Source: Pedobacter ginsengisoli | GTDB lineage: Bacteria; Bacteroidota; Bacteroidia; Sphingobacteriales; Sphingobacteriaceae | NCBI RefSeq assembly: GCF_002736205.1 | Contig: NZ_CP024091.1 | Location: 930,001-994,000, forward strand | Reading direction: 5' to 3' | DNA: 64,000 nt | Shown here: one piece after another, positions 1 to 64,000 of the stretch | How the letters are laid out: each line of letters opens with the position of its first letter | Numbering within the stretch: position 1 is the first letter of the stretch | The notes under the pieces: model-generated | Database searches by the model: none | What the model was told of the DNA's origin: nothing | Seen by the model: the letters and a program-made list of their open reading frames with translations, nothing else | Translations under genes and position numbers: made by a program

Positions 1-3000
1 GGCGGAACAAGTGGAGTTGTTACAAGCGCTGACGGCTCATTTACGTTAACAGGCGTTAATCAGGGAAGTATAATCCTGGTTTCTTTTTTGGGATATAATA
101 CTCAAGAAGTTTCAGTTAATTCTAGTAATATGGTAATCAAACTTGTTGCCATCACTACTAACCTGGATGATGTAGTAGTAGTAGCTTATGGAAGTCAGAA
201 AAAAACAAGATTAACCGGAGCTATTGCCCAAATTAGTGGCAAGGATTTACAGGACAGACCAGTTGCCAGGCTAAGTCAGGCACTTCAGGGTCAGGTAGCC
301 AACCTTAACATCACACAGAATACAATGGGAGGTGCTCCTAATTCTACCCAGAATTTAAATATCAGGGGGTATACCGGCTTTAATAATGCAGGTAGTCCAT
401 TAATTGTTGTTGATGGGATTCAAGGAGGAGATATTAATAGTATCAATCCTGACGATGTAGAAAGTATAAGTGTTTTAAAAGATGCTGCCTCAGCAGCAAT
501 CTATGGATCAAGTGCGCCTTATGGAGTAATTTTAATAGTAACAAAAAAAGGCAGTAAAGATAAAGCTCCAACCATTTCTTATAATAACAATGTTTCTATG
601 GCTGAGGTAATTAACTTACCTAAAATGGTAAATTCTCTGGATTTTGCAAACATTTATAATGAGGCTTTTGCAAATGCACAGAGAGCGGCATTTTTTGATG
701 CACCTACTATCCAAAGAATTAAGGATTATCAGGCTGGGATATTAACTACAGAAACTATTCAAAATCCAGATCCAACTAGAAACGAATACTTTACCTGGAA
801 TTCAGGCAATGCAAATAACGACTGGTTTAAGGTTTATTATAAAGATCGCGCTTATAGTCAGCAACATAACGTAAGTGTAAATGGAGGTTCAACCTCTTCA
901 ACTTATTTTATTGGAGCTGGATACAATAGCCGTGGTGGTATGTATAACTATGGCGACGATAAGTATAAACGTTATAATTTAAGAGCTAATATAAGTTCTG
1001 ATGTAACCAATTGGCTTACTTTCAATTTAAGAGGTACATTCTCACGACAACTGTTTAATTCTCCAAATCTTTATGCCGGACAAACCGGAGGAGGAGATCA
1101 GGCCTACATGCATCAGATTGCACGCAAGTTTCCAACAGTTCCAGTTCGTGATCCCAATGGGCGCTTTTCTAATGCCAGCAATATTTTACTTCATGAAGAA
1201 GGTGGCAGGAATAATCAAATCACTGATCAGGGTTTACTTAGTGGCGAGTTTAATTTTAAATTAGCCAAAGGTTGGACAGCAACAGCAAATTATACATTTG
1301 ATGCTCAGTACTATGATCAAACATCTCATTTAAAAACGCTATATGCCTTCTTACCTGATGGTTCCCAGACAACTGTTGGTGGTACAACACCAAATTCGTT
1401 CTCTAGATATAATGAAAGAAATCAACACGAAGTAGTCAACGTTTTCTCCCAATACGAGAAACAATTTGATGACCATTATTTTAGTATACTAGGAGGTTAT
1501 GTAAGTGACTATACCGGATTTCAGGCTTATTCTGCAAGTAACAGTAATCTTTATTCAGATAATATTCCTTCACTTTCTACGGCCTACGGAACAACACCAT
1601 CATTATCTGATCTTGTGCGTAAATTAAGCTCGCAAGGTGCCTTCGGAAGAATCAATTACAACTATAAGGAAAAGTATTTACTGGAATTTAATGCACGATA
1701 TGATGGAACCTCAAGGTTTTTAGAAGATGTCCGCTGGAAACTTTATCCAGGAGTATCTGTGGGGTGGAACGTAGATAAAGAGTCATTTTTTGAACCGGTT
1801 AAAAAGTATGTTAACAGTTTAAAGTTCCGTGGATCTTACGGTGAACTTGGCGATCAGGTTTTTCTTGATCTTAATTATTATCCATTTTATCCAAGTTTAG
1901 GTACGGCACGAGCAACCAGTACAAGCTGGCTATTTGGAGGAACCCAGCAGGCATCAGTAAGCTTACCGGGTTTGGTAAATGATCAATTAACCTGGATTAC
2001 CAGTTCAACCTTAAATTTTGGCGTGGATGCAGCTTTCTTTAATAATAAGTTAAATGCTTCATTTGATTGGTACATTAGAAAAGCTACAGATTTTGCGGGT
2101 CCATCGGCTGCTCTGCCAGCTCTTTTGGGAACAAATCCTCCAACTGTAAATAATTCAGCCATTAAAACAAAAGGCTGGGAATTATCACTAACCTGGAGAG
2201 ACAGGATCGGGGAAGTTAGTTACGGTTTAAGAACAATGTTAAGTGACTACGGGGCAAAAGTAACTCGTTATCCAAATCCAACAGGCCTTTTAAGTACTTA
2301 CTATCAAGGCTTAGATATGGGCGAAATCTGGGGTTATTCAACTGTTGGTTTGTTCCAAACTGCCGAGGAAATAGCAGCGGCTCCTTCTCAATCTTTGATA
2401 TCTACTGCCCAATGGACACCTGGTGATGTACGTTACGCTGATCTTAACGGTGATGGCAAAATCGGACCAGGGGCATCTACTCTAGCTGATCCCGGTGATC
2501 GTAAAGTTATTGGAAACAGTACTCCAAGATACAGCTATGGTATCAATGCAGATGCTAGCTGGAAAGGTTTTGATATGCAGGTTTTTGTGCAGGGTGTTGG
2601 TAAACGTGATGCATCAATAACAAGTAATTATTTTTGGGGAATTGTAGGAGATGAGTGGCAAAGCTCATTATTTACCACTCATTTAGACCGTTGGACACCA
2701 TCAACACCTAATGGCTATTATCCTAAGTATTATATGAGTGGAGAGAATGGTAAAAATACACAAGTTCAGACCCGTTATCTACAAAATGCAGCATACCTAA
2801 GAGTTAAAAACGTTCAGTTGGGTTATACACTTAAAAAGAATCTTGTAGAGAGAATTAAGTTAAATAAGGTTCGCTTTTATTTCAGTGTAGACAATTTGGC
2901 TACAATTACCAAATTCACTGAAGCCCTGGATCCTGAGCTTACCATGTCGGGTGGAAAAGTTTACCCTTTACAAAGAAGCTACTCAGCAGGAGTAAATGTT

Positions 3001-3009
3001 ACATTTTAG
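1..3009 (+). CDS. SusC-like TonB-dependent outer-membrane transporter, 5' end outside window
   Basis: The reading frame is open from base 1 and encodes about 1002 residues, so the start codon and signal peptide lie upstream. The first 50 or so residues are the end of a carboxypeptidase-regulatory-like domain (the G-S-F-T-L-T and F-L-G-Y pattern). A TonB-box-like stretch (D-D-V-V-V-V-A-Y-G) follows, then the plug domain with the SusC hallmarks I-R-G-Y, L-I-V-V-D-G and S-V-L-K-D-A-A-S-A-A-I-Y-G, and a long beta-barrel ending in an aromatic residue (G-V-N-V-T-F). SusC proteins import oligosaccharides across the outer membrane, powered by TonB. The SusD partner starts 28 bases downstream, so the pair is one transcription unit. 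An upstream STN domain cannot be judged. Substrate unknown; the nearby sulfatase suggests a sulfated glycan, but that is inference. Confidence 0.95.
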   Translation, partial: GGTSGVVTSADGSFTLTGVNQGSIILVSFLGYNTQEVSVNSSNMVIKLVAITTNLDDVVVVAYGSQKKTRLTGAIAQISGKDLQDRPVARLSQALQGQVANLNITQNTMGGAPNSTQNLNIRGYTGFNNAGSPLIVVDGIQGGDINSINPDDVESISVLKDAASAAIYGSSAPYGVILIVTKKGSKDKAPTISYNNNVSMAEVINLPKMVNSLDFANIYNEAFANAQRAAFFDAPTIQRIKDYQAGILTTETIQNPDPTRNEYFTWNSGNANNDWFKVYYKDRAYSQQHNVSVNGGSTSSTYFIGAGYNSRGGMYNYGDDKYKRYNLRANISSDVTNWLTFNLRGTFSRQLFNSPNLYAGQTGGGDQAYMHQIARKFPTVPVRDPNGRFSNASNILLHEEGGRNNQITDQGLLSGEFNFKLAKGWTATANYTFDAQYYDQTSHLKTLYAFLPDGSQTTVGGTTPNSFSRYNERNQHEVVNVFSQYEKQFDDHYFSILGGYVSDYTGFQAYSASNSNLYSDNIPSLSTAYGTTPSLSDLVRKLSSQGAFGRINYNYKEKYLLEFNARYDGTSRFLEDVRWKLYPGVSVGWNVDKESFFEPVKKYVNSLKFRGSYGELGDQVFLDLNYYPFYPSLGTARATSTSWLFGGTQQASVSLPGLVNDQLTWITSSTLNFGVDAAFFNNKLNASFDWYIRKATDFAGPSAALPALLGTNPPTVNNSAIKTKGWELSLTWRDRIGEVSYGLRTMLSDYGAKVTRYPNPTGLLSTYYQGLDMGEIWGYSTVGLFQTAEEIAAAPSQSLISTAQWTPGDVRYADLNGDGKIGPGASTLADPGDRKVIGNSTPRYSYGINADASWKGFDMQVFVQGVGKRDASITSNYFWGIVGDEWQSSLFTTHLDRWTPSTPNGYYPKYYMSGENGKNTQVQTRYLQNAAYLRVKNVQLGYTLKKNLVERIKLNKVRFYFSVDNLATITKFTEALDPELTMSGGKVYPLQRSYSAGVNVTF

Positions 3010-3037
3010 AAATTCAGCTTTGTTAAAATATACGATT

Positions 3038-4801
3038 ATGCAAAATAGAATATATTTATTGGTCCTTACAGCAATGATATTTTTATCTGCCTGTAAAAAG
3101 GATTTTTTAGACAGAACCCCCGAAACAAGTATCAGTGAAGCGGAGTTCTGGAAAACATCAAATGATCTGCAACTTTATGTTAATAATTTTTATACCGCAT
3201 TTCCATCTACAATTGGATCATTTGGAACTATAGGCCCATATGGATTAGATGCAGATGATGGTAGCGACAATATGATCACCATGTCTGTTAATGGTACAAT
3301 GAACGGTACGCGAATAGTGCCAAGTTCTGGTGGAGGCTGGGCATATGGAGATTGGAATACCCTAAGGAACATTAATTACTTTATGATAAATTATAATAAA
3401 GTAAATGCAAGCTGGGATAATAAGAAAACTTACGTAGGAGAAGCTTTGTTCTTTCGGGCCTGGTTTTACTTTAGTAAGATAAAGCAGTTTGGTGATGTGC
3501 CTTGGGTTAATAAGCCATTAGATATTACATCTGGAGAACTTAAGGCACCAAGATTATCAAGAGCGGTAATAGTTGATTCCATTATGAACGACCTGGATAA
3601 AGCTGTTCAATATTTACCTTCAAAGGGTGCAGCTCAGGCTTCAAGGGTAAATAAGCAGATAGCACAATTGCTTCAGGCCAGAATTGCCCTTTTTGAAGGT
3701 ACCTGGGAAAAATACCATGCTAATACTTCGTTTGGAGTTACAGGGTCTGACGGAAGTAAGTTCCTTCAGAAAGCAGCCTCAGTATCGGGTGATTTGATCG
3801 CAAATTCAGGTGGGTATGCACTTGTGGCAACACCAGGAACCGATGGCTATTGGAAACTCTTTAATCAGACAAATTATAGCGCAAATACTGAAGTCATGCT
3901 GTGGAGACAATATGATTTAAATACCAATGGAGGTCATTATTGGCATAGATATACAGGCTCGGGCGCAGGACGTGGACTTACCAAAAATCTGGTCGACTAT
4001 TATTTGTGTACTGATGGAAAACCTATTACCGGAAATGCTTTATACCAGGGAGATGCTACACTTCAAAATGTAGTTAAGAACCGTGATCCGAGAATGGTAC
4101 AAACCATTTACGTTAATGATGGTAACCACATACTAACTAATAACAGACCTAATGGAGCTGCTACCACACTTTTTGAAGTTCCTTCATTTACTGCGGCAAA
4201 TGAAACAAAACCAGCCACAGGATACCAGGTATATAAAGGTCATAATCCTGATTTTAATCAGCAACAGGATAGAGGTACAACAGGATATATTATCTTTCGT
4301 TTTGCTGAAGCATTATTAATTAATGCTGAAGCAAAAGCGGAATTAGGAACACTAACACAAACCGATGTTGATATTACAATTAACAAGTTAAGAAGTAGAG
4401 TAGGAATGCCTAATTTAAACATCGGTGCAATTACGAGCGATCCTAAATGGGAATTTCCTGCACTGGGGCCAGTTATTAACGAAGTTAGAAGAGAGCGTAG
4501 AATAGAGCTGGCTTGCGAGGGCTATCGCAGAGATGACATCTATCGTTGGGCTGCTGCAGATGAATTAATTGTAGGTTGGAAACCAAAAGGCGCAATGCTA
4601 AGCCAGTGGATTGGTGTAGTTCCGGCTGCAAATCTTTCTTCTTATCCCGTAGACGAAAATGGTTATATCGAATTGTTTAAAAACCAGGCATCATTAAGCA
4701 CTGGATATAAGTTTAATGTATTAAGAGATTACCTGTCGCCAATACCGACAGATCAGATGGTAATTAATCCTGATATTAAACAAAATCCCGGGTGGCAATA
4801 A
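3038..4801 (+). CDS. SusD/RagB-family surface glycan-binding lipoprotein
   Basis: A 587-residue lipoprotein. The frame is open from 2996, but the ATG at 3038 is preferred because it places a short hydrophobic signal directly before the lipobox (F-L-S-A-C, Cys19) followed by K-K-D, typical of surface-exported Bacteroidota lipoproteins. The SusD helical fold is indicated by the A-L-F-F-R-A-W-F-Y-F motif, the late E-V-R-R-E-R-R-I-E-L-A motif and the C-terminal N-P-G-W-Q ending. It should cap the SusC barrel encoded just upstream and deliver glycan to it. A strong terminator follows immediately, so SusC-SusD ends here and the next gene (sulfatase) has its own transcript. Ligand cannot be read from sequence. 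Confidence 0.95.
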   Translation: MQNRIYLLVLTAMIFLSACKKDFLDRTPETSISEAEFWKTSNDLQLYVNNFYTAFPSTIGSFGTIGPYGLDADDGSDNMITMSVNGTMNGTRIVPSSGGGWAYGDWNTLRNINYFMINYNKVNASWDNKKTYVGEALFFRAWFYFSKIKQFGDVPWVNKPLDITSGELKAPRLSRAVIVDSIMNDLDKAVQYLPSKGAAQASRVNKQIAQLLQARIALFEGTWEKYHANTSFGVTGSDGSKFLQKAASVSGDLIANSGGYALVATPGTDGYWKLFNQTNYSANTEVMLWRQYDLNTNGGHYWHRYTGSGAGRGLTKNLVDYYLCTDGKPITGNALYQGDATLQNVVKNRDPRMVQTIYVNDGNHILTNNRPNGAATTLFEVPSFTAANETKPATGYQVYKGHNPDFNQQQDRGTTGYIIFRFAEALLINAEAKAELGTLTQTDVDITINKLRSRVGMPNLNIGAITSDPKWEFPALGPVINEVRRERRIELACEGYRRDDIYRWAAADELIVGWKPKGAMLSQWIGVVPAANLSSYPVDENGYIELFKNQASLSTGYKFNVLRDYLSPIPTDQMVINPDIKQNPGWQ

Positions 4802-4812
4802 CCTCCTCCCAC

Positions 4813-4852
4813 AAAAAAACACTGACTTAGTTTGCTAAGTCAGTGTTTTTTT
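4813..4852 (+). terminator. Rho-independent terminator after SusD
   Basis: A perfect 18-base inverted repeat (4813-4830 and 4835-4852) with a four-base loop (TTTG). The arms carry A7 and T7 at their outer ends, so the hairpin can act on both strands. It closes the SusC-SusD unit 12 bases after the stop codon. Confidence 0.9.
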
Positions 4853-4918
4853 GAAACAAAATTTATCTATAATTCCTTAATTTGCGTTGACCAAACCTGG
4901 TATATAAACACCTTTCAG

Positions 4919-6415
4919 ATGTCGAACCACAATCTTATTAAAATAATTGCTTTTCTGCTATTTACAAATCTTACAGCTGTAGCTCAACAGAATCCAAAAA
5001 AGCCTAATATCATTTACATTTATGCCGATGATATGGGGTATGGAGAGATAGGCCCCTATGGGCAAAAGCAAATTAAAACACCTAATTTAGATAGGATGGC
5101 TAAAGAAGGGATAAAATTTACCCAGCATTATACCTCAACCCCTGTATGCGCCCCGGCTCGCTGTATGCTTATGACCGGAAAGCATGGTGGCCATTCTTAT
5201 ATCCGTGGGAATTATGAGATGGGCGATTTTACCGATGAGAACGAAGGGGGCCAGATGCCATTGCCTGAAGGTATATTTACCCTTCCAAAAATGCTTAAAT
5301 CAGTTGGCTATAGTACCGGTATTATTGGTAAATGGGGCTTAGGGATGCCTTTTAATACCGGCGACCCTAATAAGCAGGGATTTGATTATGTGTATGGCTT
5401 TTTGGACCAGAAACAGGCTCATAACCATTATCCTACACATCTTTGGGAAAATGGGAAAAAAGATATGCTGAATAACCCATATGTCTTTATGCATAAGAAC
5501 ATTGATTCAGCTAAGGCTAAAGATGCAGATTATGATAATTTTATAGGAAAAGACTATGCAGGAGCAAAATTTACGGAAAAGAGTCTGAAGTTTATTGACG
5601 ATCACAAAAATAAACCATTCTTTCTGTATATACCCTTTACTATTCCACATGTAGGATTACAGGCACCAACCGAATATGTAAACCAGTATATAGGTAAGTT
5701 CCCAGGTGAACATCCTTATTACGGACAACAGGGCTACAACCCCTCAAAATACCCCTTATCAACCTACGCGGCAATGATTACTTACCTGGATCATCAGATT
5801 GGGGTTATTATAGATAAAGTTAAAGCTTTGGGGCTTGATAATAATACCATTATTATGTTTTCGAGCGATAACGGTGCAACTTTTAATGGCGGGGTTCAGG
5901 CAAAATATTTTAATAGTTTGGCCGGCTTACGAGGATTTAAAATGGATCTGTTTGAAGGGGGGATTCGTGAACCTTTTATCGCCCGCTGGCCAGGAAAAAT
6001 TAAGGCCAATAGCGTTAGTGATCTTATTTCTGTTCAATTTGATATGATGGCAACTTTTGCCGAAATTTCAGGAGGAAAGGCTAATAATACAGACGGTATT
6101 TCCTTATTGCCAACTTTGCTTGGTAACATAAAAGCTCAGAAACCAAGAGAATATATTTATTTCGAATATCCAGAAAACGGAGGGCAGGTAGCAATACGCA
6201 TGGGGAACTGGAAAGGCCTGAGATTAAATGTGCGCAAAAATATTGACAGCCCTTGGATGCTGTTCAATCTTAAAGATGATTTCGCAGAAACTACCGATGT
6301 TTCAGCACAACATCCCGAAATAATAGCAAAGTTTAAACTTATACAAATTAAAGAACATCAAAATTCCCACATCAACGATTGGGAATTTCTAAACAGCAAA
6401 ATGGTTAAGAAATAG
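4919..6415 (+). CDS. Secreted type I sulfatase (formylglycine-dependent)
   Basis: A 498-residue hydrolase removing sulfate from a carbohydrate or other ester. The ATG at 4919 is chosen over the open frame from 4832 because the earlier frame starts inside the preceding terminator, while 4919 gives a good signal peptide (hydrophobic to A-V-A-Q, about residue 22). The alkaline-phosphatase-like fold shows the metal pair D37-D38 and the sulfatase signature C77-A-P-A-R81, in which Cys77 is oxidised to formylglycine by an anaerobic-type maturase not encoded in this window. The later S-S-D-N-G motif supplies further metal ligands. S1 family; subfamily cannot be assigned by eye. A possible promoter (TAATTTG at 4878-4884) lies in the gap. 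The neighbouring SusC/SusD suggests a sulfated glycan; the TonB receptor behind a poly-Cys leader downstream suggests a link to sulfur supply. Confidence 0.93.
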   Translation: MSNHNLIKIIAFLLFTNLTAVAQQNPKKPNIIYIYADDMGYGEIGPYGQKQIKTPNLDRMAKEGIKFTQHYTSTPVCAPARCMLMTGKHGGHSYIRGNYEMGDFTDENEGGQMPLPEGIFTLPKMLKSVGYSTGIIGKWGLGMPFNTGDPNKQGFDYVYGFLDQKQAHNHYPTHLWENGKKDMLNNPYVFMHKNIDSAKAKDADYDNFIGKDYAGAKFTEKSLKFIDDHKNKPFFLYIPFTIPHVGLQAPTEYVNQYIGKFPGEHPYYGQQGYNPSKYPLSTYAAMITYLDHQIGVIIDKVKALGLDNNTIIMFSSDNGATFNGGVQAKYFNSLAGLRGFKMDLFEGGIREPFIARWPGKIKANSVSDLISVQFDMMATFAEISGGKANNTDGISLLPTLLGNIKAQKPREYIYFEYPENGGQVAIRMGNWKGLRLNVRKNIDSPWMLFNLKDDFAETTDVSAQHPEIIAKFKLIQIKEHQNSHINDWEFLNSKMVKK

Positions 6416-6423
6416 AGGTAATA

Positions 6424-6640
6424 TCAGCCGTTGATAATTTCACCTCCATTAGGGTGGAGGATTTGGCCTGTCATGTAGCTTGCATCGTCAGATGCCAGAA
6501 ATTAATGCAACTTTACCCTTTAGTTTATAGGTAGGCTCCTTTGGCTCAAACAAAGGATTAGGTTTCATAGCAGTTTCCCTTCCCGGCTGATTGCGCTGGC
6601 GTTGTTTAGGTCTAAGTTGTTTTTGTTGTACTGGCTTCAT
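6424..6640 (-). pseudogene. Internally deleted remnant of an SDR-family oxidoreductase
   Basis: Read on the minus strand, 6640 down to about 6490 encodes the start of a YdaD/YhdF-type short-chain dehydrogenase: a basic Gln-rich N-terminus, then P-L-F-E-P-K-E-P, K-L-K-G-K-V-A-L-I-S-G, the beginning of the Rossmann fold. The frame then stops (I-stop). Immediately downstream in another frame, about 6490 to 6424, comes the exact end of the same family: A-S-D-D-A-S-Y-M-T-G-Q-I-L-H-P-N-G-G-E-I-I-N-G-stop. Roughly 200 or more internal codons are missing, including the catalytic S-Y-K residues and most of the NAD site. This is a dead gene with a clean internal deletion, so the flanking intergenic space was once a full gene. 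Confidence 0.85.
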
Positions 6641-6727
6641 AACTGTAAATAGGAGGTATGTAAATACAACAATATTTAGAGCAAATGGTTGCATTTAAAA
6701 AATAAACTACTAATTCCATAGATTTAA

Positions 6728-6757
6728 TTGTTTCTTTTAGAAATAGTATTATATTTG
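6728..6757 (+). promoter_or_regulatory. Bacteroidota-type promoter (-33 TTG, -7 TATATTTG)
   Basis: TTG at 6728-6730 and TATATTTG at 6750-6757, a perfect match to TAnnTTTG, separated by 19 bases. This is the layout known for primary-sigma promoters of Bacteroidota. Transcription would begin near 6764, about 30 bases before the poly-Cys leader ORF and about 280 bases before the TonB receptor start codon. Confidence 0.75.
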
Positions 6758-6792
6758 CAGAATTAAATAACGGTTTTATACCCTGCAATCAA

Positions 6793-6882
6793 ATGAAAAC
6801 AGATTTACATTTTATAAAAATGAAAAGAAAAACATCTGCAAAAGGAATGCATTTCCTTTTAGACTGTTGTTGTTGTTGCTGA
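6793..6882 (+). CDS. 29-residue leader peptide ending in five cysteines (putative attenuator ORF)
   Basis: ATG at 6793, stop TGA at 6880-6882. The peptide is short and basic (M-K-T-D-L-H-F-I-K-M-K-R-K, then T-S-A-K-G-M-H-F-L-L-D) and ends in five consecutive Cys codons, TGT four times then TGC, directly before the stop. It has no signal peptide or membrane segment and is too short to fold as a domain. It starts about 30 bases after the predicted transcription start and lies 164 bases before the TonB receptor. A perfect 8-bp hairpin (6840-6847 with 6853-6860) precedes the Cys codons, and further hairpins follow the stop. Runs of one amino acid at the end of a leader peptide are the mark of translation-coupled attenuation, and polycysteine leader ORFs are known to respond to cysteine in mycobacteria. 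Function here is inference; an internal start at 6820 is also possible. Confidence 0.6.
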   Translation: MKTDLHFIKMKRKTSAKGMHFLLDCCCCC

Positions 6883-6890
6883 TTCAGTGT

Positions 6891-6988
6891 GCTGTAATCA
6901 CAGCTAAAACTAACACCTGTAAATTTTAAATAATAATAATTAGGGATGTCAAAAAAACATCCAGCTGGCATTGCTTTGCAATTTTTTT
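6891..6988 (+). promoter_or_regulatory. Structured leader with terminator-like hairpin between poly-Cys ORF and TonB receptor
   Basis: Three small hairpins follow the leader ORF: GCTGT/ACAGC at 6891-6904, GGATGT/ACATCC at 6944-6962 around an A-rich loop, and ATTGC/GCAAT at 6970-6982 running into seven T residues (6982-6988), which has the form of a weak intrinsic terminator. AGCTGGCA is repeated directly on both sides of that last hairpin. The set fits an attenuator whose folding depends on ribosome position in the Cys codons, but the competing pairing was not worked out. Confidence 0.4.
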
Positions 6989-7046
6989 AGCTGGCAATAC
7001 CAATATGTTAATCCTCATAACCAAACAATCATTTAATAATAAAATC

Positions 7047-9626
7047 ATGAAAAAAAGTTTACTTATTCTCTTTTCATTAATACTTTCGGCAGGAGTTGCT
7101 TTTGCCCAAAACAAAGTAACGGGAATTATAAAGAGTGCAAGTGGCACTCCGGTACCAAATGCAACTGTGCTTATCAGGGGTACTAAGATTACCACATTTG
7201 CTAATGATAAAGGCGAATTCAGCATTACTACAGAGCAAGAGCCACCATTCTATATTCAAGTTAGCTCAGTTGGCTATAAAGCTCAGGATTTTCAGGTTTT
7301 GAAATTTCAGGATACTCCTTTAGAATTAACCCTTGTTGAAAATGCTCAGCTAGACGAAATTGTAGTAACTTCAAGAAGACGCTCTGAGGTTTTACAGGAC
7401 GTGCCTATTGCAATTTCAGTTATTGGTGGCCAGGCCGCAGAAAATGCAGGAGCTTTTAACGTTAACCGTTTAAAAGAGCTGGTTCCATCTGTTCAGTTAT
7501 ATGCCTCAAATGCAAGGAACACTACACTTAACATCAGAGGCTTAGGCTCTACATTTGGGTTAACCAACGATGGTATTGATCCCGGAGTAGGTTTTTATGT
7601 TGATGGGGTTTATCAGGCTCGTCCGGCTGCAACTTCTACAGATTTTCTTGATATTGAACAGATAGAAATCCTTCGTGGCCCTCAAGGTACCTTGTTTGGT
7701 AAAAACACAACCGCAGGTGCCTTTAACATCACTACTACAAAACCTACGCAGGTTCCAACTGCAAAAGTTGAACTTAATGTTGGAAACTATAACTTCATGC
7801 AGGCAAAAACATCGGTTTCGGGAGCAGTAGCTAAAAACCTTGCCGCAAAATTAGCCATCTCGGGTACTCAGAGAGATGGTACGATCTGGAATACCAGCGA
7901 AGAGCGCAGATACAGCGGTCAAAATAACCTTGGGTTTAAAGGTCAGCTATATTTTACTCCTTCAGATAAACTACAGATATTGTTAAGCAGCGATGTGAGC
8001 ATTCAGCATCCGGCAGGTTATCCATTGGTAATTGCAGGTGTAACTACTACAGAGAGAAGTGCATACCGTCAGTACGCCAAAATTATCTCCGATTTAGGAT
8101 ACGAACAACCTAAAATAGATCCTTTTTCAAGAAAGATCAATACTAATACACCTTGGAAACAAGACCAGTCAATTGGAGGTATCTCTTTAAACGTAGATTA
8201 TAAAATAGGAAACGGAACACTTACATCTACTACTGCATGGAGGTTCTGGAACTGGGATCCTACAAACGACAGGGACTTCTCTGAAGTGTCTGCATTAACC
8301 AAATCACAAGGTAACTCACGTCATGATCAATATTCGCAAGAAGTTAGATATGCCGGTAATATCTCTGAGAAAGTAAGTGGCGTGATCGGTGTATTTGCAC
8401 TTGCTCAAAATTTGAAAGGTTTATCTCAGACCGAAGAGGTAGGTAAAGATCAATGGAGATTTGTACAAACATCTGCAACTGGTGCTCAGGCAGGTTATAC
8501 CACACCTGGTTTGTTAGATGGTTTTGGCATCAAAACCAATTCAACCATCAAATCATTAAGTACTGCAATTTTTGCGCAGGCCGATTGGGAGTTTGTTGAA
8601 CATTTGCATGTTTTACCTGGTTTAAGGTTCACTTACGATAAAAAAGATGTTGATTACGACAGAACAACCTACGGAGGCCTTCAAACTACTGATGCTGCCT
8701 TACTTGCCCTTAAAGCTGCTGTTTATGCCAATCAACAATTCAATACCAGTACCGATAACAATAACTTATCTGGTAACATTACCTTATCATACCGTCCAAC
8801 CACTAAGTTAAATGTGTACGGAACTTTCTCTACCGCCTATAAACCTGTTGGTGTAAACGTAGGAGGTTTGCCAACTACAAGTAACGGAACAGCCGATTTG
8901 TCTCTTGCGGTAGTAAAACCAGAATATGTTCAGCATTATGAATTTGGCTTAAAAACAAAGCCTGTTAAAGGTTCAATTGTAAACGTTACAGCTTTTAATA
9001 CAGATATTAAAGATTATCAAACCAATGTACAATCTCCACAGCTAGGAGTAAACAGAGGTTACCTTGCAAATGCAGAAAAAGTAAATGTAAAAGGTATTGA
9101 AATTGACGGAAGCTATCAATTAGAACGTTTCTTAAGCATAAATGCCGCTGTAGCCTATCTGGATGGTAAATATAAAAAATTTACCAATGCTCCACTTCCT
9201 TTAGAAGAAACTGGTCATACTGAGCTTGTTAATGGTACAGCTACGCAGGTTGCATTTAAAGATGCTTCAGGAGGCAGATTGCCTGGTATTTCTAAATGGA
9301 ATACCTCAGGAGGTGCTGAATTTAGTGCCCCCGGTAGAGTAGGCTCAAGAGATGGCAGGTTCTTTATTGCCGGTGATGTGAGCTACCGTTCAGAATACTC
9401 TTCAAATCCAACTCCATCAAAAGTGTTAAATGTTGAAGGATACACACTTATAAATGCAAGAATTGGATTCAAATCAGATAAAATATCCATTTTTGGCTGG
9501 AGCAGAAACATAGGAAACACCCACTACTTTGAACAATTGCAGGCTGCTGCTGGTAACTCTGGCTTATATGCCGGTGTACTTGGCGATCCAAGAACTTATG
9601 GCGCTACATTACGCTATTCTTTCTAA
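7047..9626 (+). CDS. TonB-dependent receptor without SusD partner
   Basis: An 859-residue outer-membrane receptor. The ATG at 7047 is preferred over the open frame from 7005 because it begins M-K-K-S-L-L and gives a clean signal peptide ending A-F-A-Q near residue 21. A carboxypeptidase-regulatory-like domain (about 22-105) is followed by a plug with L-Q-D-V-P-I-A-I-S-V, L-N-I-R-G-L-G and I-E-I-L-R-G-P-Q-G-T-L-F-G-K, then a barrel ending R-Y-S-F. The plug resembles proteobacterial-type receptors for small molecules more than SusC, and no SusD follows. It is a single-gene unit, with its own promoter and structured leader upstream and a strong terminator downstream. The poly-Cys leader and adjacent sulfatase suggest a sulfur-containing substrate; this is inference. 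Confidence 0.93.
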   Translation: MKKSLLILFSLILSAGVAFAQNKVTGIIKSASGTPVPNATVLIRGTKITTFANDKGEFSITTEQEPPFYIQVSSVGYKAQDFQVLKFQDTPLELTLVENAQLDEIVVTSRRRSEVLQDVPIAISVIGGQAAENAGAFNVNRLKELVPSVQLYASNARNTTLNIRGLGSTFGLTNDGIDPGVGFYVDGVYQARPAATSTDFLDIEQIEILRGPQGTLFGKNTTAGAFNITTTKPTQVPTAKVELNVGNYNFMQAKTSVSGAVAKNLAAKLAISGTQRDGTIWNTSEERRYSGQNNLGFKGQLYFTPSDKLQILLSSDVSIQHPAGYPLVIAGVTTTERSAYRQYAKIISDLGYEQPKIDPFSRKINTNTPWKQDQSIGGISLNVDYKIGNGTLTSTTAWRFWNWDPTNDRDFSEVSALTKSQGNSRHDQYSQEVRYAGNISEKVSGVIGVFALAQNLKGLSQTEEVGKDQWRFVQTSATGAQAGYTTPGLLDGFGIKTNSTIKSLSTAIFAQADWEFVEHLHVLPGLRFTYDKKDVDYDRTTYGGLQTTDAALLALKAAVYANQQFNTSTDNNNLSGNITLSYRPTTKLNVYGTFSTAYKPVGVNVGGLPTTSNGTADLSLAVVKPEYVQHYEFGLKTKPVKGSIVNVTAFNTDIKDYQTNVQSPQLGVNRGYLANAEKVNVKGIEIDGSYQLERFLSINAAVAYLDGKYKKFTNAPLPLEETGHTELVNGTATQVAFKDASGGRLPGISKWNTSGGAEFSAPGRVGSRDGRFFIAGDVSYRSEYSSNPTPSKVLNVEGYTLINARIGFKSDKISIFGWSRNIGNTHYFEQLQAAAGNSGLYAGVLGDPRTYGATLRYSF

Positions 9627-9640
9627 GATTGTTATTTAGT

Positions 9641-9692
9641 AAGCTATAGAAAAAGGGCTATTCTCATTGGAATAGCCCTTTTTCTATAGCTT
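9641..9692 (+). terminator. Strong terminator after TonB receptor
   Basis: A perfect 22-base inverted repeat (9641-9662 and 9671-9692, AAGCTATAG ... CTATAGCTT) with an eight-base loop. The right arm contains TAGCCCTTTTTCTA, so there is a T-run within the stem. It ends the monocistronic receptor unit. Confidence 0.8.
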
Positions 9693-9718
9693 AAAGCCAT
9701 TATTTTTTATTTGAATTT

Positions 9719-9748
9719 TTGCCATTTTATGATCGTTCCATACCTTTT
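9719..9748 (+). promoter_or_regulatory. Probable promoter of small lipoprotein gene
   Basis: TTG at 9719-9721, 19 bases, then TACCTTTT at 9741-9748 (seven of eight matches to TAnnTTTG). Predicted transcription start about 9755, leaving a leader of some 60 bases before the ATG at 9816. Confidence 0.4.
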
Positions 9749-9815
9749 TCTTAAGCTATAATGCACCTGTTGGCATGGCCTTTGTAATAGCTATGTTACA
9801 TCAAAACATCAAATT

Positions 9816-10190
9816 ATGAAAAAGACAATGAGAATTTTCAGTCTACTTTTAATTGCTACGACGGTTATGATCGCCTGTAAGAAAGACACAGATCCGGCAG
9901 ACAAAGACTTCTTTGTGGGGACCTATAGAGGATCTATTTCTTATCAAAAAGATGACAACACAATAACCAGTTCGGAAGGGAAGGTTACAGTGAGTAAAGT
10001 CGGAGAGACTTACAATTTTTTCTTTGGCAATAATATTCCTGATATAAAGGGAGTGAAGTTTGAAAAATCCAGCGACAATAACTATGTCAGCGTGGGAAGT
10101 GGAGTAACTGGTATTTCAATTAATGCCAGTACCTTAAAAGTGTTAGTTTCAAATAATGGAGCTACCTGGACAGCTGATTGCACCAGGTAA
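9816..10190 (+). CDS. Small lipoprotein of unknown function
   Basis: A 124-residue protein with a clear lipoprotein signal (V-M-I-A-C, Cys21, followed by K-K-D-T-D), so it should be lipidated and probably surface-exposed or held in the outer membrane. The mature part alternates short beta-type segments (V-G-T-Y-R-G-S-I-S-Y, G-K-V-T-V-S-K-V, Y-N-F-F-F) and ends with W-T-A-D-C-T, consistent with a small beta-barrel or lipocalin-like fold, but I do not recognise a named family. It has its own probable promoter and terminator and is not part of a PUL. Function unknown. Confidence 0.85.
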   Translation: MKKTMRIFSLLLIATTVMIACKKDTDPADKDFFVGTYRGSISYQKDDNTITSSEGKVTVSKVGETYNFFFGNNIPDIKGVKFEKSSDNNYVSVGSGVTGISINASTLKVLVSNNGATWTADCTR

Positions 10191-10217
10191 TAAACAGCAA
10201 TAAATTAAGCTTATTAG

Positions 10218-10246
10218 AAAACCCGTCATTAATGGCGGGTTTTTTT
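10218..10246 (+). terminator. Terminator after small lipoprotein gene
   Basis: Stem AAAACCCG / CGGGTTTT extended inward by CATT/AATG with one G-U pair, running into a T7 tract. A second, separate stem, AAGGCTATC/GATAGCCTT, follows at 10261-10284. Confidence 0.75.
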
Positions 10247-10361
10247 ATAGGGCAAAAATTAAGGCTATCTGAAAGGATAGCCTTAAAAACCAAATATAAA
10301 TTAAAATGAGTATTAATGTTTGTGCTTCACAGCATGGAACGTTGCTTTACCGTACTGACTT

Positions 10362-10405
10362 TATTATTATTCTTCTATGTTTACATTATTGGAAGAATAA
10401 TAATA
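10362..10405 (+). repeat. 14-bp inverted repeat upstream of histone-like gene
   Basis: TATTATTATTCTTC at 10362-10375 is matched exactly by its reverse complement at 10392-10405 with a 16-base loop. It lies about 50 bases before the start codon of the Hc1-like gene and could be an operator or mRNA leader hairpin. The loop begins with TATGTTTA, close to a -7 box, but no -33 TTG is at the right distance. Confidence 0.5.
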
Positions 10406-10456
10406 GCTATCCAATGCCAGAAACTAAATAAATAACAATAATTAACTTAAAACACT

Positions 10457-10636
10457 ATGAGCAAGTTCGCGAAATTAAAAGAGGTAGTGGCCTCAGTAGA
10501 AACAGATGTAGAAAAATTTTATAATGCGGGTAACAGTGCTGCGGGTACAAGAGTGCGCAAAGCTTTACAGGAAATTAAAGGCCTTGCCCAGGAAATCAGA
10601 ACGGAGATTACTGAAAAGAAAAACCAGGGAAAATAA
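10457..10636 (+). CDS. Hc1-like histone H1 family DNA-binding protein
   Basis: A 59-residue basic protein beginning M-S-K-F-A-K-L-K-E-V-V and containing E-K-F-Y-N-A-G-N and A-A-G-T-R-V-R-K-A-L-Q-E-I-K, the pattern of the short histone-H1-like (chlamydial Hc1-related) proteins that are common, usually single-copy, in Bacteroidota. Such proteins are thought to bind and compact DNA; the cellular role in free-living Bacteroidota is poorly defined. The predicted structure is nearly all helix with evenly spaced Lys/Arg. The gene stands alone between a terminator-rich region and a strong downstream hairpin, preceded by a 14-bp inverted repeat. The length and start match the family. Confidence 0.85.
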   Translation: MSKFAKLKEVVASVETDVEKFYNAGNSAAGTRVRKALQEIKGLAQEIRTEITEKKNQGK

Positions 10637-10672
10637 GTTGTTGCGATCTTAGACCATACAATTTGTACACTC

Positions 10673-10732
10673 ACCCAATTGATCAGGAAAAGCGTTACTC
10701 GAGCTATCCTGATCAATTGGGTTGATTTTTTT
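10673..10732 (+). terminator. Terminator after Hc1-like gene
   Basis: A perfect 16-base inverted repeat (10673-10688 and 10707-10722, ACCCAATTGATCAGGA) with an 18-base loop, followed by GATTTTTTT. It lies between the convergent Hc1-like and histidine kinase genes; the T-tract is only on the plus side. Confidence 0.8.
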
Positions 10733-10741
10733 ATACCCTAA

Positions 10742-11920
10742 TTAATCCTTAAATGTTAGCACAAATTTTACACCCTCATTAACCTTGCTTTCTACATCAA
10801 TATGCCCACCCAAGCTATTAATATGATTGTACACCAGATAAAGGCCAATACCTTTACTTTCTGTATGATTGTGAAATGTTTGGTGCAAACCAAATATTTT
10901 GTGTTTAACCTTTTCCATATCAAAGCCCTGGCCCTGATCAGTAAAAATCAATTGATGTACACCATTTGTTTTTCTGGTAGCGATAGAAATATCAGGGTGC
11001 GAGTCTGGCTTTGCATATTTTATTGAGTTTGTGATCAGGTTAAGGAATATACTATCCATGTAAACCCTGTTAAAGTTTATGGTTTCAAACTCCGAAAAAT
11101 CAATATTAATAATAGCTCTGGAGCCAAGTATCAGCGAATTTATCGATTGAAATACTCCTTTCAGAGACTGATGAAGATTCAGATCCTCAGTAGGTACATG
11201 TACGCTTTTTTTCTCGCTGGCTGCGTCCAGATAATAGTTTAAAGTAACCTTAAGCCCTTCTGTTGTAGAGTGTAATATATTTACCAGGTTTTTGGTCTCT
11301 TTATCCTGAATGGTCGAAGTATCTAAAAGGCTAAATATAGCAAGCAAATTGTTTACAGGAGCTCTTAAATCGTGCGAGGCCATATGAGTTAAGTGCTGCA
11401 GTTCTTCATTAATCTTCGAAAGGCTAATTAAAAGTTTGTTCCGTTCCTCCTCAAGTTTCTTTTTGTGGGTTACATTCTTGGCAATTGCATAAACAAGTTC
11501 CGATTCTGGAACAGGAATTGAAGTCCATGATAACCAAACAATTTCACCCTTTTTAGTCTGATAGCGGTTTTCGAAATTTAAGAGCGGAAGGTTTTTTCTG
11601 AGGTTTTTTCTAAGTTCTTCTGTAATATTCTTGTCCTCCTCATAAACAAAACTATTAATCGGTCTCGAAAACAACTCCTCGTTGGTATATCCTAAAAGTT
11701 TAGAAACCGCCGGATTGATTCTTTTAAAATAGCCATCAAACCCCGCAATACACATTAGATCCTGAGAAACTTCAAAAAAGGGTTCGCTATCAAAATGATC
11801 TAAAGAAATTCGGAATTGGTTATTGGCTTTAGGTATCATAGGCCCAGATATTGTTTCCCCTTTTGTAAGGTTAATTGCTGTTTTCGTATTAAATCTACTA
11901 AAGTTTAGCAACTTGTTCAT
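10742..11920 (-). CDS. Cytoplasmic PAS-domain sensor histidine kinase
   Basis: A 392-residue kinase with no membrane segment or signal peptide. A PAS domain spans about residues 48-155 (D-L-M-C-I-A-G-F-D-G, L-L-G-Y-T-N-E-E-L). A short coiled coil follows, then the dimerisation/phosphoacceptor segment with H183 in M-A-S-H-D-L-R-A-P-V-N, and a HATPase domain with N-box N-L-I-T-N-S-I-K-Y-A (N298 region), G1 D-Q-G-Q-G-F-D and G2 K-G-I-G-L. The PAS presumably senses a cytoplasmic signal and H183 passes phosphate to a response regulator. No receiver gene is adjacent, so it is an orphan kinase. The gene converges on the histone-like gene. Signal unknown. Confidence 0.93.
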   Translation of the reverse strand: MNKLLNFSRFNTKTAINLTKGETISGPMIPKANNQFRISLDHFDSEPFFEVSQDLMCIAGFDGYFKRINPAVSKLLGYTNEELFSRPINSFVYEEDKNITEELRKNLRKNLPLLNFENRYQTKKGEIVWLSWTSIPVPESELVYAIAKNVTHKKKLEEERNKLLISLSKINEELQHLTHMASHDLRAPVNNLLAIFSLLDTSTIQDKETKNLVNILHSTTEGLKVTLNYYLDAASEKKSVHVPTEDLNLHQSLKGVFQSINSLILGSRAIINIDFSEFETINFNRVYMDSIFLNLITNSIKYAKPDSHPDISIATRKTNGVHQLIFTDQGQGFDMEKVKHKIFGLHQTFHNHTESKGIGLYLVYNHINSLGGHIDVESKVNEGVKFVLTFKD

Positions 11921-12217
11921 TTTATTCAGTGATGAATTATTTGTTTTTTATGGCCATTTATCATGAAAAGCACTTATTTGTTTGATACTCATTTGGTTTT
12001 ATTTTTTACGAAAAGTGAAATAAAAATGATCCGGAAGTTGGCAATGCCGTTTTTTAGCATCATTTAGGCAATTCTCAATTGAATAAGCAATGTATAATAA
12101 TTGTATTTGCATTGTTTAAACATTGTATAAACCCTCATCTTTTTACTAATTTGGTTCTTATTTCTAAGACAGAAATGTTAAGAATACTACCATTGTAAAA
12201 AACTAAAAAAGAATAAA

Positions 12218-13129
12218 ATGCTGATAGAACCAAACATTAGATTAAGCCGGATTCTTAGAAATACATGGCAGGTAGATATCATTATGATTATCTCCTGTAT
12301 AGCAGCCTACCTGGTGCGGACGGTTTTAATCAGGCATCACTTTGAAATTCCCTCTATAATTCCTACAGTTTTAGGTACAGCCATTGCTTTTTTTGTGGGT
12401 TTTAATAACAATCAGGCTTACGACCGCTGGTGGGAAGCCCGAAAAATATGGGGATCACTTGTAAACGATTCCCGATCATGGGCAAGGAGTATAATCAGCT
12501 ATGTTTCGCAGGGCAAAGCCGATGATCTGCAATATGCTATTGTAAAAAAGAGACTGGTGTACCGCCAAATTGCATTTTTATATGCACTGAAAGCCAGATT
12601 AAGAGACGCTGTTGATGAAACCTACAGCCAATATCTTGAACCTCATGAAAAGGAGGAAATCAAATTGCAGGGTAATATAGCCAATGCCATTCTGATGCAA
12701 CAGTCCAAGGCACTGCAACAATTGGAAAAAGAGGGGATGATTGATAGTTTTCGCTTTATTGAAATGAACCAATTACTGGTTAAACTTTGCGATGCGATGG
12801 GCATGACTGAGCGTATTAAAAACACTATATATCCAACCGCCTATATTTATTTTACTAAAGCCTTTATATGGCTTTTTGTGGTGTCGCTTACACTGGTTAT
12901 AAGTGCCTTTGCAGGTGTATGGTCTATATTTTTAGGATGGCTGGTAGGTTTTGTGTACGTATCAACTCAGATCAATGGGATGAGCCTCATGAACCCTTTC
13001 GATAATAATTCGGCAGCAGTTCCATTAAATCAAATTACCCGTACTATAGAGATCAATCTTTTAGAAATGCTTGGCGAAACCAATATACCCGAGCCTGTAA
13101 AGCCAATTAATAATGAATACGTGCTTTAA
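12218..13129 (+). CDS. Bestrophin-family (UPF0187/YneE-like) membrane channel
   Basis: A 303-residue inner-membrane protein. Hydrophobic segments lie at about 20-38, 47-62, 210-228 and 230-247. The family signature sits after the second segment: G-F-N-N-N-Q-A-Y-D-R-W-W-E-A-R-K-I-W-G (61-79), then S-R-S-W-A-R. A cytoplasmic helical section separates the membrane pairs and a conserved N-P-F-D segment follows the last one. Bacterial bestrophin homologues form pentameric ion channels (the Klebsiella one is cation-selective). The gene is apparently monocistronic; the 297-base gap before it holds a possible promoter (TTG 12123-12125, TAATTTG 12147-12153) but no other gene. It is not linked to the glycan functions. 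Confidence 0.9.
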   Translation: MLIEPNIRLSRILRNTWQVDIIMIISCIAAYLVRTVLIRHHFEIPSIIPTVLGTAIAFFVGFNNNQAYDRWWEARKIWGSLVNDSRSWARSIISYVSQGKADDLQYAIVKKRLVYRQIAFLYALKARLRDAVDETYSQYLEPHEKEEIKLQGNIANAILMQQSKALQQLEKEGMIDSFRFIEMNQLLVKLCDAMGMTERIKNTIYPTAYIYFTKAFIWLFVVSLTLVISAFAGVWSIFLGWLVGFVYVSTQINGMSLMNPFDNNSAAVPLNQITRTIEINLLEMLGETNIPEPVKPINNEYVL

Positions 13130-13235
13130 GTTTTTTACAGAAAAGACCATAAATTTTACTCGGCAATAATTGTATTTTTTTAGTTACTTTTAGCAGCTGT
13201 TCAGGCCACCTAATGCCTTACAGGCCGATTTAATA

Positions 13236-13811
13236 ATGGGGAACTATTCAAAACATACTGATGAAGAACTAGCCTTGTTGTTAAAACAAGCTGGCCCCGA
13301 GATTTTTAAAGAAATTTACGATCGGTATTGGGATAGATTACTTAATGCAGCCTATAAAAGGGTTAGAAACACCGAAACTTGCGAAGAAATTGTACAGGAT
13401 GTTTTTACAAAACTCTGGACAAACAGGGCTTCGCTTGTATTTACAACCGGGCTGGGTAATTATCTGTATACCGCTGTTAGGTACAATGTGATAGATCATT
13501 ATAGAAAACACGCCGTAAGGGAGAGTTTTATCAGCTCCGAACACGCTCATATAAAACTTGATAATTCTACAGAAGAATATGTTTTTCTTAACGATTTGAA
13601 AAAGCACATTGATATGATGATTGCTAAACTGCCTGATAAATGCCGCTCTGTTTATCAATTAAGCAGAATCGAGTTTAAAACAAATAAAGAAATTGCAACT
13701 GAGCTGAATATCTCTGAAAAGACTGTAGAAGGCCATCTAACAAAAGCACTACATAGCTTAAGAACAACGATTGCCGACCTTATGCCCATTTTATTATTTT
13801 TTTTAAAATAA
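13236..13811 (+). CDS. ECF RNA polymerase sigma factor, paired with FecR
   Basis: A 191-residue sigma-70-family factor. Region 2 is visible in Y-D-R-Y-W-D-R-L-L-N-A-A-Y and E-E-I-V-Q-D-V-F-T-K-L-W; region 4 in L-P-D-K-C-R-S-V-Y-Q-L-S-R, N-K-E-I-A-T-E-L-N-I-S-E-K-T-V-E-G-H-L. It should recruit RNA polymerase to the SusC-SusD promoter downstream when released by FecR. The FecR-type anti-sigma gene follows by 72 bases and an STN-bearing SusC after that, the standard order of a trans-envelope signalling PUL. The match to the bestrophin gene upstream is only positional. Confidence 0.95.
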   Translation: MGNYSKHTDEELALLLKQAGPEIFKEIYDRYWDRLLNAAYKRVRNTETCEEIVQDVFTKLWTNRASLVFTTGLGNYLYTAVRYNVIDHYRKHAVRESFISSEHAHIKLDNSTEEYVFLNDLKKHIDMMIAKLPDKCRSVYQLSRIEFKTNKEIATELNISEKTVEGHLTKALHSLRTTIADLMPILLFFLK

Positions 13812-13883
13812 GTTAAATTTCTAGCAAGGGTTATGCTGTTGTTATACGACATGCTATAAATAACCAATAGAGTTTAACGAAGT

Positions 13884-14900
13884 ATGGACAATTTACAGCT
13901 TTCCAAATTATTGGAAAATTATATCAATGGCAATTGCACGCCCGAAGAGGTTTCAATGGTAAATCATTGGTATGATCAATATCAGGACAGTCCTAACCTT
14001 GTTCAGGGTTTATCCGAAGAAAATCAAAAACTACTAAAAGACAAGATCTTTTTAAATATAATAGCATCTTCTGATGAAGCAAACATCCCTGTTGTACCAT
14101 TAAAATCAACACCAAAAATTGCTGCAAAGTGGCTTAAATATGCTGCGGCAGTAATTTTGGTGTTGTCTGTTGCCGTTCTTTTTTTTAACAGAGAACAATT
14201 GTGGAATAAACAAGATCAGGTGGCCAGCCAGCAAATTCATTTGGTAAACAGGACCGATTTTATTGTTAAAAGAGTACTACCAGATCAAAGTGTTGTTTAT
14301 TTAAGTCCTCAGGCTAGTTTAACTTATCCATTGGAGTTTAAAAAGAATTCAAGAGATGTGGTTATGGAAGGGGAGTGCTTCTTTGAGATCACTAAAAATC
14401 CTGACAGGCCATTTATAATCAATAGCAATCACATTATTACCAAGGTGTGGGGCACTAGTTTTAGAATTTCAGATCATATAAATAGTGCTTCGGCAAGTGT
14501 AATAGTAGTAACAGGTAAAGTTTCTGTAAGTAAAAAAATTGTTGGCAAAAACGATGTTAAAACAGCCGATGAAGTGTTTCTGCTGCCTAAAGAAAGCATT
14601 GTTTTTAAGAAGAAAAAAGATGCACTTTATAAAAACAAACAAACAGATATGTCGTCCCTTACTATCTGGAACCACGTTGATCTGTCATTTAATGATAAAA
14701 AACTGTCAGAAATAGTGCAAGTACTCAGCTCAGAATTTAAGGCCACCATAAAAGTAAAGGATGAGGAGTTAAACAAAGTAGTGATGAATGCAGATTTGAC
14801 CGATCTGAATTTGCCGGATGTATTGGAAGTGCTTAAAACTTCATTAAATCTGGAATATCACATTAATGATGATACCATTGTTTTAACCAAAAAGAATTAA
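13884..14900 (+). CDS. FecR-type anti-sigma factor
   Basis: A 338-residue single-pass inner-membrane protein. The N-terminal cytoplasmic part (1-85) should hold the sigma factor; one membrane segment lies at about 86-101 (Y-A-A-A-V-I-L-V-L-S-V-A-V-L-F-F). The periplasmic FecR domain (about 120-215, containing G-E-C-F-F-E-I-T and V-W-G-T-S-F-R-I) is followed by a DUF4974-type STN-like C-terminal domain (about 268-337). It receives the signal from the STN domain of the SusC encoded next and controls the sigma factor encoded just before. The 200-base gap to SusC contains two hairpins, so SusC is probably transcribed separately. Confidence 0.94.
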   Translation: MDNLQLSKLLENYINGNCTPEEVSMVNHWYDQYQDSPNLVQGLSEENQKLLKDKIFLNIIASSDEANIPVVPLKSTPKIAAKWLKYAAAVILVLSVAVLFFNREQLWNKQDQVASQQIHLVNRTDFIVKRVLPDQSVVYLSPQASLTYPLEFKKNSRDVVMEGECFFEITKNPDRPFIINSNHIITKVWGTSFRISDHINSASASVIVVTGKVSVSKKIVGKNDVKTADEVFLLPKESIVFKKKKDALYKNKQTDMSSLTIWNHVDLSFNDKKLSEIVQVLSSEFKATIKVKDEELNKVVMNADLTDLNLPDVLEVLKTSLNLEYHINDDTIVLTKKN

Positions 14901-14982
14901 CCAAATAACCAATAAATAAACCTTCAAACCAACCTGTATGAAAAAGATTTTACAAACATGATCCCATAAGCTTTTTTAGTAA

Positions 14983-15010
14983 GTACAAGAGTGCTCGAAC
15001 ACTCCTGTAC
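14983..15010 (+). repeat. Imperfect hairpin between FecR and SusC
   Basis: GTACAAGAGTG at 14983-14993 pairs with CACTCCTGTAC at 15000-15010 with one A-C mismatch. It lies upstream of a second, stronger hairpin in the same gap. Confidence 0.4.
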
Positions 15011-15019
15011 CTTGCTTTT

Positions 15020-15068
15020 AAGACCCCTTTTGTGACATCAATAAAATTGGTGAAGGGGCTTCAATTAA
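15020..15068 (+). terminator. Terminator/attenuator-like hairpin before SusC
   Basis: AAG-A-CCCCTT at 15020 onward pairs with AAGGGGCTT ending at 15061, with one bulged base and an inner CAAT/ATTG stem, followed by an AT-rich stretch. It could end the sigma-FecR transcript or attenuate read-through into SusC. The second ECF system of the window (52444-52477) has a hairpin in the same place. Confidence 0.4.
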
Positions 15069-15100
15069 TTATATTTTTTCAAATACAACCTTCTAAAATT

Positions 15101-18100
15101 ATGAAATTTTATTTACATCATAAGCTTTTCTGGTGCAAAATCATGAGAATTACACTTAGTCAAATATTGGTACTGATACTGTTCACCGGTATCACTTATT
15201 CAAAGCCTACTCTGGCCCAGGAGGCATTGAATAAGAAAATAAGTTTAACCGTAGTGGATAAAACACTGACAGAAGTTTTGAGGACTCTGGCAGCGGCCAA
15301 TAAGGTTCAGTTTATTTATAACCAGGATGTTATTCATTCCAGCAATAAAATATCCATGCAGTTTGATAATACTGAACTTAAAACTGTGTTAGATAAGCTT
15401 TTAAGCAAGTACGCTATACACTATCAGGTATACAAAAACAAAATTATTCTGATCGATGGCGAACGATTGGATACAAAACCACAAGGGGCCAGTTCAAAAG
15501 CCATTACGGTAACAGGTAAGGTTGTAGATGAGACCAATTTGCCATTAATTGGTGTCAGTGTTACTGTTAAAGGAACAAAAAATGGAACCATTACAGATAT
15601 AGATGGAAAGTTTAAATTATCAGTTGATAATGCAAACGACATTTTAGTTTTTAAATACATTGGCTACATTACTTACGAAACACCTGTTAACGGTACCCAG
15701 CCTATAAATGTTCAGCTTAAGCCAGAAGATAAGTCATTAAGCGAAGTTGTTGTAGTTGGTTATGGTAAAAGTTCCAGAAAAGCTTTAATCAGCTCCATAT
15801 CTTCCGTTAAAGGTGATGAGCTGAATAAAGGAGCAATTAGTGATGTGGGACAAATGTTGCAAGGTAAGGTACCGGGACTGAACATCAGCCGCAGTGGCGA
15901 TCCAAACCGTAATGCCGCTATTGTAATGCGTGGAGCTTCTACCTTACGCGAAGGTGCACAGTCGCCATTATTCGTTATAGACGGCGTTCCGGGAGCAGAT
16001 ATTTCATTGCTTGCACCGGATGACATTGCCTCGATAGACGTTTTGAAGGATGCTGCTGCTGCTGCCATTTACGGTAACAGAGCTGCAAACGGAGTAATCA
16101 TGGTAACTACAAAACGAGGTAGTGCAGGGCAAACCCAATTGGCTTACAGTACTTATTTTGGTCTCGAGAATGTATCCAACCAGTACGAGATGATGAACTC
16201 TGAGCAACTGAAAGCTTTTCTGGCCAGAAACAACTCCGCACTAACACCAGCCAATGATCAGGGTGCCAACACCAACTGGCAAAATGAAGTACAACGTAAG
16301 GATGCAATATCTCAAAACCATAACCTTTCGCTTAGCGGTGGTACGGATAAAACTACTTATAATGCTAGTATTAACTATTTCAAGCAACAAGGTATTGTAA
16401 GAACAAGTGATTTGGGCCGTTTTATTGGTCGTATAGGTCTTGAACAAAAAGCCCTGAATGACAAATTAAAAATCGGATTGAACCTGAGCAATTCAATTAG
16501 CGATGCCGATCTGGTACCTTATCGTAATACAGTACTTTCTCAGATGCTTACTTACCTGCCTACATCGCCGGTAAAAAATCCTGATGGATCTTATTTTGAT
16601 AACCTGATTCAGACCAGTTATTACAATCCGGTATCTATGCTGGAGAACGCAACAGAGAACCTGAAAACTAAAAATATATTAGGAACCTTTACTGCAAACC
16701 TTAAATTGCCTTTTGGTTTCTCATATGATGTTGCTGCTTCCTATCAGAACACCCAAACTGTATATGGCGCCTTTTACAATAGCATTTATACATCCAGATA
16801 TAATAACGTAAGGAACACGCCCGATCCTCCGGCAAATCCTTCCTTTGTTTCACTGGTGGGTAAAGATGGTTTAGCCTTAAGAAACGCTTACCAGAATACC
16901 AATAAGATCGTAGAAACTTACCTAACCTGGAACAAAAAGTTTGGTGATCACGATATCAATGCAGTAGTTGGATATTCTTATCAGCAATCGCTGAACAACG
17001 ATGGGTTACAAACTTCCTCAACAAACTTTCCTATCAATCAGGTAGGTTATTACAACCTGAGCTTGGGTAACCCTTATGCAATTACCGATTTTCGTGTAAA
17101 CTACGGTCCTGAATACCTTTATCAGGAAATTCTATTAATTTCTGACTTTGCAAGGGTAAACTATAACTATAAAAATAAATACCTGTTGCAGGGATCTATT
17201 CGTAGAGATGGTTCAAATGTTTTTGGTAACAATCAGAAATGGGGTTACTTTCCTTCTGTAGGTGCCGGCTGGAATATTGACCAGGAAAATTTCTTGAAAA
17301 ATCAAAGCCTGATCAGCACGTTGAAACTACGTGGAAGTTATGGTATTGCCGGAAACTCGTTGGGCTTTGCACCATTGACTACAAAATTGATCTATGGCGC
17401 AGTTGGACAGTTTTATTACAACGGATCTCCTAGAGAAGGTGCTTATGGTGCTATTCAAAATGAGAACCCAAATTTGCGTTGGGAAAAAACAGCTACCGCA
17501 AACATTGGTATGGACTTCAGCATCTTTAAAGGAAGATTGGGCGGTTCAGTAGATTTTTATGATAAAAGAACTACAGACCTGATCATTGGTTTTGATGTTG
17601 ATCAGAACCTTTATCCTTCAGGTCAGCTAACAGCTAACGTAGGTAAATTAAGCAATAGAGGGGTCGAGATTGTGCTGAATGGTACACCGGTAAGTAATGA
17701 CAATTTCACATGGACTACAGGAATTAACCTTGCCCACAACGTTAACAAAGTACTTACACTTTCAGACAGCCAGTTTAAAATCGACGATAGGCTGATTTTT
17801 CAACCTGACGGTGGTGGACAAAGCGGTGCAACATTACAGATTCTATCTCCAGGGCAGCCAATTGGAACATTCTTTACCTTTAAATATGCAGGTAAAGATG
17901 CCAACGGAGTTTCTCAATATTATGATGCAGCCGGAAATATCAAAACACAGGGCTTGCTAAATAAAACTGATTATTACGTAATTGGTAATGCACAACCTAA
18001 GGCTTTAATTGGATGGACAAACTCGGTAAACTATAAAAACTTTGACCTGAGTGTTTTCGTAAGAGCGGTATTAGGTAACAAGATCATGAATGTAACCAGG

Positions 18101-18451
18101 GCCGATCTCTTCCGTCCAAACACAGCTCAATTTACCAACATACCTGTTGAAGTAGAAAATGAGTCGACCGCAGATTTCAACTCTTATAAGTATTCTTCTC
18201 GCTTTTTGGAGAATGGCAGCTACCTGCGATTGGACAATGCAACTTTAGGCTACACCTTTAAGAAAAACATTATTCCCGGGGTTAGTTCGTTGCGCCTATA
18301 CACTACTGCCAACAATTTATTTGTGATTACCGGATATAAAGGTATTGACCCAGAGATTAATCAGGGTGGCCTTGCGCCAGGTGTAGACACCAATAACTTT
18401 TATCCAAAAACAAGAACATTCCTGTTCGGTTTAAATGTATCATTTAATTAA
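15101..18451 (+). CDS. SusC-like TonB-dependent transducer with STN domain
   Basis: A 1116-residue outer-membrane transporter and signal transducer. The ATG at 15101 is preferred over the open frame from 15032, which starts inside the leader hairpin; it gives a long basic n-region before the hydrophobic signal segment (about 18-32). The STN domain (about 48-118) signals to FecR through the periplasm. A carboxypeptidase-regulatory-like domain (about 134-210), the TonB-box region (L-S-E-V-V-V-V-G-Y-G), the plug (V-M-R-G-A-S, F-V-I-D-G-V-P-G, V-L-K-D-A-A-A-A-A-I-Y-G-N-R) and a barrel ending V-S-F-N follow. It pairs with the SusD encoded 10 bases downstream. The enzymes that follow (GH28, GH88) suggest pectin-derived oligosaccharides. 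Confidence 0.96.
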   Translation: MKFYLHHKLFWCKIMRITLSQILVLILFTGITYSKPTLAQEALNKKISLTVVDKTLTEVLRTLAAANKVQFIYNQDVIHSSNKISMQFDNTELKTVLDKLLSKYAIHYQVYKNKIILIDGERLDTKPQGASSKAITVTGKVVDETNLPLIGVSVTVKGTKNGTITDIDGKFKLSVDNANDILVFKYIGYITYETPVNGTQPINVQLKPEDKSLSEVVVVGYGKSSRKALISSISSVKGDELNKGAISDVGQMLQGKVPGLNISRSGDPNRNAAIVMRGASTLREGAQSPLFVIDGVPGADISLLAPDDIASIDVLKDAAAAAIYGNRAANGVIMVTTKRGSAGQTQLAYSTYFGLENVSNQYEMMNSEQLKAFLARNNSALTPANDQGANTNWQNEVQRKDAISQNHNLSLSGGTDKTTYNASINYFKQQGIVRTSDLGRFIGRIGLEQKALNDKLKIGLNLSNSISDADLVPYRNTVLSQMLTYLPTSPVKNPDGSYFDNLIQTSYYNPVSMLENATENLKTKNILGTFTANLKLPFGFSYDVAASYQNTQTVYGAFYNSIYTSRYNNVRNTPDPPANPSFVSLVGKDGLALRNAYQNTNKIVETYLTWNKKFGDHDINAVVGYSYQQSLNNDGLQTSSTNFPINQVGYYNLSLGNPYAITDFRVNYGPEYLYQEILLISDFARVNYNYKNKYLLQGSIRRDGSNVFGNNQKWGYFPSVGAGWNIDQENFLKNQSLISTLKLRGSYGIAGNSLGFAPLTTKLIYGAVGQFYYNGSPREGAYGAIQNENPNLRWEKTATANIGMDFSIFKGRLGGSVDFYDKRTTDLIIGFDVDQNLYPSGQLTANVGKLSNRGVEIVLNGTPVSNDNFTWTTGINLAHNVNKVLTLSDSQFKIDDRLIFQPDGGGQSGATLQILSPGQPIGTFFTFKYAGKDANGVSQYYDAAGNIKTQGLLNKTDYYVIGNAQPKALIGWTNSVNYKNFDLSVFVRAVLGNKIMNVTRADLFRPNTAQFTNIPVEVENESTADFNSYKYSSRFLENGSYLRLDNATLGYTFKKNIIPGVSSLRLYTTANNLFVITGYKGIDPEINQGGLAPGVDTNNFYPKTRTFLFGLNVSFN

Positions 18452-18461
18452 AAAGAAGAAG

Positions 18462-20060
18462 ATGAAAAACCTTATAAACATAGCAACCGGAGTAATTTTA
18501 TCTCTAACAATACTAACGTCGTGCCATAAACTGGATCTGGAGGTAAAAACCCAGTTAACTCCTGAAACCTTTCCTCAAACAGATCAACATTTTATACAAT
18601 TAACCGGACAGGTGTATGTACAGTTACGTCAGGGCATTACCACCGATTATTTTTTCATGCAATCGTTAAGTACCGATGAATCTATTATGCCTGCAAGAGG
18701 AGGTAACTGGTATGATGGTGGCCGGTATGAACAACACCATAAACATACCTGGGATCCTGATAATGGCCACGTGAGCAGTGGCTGGGGATGGTTGTCAAGT
18801 GTAATCAGCAAGGCCAACCAAAGTTTGTTCTTACTTAAAGATGCACCGGAATCTGCCGCTAAAACTACAGCTTTAGCAGAAGTTAGAGCCACACGTGCAT
18901 TGGCCTTTTTCATGATGATGGATCTATGGGGCAATATCCCCATCGTTACAACTTTTGGTGAAACTACACCTCCGGAAACAAAATCCAGAACAGAGGTTTT
19001 TAACTTCATTGAGGCCGAGCTTAAGGAAGTTTTACCTAATCTGAGTTCAGTTGTAGGAGCTGCAACTTATGGTCGCCCTACTAAATACACTGCTAATGCA
19101 ATATTGGCTAAGATGTACCTGAATGCTGAAGTATACACCGGAACACAACGCTATAATGATGCTGTAGCACAGTGCGATGCCATTATTACAGCAACGGGAA
19201 GTCCATTCGCTTTAGAATCAGACTATAAAAAGATGTTCTTTATAGATAATGGACCTCAAATTAAAGAGTTTATTTTCGCTTTACCCTTTGATCCGGGCTT
19301 CTCAAATGGCTATCTCTTCTTTGCAAGGTATTCGTTGCCTCGTTCGTTACAAGCAAAGTTCAGCTTGAAACATACGCCAAGTGCACCTATGAGTACGCTA
19401 CCTGAATACTATGCAAATTTTAATGACCCTAATGACAAGCGAAATTCGCAATGGATTAAAGGACCACAATTCTTGTTTTCTGGAGCACCTGTAAATGTAT
19501 CTACCACAAAGAAAGGATACGATCAATTCTATTCAGGATCTGATGGTGCAACTCCAATCACTTATCAGGTAGACATTACACCAAATGTAACTTTACGTGA
19601 TGCCTCAAGACCATTCGATGCAGGTAATGATGAAATCGCCTGGAACATGGGCTATCGTAACAATAAATTCTATTGCGACAGTACTTCATCAAACAGGAAT
19701 CAAAATAATGATTTTCCAATGTTCAGGTATTCTGATATTTTATTGATGAAAGCAGAAGCCATATTGCGCGGAGCAACTCCTACACAGGGCCAGACCGCTT
19801 TATCACTGGTAAATCAGCTGCGTGCAGTACGTACTACCACTGCTGCCTGGACCTCAGTTACGCTGGAAGACCTATATAAAGAACGTTGCAGGGAGTTTGC
19901 CTGGGAGTGCTGGCACCGTAATGACATGATCCGCTTTGGAAAGTATGAAGGAGCATGGGGCTTTAAAACAGACAATGATGTACGAAGACGTTTGATGCCA
20001 ATACCAGCTAGTGCAAGAGTACTCAATCCCAAACTGGTACAAAATCCGGGATATAATTAA
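18462..20060 (+). CDS. SusD-family surface glycan-binding lipoprotein
   Basis: A 532-residue lipoprotein. The ATG at 18462 follows an A/G-rich stretch and gives the lipobox I-L-T-S-C (Cys21); the open frame from 18435 overlaps the SusC end and is less likely. SusD features are the A-T-R-A-L-A-F-F-M-M-M-D-L-W-G-N-I-P motif, the E-R-C-R-E-F-A-W-E-C-W-H-R-N-D motif and the C-terminal N-P-G-Y-N. It forms the lid of the SusC channel. The unit ends in a palindromic element at 20067-20097, after which the enzyme genes begin. Confidence 0.95.
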   Translation: MKNLINIATGVILSLTILTSCHKLDLEVKTQLTPETFPQTDQHFIQLTGQVYVQLRQGITTDYFFMQSLSTDESIMPARGGNWYDGGRYEQHHKHTWDPDNGHVSSGWGWLSSVISKANQSLFLLKDAPESAAKTTALAEVRATRALAFFMMMDLWGNIPIVTTFGETTPPETKSRTEVFNFIEAELKEVLPNLSSVVGAATYGRPTKYTANAILAKMYLNAEVYTGTQRYNDAVAQCDAIITATGSPFALESDYKKMFFIDNGPQIKEFIFALPFDPGFSNGYLFFARYSLPRSLQAKFSLKHTPSAPMSTLPEYYANFNDPNDKRNSQWIKGPQFLFSGAPVNVSTTKKGYDQFYSGSDGATPITYQVDITPNVTLRDASRPFDAGNDEIAWNMGYRNNKFYCDSTSSNRNQNNDFPMFRYSDILLMKAEAILRGATPTQGQTALSLVNQLRAVRTTTAAWTSVTLEDLYKERCREFAWECWHRNDMIRFGKYEGAWGFKTDNDVRRRLMPIPASARVLNPKLVQNPGYN

Positions 20061-20066
20061 AGCTTT

Positions 20067-20097
20067 TCGTCATCCTGAATTTATTTCAGGATGACGA
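20067..20097 (+). repeat. REP-like palindrome TCGTCATCCTGA, possible terminator
   Basis: TCGTCATCCTGA (20067-20078) and its exact complement (20086-20097) around a seven-base loop. The sequence GTCATCCTGA...TCAGGATGAC is, from memory, a dispersed intergenic palindrome in several Sphingobacteriaceae genomes. Here it sits between SusD and GH28 and may end or thin out the transcript. No T-tract follows, so a mobile or REP-type origin is as likely as a plain terminator. Confidence 0.6.
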
Positions 20098-20134
20098 TTC
20101 TGCTTATTACTTACAATCATATACCTGGAAAACT

Positions 20135-21613
20135 ATGAGTAAAATAATCCCCTGTAAACTTATTTTAACTATCCTTTTGATATGTTTTGTGCCGTTAATT
20201 TCAATGGCCATTAACCCAAATAATATTGTTAAAGAATACGATATTACTATCTACGGCGCAGTTGGCGATGGCCAAACAGACGATGCCTTCGCAATTCAAA
20301 AAGCAATTGATGCCTGTTCTGCTGCTGGTGGCGGAAGGGTAGTTATACCTTCAGGGAAAATCTATCTGGCGGGTCCATTTAAACTTAAATCCTTTGTAGA
20401 ATTTTATATCGAAAGCAATGCTAAAATATTGGCCAACCCCGATGAGAAAGTCTATACTGAAAGTGCTTTTCGTGAAAATAAAGGCGAAGGAACCATATGG
20501 ATTGGCGGCGAAAAGCTCGTAAATGTATCTATTAGTGGAACCGGAACAATTGATGGTAACGGAATCTCTTTTATGGGAGCCGAACTTGAAGATTCGTATG
20601 TATTAAAGCCCTTTAATATCATTGACCCAAGGCCTCATATTCTAACCATTATTGGTGGCAAAAATATCCGTATAACTAACGTTACCATTCAAAACTCTGC
20701 ATATTGGACAGTTCATTTAATTGGCTGTGACGACGTTGTAATAGACAATATTACCCTCTTGAACAGTTTAAAAGTTAGAAACAGCGATGGGATTGATCTT
20801 GATCACAGTAAAAATGTGCGGATTAGCAATTGTTATATAGAATCTGGAGACGATTGTATCTGTTTAAAAAACAGACGCGAATATGAAGAGTTTGGTGCTT
20901 GCGAAAATATTACCGTTAGCAATTGTACCATGAGCTCTCGTTCATGCGCAATTAAAATAGGTTCAGAAAACATGGATAGTATAAATAATGTGCTAATAAG
21001 TAACTGTATCATCAGTAAAAGTAACAGAGGAATTGGCATACAGAACCGTGATGAAGGAACAGTTTCTAATGTAGTGTTTTCGAATATAATTATTGATTCG
21101 CACTTGTTTTCTGATGTTTGGTGGGGCAAGGCCGAGCCCATTTATGTAACAGCCTATCCAAGGGCAAAAGGAAATAATAAAGATGCCGGCTGGCGTTTTC
21201 CTAAAGGGCAAACTGAAGGGAAAGTGGGAGCAGTAACAGATATTTATTTTAATAACATTAAGTGTGTAAGCGAGAATGGTATTTATGTAGGGGCCGAATC
21301 ACCAGATAAAGTATCAGGAGTTGTTTTTGATGGAGTTGATGTATTCATTAACAAAACAACTGAACTCCCTGGAGGGGTTTACGATCGTCGCCCAAGCAAT
21401 GTTGAAGGTCTTTTAAAAGCCAAAACATCAGCCTTTTATCTTGATAAGGCCGGTAAGGTTACCATAAGGAATTGCAGTGCAACATGGGGTAAAAACAGAC
21501 CAGCTTATTTTGCCCATATATTGGAAAGTAATAGCGTTGTTGATTTAAAAACAATTAACTTGGGCGGAGAATCTGCATTTCCTTCAAAAGTCGAAGCAAT
21601 AAAAAAGCAATGA
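20135..21613 (+). CDS. GH28-family secreted pectinase (polygalacturonase/rhamnogalacturonase type), atypical motifs
   Basis: A 492-residue right-handed beta-helix glycosidase with a signal peptide (to about M-A-I, residue 26). The pectate-lyase-like N-terminus shows Y-G-A-V-G-D-G-Q-T-D-D. Two GH28 catalytic blocks are intact: N216-S-D218-G and G238-D239-D240. The third and fourth are not: where polygalacturonases have G-H-G and R-I-K, this protein has S-R-S-C-A-I-K-I-G-S (267-276) and R-G-I-G-I-Q. Loss of the GHG histidine is known for rhamnogalacturonan-active GH28 members, so this is more likely a rhamnogalacturonan or exo-type enzyme than a plain polygalacturonase. Its stop overlaps the next start (ATGA), so it is translationally coupled to the GH92 gene. 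Confidence 0.88.
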   Translation: MSKIIPCKLILTILLICFVPLISMAINPNNIVKEYDITIYGAVGDGQTDDAFAIQKAIDACSAAGGGRVVIPSGKIYLAGPFKLKSFVEFYIESNAKILANPDEKVYTESAFRENKGEGTIWIGGEKLVNVSISGTGTIDGNGISFMGAELEDSYVLKPFNIIDPRPHILTIIGGKNIRITNVTIQNSAYWTVHLIGCDDVVIDNITLLNSLKVRNSDGIDLDHSKNVRISNCYIESGDDCICLKNRREYEEFGACENITVSNCTMSSRSCAIKIGSENMDSINNVLISNCIISKSNRGIGIQNRDEGTVSNVVFSNIIIDSHLFSDVWWGKAEPIYVTAYPRAKGNNKDAGWRFPKGQTEGKVGAVTDIYFNNIKCVSENGIYVGAESPDKVSGVVFDGVDVFINKTTELPGGVYDRRPSNVEGLLKAKTSAFYLDKAGKVTIRNCSATWGKNRPAYFAHILESNSVVDLKTINLGGESAFPSKVEAIKKQ

Positions 21614-23859
21614 GAAACATCTCCCTTATTTTTCTACTTGGCCTTGGTTTATCCACAAAAGCACAGGATGTTGTGCAATATGTACAGCCCCTGGCAGGTA
21701 CTGCTGCCAGCACAACCAGTGCTGCTTTAAAGCACGGTAGCGGAACCGAGCTCAATGCCAATACTATTCCGGCTGTGGGCCTACCTTTTGGGATGACACA
21801 GTTCAGTCCCGAAACACGCAAATCAGAAACAAAATGTCTTCCTCCATATCTTTATAAAGACAGTGTGCTTACAGGCATCAGGGCTACCCACTGGCTAAGT
21901 GGCTCCTGTACACAGGATTATGGTAGTTTTACCGTTATGCCCATTATGGGTGGTTTAAAGACAAAGCCAGAAGCATACGGAGCTTCTTTCTCACATAAAG
22001 ACGAGATCACGGCCCCAAATTACTATAAAGTGAACTTGCCGGGCTACCAACTTGATGTAGAGTTTACTGCAACACTTCGTTCATCGATGATGCAGTTTAC
22101 AGCGCATCGCGCAGATAGCCTCTATCTGCTGATTATGCCAAATAGTGATCAGGGAAAAGGGTTTGTTAAGGTTGATAAAGAAAACGGTATAGTATGGGGT
22201 TACAACCCAGTTCACCGCATTTATCAGGGCTGGGGCGAACCTGCGGGCTTTAATGGTTTCTTTTATCTGAAAGTTGAAAAGGCCATAACCAATCATGGAA
22301 CATTCAGCTCAACCGGAATATTTAATACGGATTCTATTGCTAACCAAAAAGATATTGGGACCTACCTGGGTTTTAAGGTAAACAAAGGAGACATACTAAG
22401 AATTAGGGTAGGTACTTCTTTCAGTAATTTAGAAGGAGCCCGGAAAAATCTGGAGCATGAGATCACAAATTGGGATTTTTCAGCTCTGACAGCCAAAAAC
22501 AAACAAATTTGGCAACAGGCCTTGAGCCAGATAAAAGTAGAAACGCCGATCCTTAAAGATAAACGTATATTTTATACTGCATTTTATCACAGCATGCAGC
22601 ACCCACGATTATTTAATGACGTTGATGGTACTTACCCTCGATTTTCAGGAAACTATCAGTTAGAAAAACTATCAAAAGGCAATTACTATGATGATTTTTC
22701 AATGTGGGATATTTACCGTGCCCAATTGCCCTTATTTGAACTCCTGAAACCTGAACTGATTAATGATGCAGTTCAATCTATGATCCTGAAAGGGAGCCAG
22801 GGAGGCTGGCTGCCTATTTTTCCATGCTGGAACAGCTATACAGCAGCAATGATTGGTGATCATGGAACAGCCTTTATTGCCTCTGCATATACAAAAGGGA
22901 TCCGTAACTATGATGTGAATGAAGCTTACCGACTGATGCGCCAAAATGCCTTCGAGAGCCCATCAAAAGCAGATTATATAAAGGGAAAAGGACGAAGAGC
23001 ATTAGATACCTACCTGAAATATGGTTACATCCCAATGGAAGATGGTGTTCCTGATGCCTTTCATAAAAAGGAGCAGGTAAGCAGAACTTTAGAATATGCT
23101 TATGATGATTATGCTTTGGCTATGGTGGCAAAAGGATTGAATAAAACCGCAGATTATACCGAATTAATAAAGAGAAGTAAAAATTACCGCAATGTTTTTG
23201 ATCCAAAGGTGAACATGGTGCGGGGCAGGTATATTAATAAAAGCTGGTATGAACCTTTTAAAGGAAATGCCAAAGAACCATACATTACCGAAGGTACACC
23301 GGGGCAGTATACTTTTTATGTGCCACATGATGTTCCGGGACTAGCAGCATTAATGGGAGGCAGGGCCAAACTTGAACAATCTTTAGATACACTTTTTAAT
23401 GGTGGGGAGTATTGGCATGGAAATGAACCGGGTCACCAGATTCCCTTTCTATATAATTATACCGCTGCTCCGTGGAAAACCCAGCTTAGGGTAAAAGAAA
23501 TTCTGGCAAATGAATATAGCGACGGGCCTGGAGGGTTGAGCGGTAATGACGATGCCGGCCAAATGTCGGCATGGTATGTATTTGCATCCCTTGGCTTTTA
23601 TCCGGTAGATCCCGTTTCAAATAATTATTTGCTAACTGCTCCCTTATTTGATAAGATTACCATTACTCTTCCAAATTCAAAAAAACTAACCATCACCACG
23701 CATAAACAGTCTAAAGACTCAGGCTATATTTCAGCTATACGGTGGAACAAGAAAGCGTATGCTAAAAATTTTCTTAGCTATGAAAAGCTAAAAGAGGGAG
23801 GGCTTATTGAAATTACTTTAAGTGACAGGCCCAATAAAAAGTGGGGCTTAAGTCTATAA
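21610..23859 (+). CDS. GH92-family exo-alpha-mannosidase, secreted
   Basis: A 749-residue enzyme; GH92 members are calcium-dependent inverting exo-alpha-mannosidases. The start ATG overlaps the GH28 stop by four bases. The signal peptide ends near T-K-A-Q (residue 18), which predicts periplasmic location, with no lipobox. Family blocks are visible: G-L-P-F-G-M-T-Q-F-S-P near the N-terminus, H-W-L-S-G, the general-acid block H-G-N-E606-P-G-H-Q, and the general-base block G-N646-D647-D648-A-G-Q-M-S-A-W, followed by the usual C-terminal beta domain. The linkage cannot be inferred. Alpha-mannose is not a usual pectin sugar, so pairing with GH28 is unexpected and may mean the target is a mannose-bearing polysaccharide or exudate gum. 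Confidence 0.93.
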   Translation: MRNISLIFLLGLGLSTKAQDVVQYVQPLAGTAASTTSAALKHGSGTELNANTIPAVGLPFGMTQFSPETRKSETKCLPPYLYKDSVLTGIRATHWLSGSCTQDYGSFTVMPIMGGLKTKPEAYGASFSHKDEITAPNYYKVNLPGYQLDVEFTATLRSSMMQFTAHRADSLYLLIMPNSDQGKGFVKVDKENGIVWGYNPVHRIYQGWGEPAGFNGFFYLKVEKAITNHGTFSSTGIFNTDSIANQKDIGTYLGFKVNKGDILRIRVGTSFSNLEGARKNLEHEITNWDFSALTAKNKQIWQQALSQIKVETPILKDKRIFYTAFYHSMQHPRLFNDVDGTYPRFSGNYQLEKLSKGNYYDDFSMWDIYRAQLPLFELLKPELINDAVQSMILKGSQGGWLPIFPCWNSYTAAMIGDHGTAFIASAYTKGIRNYDVNEAYRLMRQNAFESPSKADYIKGKGRRALDTYLKYGYIPMEDGVPDAFHKKEQVSRTLEYAYDDYALAMVAKGLNKTADYTELIKRSKNYRNVFDPKVNMVRGRYINKSWYEPFKGNAKEPYITEGTPGQYTFYVPHDVPGLAALMGGRAKLEQSLDTLFNGGEYWHGNEPGHQIPFLYNYTAAPWKTQLRVKEILANEYSDGPGGLSGNDDAGQMSAWYVFASLGFYPVDPVSNNYLLTAPLFDKITITLPNSKKLTITTHKQSKDSGYISAIRWNKKAYAKNFLSYEKLKEGGLIEITLSDRPNKKWGLSL

Positions 23860-23862
23860 TTT

Positions 23863-23917
23863 CTTTTGCTATTCTTTTGCTTTCCTTTTGCTATTGTTTT
23901 GCTATTCTTTTGCTCAA
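23863..23917 (+). repeat. Five tandem copies of an 11-base unit (CTTTTGCTATT)
   Basis: Units at 23863, 23874, 23885, 23896 and 23907. The first and third are CTTTTGCTATT, the second CTTTTGCTTTC, the fourth GTTTTGCTATT and the fifth CTTTTGCTCAA. The array starts four bases after the GH92 stop codon. The last unit forms part of the hairpin that follows. Confidence 0.85.
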
Positions 23918-23956
23918 GCAAAAGAATAGCAAGGTTTGTTCAAAATAAAGAACAAA
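23901..23956 (+). terminator. Hairpins downstream of GH92, built on the 11-base repeat
   Basis: GCTATTCTTTTGCT (23901-23914) is matched exactly by AGCAAAAGAATAGC (23917-23930) with a two-base gap, giving a 14-bp stem. A second stem, TTTGTTC/GAACAAA, lies at 23935-23956. There is no T-run after either, so this may be an RNA-stabilising or partial terminator structure rather than a classical terminator. Confidence 0.55.
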
Positions 23957-24095
23957 TTAGGTATTGACTGTGGTTTGTTTAACTGTTATATTATCAGTGT
24001 GTTATGTTGGTAATTATATGAAAAATTATTAGTTAATTGAGTAAAAAGGGCATTACATTTCTTTATTTAACGCCATCCTCTATTATCTTACCAGT

Positions 24096-26855
24096 ATGAA
24101 ACGAATTATTTTCTCCGCTTTGTGTTTTTTAGGCCTTGTCTCTACCGAAGCTATAGCTCAGCAGACCAAGCTTGTTTACTTATCTGGAACTGATAAAGAT
24201 CATACCATTAACTGGGACTTTTTTTGTACCCAGGGAATGAATAGTGGGAAATGGACAAAAATACCCGTTCCATCGCAGTGGGAACTTCAAGGATTTGGCG
24301 GCTATAATTATGGCCATGATAAGAAAAAGTGGGAGGAGCAGGGGTTGTATCGCTATAATTTTAAAGCAGATAAAAGCTGGTCTGATAAAGAGATTCAGCT
24401 TGTATTTGAAGGGGTAATGACTGATGCTGAAGTCAAAATTAATGGTCAGCTAGCTGGTGCCATACATCAGGGTAGCTTTTATCGGTTCAATTATTCGGTA
24501 AGTAAGCTGTTAAAATTTGATGCTGAAAATTTACTGGAAATAACAGTAAGCAAGCAAAGTGCTGACCCAACTGTAAACGATGCTGAAAGAGAAGGTGATT
24601 TCTGGGTGTTTGGAGGTGTTTTTAGACCCGTTTATCTTAGAATAATGCCTAAAACATTTATAGACCGTGTTGCAATTGATGCCAGGGCTAATGGGGATTT
24701 TGGCGTTGATGTGTTTACTGGGAATATAAAGTCGGGCGATAAGGTGTCGGTACGCTTAAAAACATTAAAGGGAGTTGTATTTGGCACGCCAATAAATTAC
24801 AACATAGCCAAACCTGCTGATTCTGTTAGATTAACAGGTAAGTTTAGTAAGCCTGCACTTTGGAACCCTGAATTCCCGAATCTTTACAATGCTGAGATAA
24901 GTATTCTAAGAAATGGCCGCACTGTAAACGTGTTAAATCAACGTTTTGGATTTAGAACTGTAGAGGTGAGGAAGTCGGATGGGATTTACGTAAACGGAAC
25001 AAAGATTCTAATAAAAGGAGTAGATCGTCACAGTTTCTGGCCTGAAAGCGGCAGAACACTGAGTAGAAAAATTCATCTTGAGGATATTATGCTAATGAAA
25101 GATATGAACATGAACGGTGTTCGTATGTCGCATTACCCTCCTGATGCTGAGTTTTTAGATCTTTGCGATTCCTTAGGGTTATTTGTAGTTGACGAGCTAA
25201 CTGGTTGGCAACAACATTATGGCACCCCTGTTGGCCGAAAGCTGGTTAAAGAATTGATTATTCGCGATGTAAACCATCCGAGCGTTGTGTTTTGGGCAAA
25301 TGGAAATGAGGGAGGATTTAATTTTGACCTGGATAATGATTATGCGTTTTATGATCCTCAAAAAAGGGTAGTAATTCATCCCTGGAGTAATTTTAACAAC
25401 ATAGATACCAAACACTATCCTGAATACAGCTACATTGAAAATGCGGCAAAAAAACAGGATATCCTGTTGCATACCGAAATGATCCATGGTTTGTACGATG
25501 GAGGCCATGGTGCAAGTTTAGATGATAACTGGAAACTTATCCGCCAAAATCCAAGGCATGCAGGTGGTTTTCTGTGGGCTTTGACAGATGAGGGGGTGGT
25601 TAGAAAGGATAAAAGGGACAGTATAGATACGGATGGAAACCACGGAGCCGATGGCATTGTTGGCCCCCATCGAGAAAAAGAGGGGAGTTTTTATACCATC
25701 AAAGAAGTTTGGAGTCCGGTGCAGGTAAAAAAGCCTGATTTCGGTTCACAAAATGTGGTTGTTGAGTTAGAAAATACCTATTTGTATACCAATTTGTCTG
25801 ATTGTAAGTTTAGCTGGCAGTTGGTTAAGTTCCCATTGGCAACCGAAAAGAAAGATGGATTTACTCAAATCTCATCAGGTAAGCTGTCAGTAGCTCTTGC
25901 TCCTGGCAAGACTGGTAGTTTTAAACTAGAGCTCACTTCAAATTGGAAGGATGCAGATGCCTTGCGTTTTACTGCCACAAACAAGCAGGGAAGGGAAATT
26001 TATAGTTGGATGTGGCCAATTAAAACTACTACTCAGATCGCACAGCAGAATCTGATGGCTATTGATAAAGAGAAAAGTAAAATCAGTGATTCGGAAAAAG
26101 AGAATGCATATGTTGTAACGCAAAACGGCGTAACTTATACTTTTGATACTCAAACAGGTTATTTAAAAACGGTTGAGAATAGTAAAGGCATAGTTTCTTT
26201 TGGTAACGGCCCTGTGCTTGCCGGTGTAAACCAATCGTTGCAGAGCTTTAAGCATACAAAAACAGCCGATGGAGGAATTATTGTGGAAAGCTCATATACA
26301 GGTGAATCAACTTTAAATGCCAGATGGGTATTTGTTTTAGGAAAACCGGTATGTCTGGAATATGATTATACGCAGACCGGAGCTGCCAATTTTTATGGGA
26401 TAACGTTTAATATTGATGAATCTAAGGTAACTGGCATGCGCTGGCTGGGTGATGGTCCTTACAGGACCTGGAAAAACAGGTTAAAAGGAGTGAGCACAAG
26501 TGTTTGGGAAAAGAGTTACAATAACACAATAACGGGCGAAACTTTTATTTATCCTGAATTTAAGGGCTATCATGCGAATTTGTATTGGGCAGAGGTAGAA
26601 GCCGGAAATTCTACATTTAAAGTATTTACTGATAAATCAGAACTGTTTCTGCAAATGCTTAAACCAGATAAGGCACATACAACATTTATCTCTCATGTAA
26701 ATCCACCGTTTCCTGAAGGGAACTTAGGGTTTTTAAATGCAATAGCTCCAATAGGGAATAAATTTAAGCAGGCGGATTCAATGGGTCCTCAAAGTCAAAA
26801 AAACATTTCTGTGAGTTCGAAGGTATCAGGAAAGCTTTGGTTTGATTTCCAATAG
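24096..26855 (+). CDS. GH2-family beta-glycosidase, secreted
   Basis: A 919-residue enzyme with a signal peptide ending A-I-A-Q (about residue 22). The GH2 order is present: jelly-roll sugar-binding domain (about 30-190, with W-E-L-Q-G-F-G and G-D-F-W-V-F-G-G-V-F-R-P), Ig-like domain, and TIM barrel starting V-N-G-T-K-I-L-I-K-G-V-D-R-H. The acid/base is E405 in W-A-N-G-N-E-G-G and the likely nucleophile E461 in L-L-H-T-E-M. Additional C-terminal domains with G-D-G-P-Y-R-T-W resemble the beta-galactosidase small-chain type. Substrate could be beta-galactoside or beta-uronide; the context (GH28, GH88) favours pectin side chains. It has no close partner gene: 236 bases separate it from GH92 and 375 from GH88. 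Confidence 0.93.
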   Translation: MKRIIFSALCFLGLVSTEAIAQQTKLVYLSGTDKDHTINWDFFCTQGMNSGKWTKIPVPSQWELQGFGGYNYGHDKKKWEEQGLYRYNFKADKSWSDKEIQLVFEGVMTDAEVKINGQLAGAIHQGSFYRFNYSVSKLLKFDAENLLEITVSKQSADPTVNDAEREGDFWVFGGVFRPVYLRIMPKTFIDRVAIDARANGDFGVDVFTGNIKSGDKVSVRLKTLKGVVFGTPINYNIAKPADSVRLTGKFSKPALWNPEFPNLYNAEISILRNGRTVNVLNQRFGFRTVEVRKSDGIYVNGTKILIKGVDRHSFWPESGRTLSRKIHLEDIMLMKDMNMNGVRMSHYPPDAEFLDLCDSLGLFVVDELTGWQQHYGTPVGRKLVKELIIRDVNHPSVVFWANGNEGGFNFDLDNDYAFYDPQKRVVIHPWSNFNNIDTKHYPEYSYIENAAKKQDILLHTEMIHGLYDGGHGASLDDNWKLIRQNPRHAGGFLWALTDEGVVRKDKRDSIDTDGNHGADGIVGPHREKEGSFYTIKEVWSPVQVKKPDFGSQNVVVELENTYLYTNLSDCKFSWQLVKFPLATEKKDGFTQISSGKLSVALAPGKTGSFKLELTSNWKDADALRFTATNKQGREIYSWMWPIKTTTQIAQQNLMAIDKEKSKISDSEKENAYVVTQNGVTYTFDTQTGYLKTVENSKGIVSFGNGPVLAGVNQSLQSFKHTKTADGGIIVESSYTGESTLNARWVFVLGKPVCLEYDYTQTGAANFYGITFNIDESKVTGMRWLGDGPYRTWKNRLKGVSTSVWEKSYNNTITGETFIYPEFKGYHANLYWAEVEAGNSTFKVFTDKSELFLQMLKPDKAHTTFISHVNPPFPEGNLGFLNAIAPIGNKFKQADSMGPQSQKNISVSSKVSGKLWFDFQ

Positions 26856-27230
26856 TACTGTAGGGCTTGTTTTAACATTTATTAAATTTAATTGTGATTT
26901 TAAGAGTATAGGGTCAGTTTCTTTCTGTCTTAATTGTATGAAGAAAAGGAAACCAAAAAAAGATGATTGTGAGAAAGAAGAGGGCATTTCTCTTAGTGTG
27001 GAAGTAGCTTCTTCACAAAAAATAAAGGAACACTGGCAAAAAATATCGAACAGGATTAATGGAATACCCAATGTGGTTTCCGATTCCGTTGGTTCAGCTA
27101 ATAAAAATAATGACGATAATTTAATTCGGACGGACAATTACTGGGCATTATGGTAAGAGCAAGTGACCACGCAATAAACAAAATTTATTTTTTTTTGAGT
27201 ATAACTGATAAATTTAAGTGTCATTAATAT
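26856..27230. other. Intergenic stretch without recognised gene
   Basis: 375 bases between GH2 and GH88. One unrecognised plus-strand frame (26938-27156) is listed separately. I see no strong hairpin, no promoter with correct spacing and no similarity to the flanking enzymes. Confidence 0.5.
26938..27156 (+). CDS. Hypothetical 72-residue protein, doubtful
   Basis: A frame starting M-K-K-R-K-P-K-K-D-D-C and ending N-Y-W-A-L-W, highly charged at the N-terminus, with no signal peptide or recognisable domain. The frame is open further upstream to 26842, overlapping the GH2 end. It could be a small cytoplasmic protein, a decayed fragment or chance. The only support is that the frame is open and its composition looks protein-like. 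Confidence 0.2.
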   Translation: MKKRKPKKDDCEKEEGISLSVEVASSQKIKEHWQKISNRINGIPNVVSDSVGSANKNNDDNLIRTDNYWALW

Positions 27231-28457
27231 ATGGCGACAATAAATACTTTCAGGACTCTTTTTTTTACAGCAGTAGTTGTTCTTGGTTGCAAGATTGGCT
27301 ATGGGCAGGTAAACAGTCGCAAATCAATTGCGTATTGCGCTTCACAAATCAATAAAACCCTCGGTCAGCTTCCTGCTGATGGTGTAAAAAATATACCAAG
27401 AAGCATTCTTTCCGGTCAGCAGCAATGGCAGTTTATTAGTTATCAGGATTGGTGCAGTGGTTTTTGGCCTGGAATACTCTGGTATGCTTATGAAGGTACT
27501 AAGGACGCGAAATTTAAAGCACTTGCTGATGAGGCCAGCAGAGCACTAAAACCTTTATCCTTGCATAAGGCAGAGGATCATGATCTGGGTTTTCAGATTT
27601 TTAATAGCTATGGCAACGGTTACCGGCTAACCGGTAATCCTGAATATAAGGAAGTGTTACTGGCCGCGGCAGATACGCTGGCTACTTTGTTTAACCCCAA
27701 AGTAGGAACCATACTTTCATGGCCACGGTCGGTACCCAATATGGAATGGCCTCAGCACAATACCATTATCGACAACATGATTAACCTGGAGTTGCTGTTT
27801 TGGGCATCGAAAAATGGCGGAAGTAAAAACTTATATGAAATTGCTGTTTCCCATGCCAAAGTAACCCTTAAGAATCATTTTCGGCCGGATTATACTTCTT
27901 ATCATGCAGTAGTTTATGATCGTGAAACGGGCATGAAAATAAAAGGGGTAACCCATCAGGGTTATGCGGATGATTCTATGTGGGCACGCGGACAGGCCTG
28001 GGCTATTTATGGATATACTATGTGCTACCGCGAAACGGGCGATACTGAATTTCTGGATTTCGCCCAAAAGGTAACTGATGTTTACCTGCAGCGGTTACCG
28101 GTTGATCTGGTTCCTTATTGGGATTTTAATGATCCTGCAATTCCAAAAGCGCCTAGAGATGCATCAGCTGCGGCTGTTGTTTCTTCTGCATTGCTGGAGC
28201 TCTCTACCTTAGTAAAGGATAAAAAAAAGGCACTAAATTATCGCGAAAAGGCCGGAAAGATGATCCGGTCTTTATCTTCTTCGGCGTACCGGAGCGGTGA
28301 AAAGAATAGTGCTTTTCTCTTGCATTCAACTGGACATAAACCCAAAGGATCTGAAGTAGATGCTTCTATTATTTATGCAGATTATTATTATCTTGAAGCC
28401 TTGCTGAGGCTGCAAAGACTTCAAAAAGGTTTAGGCCTTGCGGAAGCCTTGGAATAA
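27231..28457 (+). CDS. GH88 unsaturated glucuronyl/galacturonyl hydrolase
   Basis: A 408-residue enzyme of the (alpha/alpha)6-barrel family that removes the unsaturated uronic acid left at oligosaccharide ends by polysaccharide lyases. The two key aspartates are present: D118 in E-D-H-D-L-G-F and D181 in T-I-I-D-N-M-I-N-L-E-L-L, matching the family pair D88/D149 of the Bacillus enzyme. G-Y-A-D-D-S-M-W-A-R-G-Q-A-W-A-I-Y-G completes the signature. The N-terminus has a hydrophobic segment ending near I-G-Y-G-Q (residue 26), with a Cys that may be a weak lipobox. No polysaccharide lyase is encoded beside it, so the lyase must be elsewhere. The hybrid regulator gene starts 27 bases later, probably in the same transcript. 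Confidence 0.93.
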   Translation: MATINTFRTLFFTAVVVLGCKIGYGQVNSRKSIAYCASQINKTLGQLPADGVKNIPRSILSGQQQWQFISYQDWCSGFWPGILWYAYEGTKDAKFKALADEASRALKPLSLHKAEDHDLGFQIFNSYGNGYRLTGNPEYKEVLLAAADTLATLFNPKVGTILSWPRSVPNMEWPQHNTIIDNMINLELLFWASKNGGSKNLYEIAVSHAKVTLKNHFRPDYTSYHAVVYDRETGMKIKGVTHQGYADDSMWARGQAWAIYGYTMCYRETGDTEFLDFAQKVTDVYLQRLPVDLVPYWDFNDPAIPKAPRDASAAAVVSSALLELSTLVKDKKKALNYREKAGKMIRSLSSSAYRSGEKNSAFLLHSTGHKPKGSEVDASIIYADYYYLEALLRLQRLQKGLGLAEALE

Positions 28458-28484
28458 AAGATTTTTAAGTAAACTGTATAGGGG

Positions 28485-31400
28485 GTGAGGATATCGCTTA
28501 TTTTATTGCTTTTTATTTTTAGCCTAACAAGGCTAAAGGCAACCGATTTTCCTCCTGCAGGTTATTTGGGAATAGAGAATGGCTTGTCCAATAATCTGGT
28601 GCGTACGATTTATCAGGACCACAAGGGTTTTATGTGGTTTGGCACCAGAGATGGCTTGAACAGGTATGACGGATATGGGTTTAAAGTATTCAGAAACAAA
28701 CTGAATGATCCACATTCTTTGGTACATAACATCATTCATGTAGTTACCGGCGATTCTAGGAATTATTTGTGGATTGGAACACGTCAGGGAATTAGTGTTT
28801 ACGATGAGCTATCAGGAAAATTCAATACTGTAGCTTATCACTCTGCCAAAGGTACAGATACCATACGGGAGGTGATTAAGGATATTAAGACAACCCCGGA
28901 TGGAAATGTTTTTATTGGATCTGAAGGTCTTGGTTTGCTTTCTTGTAAAGCCGGAAAATTTATTGCCGACCAGATTCCTTTGGTTGTAAATGGGAAAGAA
29001 ACCAGGGAGTATGGGGTTCAAACTTTAAAAACCGATCAGAAAGGCAGGCTTTGGGTATTTGTTCAAAACCTTGGGTTGTGTATGCTTGATGAGCATTCTG
29101 GAAAACTGAAAATGGTTTATGCTGCGCTCAGCATGGCAGTTTGTATGGAAGTTGATGGTAACTCCATCTGGATTGGAACAAATTCAGGGCTATTTAGGTA
29201 TAATATATTGGACAATAGTGCAGAGCAAATGTTTGCTGCGGGGAGTGTATCATTAACTAGTACCATATCTGCACTTAAGCTTGATCCTTCAAAAAACCTT
29301 TGGATTGGAAGCGGATCTGGCAGGATATACCTCTATAATAATTCCAGTTCTCAAATAGAATTTTTGAAAACGGCTGATCATAAAGATGGTCTTGATGGAG
29401 GGATGATTTATTCCATTTATATCGATAAGGATTCGAGGAAATGGATTGGTACTTCCTTTATTGGGGTGAGCATCATTGATCCTAATAAAAAGAAATTCCA
29501 GACAGTTGCCAATGAACCAGGAAACCAAAATTCGCTAACAAAAGATGGCGTAACGGCCTTTTATGATGATGGAGGCAATCAATTATGGATTGGTACAGAA
29601 AACTCAGGACTGAATATCTGGAACAGAAAAACAAATTCATTTGTTCAGCATAGAAATATCCCGGGAAATCCAAAATCAATATCCGGAAATTTTATTACAA
29701 CCATTGTTTCTGATTATAAAGGAGAAATATGGATAGGGACTTTTGCTGACGGATTAAACCGATATAACAGATCAACCCAAACTTTTGAACGCTATAAGTG
29801 CATTAATCCTCAAACCGGAATAGAAAGTAAAGTTGTATTCAATTTGTATGAAGATGGCGCCCATACCTTATGGGCATCTACTTTACGTCGCGGTAGTTTA
29901 TTAGGTGCGTTGTACAGACTCAATCGTGCAGAAAATAAATTTGAGCTTTTTGATACCCGCCTTACCGATCTGTTTGTGCTACAGGAAGATGTAAAAGGAA
30001 CTTTTTGGGGAGGGAATCTGAGCCAACTGGTAAAAATTGATAAAGCTGGTAAAAAGCATCAATTCTTTAACATCGGTTATACTGTTCGGGTAATTTATGA
30101 GGATGCTAAAAGTAATTTCTGGATTGGTACTGAAGGAGGGGGGCTTTTGCTCTTTGATCGCAAAGCCGGTAAAATTAAGGCCCGTTATACTACAGAAAAC
30201 GGACTATGCAACAATTCAGTACTAACCCTGCTGGATGATGAGAAAGGTAATTTGTGGATGAGTACTTATAATGGGATTTCTAAATTCAATATAGCACAAA
30301 AGGAGTTTACAAACTTTTACCAGAGCGATGGCCTTCAGAGCAATCAGTTTCAGATCAATTCAAGTCTTAAACTGAAATCAGGCGAAATGGTTTTTGGAGG
30401 TATAAAAGGGTTTAATATTTTTCGGCCGGCAAGTATAATACCGGTAAATAATTCGCCTAATCTGTTGTTAACAGGCTTAGATATTGATAATGTACCGGTA
30501 GAGCAGTATCCTTCTTTTATAAAAGGAAATAAGGATGGTCAGATTGTAGAGCTGAAGGTTCCTTATGATAAGGCTGTGTTTTCTTTTGAATTTACAGCAC
30601 TGGAATACTCAGCCGCTAATAAAGTTTCTTATGCTTACTACATGGATGGATGGGACAGGGACTGGAATAAAGCAGGGAATTCGCGTACTGCTACTTATAC
30701 CCATATGAATGAGGGGAGCTATGTTTTTAGGGTAAAGAATACCAATGTAGAGGGAATTTGGAACAGTAAGCAAATCAGTTTAAAAATTATTGTACTGCCA
30801 CCATGGTACAGAACCTGGTGGGCGTATCTTATTTACTTTAGCCTGGTTGCTGCACTGGTTTACTTGTATTTCCTTTACCAGGCCAGACAAACCAAACTTA
30901 CCTATGAGGTTAAAATTGCTAATTTGAGCGCCCAGCAAAAAAAGGCTGAATATGAAAAAGAACGCCTTGAACATGAAAAAGAACGTGTTATTAATGAAAA
31001 GGAAAAAGAACTGAATGAAAAAAGGCTGTCTTTTTTTACAAATATTTCTCATGAGTTCAGGACTCCGTTAAGCCTGATTATCAATCCGGTTAAAGATCTT
31101 ATAGAGAAATCAGGAAATCGATCCTCTGAAGATATTGAAGAACTTGGTTTTATTCACAGGAATGCCAGAAGGATGTTGAGTCTGATTGATCAGCTTTTGC
31201 TTTTTAGAAAGGCCGATGCAGGATTTGATCATATCCGGATTTCGAAATTGAACTTTTATGATCTATGCAGGGAAGTATACCTGTGCTTTACCCAGCAGGC
31301 AGCTTCAAGGCAGATTCTGTATGAACTGGTCTTTAAAAATGAAGCACTGGAGATTTACGCAGATCGGGGGAAACTTGAGATTGTTTTGTTTAACCTGATA

Positions 31401-32624
31401 TCAAATGCGCTAAAATATACCCCTTCTGGTGGAAAGGTGTCTATAGAGGTTACTGAAACTGTCAATGATGTGCTGGTTAAAGTTGAAGATACTGGTTCTG
31501 GTGTTCCTGCTGATGCAGGAGACCAGCTGTTTGATCGGTTTTATCAGGCCGTTAGAAAAGATGATTCCGGTAAACCGGGGTTTGGAATTGGCCTGTTTTT
31601 AGCCAAACAATTCACTGACTTGCACAATGGACAACTAAGTTACACCAGTAAATTGGGTGTTGGAACATCGTTTTATCTTACCTTATTAAAGGGGCAGTCT
31701 CATTTTTCAGAAGCCATTGTTAATCCGGATACTCAGGATAAATCCCTTTTATTTAATGAGATGCTGGACGAAGTACCGCCATTTTCTGATGAACTGAATG
31801 CTGGCAAAGAGATAGATGAGGAGTTGATCAGCGATAGAAAAAGCATTTTAATTGTTGATGATGAAGCAGATATCAGAACCTATATTAAAAGTATTTTTAA
31901 ATCAGATTACCTGCTTTATGAAGCAGAAAATGGAACTGAGGGACTGAAGCTGGCTACTGAGAAATTGCCGGACCTGATTATTACCGATTTCAGAATGCAG
32001 GGTATTGATGGAATTGAGTTATGTGAAAAGATAAAAAATGATTCTGCGTTATCTTATATTCCAGTCATATTGCTTACTGCAAGTGCTTCTGCAGATATAA
32101 AATTAAAAAGTATGGAGGGCGGTGCTGATGATTATATTAGTAAGCCATTTGAAAAAGAATACCTGGTGGCCCGTGTGGCCAATCTTTTAAAAAACAGAAA
32201 TAACCTGCAACGTTATTTTTATAACGAGATAACACTTCAGTCAAATAACCTGATCATATCAGAAGCCTATAAGGAATTTTTAGAAAGGTGCATCATCATT
32301 GTTGAGCAACATTTAAATGATGCCGACTTCGGAATTAAGGCTCTTGCAGACGAGATTGGAATGAGCCATTCCAATTTATACAAGCGCGTAAAATCTATTT
32401 CCGGACAATCAGTAAGCGCCTTTATCCGTTTCATCCGTTTGCGCACTGCTGCCAGAATTATGATCAATACAGATTGTAATGTAAATGAGGCAGCTTTTCA
32501 GACCGGGTTTAATGATGCCAAATATTTCAGTAAACAATTTTATAAATTGTTTCATTCCAATCCGTCAGACTTTATAAAAAAGCATCGCAAATCCTTTAAT
32601 AAACGTTATAAATTCAAAGATTAG
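28485..32624 (+). CDS. Hybrid two-component system sensor/AraC regulator (HTCS)
   Basis: A 1379-residue one-protein signalling chain starting at GTG. Signal peptide about 1-19. The periplasmic sensor is two seven-bladed propellers built from Reg_prop repeats (many W-I-G-T and N-L-W-I-G copies, about 25-690) and a Y_Y_Y domain (about 700-775). One membrane segment follows (about 778-798, A-Y-L-I-Y-F-S-L-V-A-A-L-V-Y) and a coiled coil. H856 in S-H-E-F-R-T-P-L-S is the phosphoacceptor; the HATPase shows N-L-I-S-N-A-L-K-Y. A receiver domain has D1168 (I-T-D-F-R-M) and K in I-S-K-P-F. An AraC-type helix-turn-helix ends the protein. Such proteins bind glycan fragments in the periplasm and activate a PUL directly. 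Clustering with GH88 suggests it senses a pectin fragment. Confidence 0.96.
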   Translation: MRISLILLLFIFSLTRLKATDFPPAGYLGIENGLSNNLVRTIYQDHKGFMWFGTRDGLNRYDGYGFKVFRNKLNDPHSLVHNIIHVVTGDSRNYLWIGTRQGISVYDELSGKFNTVAYHSAKGTDTIREVIKDIKTTPDGNVFIGSEGLGLLSCKAGKFIADQIPLVVNGKETREYGVQTLKTDQKGRLWVFVQNLGLCMLDEHSGKLKMVYAALSMAVCMEVDGNSIWIGTNSGLFRYNILDNSAEQMFAAGSVSLTSTISALKLDPSKNLWIGSGSGRIYLYNNSSSQIEFLKTADHKDGLDGGMIYSIYIDKDSRKWIGTSFIGVSIIDPNKKKFQTVANEPGNQNSLTKDGVTAFYDDGGNQLWIGTENSGLNIWNRKTNSFVQHRNIPGNPKSISGNFITTIVSDYKGEIWIGTFADGLNRYNRSTQTFERYKCINPQTGIESKVVFNLYEDGAHTLWASTLRRGSLLGALYRLNRAENKFELFDTRLTDLFVLQEDVKGTFWGGNLSQLVKIDKAGKKHQFFNIGYTVRVIYEDAKSNFWIGTEGGGLLLFDRKAGKIKARYTTENGLCNNSVLTLLDDEKGNLWMSTYNGISKFNIAQKEFTNFYQSDGLQSNQFQINSSLKLKSGEMVFGGIKGFNIFRPASIIPVNNSPNLLLTGLDIDNVPVEQYPSFIKGNKDGQIVELKVPYDKAVFSFEFTALEYSAANKVSYAYYMDGWDRDWNKAGNSRTATYTHMNEGSYVFRVKNTNVEGIWNSKQISLKIIVLPPWYRTWWAYLIYFSLVAALVYLYFLYQARQTKLTYEVKIANLSAQQKKAEYEKERLEHEKERVINEKEKELNEKRLSFFTNISHEFRTPLSLIINPVKDLIEKSGNRSSEDIEELGFIHRNARRMLSLIDQLLLFRKADAGFDHIRISKLNFYDLCREVYLCFTQQAASRQILYELVFKNEALEIYADRGKLEIVLFNLISNALKYTPSGGKVSIEVTETVNDVLVKVEDTGSGVPADAGDQLFDRFYQAVRKDDSGKPGFGIGLFLAKQFTDLHNGQLSYTSKLGVGTSFYLTLLKGQSHFSEAIVNPDTQDKSLLFNEMLDEVPPFSDELNAGKEIDEELISDRKSILIVDDEADIRTYIKSIFKSDYLLYEAENGTEGLKLATEKLPDLIITDFRMQGIDGIELCEKIKNDSALSYIPVILLTASASADIKLKSMEGGADDYISKPFEKEYLVARVANLLKNRNNLQRYFYNEITLQSNNLIISEAYKEFLERCIIIVEQHLNDADFGIKALADEIGMSHSNLYKRVKSISGQSVSAFIRFIRLRTAARIMINTDCNVNEAAFQTGFNDAKYFSKQFYKLFHSNPSDFIKKHRKSFNKRYKFKD

Positions 32625-32800
32625 AGGCTTAAAAACGTCATCTGGCGAAAATACACTCCTTAATTACGATTTTGTACCCTTCCTTTTTTTTATCCCAAAC
32701 CATCTTCGTAACTGCAATTTACGGCAAGTTTTGAGCTGAAAATATTTCTTCGCAGGCTTGCTTCAAACTAAACATTGCAGTAACCAAATATTTAATTCTT

Positions 32801-33367
32801 ATGAACAAAGTTCACAATTTGAAGGTGCTATGGGATCGTACCAGAAATGGCGAGCAAAAATCTTTTGCCTTACTACATAAAGCACTTTATCCAGACCTAT
32901 TCAGGTATGCGATTACAATGATTCAGGATACGGATGTGGTTGATGATCTGCTGCAGGAACTCTTTATTAAGTTCTGGGAAAATAGAGTGAAGATAGGAGA
33001 GATCACGAATGTAAGGGCTTACTTTTACCGTTCAACACGCTGTATTTTATTAGACCATATCAGAAGATCTCAGTTGAAAGCAGCAAAGCTTGATGCGATG
33101 CCAATTGCAGAATTCGAATTTTCAAATGAAGATGCTATTATTTCAAGGGAGCAGGATGTGGAATTAAAGGAGGCGATGATAGGGGCAATTAATAATCTGC
33201 CACTAAAACAGCGTGAGGTAATTCATATGCGTTTCTATCAGGATCTCAATTATAACCAGATTGCAGCAATTACAGGAATAAGGTACCAATCTGTAGTTAA
33301 CCAGGTTTACCGAGCAGTTCAGATTTTACGTGAAACGTGTGTACTATCCAATATTTATGCAGCTTAG
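32801..33367 (+). CDS. ECF sigma factor without adjacent FecR
   Basis: A 188-residue sigma-70-family factor. Region 2 shows L-Y-P-D-L-F-R-Y-A, D-D-L-L-Q-E-L-F-I-K-F-W-E-N-R; region 4 shows L-P-L-K-Q-R-E-V-I-H-M-R-F, N-Y-N-Q-I-A-A-I-T-G-I-R-Y-Q-S-V-V-N-Q. No anti-sigma gene or STN-type SusC is next to it. Its last 11 bases overlap the start of a GH97 gene, so the two are translationally coupled. It may regulate its own unit or respond to a distant FecR. The 176-base gap upstream holds no gene. Confidence 0.92.
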   Translation: MNKVHNLKVLWDRTRNGEQKSFALLHKALYPDLFRYAITMIQDTDVVDDLLQELFIKFWENRVKIGEITNVRAYFYRSTRCILLDHIRRSQLKAAKLDAMPIAEFEFSNEDAIISREQDVELKEAMIGAINNLPLKQREVIHMRFYQDLNYNQIAAITGIRYQSVVNQVYRAVQILRETCVLSNIYAA

Positions 33368-35276
33368 AAAATTAAAACCGCTCTTAACCATTACTGTTGC
33401 TCTGTTTGGTTTCTTTAGTTCCGCCAGGGCGCAGCAATTGGTTTCAGGCTCCCTTCAACAATTGTATTCTCCTGATAGAAATATCTTAATAACGTTTTAT
33501 CAGAAGCAGTTAACCGACAGTACCTGTGGTATGTATTACACGGTAAATTTTAAAGGGAGACCTGTTGTGCTGGAATCTCTATTAGATTTACAGCTAGATA
33601 ATCATTTGAGTGAGCAGGCAATGGCTTTAAAGGTAGATCGCCATGAGAAATGGTTTGAAAACCTGAAGATAACTGGGATTGTTCGCAGTACTAAAGATAC
33701 CGTGTGGGCGCCCATAACCGGAGAAAGTTCCCAGATCAGAGATCATTATCAAGCTATTACTATACAGGCGGTAAAGGAGGATAATCCTATTTACCCGATG
33801 AATATTGAGATACGGGCTTATAATGAGGGTGCTGCATTCAGGTATTTCTTCCCGGAAAATGAGAAGGGAACTTATTATCGGATCGTGTCTGAAAATACAG
33901 AGTTTTCATTGCCCGAAGGCACTAATGCCTGGCATGCCTCGTGGGCACAGGCACCATATAAGTTGTTGCCTTTAAAGAATTGGAAGGATGAAGGAGAACG
34001 ACCTTTGACCCTGGAGTTGCCAGGTGGGTTATATGCCTGCCTTGCAGAGGCACAGATGGTTGATTATGCCCGTACAAAGTTTAAATTGAGTGCTGTAAAA
34101 TCCAATACCATTCTAACCTCTATGTACACGCCTGCCGATCTGATCTCACCTTTTGGTACCCCATGGAGGGTTATAATGGTAGCAGAAAAAGCGGGAGACC
34201 TGATCCAGAACAACCATTTGGTGCTCAACCTGAATACTCCATCCATGATTAAGGATGAAAGCTGGGTAAAACCGGGTAAGATTATTAGGGTGATGACCCA
34301 GACCACTGCTGATGCAAAGGCTAATATTGATTTTGCAGTAAAACATAATCTTCAGTATATCCTTTTCGATTGGAAATGGTATGGCCCCTCATTTACTTTT
34401 AAATCTGATGCCACAAAGGTGGCCATCCCGGATTTTGATCTTCCCGATATCATCAAATACGGAAAGGAACGGGGAGTTGGGGTTTGGCTGTATGTAAATT
34501 TACAGGCCTTGTACAGCCAATCAGATAGTTTATTTAAGGTTTATAAGAAATGGGGTGTAAAAGGTGTAAAATTTGGTTTTGTACAAGTTGGGTCTCACCG
34601 CTGGACTACCTGGGTGCAAAAAGCCATTCAACAGGCTGCGGAGTCGCAAATTATGGTGAACATCCATGATGATTGGCGACCTACAGGAGAACAGCGTACC
34701 TGGCCAAATCTGTTAACTTCGGAGGGAATTAGAGGTAATGAGGAAATGCCTGATGCCACCAGCAATACCATTATGCCTTTTACCAGATATATAGCCGGAG
34801 CAGCAGATTATACCATCTGCTATTATGACCCACGGATCAAAACAAGTCATGCTCATCAGCTGGCTATGGCAGCGGTATATTACAGCCCGTTACAAACTTT
34901 ATACTGGTATGATCTGCCAGCTTATTCTAAAGATGAACCTGAGCTGGAGTTCTGGGATAAAATTCCGACAACGTGGGATGAAACCAGGGTATTGGATGGA
35001 ACACCGGGTAAATATATTACCACTGCCAGACGAAAAGCAAAGGATTGGTTTATTGGAACCCTTACCAATAATGATGCACGTAAGCTTAAAATACCTTTAA
35101 ACTTTTTATCAAAGGATAAAAAGTACATCGCCAGTATTTATTCAGATGATCCTTCGGTTGCCACATCTACCAAAGTAAGGGTAACCAGGAAATCGGTGGA
35201 TCATAAAACAATAATTGAAACAGATTTAATTCCTTCGGGAGGGCAGGCCATTTGGATCAGAGAAATTACGAAATAG
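33357..35276 (+). CDS. GH97-family alpha-glycosidase, secreted
   Basis: A 639-residue enzyme; GH97 contains inverting alpha-glucosidases (SusB type) and retaining alpha-galactosidases. The ATG at 33357 is chosen because it gives a signal peptide ending A-R-A-Q (about 26) and overlaps the sigma factor gene. The family order is N-terminal beta-sandwich, TIM barrel, C-terminal sheet. In the barrel, G-V-K-F-G407-F-V stands where retaining members have K-I-D-F, so the Asp nucleophile is absent, while L-L-T-S-E456-G-I-R-G-N-E-E keeps the glutamates of the inverting group. I infer an inverting enzyme, probably acting on alpha-glucosides, but this rests on remembered alignments. It is unusual for a GH97 to be coupled to a sigma factor. 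Confidence 0.92.
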   Translation: MQLRKLKPLLTITVALFGFFSSARAQQLVSGSLQQLYSPDRNILITFYQKQLTDSTCGMYYTVNFKGRPVVLESLLDLQLDNHLSEQAMALKVDRHEKWFENLKITGIVRSTKDTVWAPITGESSQIRDHYQAITIQAVKEDNPIYPMNIEIRAYNEGAAFRYFFPENEKGTYYRIVSENTEFSLPEGTNAWHASWAQAPYKLLPLKNWKDEGERPLTLELPGGLYACLAEAQMVDYARTKFKLSAVKSNTILTSMYTPADLISPFGTPWRVIMVAEKAGDLIQNNHLVLNLNTPSMIKDESWVKPGKIIRVMTQTTADAKANIDFAVKHNLQYILFDWKWYGPSFTFKSDATKVAIPDFDLPDIIKYGKERGVGVWLYVNLQALYSQSDSLFKVYKKWGVKGVKFGFVQVGSHRWTTWVQKAIQQAAESQIMVNIHDDWRPTGEQRTWPNLLTSEGIRGNEEMPDATSNTIMPFTRYIAGAADYTICYYDPRIKTSHAHQLAMAAVYYSPLQTLYWYDLPAYSKDEPELEFWDKIPTTWDETRVLDGTPGKYITTARRKAKDWFIGTLTNNDARKLKIPLNFLSKDKKYIASIYSDDPSVATSTKVRVTRKSVDHKTIIETDLIPSGGQAIWIREITK

Positions 35277-35303
35277 TATTTAGCAATGCTATTTCGTAAT
35301 TTC
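35262..35303 (+). terminator. 15-bp hairpin spanning the GH97 stop codon
   Basis: GAAATTACGAAATAG (35262-35276, including the TAG stop) is exactly complementary to CTATTTCGTAATTTC (35289-35303) with a 12-base loop. A short pyrimidine run follows, with T6 only at 35319. It may terminate, or protect the 3' end of the sigma-GH97 message. Confidence 0.55.
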
Positions 35304-35334
35304 CCCTTCTTGTCGATATTTTTTAGAAATATAA

Positions 35335-36972
35335 ATGATGAAAACTAAGTTCATACTACTGCTTATCCTTTTTTTTGGTGCGCTTTCAATTTCAGTAAAA
35401 GGGGCAGTGTGGCAATGGTCGGTAGCGGTAAAAACCATTAAGAATGATAAACCGTGTAGGGCCTATTTATGGATTCCGCCAGATTGCAAAAGGGTAAAAG
35501 CCTTTATTTTTGCACAGAATAATATGGAAGAACATTCGATCCTGGAGGATCCTGAGTTCAGAAAGGCTATGGGCAAACTCGGAATTGCCCAGGTTTGGAT
35601 TAGCCCTGCATATGATCTTTTTTTTAATTTTAATCAGGGTGCCGGAACCATCTTTAGTGGCGTTATGAATGATCTTGCAGAGGTATCTGGTTATAAAGAA
35701 TTACGGGATGCACCATTTATTGGCATGGGACATTCAGCAGCAGCAAGTGCTCCATACTATATGGCAGCTTGGAATCCTGAAAGGGCACTTGCAGCAATTT
35801 CAGTGAGTGGCCAATGGCCTTACTTCCGCCATCCGGTTTTTGCCCCGGATATTTGGGGAACCAGAAATATCGATTTTATTCCTTGTCTTGAAACTATGGG
35901 AGAGTATGAGGACGCAGAAAATGTGGCAATAGAAGGGTTAAAACAAAAAACGGCACATCCGCTAATGCCCTTAAGCATGCTGGCAAGTCCTGCTGAAGGA
36001 CATTTTGCAGGTAGCACTGAAAAGGGTAAATATATTGCCCTCTATATAAAGAAAGTAATGCAATACCGCTTACCTAAAGGTGCAAACCAGTTGGGGCTAA
36101 GACCAATAGATCCAACTAATACTGGTTGGCTGGTATATAAGTGGAGGAAAGATGAGGTTCCCAGGGCAGAGGCGGCACCAGTGGGCCGTTACAACGGGGA
36201 TCCGGCACAAGCTTTCTGGTATTTTGATGAGGAATTGGCAAAGGCAACTTTGAACTATCAGGCCAGGCACCGAAATAAAAAAGTTCAGCTAATTGGCTAT
36301 GTGCAAAATGGAAAAATGGTAGGACAAAGAAATACACATCAGCAGGTTAACCTTAAATTTGAACCTTTAGCCGATGGGATAACCTTTAAGTTGGGAGCAG
36401 CTTTTTATGATACCATACCAGGAGGAAGCCCCCGGCCAGCTATTTGGGCTGAAGCCCCTGCAGGTGAGCACATTGGCCATGTGAAAAATGCTGGTTCGAT
36501 AACAATCCAGCACATTACCGGTCCTATGATCAAACTTAATGATTCTACTTTTCGTATTCAGCCTCAATCCGGATTCTGGCAAAATCCACACAGTTACGAG
36601 CTGTGGTTTGCTGCCATTCATCCAGGCGATGAACGGTATAAACCAGCCGTGCAGCAGGCCCAAATGCTTGTTCCTCCTTTAAATACTGCGGGTAGGGTAC
36701 AGCAGCTTACCTTTTCAGCTATTCCGGATCAGCGTGAAAATGAAAAAGGCATTAAGCTTAACGCCAGTTCAGATGCTAACGTGCCTGTTTCTTTCTACGT
36801 GCAAGATGGACCTGCTGAAATTGTGGGTGATCGTCTGAATCTTCTTAAAGTTCCTCCCGGGAGTCGTTTTCCTGTAAAAGTTACTGTTGTGGCCTGGCAG
36901 TATGGGAACAGTAATGAACCTAAATTACAAACTGCAAATCCTGTTATAAATACGTTCTGGATTAGGCGTTAA
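35335..36972 (+). CDS. Secreted alpha/beta-hydrolase, possible carbohydrate esterase
   Basis: A 545-residue protein with a signal peptide ending near V-K-G-A (about 23). The N-terminal part (about 30-260) has the alpha/beta-hydrolase fold: strand V-K-A-F-I-F-A-Q-N-N, nucleophile elbow G-M-G-H-S134-A-A-A-S, and a possible catalytic His in A-E-G-H223-F-A. The C-terminal 280 residues contain a Y-K-W-R-K-D-E-V-P segment and beta-rich Ig-like regions of unknown role. It could remove acetyl, methyl or feruloyl groups from a polysaccharide, which would fit pectin, but no named esterase family is recognised. It starts 58 bases after GH97 and ends at a strong bidirectional terminator. An ATG three bases later is an equally good start. 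Confidence 0.8.
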   Translation: MMKTKFILLLILFFGALSISVKGAVWQWSVAVKTIKNDKPCRAYLWIPPDCKRVKAFIFAQNNMEEHSILEDPEFRKAMGKLGIAQVWISPAYDLFFNFNQGAGTIFSGVMNDLAEVSGYKELRDAPFIGMGHSAAASAPYYMAAWNPERALAAISVSGQWPYFRHPVFAPDIWGTRNIDFIPCLETMGEYEDAENVAIEGLKQKTAHPLMPLSMLASPAEGHFAGSTEKGKYIALYIKKVMQYRLPKGANQLGLRPIDPTNTGWLVYKWRKDEVPRAEAAPVGRYNGDPAQAFWYFDEELAKATLNYQARHRNKKVQLIGYVQNGKMVGQRNTHQQVNLKFEPLADGITFKLGAAFYDTIPGGSPRPAIWAEAPAGEHIGHVKNAGSITIQHITGPMIKLNDSTFRIQPQSGFWQNPHSYELWFAAIHPGDERYKPAVQQAQMLVPPLNTAGRVQQLTFSAIPDQRENEKGIKLNASSDANVPVSFYVQDGPAEIVGDRLNLLKVPPGSRFPVKVTVVAWQYGNSNEPKLQTANPVINTFWIRR

Positions 36973-37020
36973 AATAAAATAGGGGCTGTATCATAAATAC
37001 GGCCCCTATTTTATTTTAAC
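36968..37020. terminator. Bidirectional terminator between convergent genes
   Basis: GTTAAAATAAAATAGGGGC at 36968-36986 is exactly complementary to 37002-37020 (19 bp), with a small inner GTAT/ATAC stem. Both ends are A/T-rich, so it can stop transcription from the alpha/beta-hydrolase gene and from the minus-strand lyase gene that ends at 37031. Confidence 0.9.
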
Positions 37021-37030
37021 TAAAAATGTA

Positions 37031-38329
37031 TCATGGTAAAGTGTACATTAATGTTCCGAACCCTAGCTGATCAAAGCCTCCGCTGTTTGGTCCATAATCA
37101 CCTCCACCTCCTTCAGATAAAGTTGTTTGTACACCCATAGCAATATAACGGGTTGCAGGCTCAGCAACTTGTTTTATTTTTGTATAATGAAAATAAGGAG
37201 CAGACCACATAGGGCGGGTAGTGCCCCGGCTATTGTCGCTTACTACCTTATGTATCTCCGACTGGGCACAATTTGCTGCCCACAAACGGGTGTATTCGTG
37301 AAAAGGAACTTCTAATCTGGCTACATTGTATTTAGCAGTGTATTCACAGGCTTTAAGGAAACGATTATTATCCAGACCATAAAAATCATCGCCCTGGTTC
37401 CATGCCAGTTGACTGATGGTACTCATCAATGCAATTACTAATGTAGCATGTCCCTGATCGCGTCCACTTTCCTGCAACTGTGCCAAACCTGCATTCTCTC
37501 CATCAAACACATAATTAATTGCTTTAAACCAATTGCCATTACCATTGCCTCTTTGCAGATAGTTAATGGTATAATTATACATTGGCCGGTTATCTGTTAG
37601 TATACCTATAGCCATAATAGAGGCAAGGTTACACAAATCCCAGTTTGCCCAATAGTGGGAATCGCAGGTACCGTTATGTCTATTCAGGAAATCTTTGTTT
37701 ATAGGATAAAAAACATCAACCATCCATTTTTGATATGCTTTAAAATCCTGAGGTTGCCAATTGCTATAATCCCTCATTAATTCGCCCACTACTGCAAATT
37801 GATAACCATAAATACCAGCTGCCAATTGAGCGTTTGAATCGCCGCTTATGCGTTTGCAGGTACTTGACCAGGCATTCAATATTTGAATAGATTTTTGGGC
37901 ATATGCATTATCACCTGAAATTTTCCACCTTAATGCCAGTTGATAAGCCGCCGCAACGTCATTAAATGCTCTTGAATAATTATCAGGATCTGGCTCCTCT
38001 GCACTTCCGCCACCACGAACCAGCTTTGCTGGGGGATTTGGTGTGTAAGTTAACTGTGCATGTGAGTTTGCAAGAAGTTTATTATATCCTGAAACCCATG
38101 GCTGCGCATTGTCATTCAGCTTTGTTTTTATTCTTGTAAAATCGGCCGCGGTGTGTAATCCCCCCACATGTTTCATAGCCATGCCGGGTGCCAATGTATC
38201 GATAGATAAAACATTCCCATTCGGAGGAGTTATTGGATCTGGTGTTTTAAGAACGGAGTTTTTCTTACTACAATTTAAAAGGAAGATCGATCCCGCAAAA
38301 AGCAGAAGAACAGTACTAAATAGTTTCAT
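37031..38329 (-). CDS. Alginate-lyase-fold lipoprotein (PL38-like polysaccharide lyase)
   Basis: A 432-residue lipoprotein (L-L-N-C20, then S-K-K-N-S). The body is an (alpha/alpha) barrel of the alginate-lyase superfamily: N-A-W-S, a central Y226-W-A-N229-W-D-L block, and E287-S-G-R290-D-Q-G-H294, which should provide the active-site Asn, Arg and His used in beta-elimination of uronate polysaccharides. The late Y-F-H-Y-T-K tail is another family block. Family PL38 is my best guess, and the substrate (alginate, glucuronan or other uronate polymer) is open. It is the last gene of the minus-strand SusC-SusD-IPT-lyase operon, and as a lipoprotein probably acts at the cell surface. A related enzyme lies at 46576-47766. 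Confidence 0.82.
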   Translation of the reverse strand: MKLFSTVLLLFAGSIFLLNCSKKNSVLKTPDPITPPNGNVLSIDTLAPGMAMKHVGGLHTAADFTRIKTKLNDNAQPWVSGYNKLLANSHAQLTYTPNPPAKLVRGGGSAEEPDPDNYSRAFNDVAAAYQLALRWKISGDNAYAQKSIQILNAWSSTCKRISGDSNAQLAAGIYGYQFAVVGELMRDYSNWQPQDFKAYQKWMVDVFYPINKDFLNRHNGTCDSHYWANWDLCNLASIMAIGILTDNRPMYNYTINYLQRGNGNGNWFKAINYVFDGENAGLAQLQESGRDQGHATLVIALMSTISQLAWNQGDDFYGLDNNRFLKACEYTAKYNVARLEVPFHEYTRLWAANCAQSEIHKVVSDNSRGTTRPMWSAPYFHYTKIKQVAEPATRYIAMGVQTTLSEGGGGDYGPNSGGFDQLGFGTLMYTLP

Positions 38330-38387
38330 AATTACGATTTTAAATTAATAGGAATAATTGCAGGCTTAATAGCTGATCGGATATGAA

Positions 38388-38426
38388 GATGTGCTCTGAT
38401 TTGATATAGACAAGCCAGAGCACATC
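38388..38426 (-). repeat. Intercistronic 11-bp hairpin between IPT protein and lyase genes
   Basis: GATGTGCTCTG (38388-38398) and CAGAGCACATC (38416-38426) with a 17-base loop and no T-run. It is in the middle of the minus operon, so it is more likely to set mRNA stability or dampen read-through than to end transcription. Confidence 0.55.
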
Positions 38427-38436
38427 ATTTTAAATT

Positions 38437-39471
38437 TTAGTTGTCTTTTACGCCATAAAACTCTAGCTCACTTACATTCAGGTTTCCGGTAGCAAAATAC
38501 ACGTATAAGTAGCGGTAACTGGTTGTACTGTTTATGGTTGCTACATTCCAATCATAAATAGGGGCTGTTGTGATGGTAAATAAAAGGTCGCCGTTTGTAG
38601 TTCCAACTTTATCCGGATCATTTGTTCCATACACCCGGGCGCCATTCATTCTGGCCGCATTTCCGGTTCTTGGATAATAACGCATCCTGTTCAGTTTCGC
38701 TTTAGCTAATCCTAAATCCAGACCAACATATCCTGATGCAACAGCACCATCAACAAAGGTTGCTATATTTCCATCAAAAGCAGCTGCAACTGTTGTAGCC
38801 GGATTGTTGCTCCATGACCCTGGAGTTCCTATTATGGTACCAGCTAATTTTTCTTCACCTACTAAGAAATAAATACCTTCAATTTCCTGTAGGCCTACGT
38901 AAAGTTTAATTAAGCCCGTAACACCATCCTTAGGTACTTTTACTTCTATCTTTGTATCTGTTACTGAGGTTACCTCAGCATTAACTCCACCGAAAGTAAC
39001 TTTGATGTCGCTCGGGATAATCCCAAAGTTCTTGCCTAATATGGTAACTACAGAACCTTCCAGGCCAAATCCAGGAGAGATATTACTGATTTCACCTCCG
39101 GGTATAAAGGCAAAATCCCCCGATATTTCTTTGGTAAATTGCCACACCTTAACCTTTATCTTTCCACTGGTAGCATTTTTAGGAACAGTCACTACAATCT
39201 GCTTATCAGTAACACTAACAATGTCGTCCTGGGTAGCTGCCACACCATTAAAATAAACAGTAACAGCTCTTTTAACATCTCCAAAATTAGTCCCGTTAAT
39301 GGTGATTTGATATCCCGGGCGTCCCGCGCTCGGAGAAAAATCATTTACAGTTAGTTCAGGGTAATTAAATTCTCTGAAGCTAGGACCTTTTTCACAGGAG
39401 GTGAACAAAATCGCAAAGAAGGAGAGAATGCCTAACCAACTCAATATATTATAAACTTGTAATGTTTTCAT
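38437..39471 (-). CDS. IPT/TIG-domain surface glycan-binding lipoprotein
   Basis: A 344-residue lipoprotein with lipobox L-F-T-S-C26 followed by E-K-G. Two IPT/TIG immunoglobulin-like domains are visible at about 37-118 (F-S-P-S-A-G-R-P-G-Y-Q-I-T-I-N-G-T-N-F-G) and 125-205 (I-S-P-G-F-G-L-E-G-S-V-V-T-I-L-G-K-N-F-G). The last 130 residues form a discoidin/F5-8C-like module (A-A-F-D-G-N-I-A-T-F-V-D-G, Y-V-G-L-D-L-G, Y-Y-P-R, L-N-V-S-E-L-E-F-Y-G), likely the sugar-binding part. It matches the position and build of surface glycan-binding proteins found after SusD. It stands between SusD and the lyase in the minus operon. Confidence 0.88.
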   Translation of the reverse strand: MKTLQVYNILSWLGILSFFAILFTSCEKGPSFREFNYPELTVNDFSPSAGRPGYQITINGTNFGDVKRAVTVYFNGVAATQDDIVSVTDKQIVVTVPKNATSGKIKVKVWQFTKEISGDFAFIPGGEISNISPGFGLEGSVVTILGKNFGIIPSDIKVTFGGVNAEVTSVTDTKIEVKVPKDGVTGLIKLYVGLQEIEGIYFLVGEEKLAGTIIGTPGSWSNNPATTVAAAFDGNIATFVDGAVASGYVGLDLGLAKAKLNRMRYYPRTGNAARMNGARVYGTNDPDKVGTTNGDLLFTITTAPIYDWNVATINSTTSYRYLYVYFATGNLNVSELEFYGVKDN

Positions 39472-39519
39472 AATTTCTAAATATCTGATGATAATCCAAT
39501 TAGGTTGTCTGTTCTATAA

Positions 39520-41307
39520 CTAGTTATAGCCAGGGTTTTGAAGCAAATTCTTATTTAAAATGATTTGGCTTAATGGTATTGGATATAAATAATGTTTTGC
39601 TGCAACAGAGTGGTTTACTGAGCTAGAAACAACTACACTTTTTAGCATACCTTTTGGTGTTTGCACTACCTCTTCTCCCCACACATACGTCGTAGCTTTA
39701 TAAAGCGAAGTTGGCTGACCAGAAGCATCCTTAAATGGTGTAGCATAACTTGCATCACCTACAACTCTCCCTAAACGAGAAGTGTTTAAAGATGCTTCCA
39801 GAATGCCCCAGCGTTTTAAATCATCAAAACGCTTGCCTTCACGATATAACTCAACAGCTCTTTCTCTTCTTATTTCTTCTTTCATATCCAGCCCGTTTGT
39901 TCCAGCCAATGCATTTGTTAAACGTGCTACTCCTCCGCGATCTCTTAATTTATTAATAGAAGCATCCAGTTGTGCATCGGTAATGTTGCCATTTAATTCA
40001 ATTAATGCTTCTGCGTAAATCAGGTAAATTTCTGCTAAACGAATAATTGGCCAATTGGCTGATTCGGTAAGGTCAATCCTTCTTGAACCGTAGCCGTAAA
40101 CTGCATATTTGCTGTTGCCATAACCACTTGAACCCAGACTTCCAAAATCGAGCGTAACAGAGGTAGGTGCTGTCATAGAACCATATAAGTAATTCAATAA
40201 ACGCCTGTCTCTATTTTGAAATTCAGAATCTGCAGTATGGTAGCCCAGAAACAAAGGCGATTTAGTTGGAGGTAATCCGTCTGTACACACTGCCATGTCC
40301 AAAAATTTGCGGCTTGGATATAACTGCCAGGATGTCCAGCTAATGTTTATTCTTGACTGCTTGTAAGTATAATCATAGGTTTGATATAGTATAAACTCTT
40401 TATTACTAGTTTTATCATATCCACCCGGATTAGATCCCGCATCCTCAAGGTTAAATAAATACCATGAACTTAGGTTTGCCATTTTTGAATCGGCATTTTT
40501 GTTCCACAACTCATAGCCTCCATTATTCATGATATCTTGGCATTGTGCAACAGCATCTGTTAAATACTTATTTACATTAGCGGCTTCGTATCCGGCGGTG
40601 CCGGCTCCTTTACTTGTGCCATCCCCGTCAGGAGTTTGACCTACATATTTTTCCCATGTAGCTTCATGCAATAATACCTGGGCCTTTAAAGCCTTTGCTG
40701 CCCATTTGCTTGCCCTTCCTTTATCTGTGGCAGTTAAGTTTTGTTCAATAGGCAATTTTGCAATGGCCTCATCTAAATCTGTTAAAATTTGTGCCACCAC
40801 CTGGTATCGGCTATTGCGCTTGGCAAATAGGTCTGGTGAGTTCACATCCATTACAGTTGTTACAATAGGTACGCCGCCGAAAGTTTTTAGCAAACCAAAA
40901 TAAGTATAAGCCCTAAAGAAGTAAGCTTCGCCTACATACTGACTTATTTCTCCTGGATTTGTATAGGTACTTGCTTTTTCAAGCAAAGTATTACAGCTTC
41001 TAATCCCTGAATAATCCCAGTTAGTACTTCCAACTGCGATGGTACCATAACCTATGTCAAAACCGTTCCCATTGCTATTTGCAGACAGGTCTGAGCTGTT
41101 GTCCATATTGCTAAAACTCCATCCCTGAAGCCGCCCATAAAAGGCGGTCGCATATGCTTTAAAATCGGCGGCCTTTTTAAAATAAACTGCATCTGTAAAT
41201 TGTGCAGTGGGAGTAAGGTCTATAAAATCTTTCTGGCATGCAGAAACACTTAAACCAAGCACCCCTATAGTTATATAATTGAATATCTTTTTCATTGTTT
41301 TAATCAT
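39520..41307 (-). CDS. SusD-family surface glycan-binding lipoprotein
   Basis: Up to 595 residues; the start at 41295 (M-K-K-I-F-N, 591 residues) is about as likely as the one at 41307 (M-I-K-T-M) because it follows an A-rich stretch. The lipobox is L-S-V-S-A-C, followed by Q-K-D. SusD features: G-E-A-Y-F-F-R-A-Y-T-Y-F-G-L-L-K-T-F-G-G-V-P, the I-R-R-E-R-A-V-E-L-Y-R-E-G-K-R-F-D-D-L motif, and the terminal N-P-G-Y-N. It lies directly behind SusC (about 10-20 bases). It should bind the uronate-containing polysaccharide cut by the lyases of this locus. Confidence 0.94.
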   Translation of the reverse strand: MIKTMKKIFNYITIGVLGLSVSACQKDFIDLTPTAQFTDAVYFKKAADFKAYATAFYGRLQGWSFSNMDNSSDLSANSNGNGFDIGYGTIAVGSTNWDYSGIRSCNTLLEKASTYTNPGEISQYVGEAYFFRAYTYFGLLKTFGGVPIVTTVMDVNSPDLFAKRNSRYQVVAQILTDLDEAIAKLPIEQNLTATDKGRASKWAAKALKAQVLLHEATWEKYVGQTPDGDGTSKGAGTAGYEAANVNKYLTDAVAQCQDIMNNGGYELWNKNADSKMANLSSWYLFNLEDAGSNPGGYDKTSNKEFILYQTYDYTYKQSRINISWTSWQLYPSRKFLDMAVCTDGLPPTKSPLFLGYHTADSEFQNRDRRLLNYLYGSMTAPTSVTLDFGSLGSSGYGNSKYAVYGYGSRRIDLTESANWPIIRLAEIYLIYAEALIELNGNITDAQLDASINKLRDRGGVARLTNALAGTNGLDMKEEIRRERAVELYREGKRFDDLKRWGILEASLNTSRLGRVVGDASYATPFKDASGQPTSLYKATTYVWGEEVVQTPKGMLKSVVVSSSVNHSVAAKHYLYPIPLSQIILNKNLLQNPGYN

Positions 41308-41316
41308 TACTGGTTA

Positions 41317-44300
41317 TTAAAATCCAACGTTTAATCCGAACGACCACGTCCTTGCAAACGGATAGCCACTGTTTATCGATGCCTCGCCCATTTCCGGGTC
41401 AAAACCATCTTTTATAGAGGTTTTTTCCCACAAGTCATTTCCTGAGAAGTAGAACCTTACTTTCGCTAATTTTATCTTCTCTGTCATTCTTTGAGGTAAA
41501 GTATACCCTACAACCAGTGTTTTTAAGCGGATGTAGCGGTTATTTTGTAACATAAAATCGTTATTGGAATAGTTCCATGACGCTCTGGTTGGATTAACAG
41601 TTAAACGGGGAAATAAAGCATCCTGATGGCCTTCTGTCCATGTTTGTCCAAGGTATGAGGGGTTTTGATTTGTAAATAGTGCAGCAAACGGATAAGCCAT
41701 ATAACCACCCCGCATGATGTTCTGTTTTAGCTGACCTTGGAAAAAGGTATTCAAGTCGAAACCTTTCCATGAACCGCCCAAATTGAAACCAAAATTAAAA
41801 TGTGGAGTGCCATCACCGGCATATACTAAAGAACTTTTTGCGTCGCCTATATTGGTAATATTGCCTGTTCCTGCAACATCAACTCGCTTTGTATCGCCAG
41901 GACGCAAAGCAACAGCCTGATTGTTTTTTGGCATATTGGCCAGATTGGTACTGGTTCCATAGGCCGCATAATAGGCATCAACTTCTGCCTGGTTTTTAAA
42001 GTAACCATCTGTTTTGTATACAAACCAGGATTGCCATGGACGCCCGTTTACAATTCCATTTCTCCCTGCCCCGTAACTATCAGCACCCTCTACTCCGGAT
42101 ACCATAGTTTTTGTATCACCGATGTTAAAGGCCATATTATAGCTAAAGTCACCTTTTGTATCTTTCCAGCCTATAATAAACTCCCAGCCTTTAGTATTGA
42201 ATTTACCACTATTGGTTTTAGGAGCAGTGCCACCCAGTACAGAAGGATAGTTTACATTGATTAACATTCCAATATTGTTTTTCTCGAAAACATCAAAGCT
42301 GGTAGTTAAGCGACTATCAAAAAATTCCAGGTCAATACCCAGGTTTTTTTGCTCAACTTTTTCCCATGTACGCGTATAGCTAATTAAACCATTGTTGTTT
42401 AAACTGCTTGATGACTGTGGTGAAGCTGGCGAGCCCAAAACAGTAGATCCAATATTGATGGTAGATAGGTAATCAAAAGCACCCAGGCCAGATGCTTCAT
42501 TTCCTGTAACCCCGTAAGAAGCTCTTATTTTACCGAAGTTAAGAACAGGAGTAATGCCTGTCAGAAAATTTTCTTTAGTAAATATCCAGCCAAGTTGGGC
42601 AGATCCGAAATTTTTAAACTTATATCCTGAGGCAAATCTGGAGTTACCATCTCTTCTGCCTACTAGTTCCAATAAATATTTTTCTCCATAATTATAGTTC
42701 AATCTTGTCAGGTAAGAGTACCTGCCAATTTGTGTTTTGTCCCCGTTGTTTGTTTGAGTTTCTAAACCGGCCAAACTGATATCATAAACGCCCTGGTCTG
42801 CAAAACCCACACGGGTACCAGACAAAAACTGCGAACTGTTCTTCTCTGCATTGAGGCCTGCCATTGCCGATATATTGTGGACGCCATTGATTGTTTTTTC
42901 GTAACGTAACAATGCCGAGTAATATTGATAAAGTCCTTGCCAGGCATTGGTATTGTAAGTATTATTTGTACCCCCGGTATTTAAACCGATTCCGGTAGGC
43001 GTACCATACCAGTTGTACAGCTGTACTGGTAATACATATCTTTCTGAATTAAATCTTTCATTCTGTAAAGATGCCAGACCCTCTAAAGCAAGATCCTTAA
43101 AAATCTGATAGGTGGCAGTCAGATCTACCCGTCCGGTAAGTGAATTTCTATTTTCCCGCCCACCTGCAGCAGTCATGGCTGCCGCATTTCTGTTAGCACC
43201 GCCATCAATTCCATTAAATGTGGCAAACCATTGCCCATAGGGATTTTTAGCCGGATAAAACGGCATGTCAAAAGCATAAAGTGTATTATCTAGCCCAACA
43301 GAGGGGGTACTGGTATTTGCATTGATTAAACTAACATTAGATTCAATCTTAAATTTTTCAGATAGCTTATAATTGTTGCTAAAGCGAAGGTTGTATTGTT
43401 TCTGCCCGTCATAAGCAGTAGCTAAATTCCCTTTATTGTTCGCATAACCTACAGAAAGGCGATATCCTGATGTGTCTGTACCTTTAGAAATACTTAAATT
43501 ATGCTGCTGCGAATAGCGCCTGGCAAACATCTCATCCAATCGGTTAGCATTAAAAATGTAATAATCTGTTCCAAAAAGATCATATCTGCCCTCAACTCCT
43601 TGCTGCATTTTCAGTAAGTTGTCTTTATTTCCCCAAACCCAGTAATTAGGTGTGGTTTCTTGTTCATTTGCGGCTAACCAGATTGAAGCATATTGCTGCA
43701 TAGATGGCGAATAGCTGGTAATACCGTTGGTATTAAAACGGGCATTGCCATTGTAGTCTACTTTTAATTTGCCCTTTCCTTTCTTGGTGGTTACCAGGAT
43801 CACACCATTTGAAGCCCGAGAACCATAAATTGCCGCGGCCCCATCTTTCAAAACAGAAATGCTCTCAATATCATCGCTATTCATATTCTGAAAAGAATAG
43901 GAATTGAGAACAGGTACACCATCCACAATAATCAATGGGTCGCTACCATTCACAGAAGAGTTTCCACGAATCCTGAATGCTAAGCCTTCGTTACCCGGTC
44001 GTGGCGAACTACGGGTAACCAACAGTCCTGGCGATTGCCCTTGCAATGCCAGGCCCACATTAGTTACTGCACGGTCTTCAAAAACTTTACGGTCAATAGT
44101 TTCCACCGCACCTGTAAGAGTTGCTTTCTTTTGCTTGCCATAGCCAACAACTACTAACTCCTCCAGTACATCATTCGAATCTTTTAACGTAACATTAATA
44201 ACCTCTTTGTTATTAACTGCCAGTTCCCGCGTTTCAAAGCCAATGAAGCTAAAAACCAGAATACTTGTGTTATTTGGCACGGTAAGCTTATACTTTCCGC

Positions 44301-44595
44301 TTTTATCTGTTACAGCCCCCAGGTTGGTACCTTTAACTTTAACAGACACCCCTGGCAGCGGCTCTCCTTTAGCATCGGTTACAGTACCCGATATTACCTG
44401 GTCAAACTTTGCGGAATTAACCAATACGCTATGTATATCAGCATAATGGAGATCCGAAAAGCGATCAGGAATGTTATGAGTGTTGGAGGATTTAGAATAG
44501 GCTAGATTGATCAGTGACGAAAACAAAATCATCTGACCAAATCCAACTTTCGCAATCTTACTCCATTGAATTGAATTTTGTAAGTGAAGTTTCAT
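41317..44595 (-). CDS. SusC-like TonB-dependent transporter, no STN domain
   Basis: A 1092-residue outer-membrane transporter. The N-terminus has a long basic leader before the hydrophobic signal segment (about 17-34). A short linker (35-65) stands where an STN domain would be, so this SusC is not FecR-coupled, unlike the other two complete ones in the window. The carboxypeptidase-regulatory-like domain spans about 68-140 (G-T-V-T-D-A-K-G-E-P-L-P-G-V-S-V), then L-E-E-L-V-V-V-G-Y-G-K-Q-K-K-A, the plug (F-R-I-R-G-N-S-S-V, L-I-I-V-D-G-V-P-V, I-S-V-L-K-D-G-A-A-A-I-Y-G-S-R) and a barrel ending G-L-N-V-G-F. First gene of the minus operon; regulator not present in the locus. Confidence 0.95.
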   Translation of the reverse strand: MKLHLQNSIQWSKIAKVGFGQMILFSSLINLAYSKSSNTHNIPDRFSDLHYADIHSVLVNSAKFDQVISGTVTDAKGEPLPGVSVKVKGTNLGAVTDKSGKYKLTVPNNTSILVFSFIGFETRELAVNNKEVINVTLKDSNDVLEELVVVGYGKQKKATLTGAVETIDRKVFEDRAVTNVGLALQGQSPGLLVTRSSPRPGNEGLAFRIRGNSSVNGSDPLIIVDGVPVLNSYSFQNMNSDDIESISVLKDGAAAIYGSRASNGVILVTTKKGKGKLKVDYNGNARFNTNGITSYSPSMQQYASIWLAANEQETTPNYWVWGNKDNLLKMQQGVEGRYDLFGTDYYIFNANRLDEMFARRYSQQHNLSISKGTDTSGYRLSVGYANNKGNLATAYDGQKQYNLRFSNNYKLSEKFKIESNVSLINANTSTPSVGLDNTLYAFDMPFYPAKNPYGQWFATFNGIDGGANRNAAAMTAAGGRENRNSLTGRVDLTATYQIFKDLALEGLASLQNERFNSERYVLPVQLYNWYGTPTGIGLNTGGTNNTYNTNAWQGLYQYYSALLRYEKTINGVHNISAMAGLNAEKNSSQFLSGTRVGFADQGVYDISLAGLETQTNNGDKTQIGRYSYLTRLNYNYGEKYLLELVGRRDGNSRFASGYKFKNFGSAQLGWIFTKENFLTGITPVLNFGKIRASYGVTGNEASGLGAFDYLSTINIGSTVLGSPASPQSSSSLNNNGLISYTRTWEKVEQKNLGIDLEFFDSRLTTSFDVFEKNNIGMLINVNYPSVLGGTAPKTNSGKFNTKGWEFIIGWKDTKGDFSYNMAFNIGDTKTMVSGVEGADSYGAGRNGIVNGRPWQSWFVYKTDGYFKNQAEVDAYYAAYGTSTNLANMPKNNQAVALRPGDTKRVDVAGTGNITNIGDAKSSLVYAGDGTPHFNFGFNLGGSWKGFDLNTFFQGQLKQNIMRGGYMAYPFAALFTNQNPSYLGQTWTEGHQDALFPRLTVNPTRASWNYSNNDFMLQNNRYIRLKTLVVGYTLPQRMTEKIKLAKVRFYFSGNDLWEKTSIKDGFDPEMGEASINSGYPFARTWSFGLNVGF

Positions 44596-44925
44596 AAATT
44601 TATTTGGTTCTTTAATTGAAAAAATAAAAAGACCGCTCTACTATTCTAAATAGCTGCGGTGTGATTAATTAACAGATAGTATTTTCTGTACTAAGGAATC
44701 CTTTTCATATGCTCGGTTTATATTGGTTTATTTATAGACGCAGCACTTTCAATTCAATACTCTTTACTACCAGATTTCATCAGTATGTTTTGTAGGTAAA
44801 TTGTTGTTTGTTAGCTTTAAGTCTGCCAGGGTCGGAGTAACATAAGGGCACATTTCAGCATTGCGAGTGAGCTAGTGAGTATAAAAATTGCTTTATGCTG
44901 TCATACCATTATAATTAAAGTTTAA
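44596..44925. promoter_or_regulatory. Divergent intergenic region between the two arms of the uronate PUL
   Basis: 330 bases separating SusC (minus) from the beta-helix gene (plus). It must hold promoters for both arms, but I found no pair of -33 and -7 boxes with correct spacing. No gene and no strong inverted repeat were seen. Confidence 0.5.
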
Positions 44926-46566
44926 ATGAAAAAAATTGTCTTGTTTTTTAGTCTTTGTTTTGTCCAATCTTTTTTGGTGAATGCTTATTTTCAAACGGAA
45001 TCAGCACCCGGGAATATCATCTATGTTTCTAAATCTGGAAATGATGCTGCCAATGGTTCCATTACACAACCTCTATTGACCATAAACAATGCTGTCCTGA
45101 AAGCAAAACCGGGAGATCAGGTGATTGTCCGCAAAGGCATTTACAGAGAACTTGTGATTTTAAATAGCGGTGGCGCATCTGAGCATCAAAGGATCACTAT
45201 AAAAGCAGCCAAAGGCGAAACAGTAAGTATTAGAGGGTCTGAACAGGTTAAAAACTGGATCAAGAAAAAAGATGGCATTTGGGAACTGCACATAGATACT
45301 TCATCATTTAAAGGCATTATCTTTTACAATAATGTAAAAATGCAGCAGAAAGATAGCCCCAAACAAGTAAATGAAACAGTATTAAGCTGGATATCAGAAA
45401 AGGATGCGGGGAAGATTCTGATCAAAGCAAATTTTGGTAAACATAATCCTAACCAAGTGCTTGCAGAAATCCCTGTAAGACCATTCGGAATTTCAGCTTC
45501 TGGAAATGTGAATTACATTACTATTGATGGAATTAATGTTAATCAAGTGTTGAGCCCCATTGCAAGCATCTATGGGAAACAGGGAGGAGCAATTGAAACG
45601 GGAAGCGGAACACATTGGACCATCCAAAATTGCACTATTGATAATTGCACTGGGGTGGGCATTTCAATTGGTACTATCGGTAAAACTTATCCCGAAGCCA
45701 GCCCAAGAAATCCAGAGTTTAGCGATTATAAAGAAATCGAAAAAGTTGGTCATCATATTATTCGTAATAACCATATTTTAAACTGCGGTCAGGCCGGGAT
45801 TTTTGGTTTAGCAGGAGGTACTTCCAGTTTGATAAAAGGAAACCTTATCGAAAAGATCAATACAGAAGGGTCATATACAGGTGCAGAATCTGCCGGTATC
45901 AGACTGGCCATAGCCATAGATGCAGTAATAAAAGGAAACTTAATCAGACAAGTTAAGGGTAACCAGAGTTATGGTATTTATCTGGGGCCATTGTTTCAGG
46001 CAGCGCGGATAAGCGAAAATATAATTTCTGATGTCCAGGCTGATGTGATATATCTATTTGATAGTCATGGGCCGGCGCTGGTTGATAATAATGTGCTTGC
46101 TTCGGGGGACGAGGCCGGAAAATCAGGAGTTAAAATGCTTGCCAGCGAGGCAAATGTTTTTATCAAAAACCTGTTTTATAACTGTAGTTTTACCAATGAA
46201 CGCAGGCCTGGTAAATCGGTTGCTACAAGTAATTACCTGCCACATACTTTAGTCATCAAACAAACTATCCCTTCGCTTGATATAGACCACCGTTGGTTTG
46301 GAAATACTTTTGTAAAACAAAAGCTGGATATTCAAAGCTGTACCGGTTGCAAGGTAGACTACAACACGTTTGTTGAAGATGCCGGTTTCCATTTAACACA
46401 CACTGCCAATGGTGCAAATATTAAAACTAACCTGAAGGTTCATGGTAAAACACATCCGGAATTCAATGCAGAATTCATTGGCTTTTTTACTTTAAGCAAG
46501 CAGTACCTCGAGTATCCAAACGGAAATCCACAATTGCCTAATTCATTTTCATTACTAAAAAAATAA
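44926..46566 (+). CDS. Secreted right-handed beta-helix protein, putative polysaccharide-active enzyme
   Basis: A 546-residue protein with a signal peptide (hydrophobic to V-N-A, about 20). The N-terminus has the DUF1565-like pattern I-Y-V-S-K-S-G-N-D-A-A-N-G-S and A-K-P-G-D-Q-V-I-V-R-K-G-I-Y-R-E, the start of parallel beta-helix enzymes. The core has successive helix rungs (I-T-I-D-G-I-N-V, I-Q-N-C-T-I-D-N-C-T-G-V-G-I, I-I-R-N-N-H-I-L-N-C-G, I-K-G-N-L-I). Several such families are lyases or glycosidases (PL6, GH120, GH141), and I cannot place it in one. It is followed by 9 bases and an alginate-lyase-fold enzyme, so a role in uronate polysaccharide breakdown is likely. Confidence 0.8.
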   Translation: MKKIVLFFSLCFVQSFLVNAYFQTESAPGNIIYVSKSGNDAANGSITQPLLTINNAVLKAKPGDQVIVRKGIYRELVILNSGGASEHQRITIKAAKGETVSIRGSEQVKNWIKKKDGIWELHIDTSSFKGIIFYNNVKMQQKDSPKQVNETVLSWISEKDAGKILIKANFGKHNPNQVLAEIPVRPFGISASGNVNYITIDGINVNQVLSPIASIYGKQGGAIETGSGTHWTIQNCTIDNCTGVGISIGTIGKTYPEASPRNPEFSDYKEIEKVGHHIIRNNHILNCGQAGIFGLAGGTSSLIKGNLIEKINTEGSYTGAESAGIRLAIAIDAVIKGNLIRQVKGNQSYGIYLGPLFQAARISENIISDVQADVIYLFDSHGPALVDNNVLASGDEAGKSGVKMLASEANVFIKNLFYNCSFTNERRPGKSVATSNYLPHTLVIKQTIPSLDIDHRWFGNTFVKQKLDIQSCTGCKVDYNTFVEDAGFHLTHTANGANIKTNLKVHGKTHPEFNAEFIGFFTLSKQYLEYPNGNPQLPNSFSLLKK

Positions 46567-46575
46567 CAACATACA

Positions 46576-47766
46576 ATGATCAGATTTTTATTTGCCAGAA
46601 TTTTTATTTGCACTTTTTTAGTGATGCTTTCATTAATGAGTAATGGACAGGTACTAAAATTGGAAAAACCGAAAGCTTATCATCCGGCACCTTTTACGCA
46701 TCCGGGCCTGCTGCATTCCTCTGCCGACTTGCAAAGAATGAAGGATATGGTGGCCAAAGGGATTGAACCCTGGAAGAGTGGTTACGAAAAATTTAAACAA
46801 AGTCCTTATTCCAGCGTCACCTGGAAGCCTAACGCATCGGCCCATGTAGAAAGAAGCCTTTTGACCGGGGCGGGGAAAAATATAACTAATCTTGAAAAAG
46901 ATGTATGTGCTGCATATCAAAATGCAATAATGTGGACGATTACCGGAGATGAAGCTCATGCAGAAGCTACTGTGGGGATTATAAACGCCTGGTCTGATAC
47001 CTTTAAAATATTCGATGGAACCGATGTAGAGCTTGGAGCAGGTTTGAATGTTTTTAAGATGGCCAGTGCTGCCGAAATTATGCGTTCTACATATCCTAAA
47101 TGGTCGTCAGCCGAAATTAAGAAGTGTCAGGATATGTTCCGTAATGTATTTTATCCTCCTATCCAATACTTTGCGCTTTGGGCCCATGGAAACTGGGATT
47201 TAGCCTGTATGAAAGGCATGATGTCAATTGCAGTTTTTAACGATGACCATGCGATGTTTGATAAGGCTGTAGATTTCTATTATAAAGGCCCTGGAAATGG
47301 GAGCCTTTTGCATTACATTGTTAATGAGGCAGGGCAGGGACAGGAAAGTGGCCGCGATCAACCCCACAGTATGTTAGGAATTGGTCACCTTGCTGAGATG
47401 TGTGAAATTGGATGGAACCAGGGATTAGATATGTATAAATTTTCGGAGAATCGGTTGTTAAAGGGGTTTGAATATACCGCCCAATATAACTTAGGAGAAG
47501 AAGTCTCTTTTGAGCCTTATGTTGATATTAGCGGCAGGTTCCCGGCATCCACAATCTCTACCAATGGCAGGGGCAATCTCCGCTCAATCTTTGAACAGAT
47601 ATATAATCACTATGCCTTTCGTGTAAAAGGAATAGGGCCAGAACAGTATAAATATACAAAGGCAGCGGCAGATAAATTAAGGCCCGAGGGAGCAGGTTTT
47701 GGTGCAGATAATGCAGGTTTTGGAACTTTGTTTTTCTCACTTAAAGAAAGTTTACCGGATAAGTAA
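46576..47766 (+). CDS. Alginate-lyase-fold secreted enzyme (PL38-like), second copy
   Basis: A 396-residue protein with a signal peptide ending S-N-G-Q (about 25), no lipobox, so periplasmic or secreted. It shares its blocks with the minus-strand lyase at 37031-38329: N-A-W-S, H204-G-N206-W-D-L and E257-S-G-R260-D-Q-P-H264, and F-E-Y-T-A-Q-Y-N. Overall identity looks low, so the two are old paralogues rather than a recent duplication. One lipidated and one soluble member suggest surface cutting followed by periplasmic cutting of the same uronate polymer. PL38 is a best guess. It begins 9 bases after the beta-helix gene. Confidence 0.82.
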   Translation: MIRFLFARIFICTFLVMLSLMSNGQVLKLEKPKAYHPAPFTHPGLLHSSADLQRMKDMVAKGIEPWKSGYEKFKQSPYSSVTWKPNASAHVERSLLTGAGKNITNLEKDVCAAYQNAIMWTITGDEAHAEATVGIINAWSDTFKIFDGTDVELGAGLNVFKMASAAEIMRSTYPKWSSAEIKKCQDMFRNVFYPPIQYFALWAHGNWDLACMKGMMSIAVFNDDHAMFDKAVDFYYKGPGNGSLLHYIVNEAGQGQESGRDQPHSMLGIGHLAEMCEIGWNQGLDMYKFSENRLLKGFEYTAQYNLGEEVSFEPYVDISGRFPASTISTNGRGNLRSIFEQIYNHYAFRVKGIGPEQYKYTKAAADKLRPEGAGFGADNAGFGTLFFSLKESLPDK

Positions 47767-47887
47767 GCTTTGTTATAGAAAGAAGGGCGTGTGTCTTATA
47801 CTTGCCTCTAAAGAGAAAAAAGCTATATATTTAATTTGGGCAATCCCAATAATTGTTTAAAAGATAATATCGTATAAACAAAAGCAT

Positions 47888-49576
47888 ATGCTATTAAAAA
47901 AATGTATTAAAGCCTTTATCCTGCTACTTGGGTTAAACAGCCTTATTTATGCGCAAACCAATAAAAATGAATCGGCAAGTATTACCGTTAATTTCTCAGA
48001 ATCAATAGAACCAATGAAACCATTGTGGGCCTGGTTTGGATATGATGAGCCTAATTATACCTACATGAAGGATGGTAAGAAATTGCTAACCGAAATTGCA
48101 TCGGCAAGTCGGGTACCAGTGTTTGTAAGGGCACATAGTTTATTGGTAACTGGCGATGGAGTAGCGGCATTAAAATGGGGATCGACCAATGCTTATACTG
48201 AAGATGCTGAGGGAAATCCGATTTACAACTGGTCTATTATTGACAGTATTTTTGATACTTATATTAAAAGAGGTATGAAGCCGCTGGCACAGATTGGCTT
48301 TATGCCCGAGGCACTATCCAGTAAGCCCGTACCTTATAAGCATAACTGGAAACCAGGAGATAAGTATAGTGATATTTTCACTGGCTGGGCATATCCTCCT
48401 AAAGATTACAATAAATGGGCAGAGCTTATTTATCAATGGGTAAAACACAGTGTTGAGCGTTATGGGAAAGAAGAAGTAGAAAGCTGGTACTGGGAGCTTT
48501 GGAATGAACCAGACTCACAATACTGGAGAGGAACGCAGCAAGAATTTTTTAAACTATATGATTATTCTGCTGATGCAGTAAAAAGAGCTTTGCCTACGGC
48601 CAGGATAGGAGGTACTGATATTACCGGAGGAGCAATGAAATTTCAGGATGCTTTTATAAAACATTGTCTGTTCGGAACCAATTATGTAACCGGAAAAACA
48701 GGATCTCCGCTTGATATTCTTTTATTTCATGCCAAGGGATCGCCTAAGTTAGAAGACGGAAGGGTGGTTATGGGAATCAGAAGCCAGCTTCGCAACATTA
48801 ATGATAATTTAAAAGTCATCGCAGCCTATCCACAGTTAAAGCATCTCCCGATAGTGATCGGAGAATCAGACCCGGAAGGATGTGCAGCGTGTGGTATGGC
48901 TACAGATCCTCAAAATGCTTATCGTAACGGAACCATGTATTCCAGCTATACCGCAGCATCTTTTGCCCGTAAATATGAATTGGCCCGTTTGCTAAAATCT
49001 AACCTGATTGGTGCGGTTACCTGGGCATTTGAATTTGAAAACCAGCCATGGTTTTATGGTTTCAGAGACTTGGCGACTAATGGTGTGGACAAGCCAGTGT
49101 TGAATGTGTTCAGAATGTTTGGAATGATGGGAGGGAATTTAGTTGAGGTTAATGCAAACAGGATGTATGCGCTTGATAGTATTTTAGCCACAGGTATTAG
49201 AGGTGTGCAGACAGATGTTGGCGCATTGGCATCAAAAGATAATAAATCTGCCGCGGTGATGGTGTGGAACTATCATGATGCTGACGAAAAGGGTAAGGCT
49301 GAAAAAGTTAACATTCAGCTTAAGGGGCTGCCTTCAAGGACAATTGAACTGAAGCATTATCGTATTGATGATGAGCATAGCAATTCGTACGAAGTCTGGA
49401 AAAAAATGGGTTCCCCTGTAAGTCCTACAGCTGCACAAATCAAACAGCTTGAAAAGGCTGGGCAACTGGCCCTGCTGGAAAAGCCTTTGATACTTAAAAC
49501 TAAAAATGGAACTGCTAATTTGGAAGTGCTTTTACCGCGACAAGGTGTTTCCTTACTATACCTTTCTTTTAGGTAG
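47888..49576 (+). CDS. GH39-family glycosidase, secreted
   Basis: A 562-residue enzyme with a signal peptide ending L-I-Y-A-Q (about 23). The clan A TIM barrel has the acid/base E207 in W-E-L-W-N-E-P-D and the nucleophile E326 in I-V-I-G-E-S-D; W-A-W-F-G-Y-D-E-P near the N-terminus and W-A-F-E-F-E-N-Q-P-W-F late in the barrel complete the pattern. A beta-sandwich accessory domain ends the protein. GH39 members include beta-xylosidases, alpha-L-iduronidases and others, so the substrate is open; in a lyase locus a uronate-linked sugar is plausible. 121 bases separate it from the lyase gene. Confidence 0.88.
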   Translation: MLLKKCIKAFILLLGLNSLIYAQTNKNESASITVNFSESIEPMKPLWAWFGYDEPNYTYMKDGKKLLTEIASASRVPVFVRAHSLLVTGDGVAALKWGSTNAYTEDAEGNPIYNWSIIDSIFDTYIKRGMKPLAQIGFMPEALSSKPVPYKHNWKPGDKYSDIFTGWAYPPKDYNKWAELIYQWVKHSVERYGKEEVESWYWELWNEPDSQYWRGTQQEFFKLYDYSADAVKRALPTARIGGTDITGGAMKFQDAFIKHCLFGTNYVTGKTGSPLDILLFHAKGSPKLEDGRVVMGIRSQLRNINDNLKVIAAYPQLKHLPIVIGESDPEGCAACGMATDPQNAYRNGTMYSSYTAASFARKYELARLLKSNLIGAVTWAFEFENQPWFYGFRDLATNGVDKPVLNVFRMFGMMGGNLVEVNANRMYALDSILATGIRGVQTDVGALASKDNKSAAVMVWNYHDADEKGKAEKVNIQLKGLPSRTIELKHYRIDDEHSNSYEVWKKMGSPVSPTAAQIKQLEKAGQLALLEKPLILKTKNGTANLEVLLPRQGVSLLYLSFR

Positions 49577-49684
49577 CATTATCCTTTTAAACCGTATACA
49601 ACTTCATATATTAAATTTCTATTGTTAGCCGAAACTATAGAGAGAGTACAATTGTTATTGAGGATATATCTTTTGTTAAACATT

Positions 49685-50695
49685 ATGGACATACACGGAC
49701 TAAAAAATATCGCGCAGAGACTGATGGCCGATGATAAAGGTTTATTGGCAATGGATGAAAGTCTGGCTACTTGTAACAAAAGATTTAAAGCTCTTGGAAT
49801 ACCAGAGACGGAAGAATTTAGAAGAAAATACAGGCAATTGATTGTAACAACACCACTTTTGGAGGAAAGCATTAGCGGTGCCATATTATTTGATGAAACT
49901 GTTTATCAAAAAACGGAAGATGGGGTGTCGTTTTTGTCATTACTGGAACATAAGGGAATTATTGCCGGTATAAAAGTAGATGAGGGTGCAGTAGCCCTGG
50001 CTGGTTTTCTGGGCGAGAAGATTACAGAAGGACTTGATGGTTTACGTAACCGTTTAGAGGTTTATTATTCACTCGGTATCCGTTTTGCAAAGTGGCGGGC
50101 AGTAATTAAAATAGATGAGGGGATTCCTACAAAGGCTTGCATTAAGGTTAATGCGGTTACCTTGGCACGTTATGCAGCACTTTGTCAGGAAGTAGGATTG
50201 GTACCTATTATTGAGCCAGAAGTGCTAATGGATGGTGAACATACATTAGGGAAATGTGAAGAAGTAACATCGCTTGTTTTGAAAGAGGTTTTTAATGAAC
50301 TATATGAGCAACGTGTTTGCCTGGAAGGGATGATTTTAAAGCCAAATATGGTTGTGCCTAGTTTGGAATGTAAGGTGCAAAATGATGTGGAGGCAGTTGC
50401 TGAGGCAACAATTTCCTGTTTCCTGAGGGTGGTGCCTGCTGCGGTTGGAGGTGTTGCATTTTTATCTGGTGGCCAACCATATGAACTGGCTTCAAAACGC
50501 TTAAATATGATGCATCTGCGATTTGGGCAATTAATGCCGTGGCCTTTAACATTCTCTTTTTCGAGAGCGATTCAACAACCGGCTCTGGATATCTGGAAAG
50601 GGCAAGATCAGAACGTTAAAGCTGCACAGGAGATGCTTGCTTTTCGTGCCTCGTGTAATAGCGCTGCACGCAGGGCCGCATATAAAAATGCTTAG
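49685..50695 (+). CDS. Class I fructose-bisphosphate aldolase
   Basis: A 336-residue cytoplasmic enzyme that splits fructose 1,6-bisphosphate into two triose phosphates by a Schiff base. The start at 49685 (M-D-I-H-G-L) is preferred over the open frame from 49622. Family blocks of the animal/plant-like class I type: K-G-L-L-A-M-D-E-S, N-K-R-F, E-E-F-R-R-K-Y-R, the E-P-E-V segment, the Schiff-base K219 in G-M-I-L-K-P-N-M-V, and G-G-V-A-F-L-S-G-G-Q. No signal peptide. It sits 108 bases after GH39 and is the only central-metabolism enzyme in the window; it may channel hexoses released by the locus. Its stop is 4 bases from the stop of the convergent sigma factor gene. Confidence 0.95.
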   Translation: MDIHGLKNIAQRLMADDKGLLAMDESLATCNKRFKALGIPETEEFRRKYRQLIVTTPLLEESISGAILFDETVYQKTEDGVSFLSLLEHKGIIAGIKVDEGAVALAGFLGEKITEGLDGLRNRLEVYYSLGIRFAKWRAVIKIDEGIPTKACIKVNAVTLARYAALCQEVGLVPIIEPEVLMDGEHTLGKCEEVTSLVLKEVFNELYEQRVCLEGMILKPNMVVPSLECKVQNDVEAVAEATISCFLRVVPAAVGGVAFLSGGQPYELASKRLNMMHLRFGQLMPWPLTFSFSRAIQQPALDIWKGQDQNVKAAQEMLAFRASCNSAARRAAYKNA

Positions 50696-50699
50696 TCAG

Positions 50700-51281
50700 T
50701 CAGATATTGAAAAATATAATGGAATAGATAACTACCCTGATAGAAAGTCTAAGTAGTTTTAGCGCTATAGTAATTTGATTCTCTACTGTGCGTTTTGAAA
50801 TACCCAATTTTTCGGCAATTTCCTGATTTGATAGGTTGTCGAACCTACTGAGCATAAATATTTCACGGCATTTTTTTGGCAATTTCTCTAAAACCCCTTC
50901 AATGCTACTTTCCATTTCCTGATAAGTGATTTTTTCTTCTCCCAGGTTCATTGCATAGCCTGAGTTGGGAAGTGCATCATATTCCTCAACAAATGTAATG
51001 GGGCTTGCTTTTCCTTTTTTTACCAGTTTATAAACTTGGTACCTGGATGCCATGGTAAGGTAGTTTTTAAAAGAAGATATTTCTAAGCCATGCCTGTTAC
51101 GCCATATGTTTAAGAATATATCGTGTACAAGTTCCGTACAGGCTTCCTCATCTTTTAAATAAGTAAAGGATGTAGTATAAACAGCAGACCAATACCTGCT
51201 AAATAACAACTCAAATGCCCGGTTGTTATCTAGTTGTATCTGCTTCCATAATTCAGAATCGGAAGGTTGATCTTTTGTCAT
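50700..51281 (-). CDS. ECF sigma factor, divergent from its FecR
   Basis: A 193-residue sigma-70-family factor. Region 2: F-E-L-L-F-S-R-Y-W-S-A-V-Y, C-T-E-L-V-H-D-I-F-L-N-I-W-R-N-R; region 4: L-P-K-K-C-R-E-I-F-M-L-S-R, N-Q-E-I-A-E-K-L-G-I-S-K-R-T-V-E-N-Q-I. The FecR gene lies head to head on the other strand 146 bases away, followed by an STN-type SusC. Split orientation is unusual; the first system in this window has sigma and FecR in line. The gene converges on the aldolase gene with a 4-base gap, so transcripts must overlap. Confidence 0.94.
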   Translation of the reverse strand: MTKDQPSDSELWKQIQLDNNRAFELLFSRYWSAVYTTSFTYLKDEEACTELVHDIFLNIWRNRHGLEISSFKNYLTMASRYQVYKLVKKGKASPITFVEEYDALPNSGYAMNLGEEKITYQEMESSIEGVLEKLPKKCREIFMLSRFDNLSNQEIAEKLGISKRTVENQITIALKLLRLSIRVVIYSIIFFNI

Positions 51282-51388
51282 ACAGAATATCCCGTGTAAA
51301 ATTAGGTTATTTTTTGCTAAATAGCCTTTGCATAGTTAGCTAATAGTTTTGCAAAATAAAATAAATTTTTTTTATGTGTGTACTGCGC

Positions 51389-51422
51389 AATATTTGGCTC
51401 TATATAAGTGATACCAAATATT
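51389..51422. promoter_or_regulatory. Inverted repeat AATATTTGG/CCAAATATT in the sigma-FecR divergent region
   Basis: 9-bp arms at 51389-51397 and 51414-51422 with 16 bases between, ending five bases before the FecR start codon. Candidate operator or 5' mRNA hairpin. A TAGTTTTG box (matches TAnnTTTG) occurs upstream on the plus strand near 51344, without a well-spaced TTG. Confidence 0.4.
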
Positions 51423-51427
51423 AATGT

Positions 51428-52441
51428 ATGTCCAAACATGAGTTTATAGCACTCTACGAAAAGTATAAGGCAGGAAATTGCTCACAAGAAGAAAGAGAAT
51501 TCTTAGAGAATTTTAAGGATGACTATGTTCTTGATGATTATGAGTGGACTCCTGAAATGGGCAATAAAACCGAAATCCACGATGTTTTATATGCCCGACT
51601 GAAAGAGGAGGCCGAGCCAGCAGAGAGTAACATCCGTAAGCTTAACCCAATTATTCGTTGGTTATCAGTGGCAGCTGTTCTGATCATAGTAAGTGCATCA
51701 ATAGTTTTATTTTACAATCACAGTGGTCAGGTAAATAACGATGTGCTACCCCTGGTTAAGTTTGAAACTAGAAAAGGCCAGAAAAAACAAATTACTTTAG
51801 GTGATGGAACTATAGTTTGGTTAAACTCACTCAGTTCTCTGTCATTAAAAAATGGCTTTAATGATAAAACTAGAGAAGTAGAGCTTACTGGTGAGGCTTA
51901 TTTTGATGTAGCTCATAAAGCCGACAAGCCATTTAAAGTTCACACAGATCAGTTTGATATTAATGTATTAGGTACAGCATTTAATGTAAAAGTTTATCCT
52001 GATGATAAGACCGCCGAAACCACGCTGATACGGGGTATAATTAGCATGCAGCCCAAAAAATATCATAATAAAACGATTACTGTTAGGCCTAGTCAAAAAG
52101 TTGTAATCATAAAAAATGATATGCTGGGATCTAAAATTGATGTATCAGGTGTTCAGGATATTGTTATTAAAAAATATCAGGAAGTCCGCGATACTGCTAT
52201 AGTTGAAACTGCATGGACTAAAAATGATCTCGAAATATATGATCAGAAATTTAGTGATATAAAGACTATGCTGGAAAGATGGTTTGATATACAAATCATA
52301 TTTAAATCTGAGAAAATTAAGGACTATAAATTTACAGGCACATTTACAAATGAAAGTATAATAGAAGTATTAAATGCATTTAAAAGAACGGGAGAATTTA
52401 ACTATGAGATAAAAGAAAAGACCATCACTATATCAAAATAA
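51428..52441 (+). CDS. FecR-type anti-sigma factor
   Basis: A 337-residue single-pass inner-membrane protein. Cytoplasmic sigma-binding part 1-77; membrane segment at about 78-96 (W-L-S-V-A-A-V-L-I-I-V-S-A-S-I-V-L-F-Y); FecR domain at about 110-205 with G-D-G-T-I-V-W-L-N-S-L-S-S-L, V-E-L-T-G-E-A-Y-F-D-V and V-L-G-T-A-F-N-V-K; C-terminal DUF4974 domain at about 265-337 (Y-D-Q-K-F-S-D-I-K-T-M-L-E-R-W-F-D). It relays the signal from the STN domain of the downstream SusC. ATG at 51428 chosen; an out-of-frame ATG lies four bases before. A terminator-like hairpin separates it from SusC. Confidence 0.94.
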   Translation: MSKHEFIALYEKYKAGNCSQEEREFLENFKDDYVLDDYEWTPEMGNKTEIHDVLYARLKEEAEPAESNIRKLNPIIRWLSVAAVLIIVSASIVLFYNHSGQVNNDVLPLVKFETRKGQKKQITLGDGTIVWLNSLSSLSLKNGFNDKTREVELTGEAYFDVAHKADKPFKVHTDQFDINVLGTAFNVKVYPDDKTAETTLIRGIISMQPKKYHNKTITVRPSQKVVIIKNDMLGSKIDVSGVQDIVIKKYQEVRDTAIVETAWTKNDLEIYDQKFSDIKTMLERWFDIQIIFKSEKIKDYKFTGTFTNESIIEVLNAFKRTGEFNYEIKEKTITISK

Positions 52442-52443
52442 AA

Positions 52444-52477
52444 AGGACGGTGTTGAAGCCACCGCCCTAAATTTTTT
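52444..52477 (+). terminator. Terminator-like hairpin between FecR and SusC
   Basis: GGACGGTG and CACCGCCC pair with one mismatch around a short loop, followed by AAATTTTTT. It lies 2 bases after the FecR stop codon and 70 bases before SusC, in the same position as the hairpin in the other ECF system. Confidence 0.6.
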
Positions 52478-52549
52478 GATTAATTATTAATGACAGTTAC
52501 TGCGCAAACAATGTGCTGTCAAAAAATCGCTAAACCAAAAAACAAAAAT

Positions 52550-55500
52550 ATGATTAATTATTACTTCCACCAAAAATGGCTGAGAATAAGGCCGTTTTCC
52601 AAATTCATTAGAATAATGAAACTCACCTTTCTGCTGGTGTTGCTGACTTGCCTCCATGTATCAGCAAGCGTTTTTTCTCAGGAAAAGATTTCACTTGATG
52701 TGAAAAACATGAGTATTGAAAAAGTATTAAAAACGATAGAGAAACAAAGTAAGTATCGTTTTGTGTATAGCTCAACTTTTTCACCTGTAACAAGAAATGT
52801 AACAGTTGAGGCTAAAAATCTGCTTGTAACCGATGTTTTAAGATTAATTTTAAAGGATACAAAACTTAGTTTTAGTATTTTGAATAGTGGTTTAATTGCT
52901 ATTTCAAATCAAGGAAGTATAACAAATGACATTACGGTAACTGGGGTTGTAAAAGACACAGCAGGGGTAGCTTTACCAGGTGTTACAGTAATTGCAAAGG
53001 GTACAAGGAAGGGTACCTCTACAGATTCAAATGGAAAATATGCTCTAAACGTACCAGAAAATGCAGTTCTTGTGTTTTCTTTAGTTGGTTATGGCAGCAC
53101 AGAAATACCATTGGGAACTAATTCTGGAAGCAATAAAACAATTGATGTAGTTCTGAAACAAAGTGACAATAGTTTGGATGAAGTGGTAGTACAGGCCTAT
53201 GGTACCACTACCCGTAGGAAAACGACCAATGCGATCAGTACGCTGGATATGACCAATGTAGCACCCTTGCCTGTGCAGTCTATTAATGATGCCGTTGCCG
53301 GTCGGCTACCTGGGGTAATTGTTACCGCAAGTAACGGTGCACCAGGTACTAAAAGTAGTATCTTAATTCGTGGTCAAAGTCCAATTTTTGTAATTGATAA
53401 CATTGTACGTTCAGCTAATGACTTTTCAAATCTGAACCCGAATGATATTGAAAGCTACTCGATTTTAAAAGATGCCGGTGCTACGGCATTATATGGTAAT
53501 CAGGGAGCAAATGGGGTCGTTTTGGTTACTACCAAAAGGGGTAAAGAAGGGGTGACCAAAATAAATTACGCCTACAATCAAATATTTTCTCAGCCCACCT
53601 TATTTCCCGATAAAATAAATTCTTATGAGCAAGCGCTTGCAAAAAATAAGTTATATGCATTCGAAGGCCGAAATCCGTTTAGATCTGATGCTGAATTAGA
53701 GAAGTTACGTACTGGTTCAGATCCTTTCAATTTTCCAAATACGGATTGGCAAGCCTTAACAATGAAAAACTACGCACCTGAAATGAGGCACGACCTATCG
53801 GTAACTTCAGGTACTAAAAAGTTAACTTACTATGCCGGTTTATCATACTATGACCAAGGAAGTATTTTAAGAACCGATAATAACTACAACAAACGAACTA
53901 CCTATCGTTTAAATACTACTAGTGAATTTGAAAAAATAAACCTAAAGGTAACTGCAGGGTTAGATGGTTTCATAGAAAGCAACGCTCAGCCTAGTTCAAG
54001 TTATGGTAATATATATAGCCATATTCAAAATAGAACACCAGAGCAATTGGCTGTTAACGAATTTGGTTTACCAACTACCCAGTCAGATAATCCGGTAAGG
54101 GAGTTAGACCCGAAATCTGGATATAATAAAGGTTATGCTAAGATTTTAAATACCAATTTGGGTTTAGAATATGCCGCACACTTTTTAGATGGTTTGAGAT
54201 TTAAATTCAATGGAACTTACACTACCTACAATAACGTAGGTAAAAGTTGGAATTATCTGGCACCAGCTTATAACTTAAACAGTACCGTTCCAATATTTGG
54301 CAATCCGCCTAGTTTAAGTGTGTCTCAAGGGCAAGGAAGTACAACAACGTTACAGGGCTATGTGCTTTACAATAAGACTTTTGGAGACCACAGTATTGAT
54401 TTTACCGGAGTTGCAGAACGCCAGCAAGATGAAGCATCTTCAGTAAATGGAAGTAGGGTAGGTTACCAGATTATTTTTGATCAATTGGTAGCTGGTCCAT
54501 CTTTAAACCAAACAGTGGGTGGTGGCGAAAGTGAAGCCGCCAGGGCTGCATTGTTGGGTAGGCTAACTTATACCTACAAATCCAGATATAGCGTAGAAGG
54601 GTCTATCAGAAGAGATGGTGACTATCTTTTTGTACCAGGTAAGCAATGGGGTACTTTTTATGCTGTTTCTGGAAATTATATCATTTCTGATGAGCCATTT
54701 ATGAAATCGCTAAAAGAAAAGCACATTGTAGATTTTCTAAAACTAAGAGGATCTTATGGTGTATTGGGTGACAAAACAGGAGTTGGTGCATTTGGATATG
54801 TACCTTCTTATGGTATTAATGCCCAGGCTTACGTAATTGACGGAAACGTGGTTCAAGGTACATCAGAGCCTGGAAGTTTACCTAGTAATACTTACTCATG
54901 GCAAACTATTGGCAATAGAGATTTAGCGTTGGAAATTGGAACTTTAAACAATAGGTTAAACGCCGTTTTCGATTACTTTTATACTCGTAGAACGGGATTT
55001 GTAACAGGCGATCCTCGTTTCTCCCAAACCTTAGGTATAGGGTTGCCTCAAATTAATTTTGTTGAAGGAGCGACACGTACTGAAGGTTTCGATTTTAACA
55101 TAAACTGGGCTAGTAATATTGGCGATTTGACTTATAAAGTTGGCATTAATTTTACTCGATTTAATTCGTTAACAGAACGTTCTGCCTCAGATGATGATGC
55201 TACACTGAAAAACCCTTACACCAGAGCAACAAATACCGATGGTAGCTTTTTGCAAACTGGTTATTTGAATTCTGGATTTTACACCGACAATAGTGACTTG
55301 TTAACAGGAGCTCGTCGCATCACTTCATTAAATGTTGGTGCTGGAGATTTAAGGTACCAGGATTTAAATGGTGATGGACAAATTAACGGAGACGATTTTA
55401 GAAGAATAGGTACTAATACAATTCCACGAACTAACTATGGTGTTACGCTTGATATGGCATACAAAGGTCTCTCTTTTAGTGCGGTAGTGCAAGGTTCCGG

Positions 55501-55906
55501 TAATAGAGATCGCTATATTGGAGATGTAATTCAGGGGGTAAGCGGACAAAATATGCTCGTTTATGATTTTCAATCTGATTATTGGCGACCAGATAATAGG
55601 GACGCGATTTTCCCAAGAGCAATTAGCTCAGATGCGGTTAATGGAGGTAATAATTCCAGAGGAAGTGACTTCTGGCTGGTAAAATCCAAATATGTGCGTT
55701 TAAAATATGTGCAACTAGGTTATGATTTTAAAGAAGGCGCATTTAAAAAATTACCATTTCAAAGCTTGAGATTATTTGTATCGGGCACCAACTTGTTGAC
55801 GTCGGCAAAAAGCCAGAAATATTTTATTGATCCGGAGTCAGATACCAATAATTACAATTACCCAATTCAGCGAACTTTTGCACTGGGTTTAAATGTTGGT
55901 TTCTAA
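52550..55906 (+). CDS. SusC-like TonB-dependent transducer with STN domain
   Basis: A 1118-residue outer-membrane transporter/transducer. The ATG at 52550 is preferred over 52490 because it begins M-I-N-Y-Y-F-H-Q-K-W, close to the long n-region seen in the other STN-type SusC; the hydrophobic segment is at about 24-42. STN domain about 47-119, carboxypeptidase-regulatory-like domain about 125-200 (G-V-V-K-D-T-A-G-V-A-L-P-G-V), TonB-box region L-D-E-V-V-V-Q-A-Y-G, plug (I-L-I-R-G-Q-S, F-V-I-D-N-I-V, S-I-L-K-D-A-G-A-T-A-L-Y-G-N-Q), barrel ending G-L-N-V-G-F. Note D-N in place of the usual D-G in the plug. It pairs with the SusD 16 bases downstream. The GH35 and GH110 enzymes point to a galactan. 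Confidence 0.95.
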   Translation: MINYYFHQKWLRIRPFSKFIRIMKLTFLLVLLTCLHVSASVFSQEKISLDVKNMSIEKVLKTIEKQSKYRFVYSSTFSPVTRNVTVEAKNLLVTDVLRLILKDTKLSFSILNSGLIAISNQGSITNDITVTGVVKDTAGVALPGVTVIAKGTRKGTSTDSNGKYALNVPENAVLVFSLVGYGSTEIPLGTNSGSNKTIDVVLKQSDNSLDEVVVQAYGTTTRRKTTNAISTLDMTNVAPLPVQSINDAVAGRLPGVIVTASNGAPGTKSSILIRGQSPIFVIDNIVRSANDFSNLNPNDIESYSILKDAGATALYGNQGANGVVLVTTKRGKEGVTKINYAYNQIFSQPTLFPDKINSYEQALAKNKLYAFEGRNPFRSDAELEKLRTGSDPFNFPNTDWQALTMKNYAPEMRHDLSVTSGTKKLTYYAGLSYYDQGSILRTDNNYNKRTTYRLNTTSEFEKINLKVTAGLDGFIESNAQPSSSYGNIYSHIQNRTPEQLAVNEFGLPTTQSDNPVRELDPKSGYNKGYAKILNTNLGLEYAAHFLDGLRFKFNGTYTTYNNVGKSWNYLAPAYNLNSTVPIFGNPPSLSVSQGQGSTTTLQGYVLYNKTFGDHSIDFTGVAERQQDEASSVNGSRVGYQIIFDQLVAGPSLNQTVGGGESEAARAALLGRLTYTYKSRYSVEGSIRRDGDYLFVPGKQWGTFYAVSGNYIISDEPFMKSLKEKHIVDFLKLRGSYGVLGDKTGVGAFGYVPSYGINAQAYVIDGNVVQGTSEPGSLPSNTYSWQTIGNRDLALEIGTLNNRLNAVFDYFYTRRTGFVTGDPRFSQTLGIGLPQINFVEGATRTEGFDFNINWASNIGDLTYKVGINFTRFNSLTERSASDDDATLKNPYTRATNTDGSFLQTGYLNSGFYTDNSDLLTGARRITSLNVGAGDLRYQDLNGDGQINGDDFRRIGTNTIPRTNYGVTLDMAYKGLSFSAVVQGSGNRDRYIGDVIQGVSGQNMLVYDFQSDYWRPDNRDAIFPRAISSDAVNGGNNSRGSDFWLVKSKYVRLKYVQLGYDFKEGAFKKLPFQSLRLFVSGTNLLTSAKSQKYFIDPESDTNNYNYPIQRTFALGLNVGF

Positions 55907-55922
55907 TTAAATTATTAAAATC

Positions 55923-57818
55923 ATGAAGAAAAATATATTAATAATAGGAGTTTTTGCTGGTTTGCTGGTATTAGGCTCATGTAAAAAAGTTTTGGATGCA
56001 GATCCTTTAAGTTTAATTAGTCCGGAGGTGGTTTGGAGTTCCAAAGCCAATGCAGAAACCTTTGTTTTCGGTACCTACGATGGTATTATGGGCGCCTACA
56101 CGTGTGGCTTAAAAGGTGCAGAAGATACCTATACCGCTAATATTGTAGGGGCTTATGGCGGTGCAAGTAGCGCTTTGCCGGTTTTTACAGAGACTTTAAC
56201 TAATAGAGACGATTATGGCTTTAACAATTGGGGATCTGTACGTCGTTGCAATGTAATCATCAAAAACGTAACTGAATCTGCAGGTATTTCAGATCCGGAT
56301 AAAAAAGCATTGGTTGCTGAAGCTAAGTTTTTAAGGGCCATGTCTTACTTTAATATTGCCAGAAAAACCGGTCGTATTGTTTGGATAGATAAAGTATTAA
56401 CAGAAAATGACGACCTGAAATTACCTAGTACTGCAAATCCTACAGAAAGCTATAACTACATTATTAAAGATTTGGAAGATGCCGTTGCTGATTTACCAAC
56501 CACCAAGGTGGCAGGTAGAACCAACAAATATGTAGCAGCAGCTTTTTTAACAGAAGTTTGCCTACAAGCGTTAGCTTACAAAAACTATCCGGCAGCACCG
56601 AACGTTGCATCAAATGATCCATTGCTCGATAAAATTATTACCAATGCGCAATTGGTAATCAATAGTGGATATGCATTAGAAACTGACTATGAGGGGATGT
56701 TTAATGAAACCAAAAACACATCTAACGAGATCATTTTTGCTATTTATAGAAAAGCCATTAATACTTCTCTATCAAGCACGCCAATGCAGCATCAGTTACC
56801 TAACATCAAACCCGAAACCATTACACAATTTGGTGGCTCACCTCTGTTTAATAAACCAGTTCCTTTTGAGGTTTGGCCAGAGAATTTTCCTACTCAAAAC
56901 TTTACGGACGATTACCTGACGGTTGATAAAGCTGATCCAAGTAAGGTAGTGCCATGGAATCAAACTTCACAATACCTTAATGCTATAGACGAGACCGTAA
57001 ATGTAATAGCACCTTTTGCTAAATCAGGTTTCCCTGATGATAAAACTGCCAAGCTGAATAATGATATAGTGGTGAAAATGGGGCGTATTAAACCAGGTAG
57101 TACTGAAACAATGTTGACATTGACCAACGAGAACAGAGATGCCCGCTGGAAAGCTTCAATTATTAGCGATAATAGTACATTTTATGGTGAATTATTTAGA
57201 ACAAGTTTAAAAGGTAATTCGGGTAGGTTTTTGGGTACCATTAATGGCGGAGGATATGAAACTAGCTTAAGTAATATGTATTGGCGCAAGGGTCTCTATA
57301 CCAATATCACACCAAGCTTTTTAAACAGTGTTAATACAGATTACCATTGGATTGGCATGCGATTAGGAAGGGTATACTTGAATTTAGCAGAGGCCTATTT
57401 GCTAAAAGGAGATGTAGCCAATGCCGTTTTAAATTTGAATAAGACCAGAACTACGCATGGTAAACTTCCGGCATCTATGGCGGGAACAACAGCCGATGCC
57501 TGGAAAGACTATAAGATAGAAAGAAGGGTAGAGCTAGCTGAAGAAAATGATCGCTATTTCAGTTTATTACGCTGGGGTAGGTTTGGTGGTAGCGCCAACG
57601 ATGGGCTGGCATCAAATGGTACGATAAGAGAGTTAACCGAGCCAATCCGCGTAATGGACTTATCGAAAGATGGTAAATCTTTCTCGATTGTGACCGGACC
57701 ATTTAACAACCAGTATAACAATAGAAAGTTTGATCCATCCAGAAGATATCTTTTCCCAATAGACCAAGACCAGATTGATAACAATACCAAATTTGGTCCA
57801 CAAAACCCAGGATGGTAA
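55923..57818 (+). CDS. SusD-family surface glycan-binding lipoprotein
   Basis: A 631-residue lipoprotein with lipobox V-L-G-S-C20 followed by K-K-V. SusD features are V-A-E-A-K-F-L-R-A-M-S-Y-F-N-I-A-R-K-T-G, the I-E-R-R-V-E-L-A-E-E-N-D-R-Y-F-S-L-L-R-W motif and the C-terminal N-P-G-W. It is 16 bases after SusC and 16 bases before the DUF5018-type lipoprotein, so the three are one operon. It should recognise the galactose-containing target of this locus. Confidence 0.95.
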   Translation: MKKNILIIGVFAGLLVLGSCKKVLDADPLSLISPEVVWSSKANAETFVFGTYDGIMGAYTCGLKGAEDTYTANIVGAYGGASSALPVFTETLTNRDDYGFNNWGSVRRCNVIIKNVTESAGISDPDKKALVAEAKFLRAMSYFNIARKTGRIVWIDKVLTENDDLKLPSTANPTESYNYIIKDLEDAVADLPTTKVAGRTNKYVAAAFLTEVCLQALAYKNYPAAPNVASNDPLLDKIITNAQLVINSGYALETDYEGMFNETKNTSNEIIFAIYRKAINTSLSSTPMQHQLPNIKPETITQFGGSPLFNKPVPFEVWPENFPTQNFTDDYLTVDKADPSKVVPWNQTSQYLNAIDETVNVIAPFAKSGFPDDKTAKLNNDIVVKMGRIKPGSTETMLTLTNENRDARWKASIISDNSTFYGELFRTSLKGNSGRFLGTINGGGYETSLSNMYWRKGLYTNITPSFLNSVNTDYHWIGMRLGRVYLNLAEAYLLKGDVANAVLNLNKTRTTHGKLPASMAGTTADAWKDYKIERRVELAEENDRYFSLLRWGRFGGSANDGLASNGTIRELTEPIRVMDLSKDGKSFSIVTGPFNNQYNNRKFDPSRRYLFPIDQDQIDNNTKFGPQNPGW

Positions 57819-57834
57819 CCTTAAAAAATAAATC

Positions 57835-58311
57835 ATGAAACTAAAAATAAAACACATAGCCTTCCTGATGATGGTCTTATCATTGGGTTTATTTTCCTCT
57901 TGTTTAAAAAAGGGGCTGACTGATTATCCACTATTTGATACCAATGAAATTACACTTGTAAATGTTGAGCACCGCTTTAACGGTACCTCAACACAATATG
58001 ATCAACCACTGGTTGCCTATCAGAAATTAACCATAGCTCAACAGATTGATAAGGTAAATAGTACGATCAATGTGCAGATAACAGTACCAGCAGCAAATGG
58101 TCAATTTACCGATGCCGAAAAAGCAAAAGTAAGTCAGAGTAAACTTTGGCTCTATCTGAATATCTCTACTGCAGCCTCCATTACACCGGTACCCGGAACA
58201 CCAAAATTGGGAGACCCTACTGATGCAACAAAGCCTTTGAAATACATTGTCACGGCGGCAAATGGTGCTGCTAGAACGTGGACAATTAATGTAACAGCAT
58301 TTAATCCCTAA
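57835..58311 (+). CDS. Small surface lipoprotein, DUF5018-like
   Basis: A 158-residue lipoprotein with lipobox L-F-S-S-C23. The mature domain begins around residue 35 and ends with P-L-K-Y-I-V-T-A-A-N-G-A-A-R-T-W-T-I-N-V-T, the C-terminal pattern of DUF5018-type domains that accompany SusC/SusD pairs. It holds the place where other PULs have SusE/SusF or surface glycan-binding proteins, so a role in glycan binding at the cell surface is likely. No catalytic motif. Followed by a palindromic terminator. Confidence 0.82.
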   Translation: MKLKIKHIAFLMMVLSLGLFSSCLKKGLTDYPLFDTNEITLVNVEHRFNGTSTQYDQPLVAYQKLTIAQQIDKVNSTINVQITVPAANGQFTDAEKAKVSQSKLWLYLNISTAASITPVPGTPKLGDPTDATKPLKYIVTAANGAARTWTINVTAFNP

Positions 58312-58330
58312 GTTACGCTTTCTAATAAAT

Positions 58331-58356
58331 AACGGCATTGCTATAGCAATGCCGTT
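58331..58356 (+). terminator. Perfect 26-base palindrome, terminator-like
   Basis: AACGGCATTGCTA followed at once by its exact complement TAGCAATGCCGTT (58331-58343 and 58344-58356), then TCTTTT. It separates the SusC-SusD-lipoprotein unit from the enzyme genes. Confidence 0.75.
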
Positions 58357-58397
58357 TCTTTTAAAACAATATATGGTTTCTAGAACCACACACACAA

Positions 58398-61325
58398 ATG
58401 AAACTTATATCTATATTTTTTTTAAACATTTTTTTTAGTATTTCGCTATATGCCCAGGAAATCTCCCATTCTGTTTCAAAACAATTATGGCCCGATGTAT
58501 TAGGTAACCACAGGGCAGTAATTCTAGTGGGACAAAATGTTGATGCCGCTGAAGTTAAAATTGAATGGCGAAGAAAGGATTGGGATGCCGATCAGAAAGC
58601 CATTGTTATTACAGATGAAAAAGGTAATAAAATAGACAACATTTACAGAATCAATATTACCCGCGAAGAGGGGCAGTTTGTTTTTCAGCCCTTAAATGGT
58701 GCAGGTAAATATTATGTTTACTATTATGCCTGGAGCGGGAGTAAGAATATAGGTGGGTTTTCTGGTGATTATTTAAAAAGAGAAAAAGCGCCAAATAATG
58801 AGTGGTTGACTAAAAACGAGTTAACTTCTGATAAAACTAAGCTAGTTCAGGCGAAAGTTTTGGAAATCCAGGCTCGTACCGCTTTCGATAGTTTCTTTCC
58901 AATGGAGGTTGTGGCAAAACAAGTGGAGGTAGAAAGGCTGATTAAAAAGTCAGCTGCGAGCTATCTGGTGTTTCCGGAAGACCGGAAATTTCCAATTAAA
59001 ATGTTTGATGATATCCCTTATAAATGGATTAGTAAAGGTACCTCGGCATTGTTTGCCGGAACTGCACAGCGTAATGAATATTATGTGTTTCAATTAGGTG
59101 TTTTTGCTGGCAAGCAGAATTTAAAAAATGTTAAAATAGAATATATTAATTCACCTTTTCCTGCTACATGTTTTAATACAGAGGGATATAGTACAAAGGG
59201 TGATTTCTTTACTAAAATCGTCGATGTAAAAAAAGGAAAAGTACAGCCTTTTTGGATCGGATTGGATATACCACTGGATGCAAAGCCTGGTTTAAAAGAA
59301 TTCCAGGTCAGGGTTAAACCCGAAAATGCATCTGCCTCAATAATCAGAGTAAAAATAAACGTAACAAAAGATGTTTTAGCAAACCGCGGCGACGATGAAA
59401 CCTGGCGGCATTCAAGATTAAGGTGGTTAAATTCTAAGCTTGGAATTAATGATGATGTGGTTAAACCTTATCAAAACCTTAAAGTTCAAGATCAGAAAAT
59501 CACTGCTTCAAGTGCAGAGGTAGTCTTAAAAAAGGATGGATTACCAGCTTCCATTGTTGCAAATGGCAATCCATTACTTGCAGCACCATTGGCATTTAAT
59601 ATTTTGGTCAATAATCAGCTGCTGGCTTTTAGTAGCCATGATTTTAAGTACGCAACAAGAGAAGCAGGTAAGGTTTCATGGGAAAGTATATCTTTCAATG
59701 ATAAATTGAAACTGGTATGTAAGGCCAGCATGGAAGCTGATGGTTATCTGCGTTATAAAATTAGTGTAAATCCTTTGCAGGATACAAAGTTAGACGACAT
59801 CAATTTGCAGATTCCTGTAAAGCAGGAGCTTGCAAAATATTTTATGGGGATGGGATTGCCAGGATCCAAATGTCCGGGTGATTATGATTGGAAGTGGAAA
59901 GGCCCTCAGGACTCTTTTTGGCTTGGAGATGTAGAAGCCGGATTATTTTGTGAGCTTAGGGGATCTTCATACAGCGGGCCACTATTAAATCTATACCATC
60001 CGGCACCACCTAAAGCATGGTATAACAACAATCTTGGTGGATTTAATATTGCGGCAGATGGTAATGTATTGAATACACGTACCTATTGCGGTCCTAGATC
60101 TATAAAGAAAGGCGAGGCGCTGGAATTTGAATTTGCTATGCTTATTACGCCGGTAAAACCATTGGACACCAAAGGACAGTTTGCAAACCGTTACTACCAT
60201 GATGGGAGTCACCCAGAACCTCCTAAAGATATTTTAGAATCAGGAGTTAAAATCATTAATGTACATCATGCAAATCAAATAAATCCTTATATAAACTATC
60301 CTTTCGGGAGTGTGGATAGCATTAAACGATTTGTTTCTACCTGGCATAAAAGAGGGGTAAAAACCAAAATCTACTATACTATACGTGAGTTAAGTAATCA
60401 GGCAACTGAGCTATGGGCTTTGAGGAGTTTAAGTAATGAGATACTGGCAGATGGAAATGGAGGTGGATATACATGGCTTAGGGAGCATTTAGGATCTAAC
60501 TATAATGCCCAATGGTTTACACCAATTAACGGAACTGAAGCCTGTGACGCAGCTATTTTAACCAGTGGCGAATCCAGATGGTACAATTACTATGTAGAGG
60601 GTTTAAAGTGGATGATCAAAAAAACAGATATGGATGGACTTTATCTTGATGATGTTTCTTTTGACCGCGACTTATTAAAGCGGGTAAGAAAGGTAATGGA
60701 TATGGTAAAGCCAGGTTGTGTTATTGACCTTCATTCGAATACAGGCTTTTCTAAGGGACCTGCAACGCAGTATATGGAATTTTTCCCTTATATAAATAAA
60801 CTATGGTTTGGGGAGAGTTTTCAGTATGATAAGATGCTTCCGGAAAACTGGCTTGTTGAAGTTTCCGGAATTCCTTATGGATTGATGGGTGATATGTTGC
60901 ATGCCGGTGGAAATCCGTGGAGAGGAATGGTATATGGAATGACCGTCCGTTACCCATGGTTTACCGAAGGGGTAAATTGCGATCCACGAGAGATCTGGAA
61001 AGTATGGGATGCTTTTGGAATTGCCGATGCTAAAATGATAGGCTATTGGCAAAAAGAAACGCCAGTTCATACCTCTGATCCTGGTGTATTGGCAACGGCA
61101 TACCTAAAGGAAGACAAAATCCTGATTGCGATAGCCAGCTGGAATAAAGATATTACCGAAATTAAGTTGAATATAGACTGGAAAAAAATAGGTTGGAAAC
61201 CTGAAGATAGGATCTTATGTCCTGCAATCGAGAATTTTCAACCGGCAAAGAATTTAGGATTAAATGATACTATTAAAGTAGATCCGATTAAAGGATATCT
61301 GCTGATTATTAATAAGAAGAAATAA
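58398..61325 (+). CDS. Uncharacterised secreted glycoside-hydrolase-like protein (DUF6067/GH123-like)
   Basis: A 975-residue protein with a signal peptide ending S-L-Y-A-Q (about 20). N-terminal 330 residues are beta-rich, with an Ig-like segment; a beta-supersandwich follows to about 600. The C-terminal part is a TIM-barrel-like domain with H-H-A-N-Q-I-N-P-Y-I-N-Y-P-F, K-T-K-I-Y-Y-T-I-R-E, and D-G-L-Y-L-D751-D752-V-S-F-D-R-D, then V-I-D-L-H-S-N and W-F-G-E-S-F. This build resembles the DUF6067 and DUF4091/GH123-type proteins annotated as glycoside hydrolase domain proteins. D751/D752 are the best catalytic candidates. It is followed by GH35 and GH110, so it probably acts on the same galactose-rich glycan. 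No characterised relative is known to me. Confidence 0.75.
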   Translation: MKLISIFFLNIFFSISLYAQEISHSVSKQLWPDVLGNHRAVILVGQNVDAAEVKIEWRRKDWDADQKAIVITDEKGNKIDNIYRINITREEGQFVFQPLNGAGKYYVYYYAWSGSKNIGGFSGDYLKREKAPNNEWLTKNELTSDKTKLVQAKVLEIQARTAFDSFFPMEVVAKQVEVERLIKKSAASYLVFPEDRKFPIKMFDDIPYKWISKGTSALFAGTAQRNEYYVFQLGVFAGKQNLKNVKIEYINSPFPATCFNTEGYSTKGDFFTKIVDVKKGKVQPFWIGLDIPLDAKPGLKEFQVRVKPENASASIIRVKINVTKDVLANRGDDETWRHSRLRWLNSKLGINDDVVKPYQNLKVQDQKITASSAEVVLKKDGLPASIVANGNPLLAAPLAFNILVNNQLLAFSSHDFKYATREAGKVSWESISFNDKLKLVCKASMEADGYLRYKISVNPLQDTKLDDINLQIPVKQELAKYFMGMGLPGSKCPGDYDWKWKGPQDSFWLGDVEAGLFCELRGSSYSGPLLNLYHPAPPKAWYNNNLGGFNIAADGNVLNTRTYCGPRSIKKGEALEFEFAMLITPVKPLDTKGQFANRYYHDGSHPEPPKDILESGVKIINVHHANQINPYINYPFGSVDSIKRFVSTWHKRGVKTKIYYTIRELSNQATELWALRSLSNEILADGNGGGYTWLREHLGSNYNAQWFTPINGTEACDAAILTSGESRWYNYYVEGLKWMIKKTDMDGLYLDDVSFDRDLLKRVRKVMDMVKPGCVIDLHSNTGFSKGPATQYMEFFPYINKLWFGESFQYDKMLPENWLVEVSGIPYGLMGDMLHAGGNPWRGMVYGMTVRYPWFTEGVNCDPREIWKVWDAFGIADAKMIGYWQKETPVHTSDPGVLATAYLKEDKILIAIASWNKDITEIKLNIDWKKIGWKPEDRILCPAIENFQPAKNLGLNDTIKVDPIKGYLLIINKKK

Positions 61326-61336
61326 ACCACACAAAC

Positions 61337-63583
61337 ATGTTTAAATTAAAATTAATTACACTTTGTATGTGCTTTACTTACCTGGCAAAAGCTCAGGTTT
61401 ATGAGATTGATGCCAGAGTAAAGACTACTCCGCAAAGAACTGCATTGCCCATGAAAGGTAAAAGTCCTGCTGGGATCACCTTATCTGCAAATAACAAATA
61501 TTTTGAAAAAAATGGTAAACCGTGGTTTCCGGTAATGGGAGAACTTCATTACAACCGTGTGCCTGAGCAGGAATGGGAGAATGAGATCCTTAAAATGAAA
61601 AGTGGCGGACTTTCTATTGTAGCCACTTATGTTTTTTGGAATGAACATGAGATTTCTAAAGGTGTATGGGACTGGAAGAATAACCGCGACATCAGGAAAT
61701 TTATAGAACTGTGTGCCCGTCATAATATGTTGGTCTGGCTACGTATTGGTCCCTGGAGTCATGGAGAGCAACTAAATGGTGGTTTTCCCGACTGGATACA
61801 AAAAATGAAAGGACATAGAAGTAATGATCCTGAATACCTTGCAGAATCAGCTAAACTATATCATCAAATAGGAATGCAGACCAAAGGATTATATTTTAAA
61901 GATGGTGGTCCAATTATTGGGACTCAACTTGAAAATGAGTATGCCTCCGGACAAAACGGACATATCTCTAAATTGAAAGAAATGGCTCTAGAAGCCAATA
62001 TTACACCTGTATTTTGGAGTATCACAGCCAATACTGTGTTCGACGATAAGAAAATGGAAGTAATTCCTTTGCAAGGTGCCTATGCCTACCGTGGTTGGGA
62101 GAGAGCAGGTGGCAAACCAACGAAAGACTTTTTATATGGAAATGACCAATGGATCATGAATGATGCTTTGGGTAAAGTGTTTTATGATGTGAACATGTAT
62201 CCGAAAGGGATGTGCGAACAGGGCGCTGGAAGCCAGATGACCTTTAATAACCGTTTTATAGCACAGCCAGAAGTAATAGAGTCTCATGTGCAAAATCAGG
62301 TTGGACGTGGAATGAACCTTATGGGCTACTACATGTTTCATGGAGGAACACAAACCCCAGGTTTAGAAGAACCTGGCCACCCTTATAGTTACGATTTTCA
62401 GGCTCCTTTGGATGAATTTGGATTGTTAAGGCCTTCGTATAGGTATTTGAAAGTGCAGCACTTGTTTATTAACGACTTCGGTACTGACCTTGCTGCTATG
62501 CAGGTGTTTGAATCTGAGAACCCGGTTCGTAATGAATTAGATACTACTAATCTGAGATATATTGTCCGCGCAAATAACGGAAGTGGTTTCCTTTTTATGG
62601 GAAATACTCAGGTACGTGTAAATATGCCAGATAAAAATGCAACAGTAAAAGTAAAGCTTGATCAGGAAACCATCACATTTCCATCGGTATTATTAAAAGG
62701 GCAAACTACAGCAATCCTGCCTTTTAATTTGAAAGCTGGTACTGCATTAATTAAATATGTTACTGCGCAGCCTTTGGCCAGATTGGTAAATGGGAAAAAA
62801 ACAACAATATTCTTTCAGGAGCTACCAGGAGTTAACCCACAATTGGCCTTTGATGTTTCAAGTATTACTACTAAAACCTTTGAAGGATGGAAAGCCGAGA
62901 AATTAGGTGATAATGTACAGCTGAGTGCAGGAAATAGCAAAAATCTTGAAATAAAAGACAAAGAAGGAAATACAATATTACTTGTGTTTCTTAATCGAAA
63001 ACAAGCAGAAAACTCATGGCGTTTAAAGCTAAAAGGGCAGGAAGCATTAATAATTTCTGATGCAGATTTAATGATAGAAAAAAATAGAATTATACTTCAG
63101 CAAGCAGGGAATGAAAACTTCAATGTTCAGGTATATCCAAAAGGTTTGAATGCTATTGCTGGTCTTAAATCTAACAACGAACAGGCTACTGTTTTTGATA
63201 GTTATGCCACTAAAACTACTCCTTACACACCTAAACTAATAATTACTTATCCTGAAAAACAAAATGCAATAATCCAGTTGCCAAAAACTTTGCCGTCTAA
63301 TGTAGCTAGTTTGATCTTAAAGGTTGATTATCTTGGCGGAAGTGCGCTGTTGTTTCAAAACGGAAAACATATCACAGATAATCTTTATAATGGAACTACG
63401 TGGCATATTGGGCTTCACAGATTTATGGAAGGAGGGGATATTGAACTTAAACTTCAGGACTGGAATATCAGTATTACAGGTGTTGCACCGGAATTGGTAA
63501 AGGAAATAAACGAAAAAGGTACTATGTTTAAAGCAATTAATGCAGTAGCTCAATATCAAGCGATTTTAACTATAACCAAATGA
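61337..63583 (+). CDS. GH35-family beta-galactosidase, secreted
   Basis: A 748-residue enzyme removing terminal beta-galactose. Signal peptide ends L-A-K-A-Q (about 19). The TIM barrel starts near 45 with G-E-L-H-Y-N-R-V-P and W-E-N-E-I-L-K-M-K. Catalytic residues: acid/base E201 in Q-L-E-N-E-Y and probable nucleophile E294 in G-M-C-E-Q-G-A-G. The sequence around E294 differs from the usual A-E-F/A-E-L block, so this is a divergent GH35 subgroup. The C-terminal half is made of beta-sandwich domains. It follows the previous gene by 11 bases and its stop overlaps the GH110 start (ATGA), so it is translationally coupled. Confidence 0.9.
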   Translation: MFKLKLITLCMCFTYLAKAQVYEIDARVKTTPQRTALPMKGKSPAGITLSANNKYFEKNGKPWFPVMGELHYNRVPEQEWENEILKMKSGGLSIVATYVFWNEHEISKGVWDWKNNRDIRKFIELCARHNMLVWLRIGPWSHGEQLNGGFPDWIQKMKGHRSNDPEYLAESAKLYHQIGMQTKGLYFKDGGPIIGTQLENEYASGQNGHISKLKEMALEANITPVFWSITANTVFDDKKMEVIPLQGAYAYRGWERAGGKPTKDFLYGNDQWIMNDALGKVFYDVNMYPKGMCEQGAGSQMTFNNRFIAQPEVIESHVQNQVGRGMNLMGYYMFHGGTQTPGLEEPGHPYSYDFQAPLDEFGLLRPSYRYLKVQHLFINDFGTDLAAMQVFESENPVRNELDTTNLRYIVRANNGSGFLFMGNTQVRVNMPDKNATVKVKLDQETITFPSVLLKGQTTAILPFNLKAGTALIKYVTAQPLARLVNGKKTTIFFQELPGVNPQLAFDVSSITTKTFEGWKAEKLGDNVQLSAGNSKNLEIKDKEGNTILLVFLNRKQAENSWRLKLKGQEALIISDADLMIEKNRIILQQAGNENFNVQVYPKGLNAIAGLKSNNEQATVFDSYATKTTPYTPKLIITYPEKQNAIIQLPKTLPSNVASLILKVDYLGGSALLFQNGKHITDNLYNGTTWHIGLHRFMEGGDIELKLQDWNISITGVAPELVKEINEKGTMFKAINAVAQYQAILTITK

Positions 63584-64000
63584 AAAGAATTTTAGTAAGC
63601 CTGCTTTTATGTGGCAGTTTGAATTTAAATGCACAAACTATTGAGGTTACCAGGTTTGGCGTAGTACCAAATAGTTTTGCTGATGCAACTGAGGGAGTTA
63701 AAAAAGCTATTGAAGCTGCCAAAGGTCAATCTGAATCTGTATTGAACTTTCCTAAAGGTAGGTATGATTTCTGGCCAGATCAGGCAAGCGAAACCAATTA
63801 TTACATCTCGAATACATCATCTGAAGTAGAAGTTCCTGTAAAGAAGCAAAAAGTAGGACTATTTTTGAAAGGAATGAGTAATGTTACCGTTGAAGGTAAC
63901 GGTTCGGTTTTTATATTTCATGGTAAAATGATTACCTGGGTGCTGGATGGTAGTAATAACATTGCTATCCGCAACCTGTCTGTCAATTATGAACGCCCCG
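63580..64000 (+). CDS. GH110 alpha-galactosidase, 3' end outside window
   Basis: The first 140 residues only. ATG at 63580 overlaps the GH35 stop. A signal peptide ends N-L-N-A-Q (about 19). The beta-helix start F-G-V-V-P-N-S-F-A-D-A-T-E-G-V-K-K-A-I-E-A-A-K is followed by F-P-K-G-R-Y-D-F-W-P, Y-Y-I-S-N-T-S-S-E, V-F-I-F-H-G-K-M and N-L-S-V-N-Y-E-R-P, the run of blocks typical of GH110, which cleaves alpha-1,3-linked galactose (blood group B type and related linkages). The catalytic aspartates lie beyond the window. Together with GH35 it implies a glycan with alpha-1,3-Gal and beta-Gal ends. Confidence 0.85.
   Translation, partial: MKRILVSLLLCGSLNLNAQTIEVTRFGVVPNSFADATEGVKKAIEAAKGQSESVLNFPKGRYDFWPDQASETNYYISNTSSEVEVPVKKQKVGLFLKGMSNVTVEGNGSVFIFHGKMITWVLDGSNNIAIRNLSVNYERP

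Follow-up and report, generated by a model that had tools for sequence, protein, structure and literature searches.

The short open reading frame (ORF) that ends in a run of cysteine codons ahead of a TonB-dependent receptor gene in Pedobacter ginsengisoli is likely to encode a cysteine-sensing leader peptide that responds to Cys-tRNA, belongs to a sulfur regulon and controls the receptor. This is considered likely because Cys-rich leaders precede the receptor at 53 of 80 loci in relatives, because leaders of the same kind recur at metY and at a PhyH-type dioxygenase gene, and because a receptor homologue (L183) lies among NIR_SIR, siroheme and cysteine-synthesis genes. The first-pass annotation of this DNA had combined a cysteine-sensing leader of a sulfur-related receptor with a terminator-based switch; the former part is supported here, whereas the latter is not.

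The window, i.e. the whole 64 000-nt stretch that was analysed, corresponds to positions 930001–994000 of a single 5.37-Mb contig. The leader ORF (MKTDLHFIKMKRKTSAKGMHFLLDCCCCC*) occupies positions 6793–6882 of its plus strand and comprises 29 codons, with the ATG at 6793, the TGA stop codon at 6880–6882, and five Cys codons, TGT TGT TGT TGT TGC (6865–6879, plus strand), directly before the stop as the presumed site of ribosome stalling. Re-reading of the sequence confirmed the ORF and its five Cys codons as first annotated, together with the −7-like box and its TTG, the 8-bp hairpin that AAAAGGAA and TTCCTTTT may form within the ORF, and the 5-bp stem followed by T7. Profile scans of the leader peptides gave no match in Pfam or NCBIfam, and an Rfam scan of the window gave no match to a known riboswitch or leader class at the gathering score. 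In this genome a sulfatase gene (4832–6415), itself behind SusC/SusD genes, lies directly 5′ of the leader. The SusC/SusD and sulfatase genes were considered as part of the unit and rejected, as by eye they are not beside the receptor in ten listed relatives.

Conservation and specificity of the cysteine run at receptor loci

A match to the receptor at E ≤ 1e-100 is present in 118 of 145 genomes of the genus, and the loci read comprise the 30 best of these 118 and, from another collection that covers largely the same species, 80 named loci. Under a relaxed rule, by which a short ORF with an ATG start must carry three clustered Cys (C.?C.?C) and lie ≤450 nt upstream, a Cys-rich short ORF is found 5′ of the receptor at 53 of the 80 named loci, with those at L183, L115 and a few others being weak. 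The remaining 27 range from two-Cys, scattered or broken leaders to no leader, and in some of them the promoter adjoins the gene. The Cys run is thus kept in most but not all relatives, and its conservation beside the same receptor, on which the first-pass annotation had staked its reading, holds at the majority of loci and fails at the others. As a short upstream ORF with a Cys run conserved across species, the window ORF has the makeup of a polycysteine leader.

Three leader forms are found at this one gene. In type A (24 sequences, including the window), the run lies at or near the C-terminus and the ORF ends 146–273 nt upstream of the receptor, whereas the run is internal in type B (21 sequences, including L183; ORF end 31–52 nt upstream) and in type C (9 sequences; 14–20 nt upstream). 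The remaining residues differ among the three forms, and it is the number of Cys residues that is kept, not their exact spacing (CCCCC, CNCCC, CYCCC and internal CCC). At the 80 loci, 45 of the 228 short ORFs that precede the receptor carry a strict CCC motif, as opposed to 1 of the 981 that precede other genes (Fisher p 2e-33, which overstates the difference because the sequences are related), and the lone CCC among the 981 is the PhyH leader in L115, itself such a leader. A search of the 145 genomes with a CCCCC-stop pattern gave many matches, and 24 of the 30 loci cut out overlap a long ORF on either strand, so that this pattern is useful only after context filtering. Among leaders picked for their length or motif, silent/replacement codon differences involving Cys number 39/78 in type A (13 leaders), 67/58 in type B (12 leaders) and 131/243 at metY (20 leaders), versus 220/682, 126/915 and 153/1009, respectively, at the remaining codons; the corresponding Cys value for PhyH is 100/0 by construction. 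In type A and at metY, Cys codons are often replaced.

Cysteine leaders at other genes

Within 2.10 Mb (39%) of the same genome, CCC occurs in 4 and CCCC in 3 of 1206 short intergenic ORFs 5′ of a same-strand gene, two of the four CCC ORFs (window and PhyH) being in the sample because they were known beforehand. Residue shuffles give expectations of 0.50 and 0.0145, respectively, with at least four CCC in 8 of 2000 shuffles and at least three CCCC in 0 of 2000. The four CCC ORFs precede the window receptor, the PhyH gene, metY and a SusC-type receptor gene at L278. For the PhyH-type dioxygenase, whose gene is present in 76 of 145 genomes and which has no solved relative by sequence, leaders are found at 30 of the 30 best loci, including L080 and L095. 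The metY gene is present in 94 of 99 genomes and is likewise preceded by leaders at 30 of the 30 best loci; 21 of these contain CCC, all 30 carry Met-Cys near the end, and those that lack CCC have a broken run, e.g. CMCSR or CMCFG.

At metY, a SAM-I aptamer (RF00162) was detected 5′ of the gene at 4 of 4 loci scanned, unlike in the window, where Rfam finds none. In the P. ginsengisoli genome the aptamer is followed 8 nt on by a conserved Cys/Met leader ORF (CMCCC) ahead of metY (L217:10370–10575, genome positions 2310370–2310575), and this arrangement is possibly a two-input leader. The metY frame itself is broken in this genome at about 11350–11377 of L217, either by a sequencing error or by a real mutation; the other metY loci listed have open frames of >430 aa. 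The best NCBIfam match of this metY (TIGR01326, 336 bits over the first 217 aa) falls under the cut-off (495.1), since the scan covered no more than the sequence ahead of the frame break.

The leader at L278 precedes an operon (4383–14500, minus strand) of SusC/SusD, two proteins without a Pfam match, an epimerase and an FAD oxidoreductase, and combines a CCCC run with the strongest promoter element; this operon is possibly a second sulfur import system, and the PhyH gene and the L278 SusC gene are putatively linked to the sulfur regulon. At L208:15040–15230 (minus strand), a NirA/sulfite-reductase-like operon with cysH and cysD has an apparently leaderless short ORF, MKTVNCSFNYVIMQCMKG, with two Cys and two internal Met codons; a hairpin resembling a terminator, with a T-run, comes after this ORF.

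Promoter and shared palindromic element

The sequence TATATTTG at 6750–6757 and the TTG at 6728–6730 (plus strand), separated by a 19-nt spacer, resemble what we take to be the Bacteroidota promoter consensus. Of 23 type A sequences, 13 carry TAnnTTTG and 10 carry TAnnTTCG no more than 80 nt 5′ of the leader ATG, the 24th (L125) being too short to judge. Upstream of this promoter lies a palindromic element, CTACTAATTCCATAGATT (6707–6724, plus strand; consensus CTACTAAATCTATAGATT), which is a candidate operator. At 72 of 80 receptor loci the 450 nt upstream contain a site that agrees with ACTACTAAATCTATAGATTT at 16 or more of 20 positions, versus 1 of 707 control stretches, the seed having been taken from the same receptor-locus alignments on which it was scored. 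An exact form of the element was found in 35 of 301 genomes of the family and in 4 of 25 genera, with none in the control columns.

A profile built from 38 distinct sites of relatives was scanned against 2.11 Mb of the P. ginsengisoli genome, and its two top scores fall at the L278 SusC promoter (29.8 bits) and at the window promoter (27.2 bits), both of which are followed by Cys leaders. Overall there is no excess of hits, as 16 exceed 12 bits (one place counted double, via L073 and L012) versus 10–25 with column-shuffled profiles; only the two top scores therefore stand out. The scores of the third intergenic hit (18.4 bits; L234, between a SusC-like and another gene), of PhyH (14.7 bits) and of the NirA/sulfite-reductase-like operon (9.1 bits) are indistinguishable from noise. 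Among PhyH orthologs, the element is retained with at least 14 of 17 matches in 24 of 28 cases, the maximum in 149 controls being 12 of 17, whereas metY is without the element (best match 12 of 17). Judged by sequence, the palindromic element is common to the receptor, PhyH and SusC promoters.

The receptor gene and its neighbourhood

The presumed regulated gene (7047–9626, plus strand) encodes a TonB-dependent receptor of 859 aa with CarbopepD_reg, Plug and β-barrel domains by profile matching, and is 94% identical in P. panaciterrae. Its matches to named families are mostly to siderophore and heme receptors, all below cut-off. In L183, a homologue with 65% identity is part of a cysteine-synthesis cluster, in which NIR_SIR, SUMT (uroporphyrinogen methyltransferase), the receptor, CysG-N (siroheme synthase N-domain), serine acetyltransferase and CysM (cysteine synthase) follow each other on one strand. 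A position ahead of sulfur or cysteine genes is seen directly for the sister leader at metY, and for the receptor only indirectly, through the distant L183 homologue. At 7 of 80 loci the receptor is followed, two or three ORFs further on, by a SUMT-like gene (profile-confirmed in L159). The receptor in L184 is preceded by an Rrf2-family regulator whose match to CymR falls short of the cut-off. At most Pedobacter receptor loci the neighbours are genes other than sulfur genes; the usual ones are presumably an IMP dehydrogenase and a LOG family gene. A PhyH gene lies directly 5′ of the receptor in L115, the sole such case noticed. The receptor probably imports a sulfur compound.

Leader RNA and the proposed switch

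If the ORF acts as a cysteine-sensing leader, a ribosome supplied with well-charged Cys-tRNA would translate past the Cys codons, and the leader RNA that follows would hold receptor expression low, whereas scarcity of charged Cys-tRNA would stall the ribosome in the run, allow the leader mRNA to refold and lead to synthesis of the receptor. Within this scheme we infer leader translation, ribosome stalling, the direction of the response and the substrate of the receptor. The same design may operate, with the promoter element, at the PhyH-type dioxygenase and the SusC-type receptor, and at metY with the SAM riboswitch instead.

In type A, comparison of relatives delineates a leader RNA (6902–6990, plus strand, in the window) with a GCTGT/ACAGC hairpin, a GGATG/CATCC hairpin and a TTGCTTTGCAA motif, which may serve as the switch. 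Standard pairs occupy 89.4% of cells of GGATG/CATCC versus 34.6–47.1% when the arms are slid (21 of 24 type A sequences), with weak covariation, and a TTTGCTTTGCAA-like motif is likewise kept in type A. At ATGGCTTTGCTTTGCAA (window 6970–6990), several relatives of type A have a possible second mini-ORF, MALLCNF, with a Cys codon; in the window its ATG is replaced by CTG. The fold of the whole leader is not unusual (z −1.43; 10 of 100 shuffled sequences fold equally well or better), and RNAalifold on 21 of 24 type A sequences (L109, L115 and L125 left out) gave no useful consensus, with a consensus energy of only −0.46 kcal/mol.

Pairing of the Cys codons with the RNA downstream (L183, L080, L095, L331 and L318 left out) is on average significant in type C only. 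In this form, seen in one clade, the UUGCUGU of the Cys codons is complementary to an ACAGCAA immediately 5′ of the receptor start in each of the 9 sequences, with duplex z-scores of −0.49 to −3.40 (mean −2.17). These pairs are nearly invariant, with both-sided change in 0 of 7. No significant pairing was found on average in type A (mean z +0.26), type B (−0.30), PhyH (−0.69) or metY leaders (−0.67); individual loci of PhyH and metY have values of −2 to −3.4. In type C, a ribosome stalled in the run would open the hairpin between the Cys codons and ACAGCAA, and the location of this pairing before the receptor start favours translational attenuation. Translational control is accordingly the favoured reading of these sequences over transcription termination, and for type A the comparison singles out no switch.

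Alternative explanations

Classical transcription attenuation, in which stalling in the Cys run would block an intrinsic terminator at about 6970–6988, corresponds to the switch put forward at first pass and appears unlikely. The window does contain a hairpin (ATTGC-TTT-GCAAT) followed by T7 at this position, a T-run of at least six behind the hairpin motif is found by script in 3 of 24 type A sequences (window, L108 and L169) and by eye in L112, and the two-Cys short ORF of the NirA/sulfite-reductase-like operon in the same genome is likewise followed by a hairpin and T-run. However, 20 of the 24 sequences of type A have no such T-run, only two of the base pairs in the hairpin are G-C and the terminator scan did not list it, and types B and C end 14–52 nt before the receptor start, leaving little room for a terminator. 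A conserved intrinsic terminator, as expected of a classical attenuator, was rejected on these grounds, and conserved transcription termination is unsupported because the hairpin with its T-run occurs in few of the 24 type A sequences.

It is quite improbable that the Cys-rich peptide, nascent or free, senses a metal (copper, zinc or iron) or redox state and that the receptor imports a metal chelate. The nearest named families and the solved relatives of the receptor are siderophore-type receptors, and the part of PMC9973294 available to us describes a nascent copper-sensing protein that controls translation, yet the same kind of Cys runs stands before metY behind a SAM riboswitch, the distant receptor homologue lies within a cysteine-synthesis cluster, the number of Cys residues is kept and their spacing is not, and by eye the leaders are without a signal sequence. 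Very improbable is a Cys run with no regulatory role, in which case the promoter element alone would control the receptor and the leader would be a remnant or a spurious ORF. The loss of the leader in some lineages and the presence of the element (≥16/20) at 21 of the 27 loci that fail the leader rule, among the 72 of 80 overall, speak for this reading; the recurrence of Cys runs above background in unrelated leaders at unrelated genes speaks against it.

Relation to known leader peptides

Polycysteine leader ORFs of mycobacteria are reportedly described by Canestrari et al. in 2020. This mycobacterial work is cited in PMC13236596 and PMC9094748, as seen in the accessible parts of both. Cys-run leaders of Actinobacteria are described in the accessible part of Seliverstov et al. 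2005 (PMC1262725), and those of mycobacteria include cases that lack a conserved terminator hairpin; in the sources as available, such leaders lie 5′ of cysteine genes and a cysteine response is proposed or shown. The Pedobacter leaders share with them the short ORF, the Cys-codon run and, as in mycobacteria, the lack of a conserved terminator. Unlike them, they belong to another phylum, precede a TonB receptor and a dioxygenase gene, have a common promoter element and, at metY, a SAM riboswitch, and occur in three forms at one gene. Unlike the leaderless start in Actinobacteria, the ATG of the window leader is found 35 nt downstream of the −7 box, with a predicted start site, and this leader is therefore probably not leaderless. 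Within the phylum, leader-peptide attenuation of amino-acid operons has been proposed in Flavobacterium psychrophilum (PMC9723704) and leader-like short ORFs are described in Bacteroides thetaiotaomicron (PMC7366714), with no cysteine-run leader mentioned in the accessible portions of these two papers. Our literature search, which extended to few subscription journals, found no report of a Cys-run leader in Bacteroidota. Most likely, the kind of element is the one known from Actinobacteria, and what is new is the phylum, the receptor and dioxygenase targets and the pairing with a SAM riboswitch at metY.

Taken together for Pedobacter and its relatives, we give about even weight to a broader reading, namely a sulfur regulon composed of the operator CTACTAAATCTATAGATT and of Cys-codon leaders, the latter preceding a dioxygenase and outer-membrane receptors that serve to take up and use organosulfur compounds, with a metY leader that reads both SAM and Cys-tRNA. 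In this reading the Cys run endures, whereas the remaining leader sequence and the switch architecture change among the three forms at one gene. If the cysteine-sensing leader is borne out, Cys-tRNA-sensing leaders would exist outside Actinobacteria and extend to outer-membrane import, and they would offer a handle on which TonB receptors, whose substrates are rarely known, import sulfur compounds. The metY leader, in which a SAM riboswitch runs into a Cys/Met leader, would constitute a two-input RNA switch. Initiation in Bacteroidota is mostly without Shine-Dalgarno sequences, and the phylum would thus provide a setting in which to study ribosome stalling under this mode of initiation.
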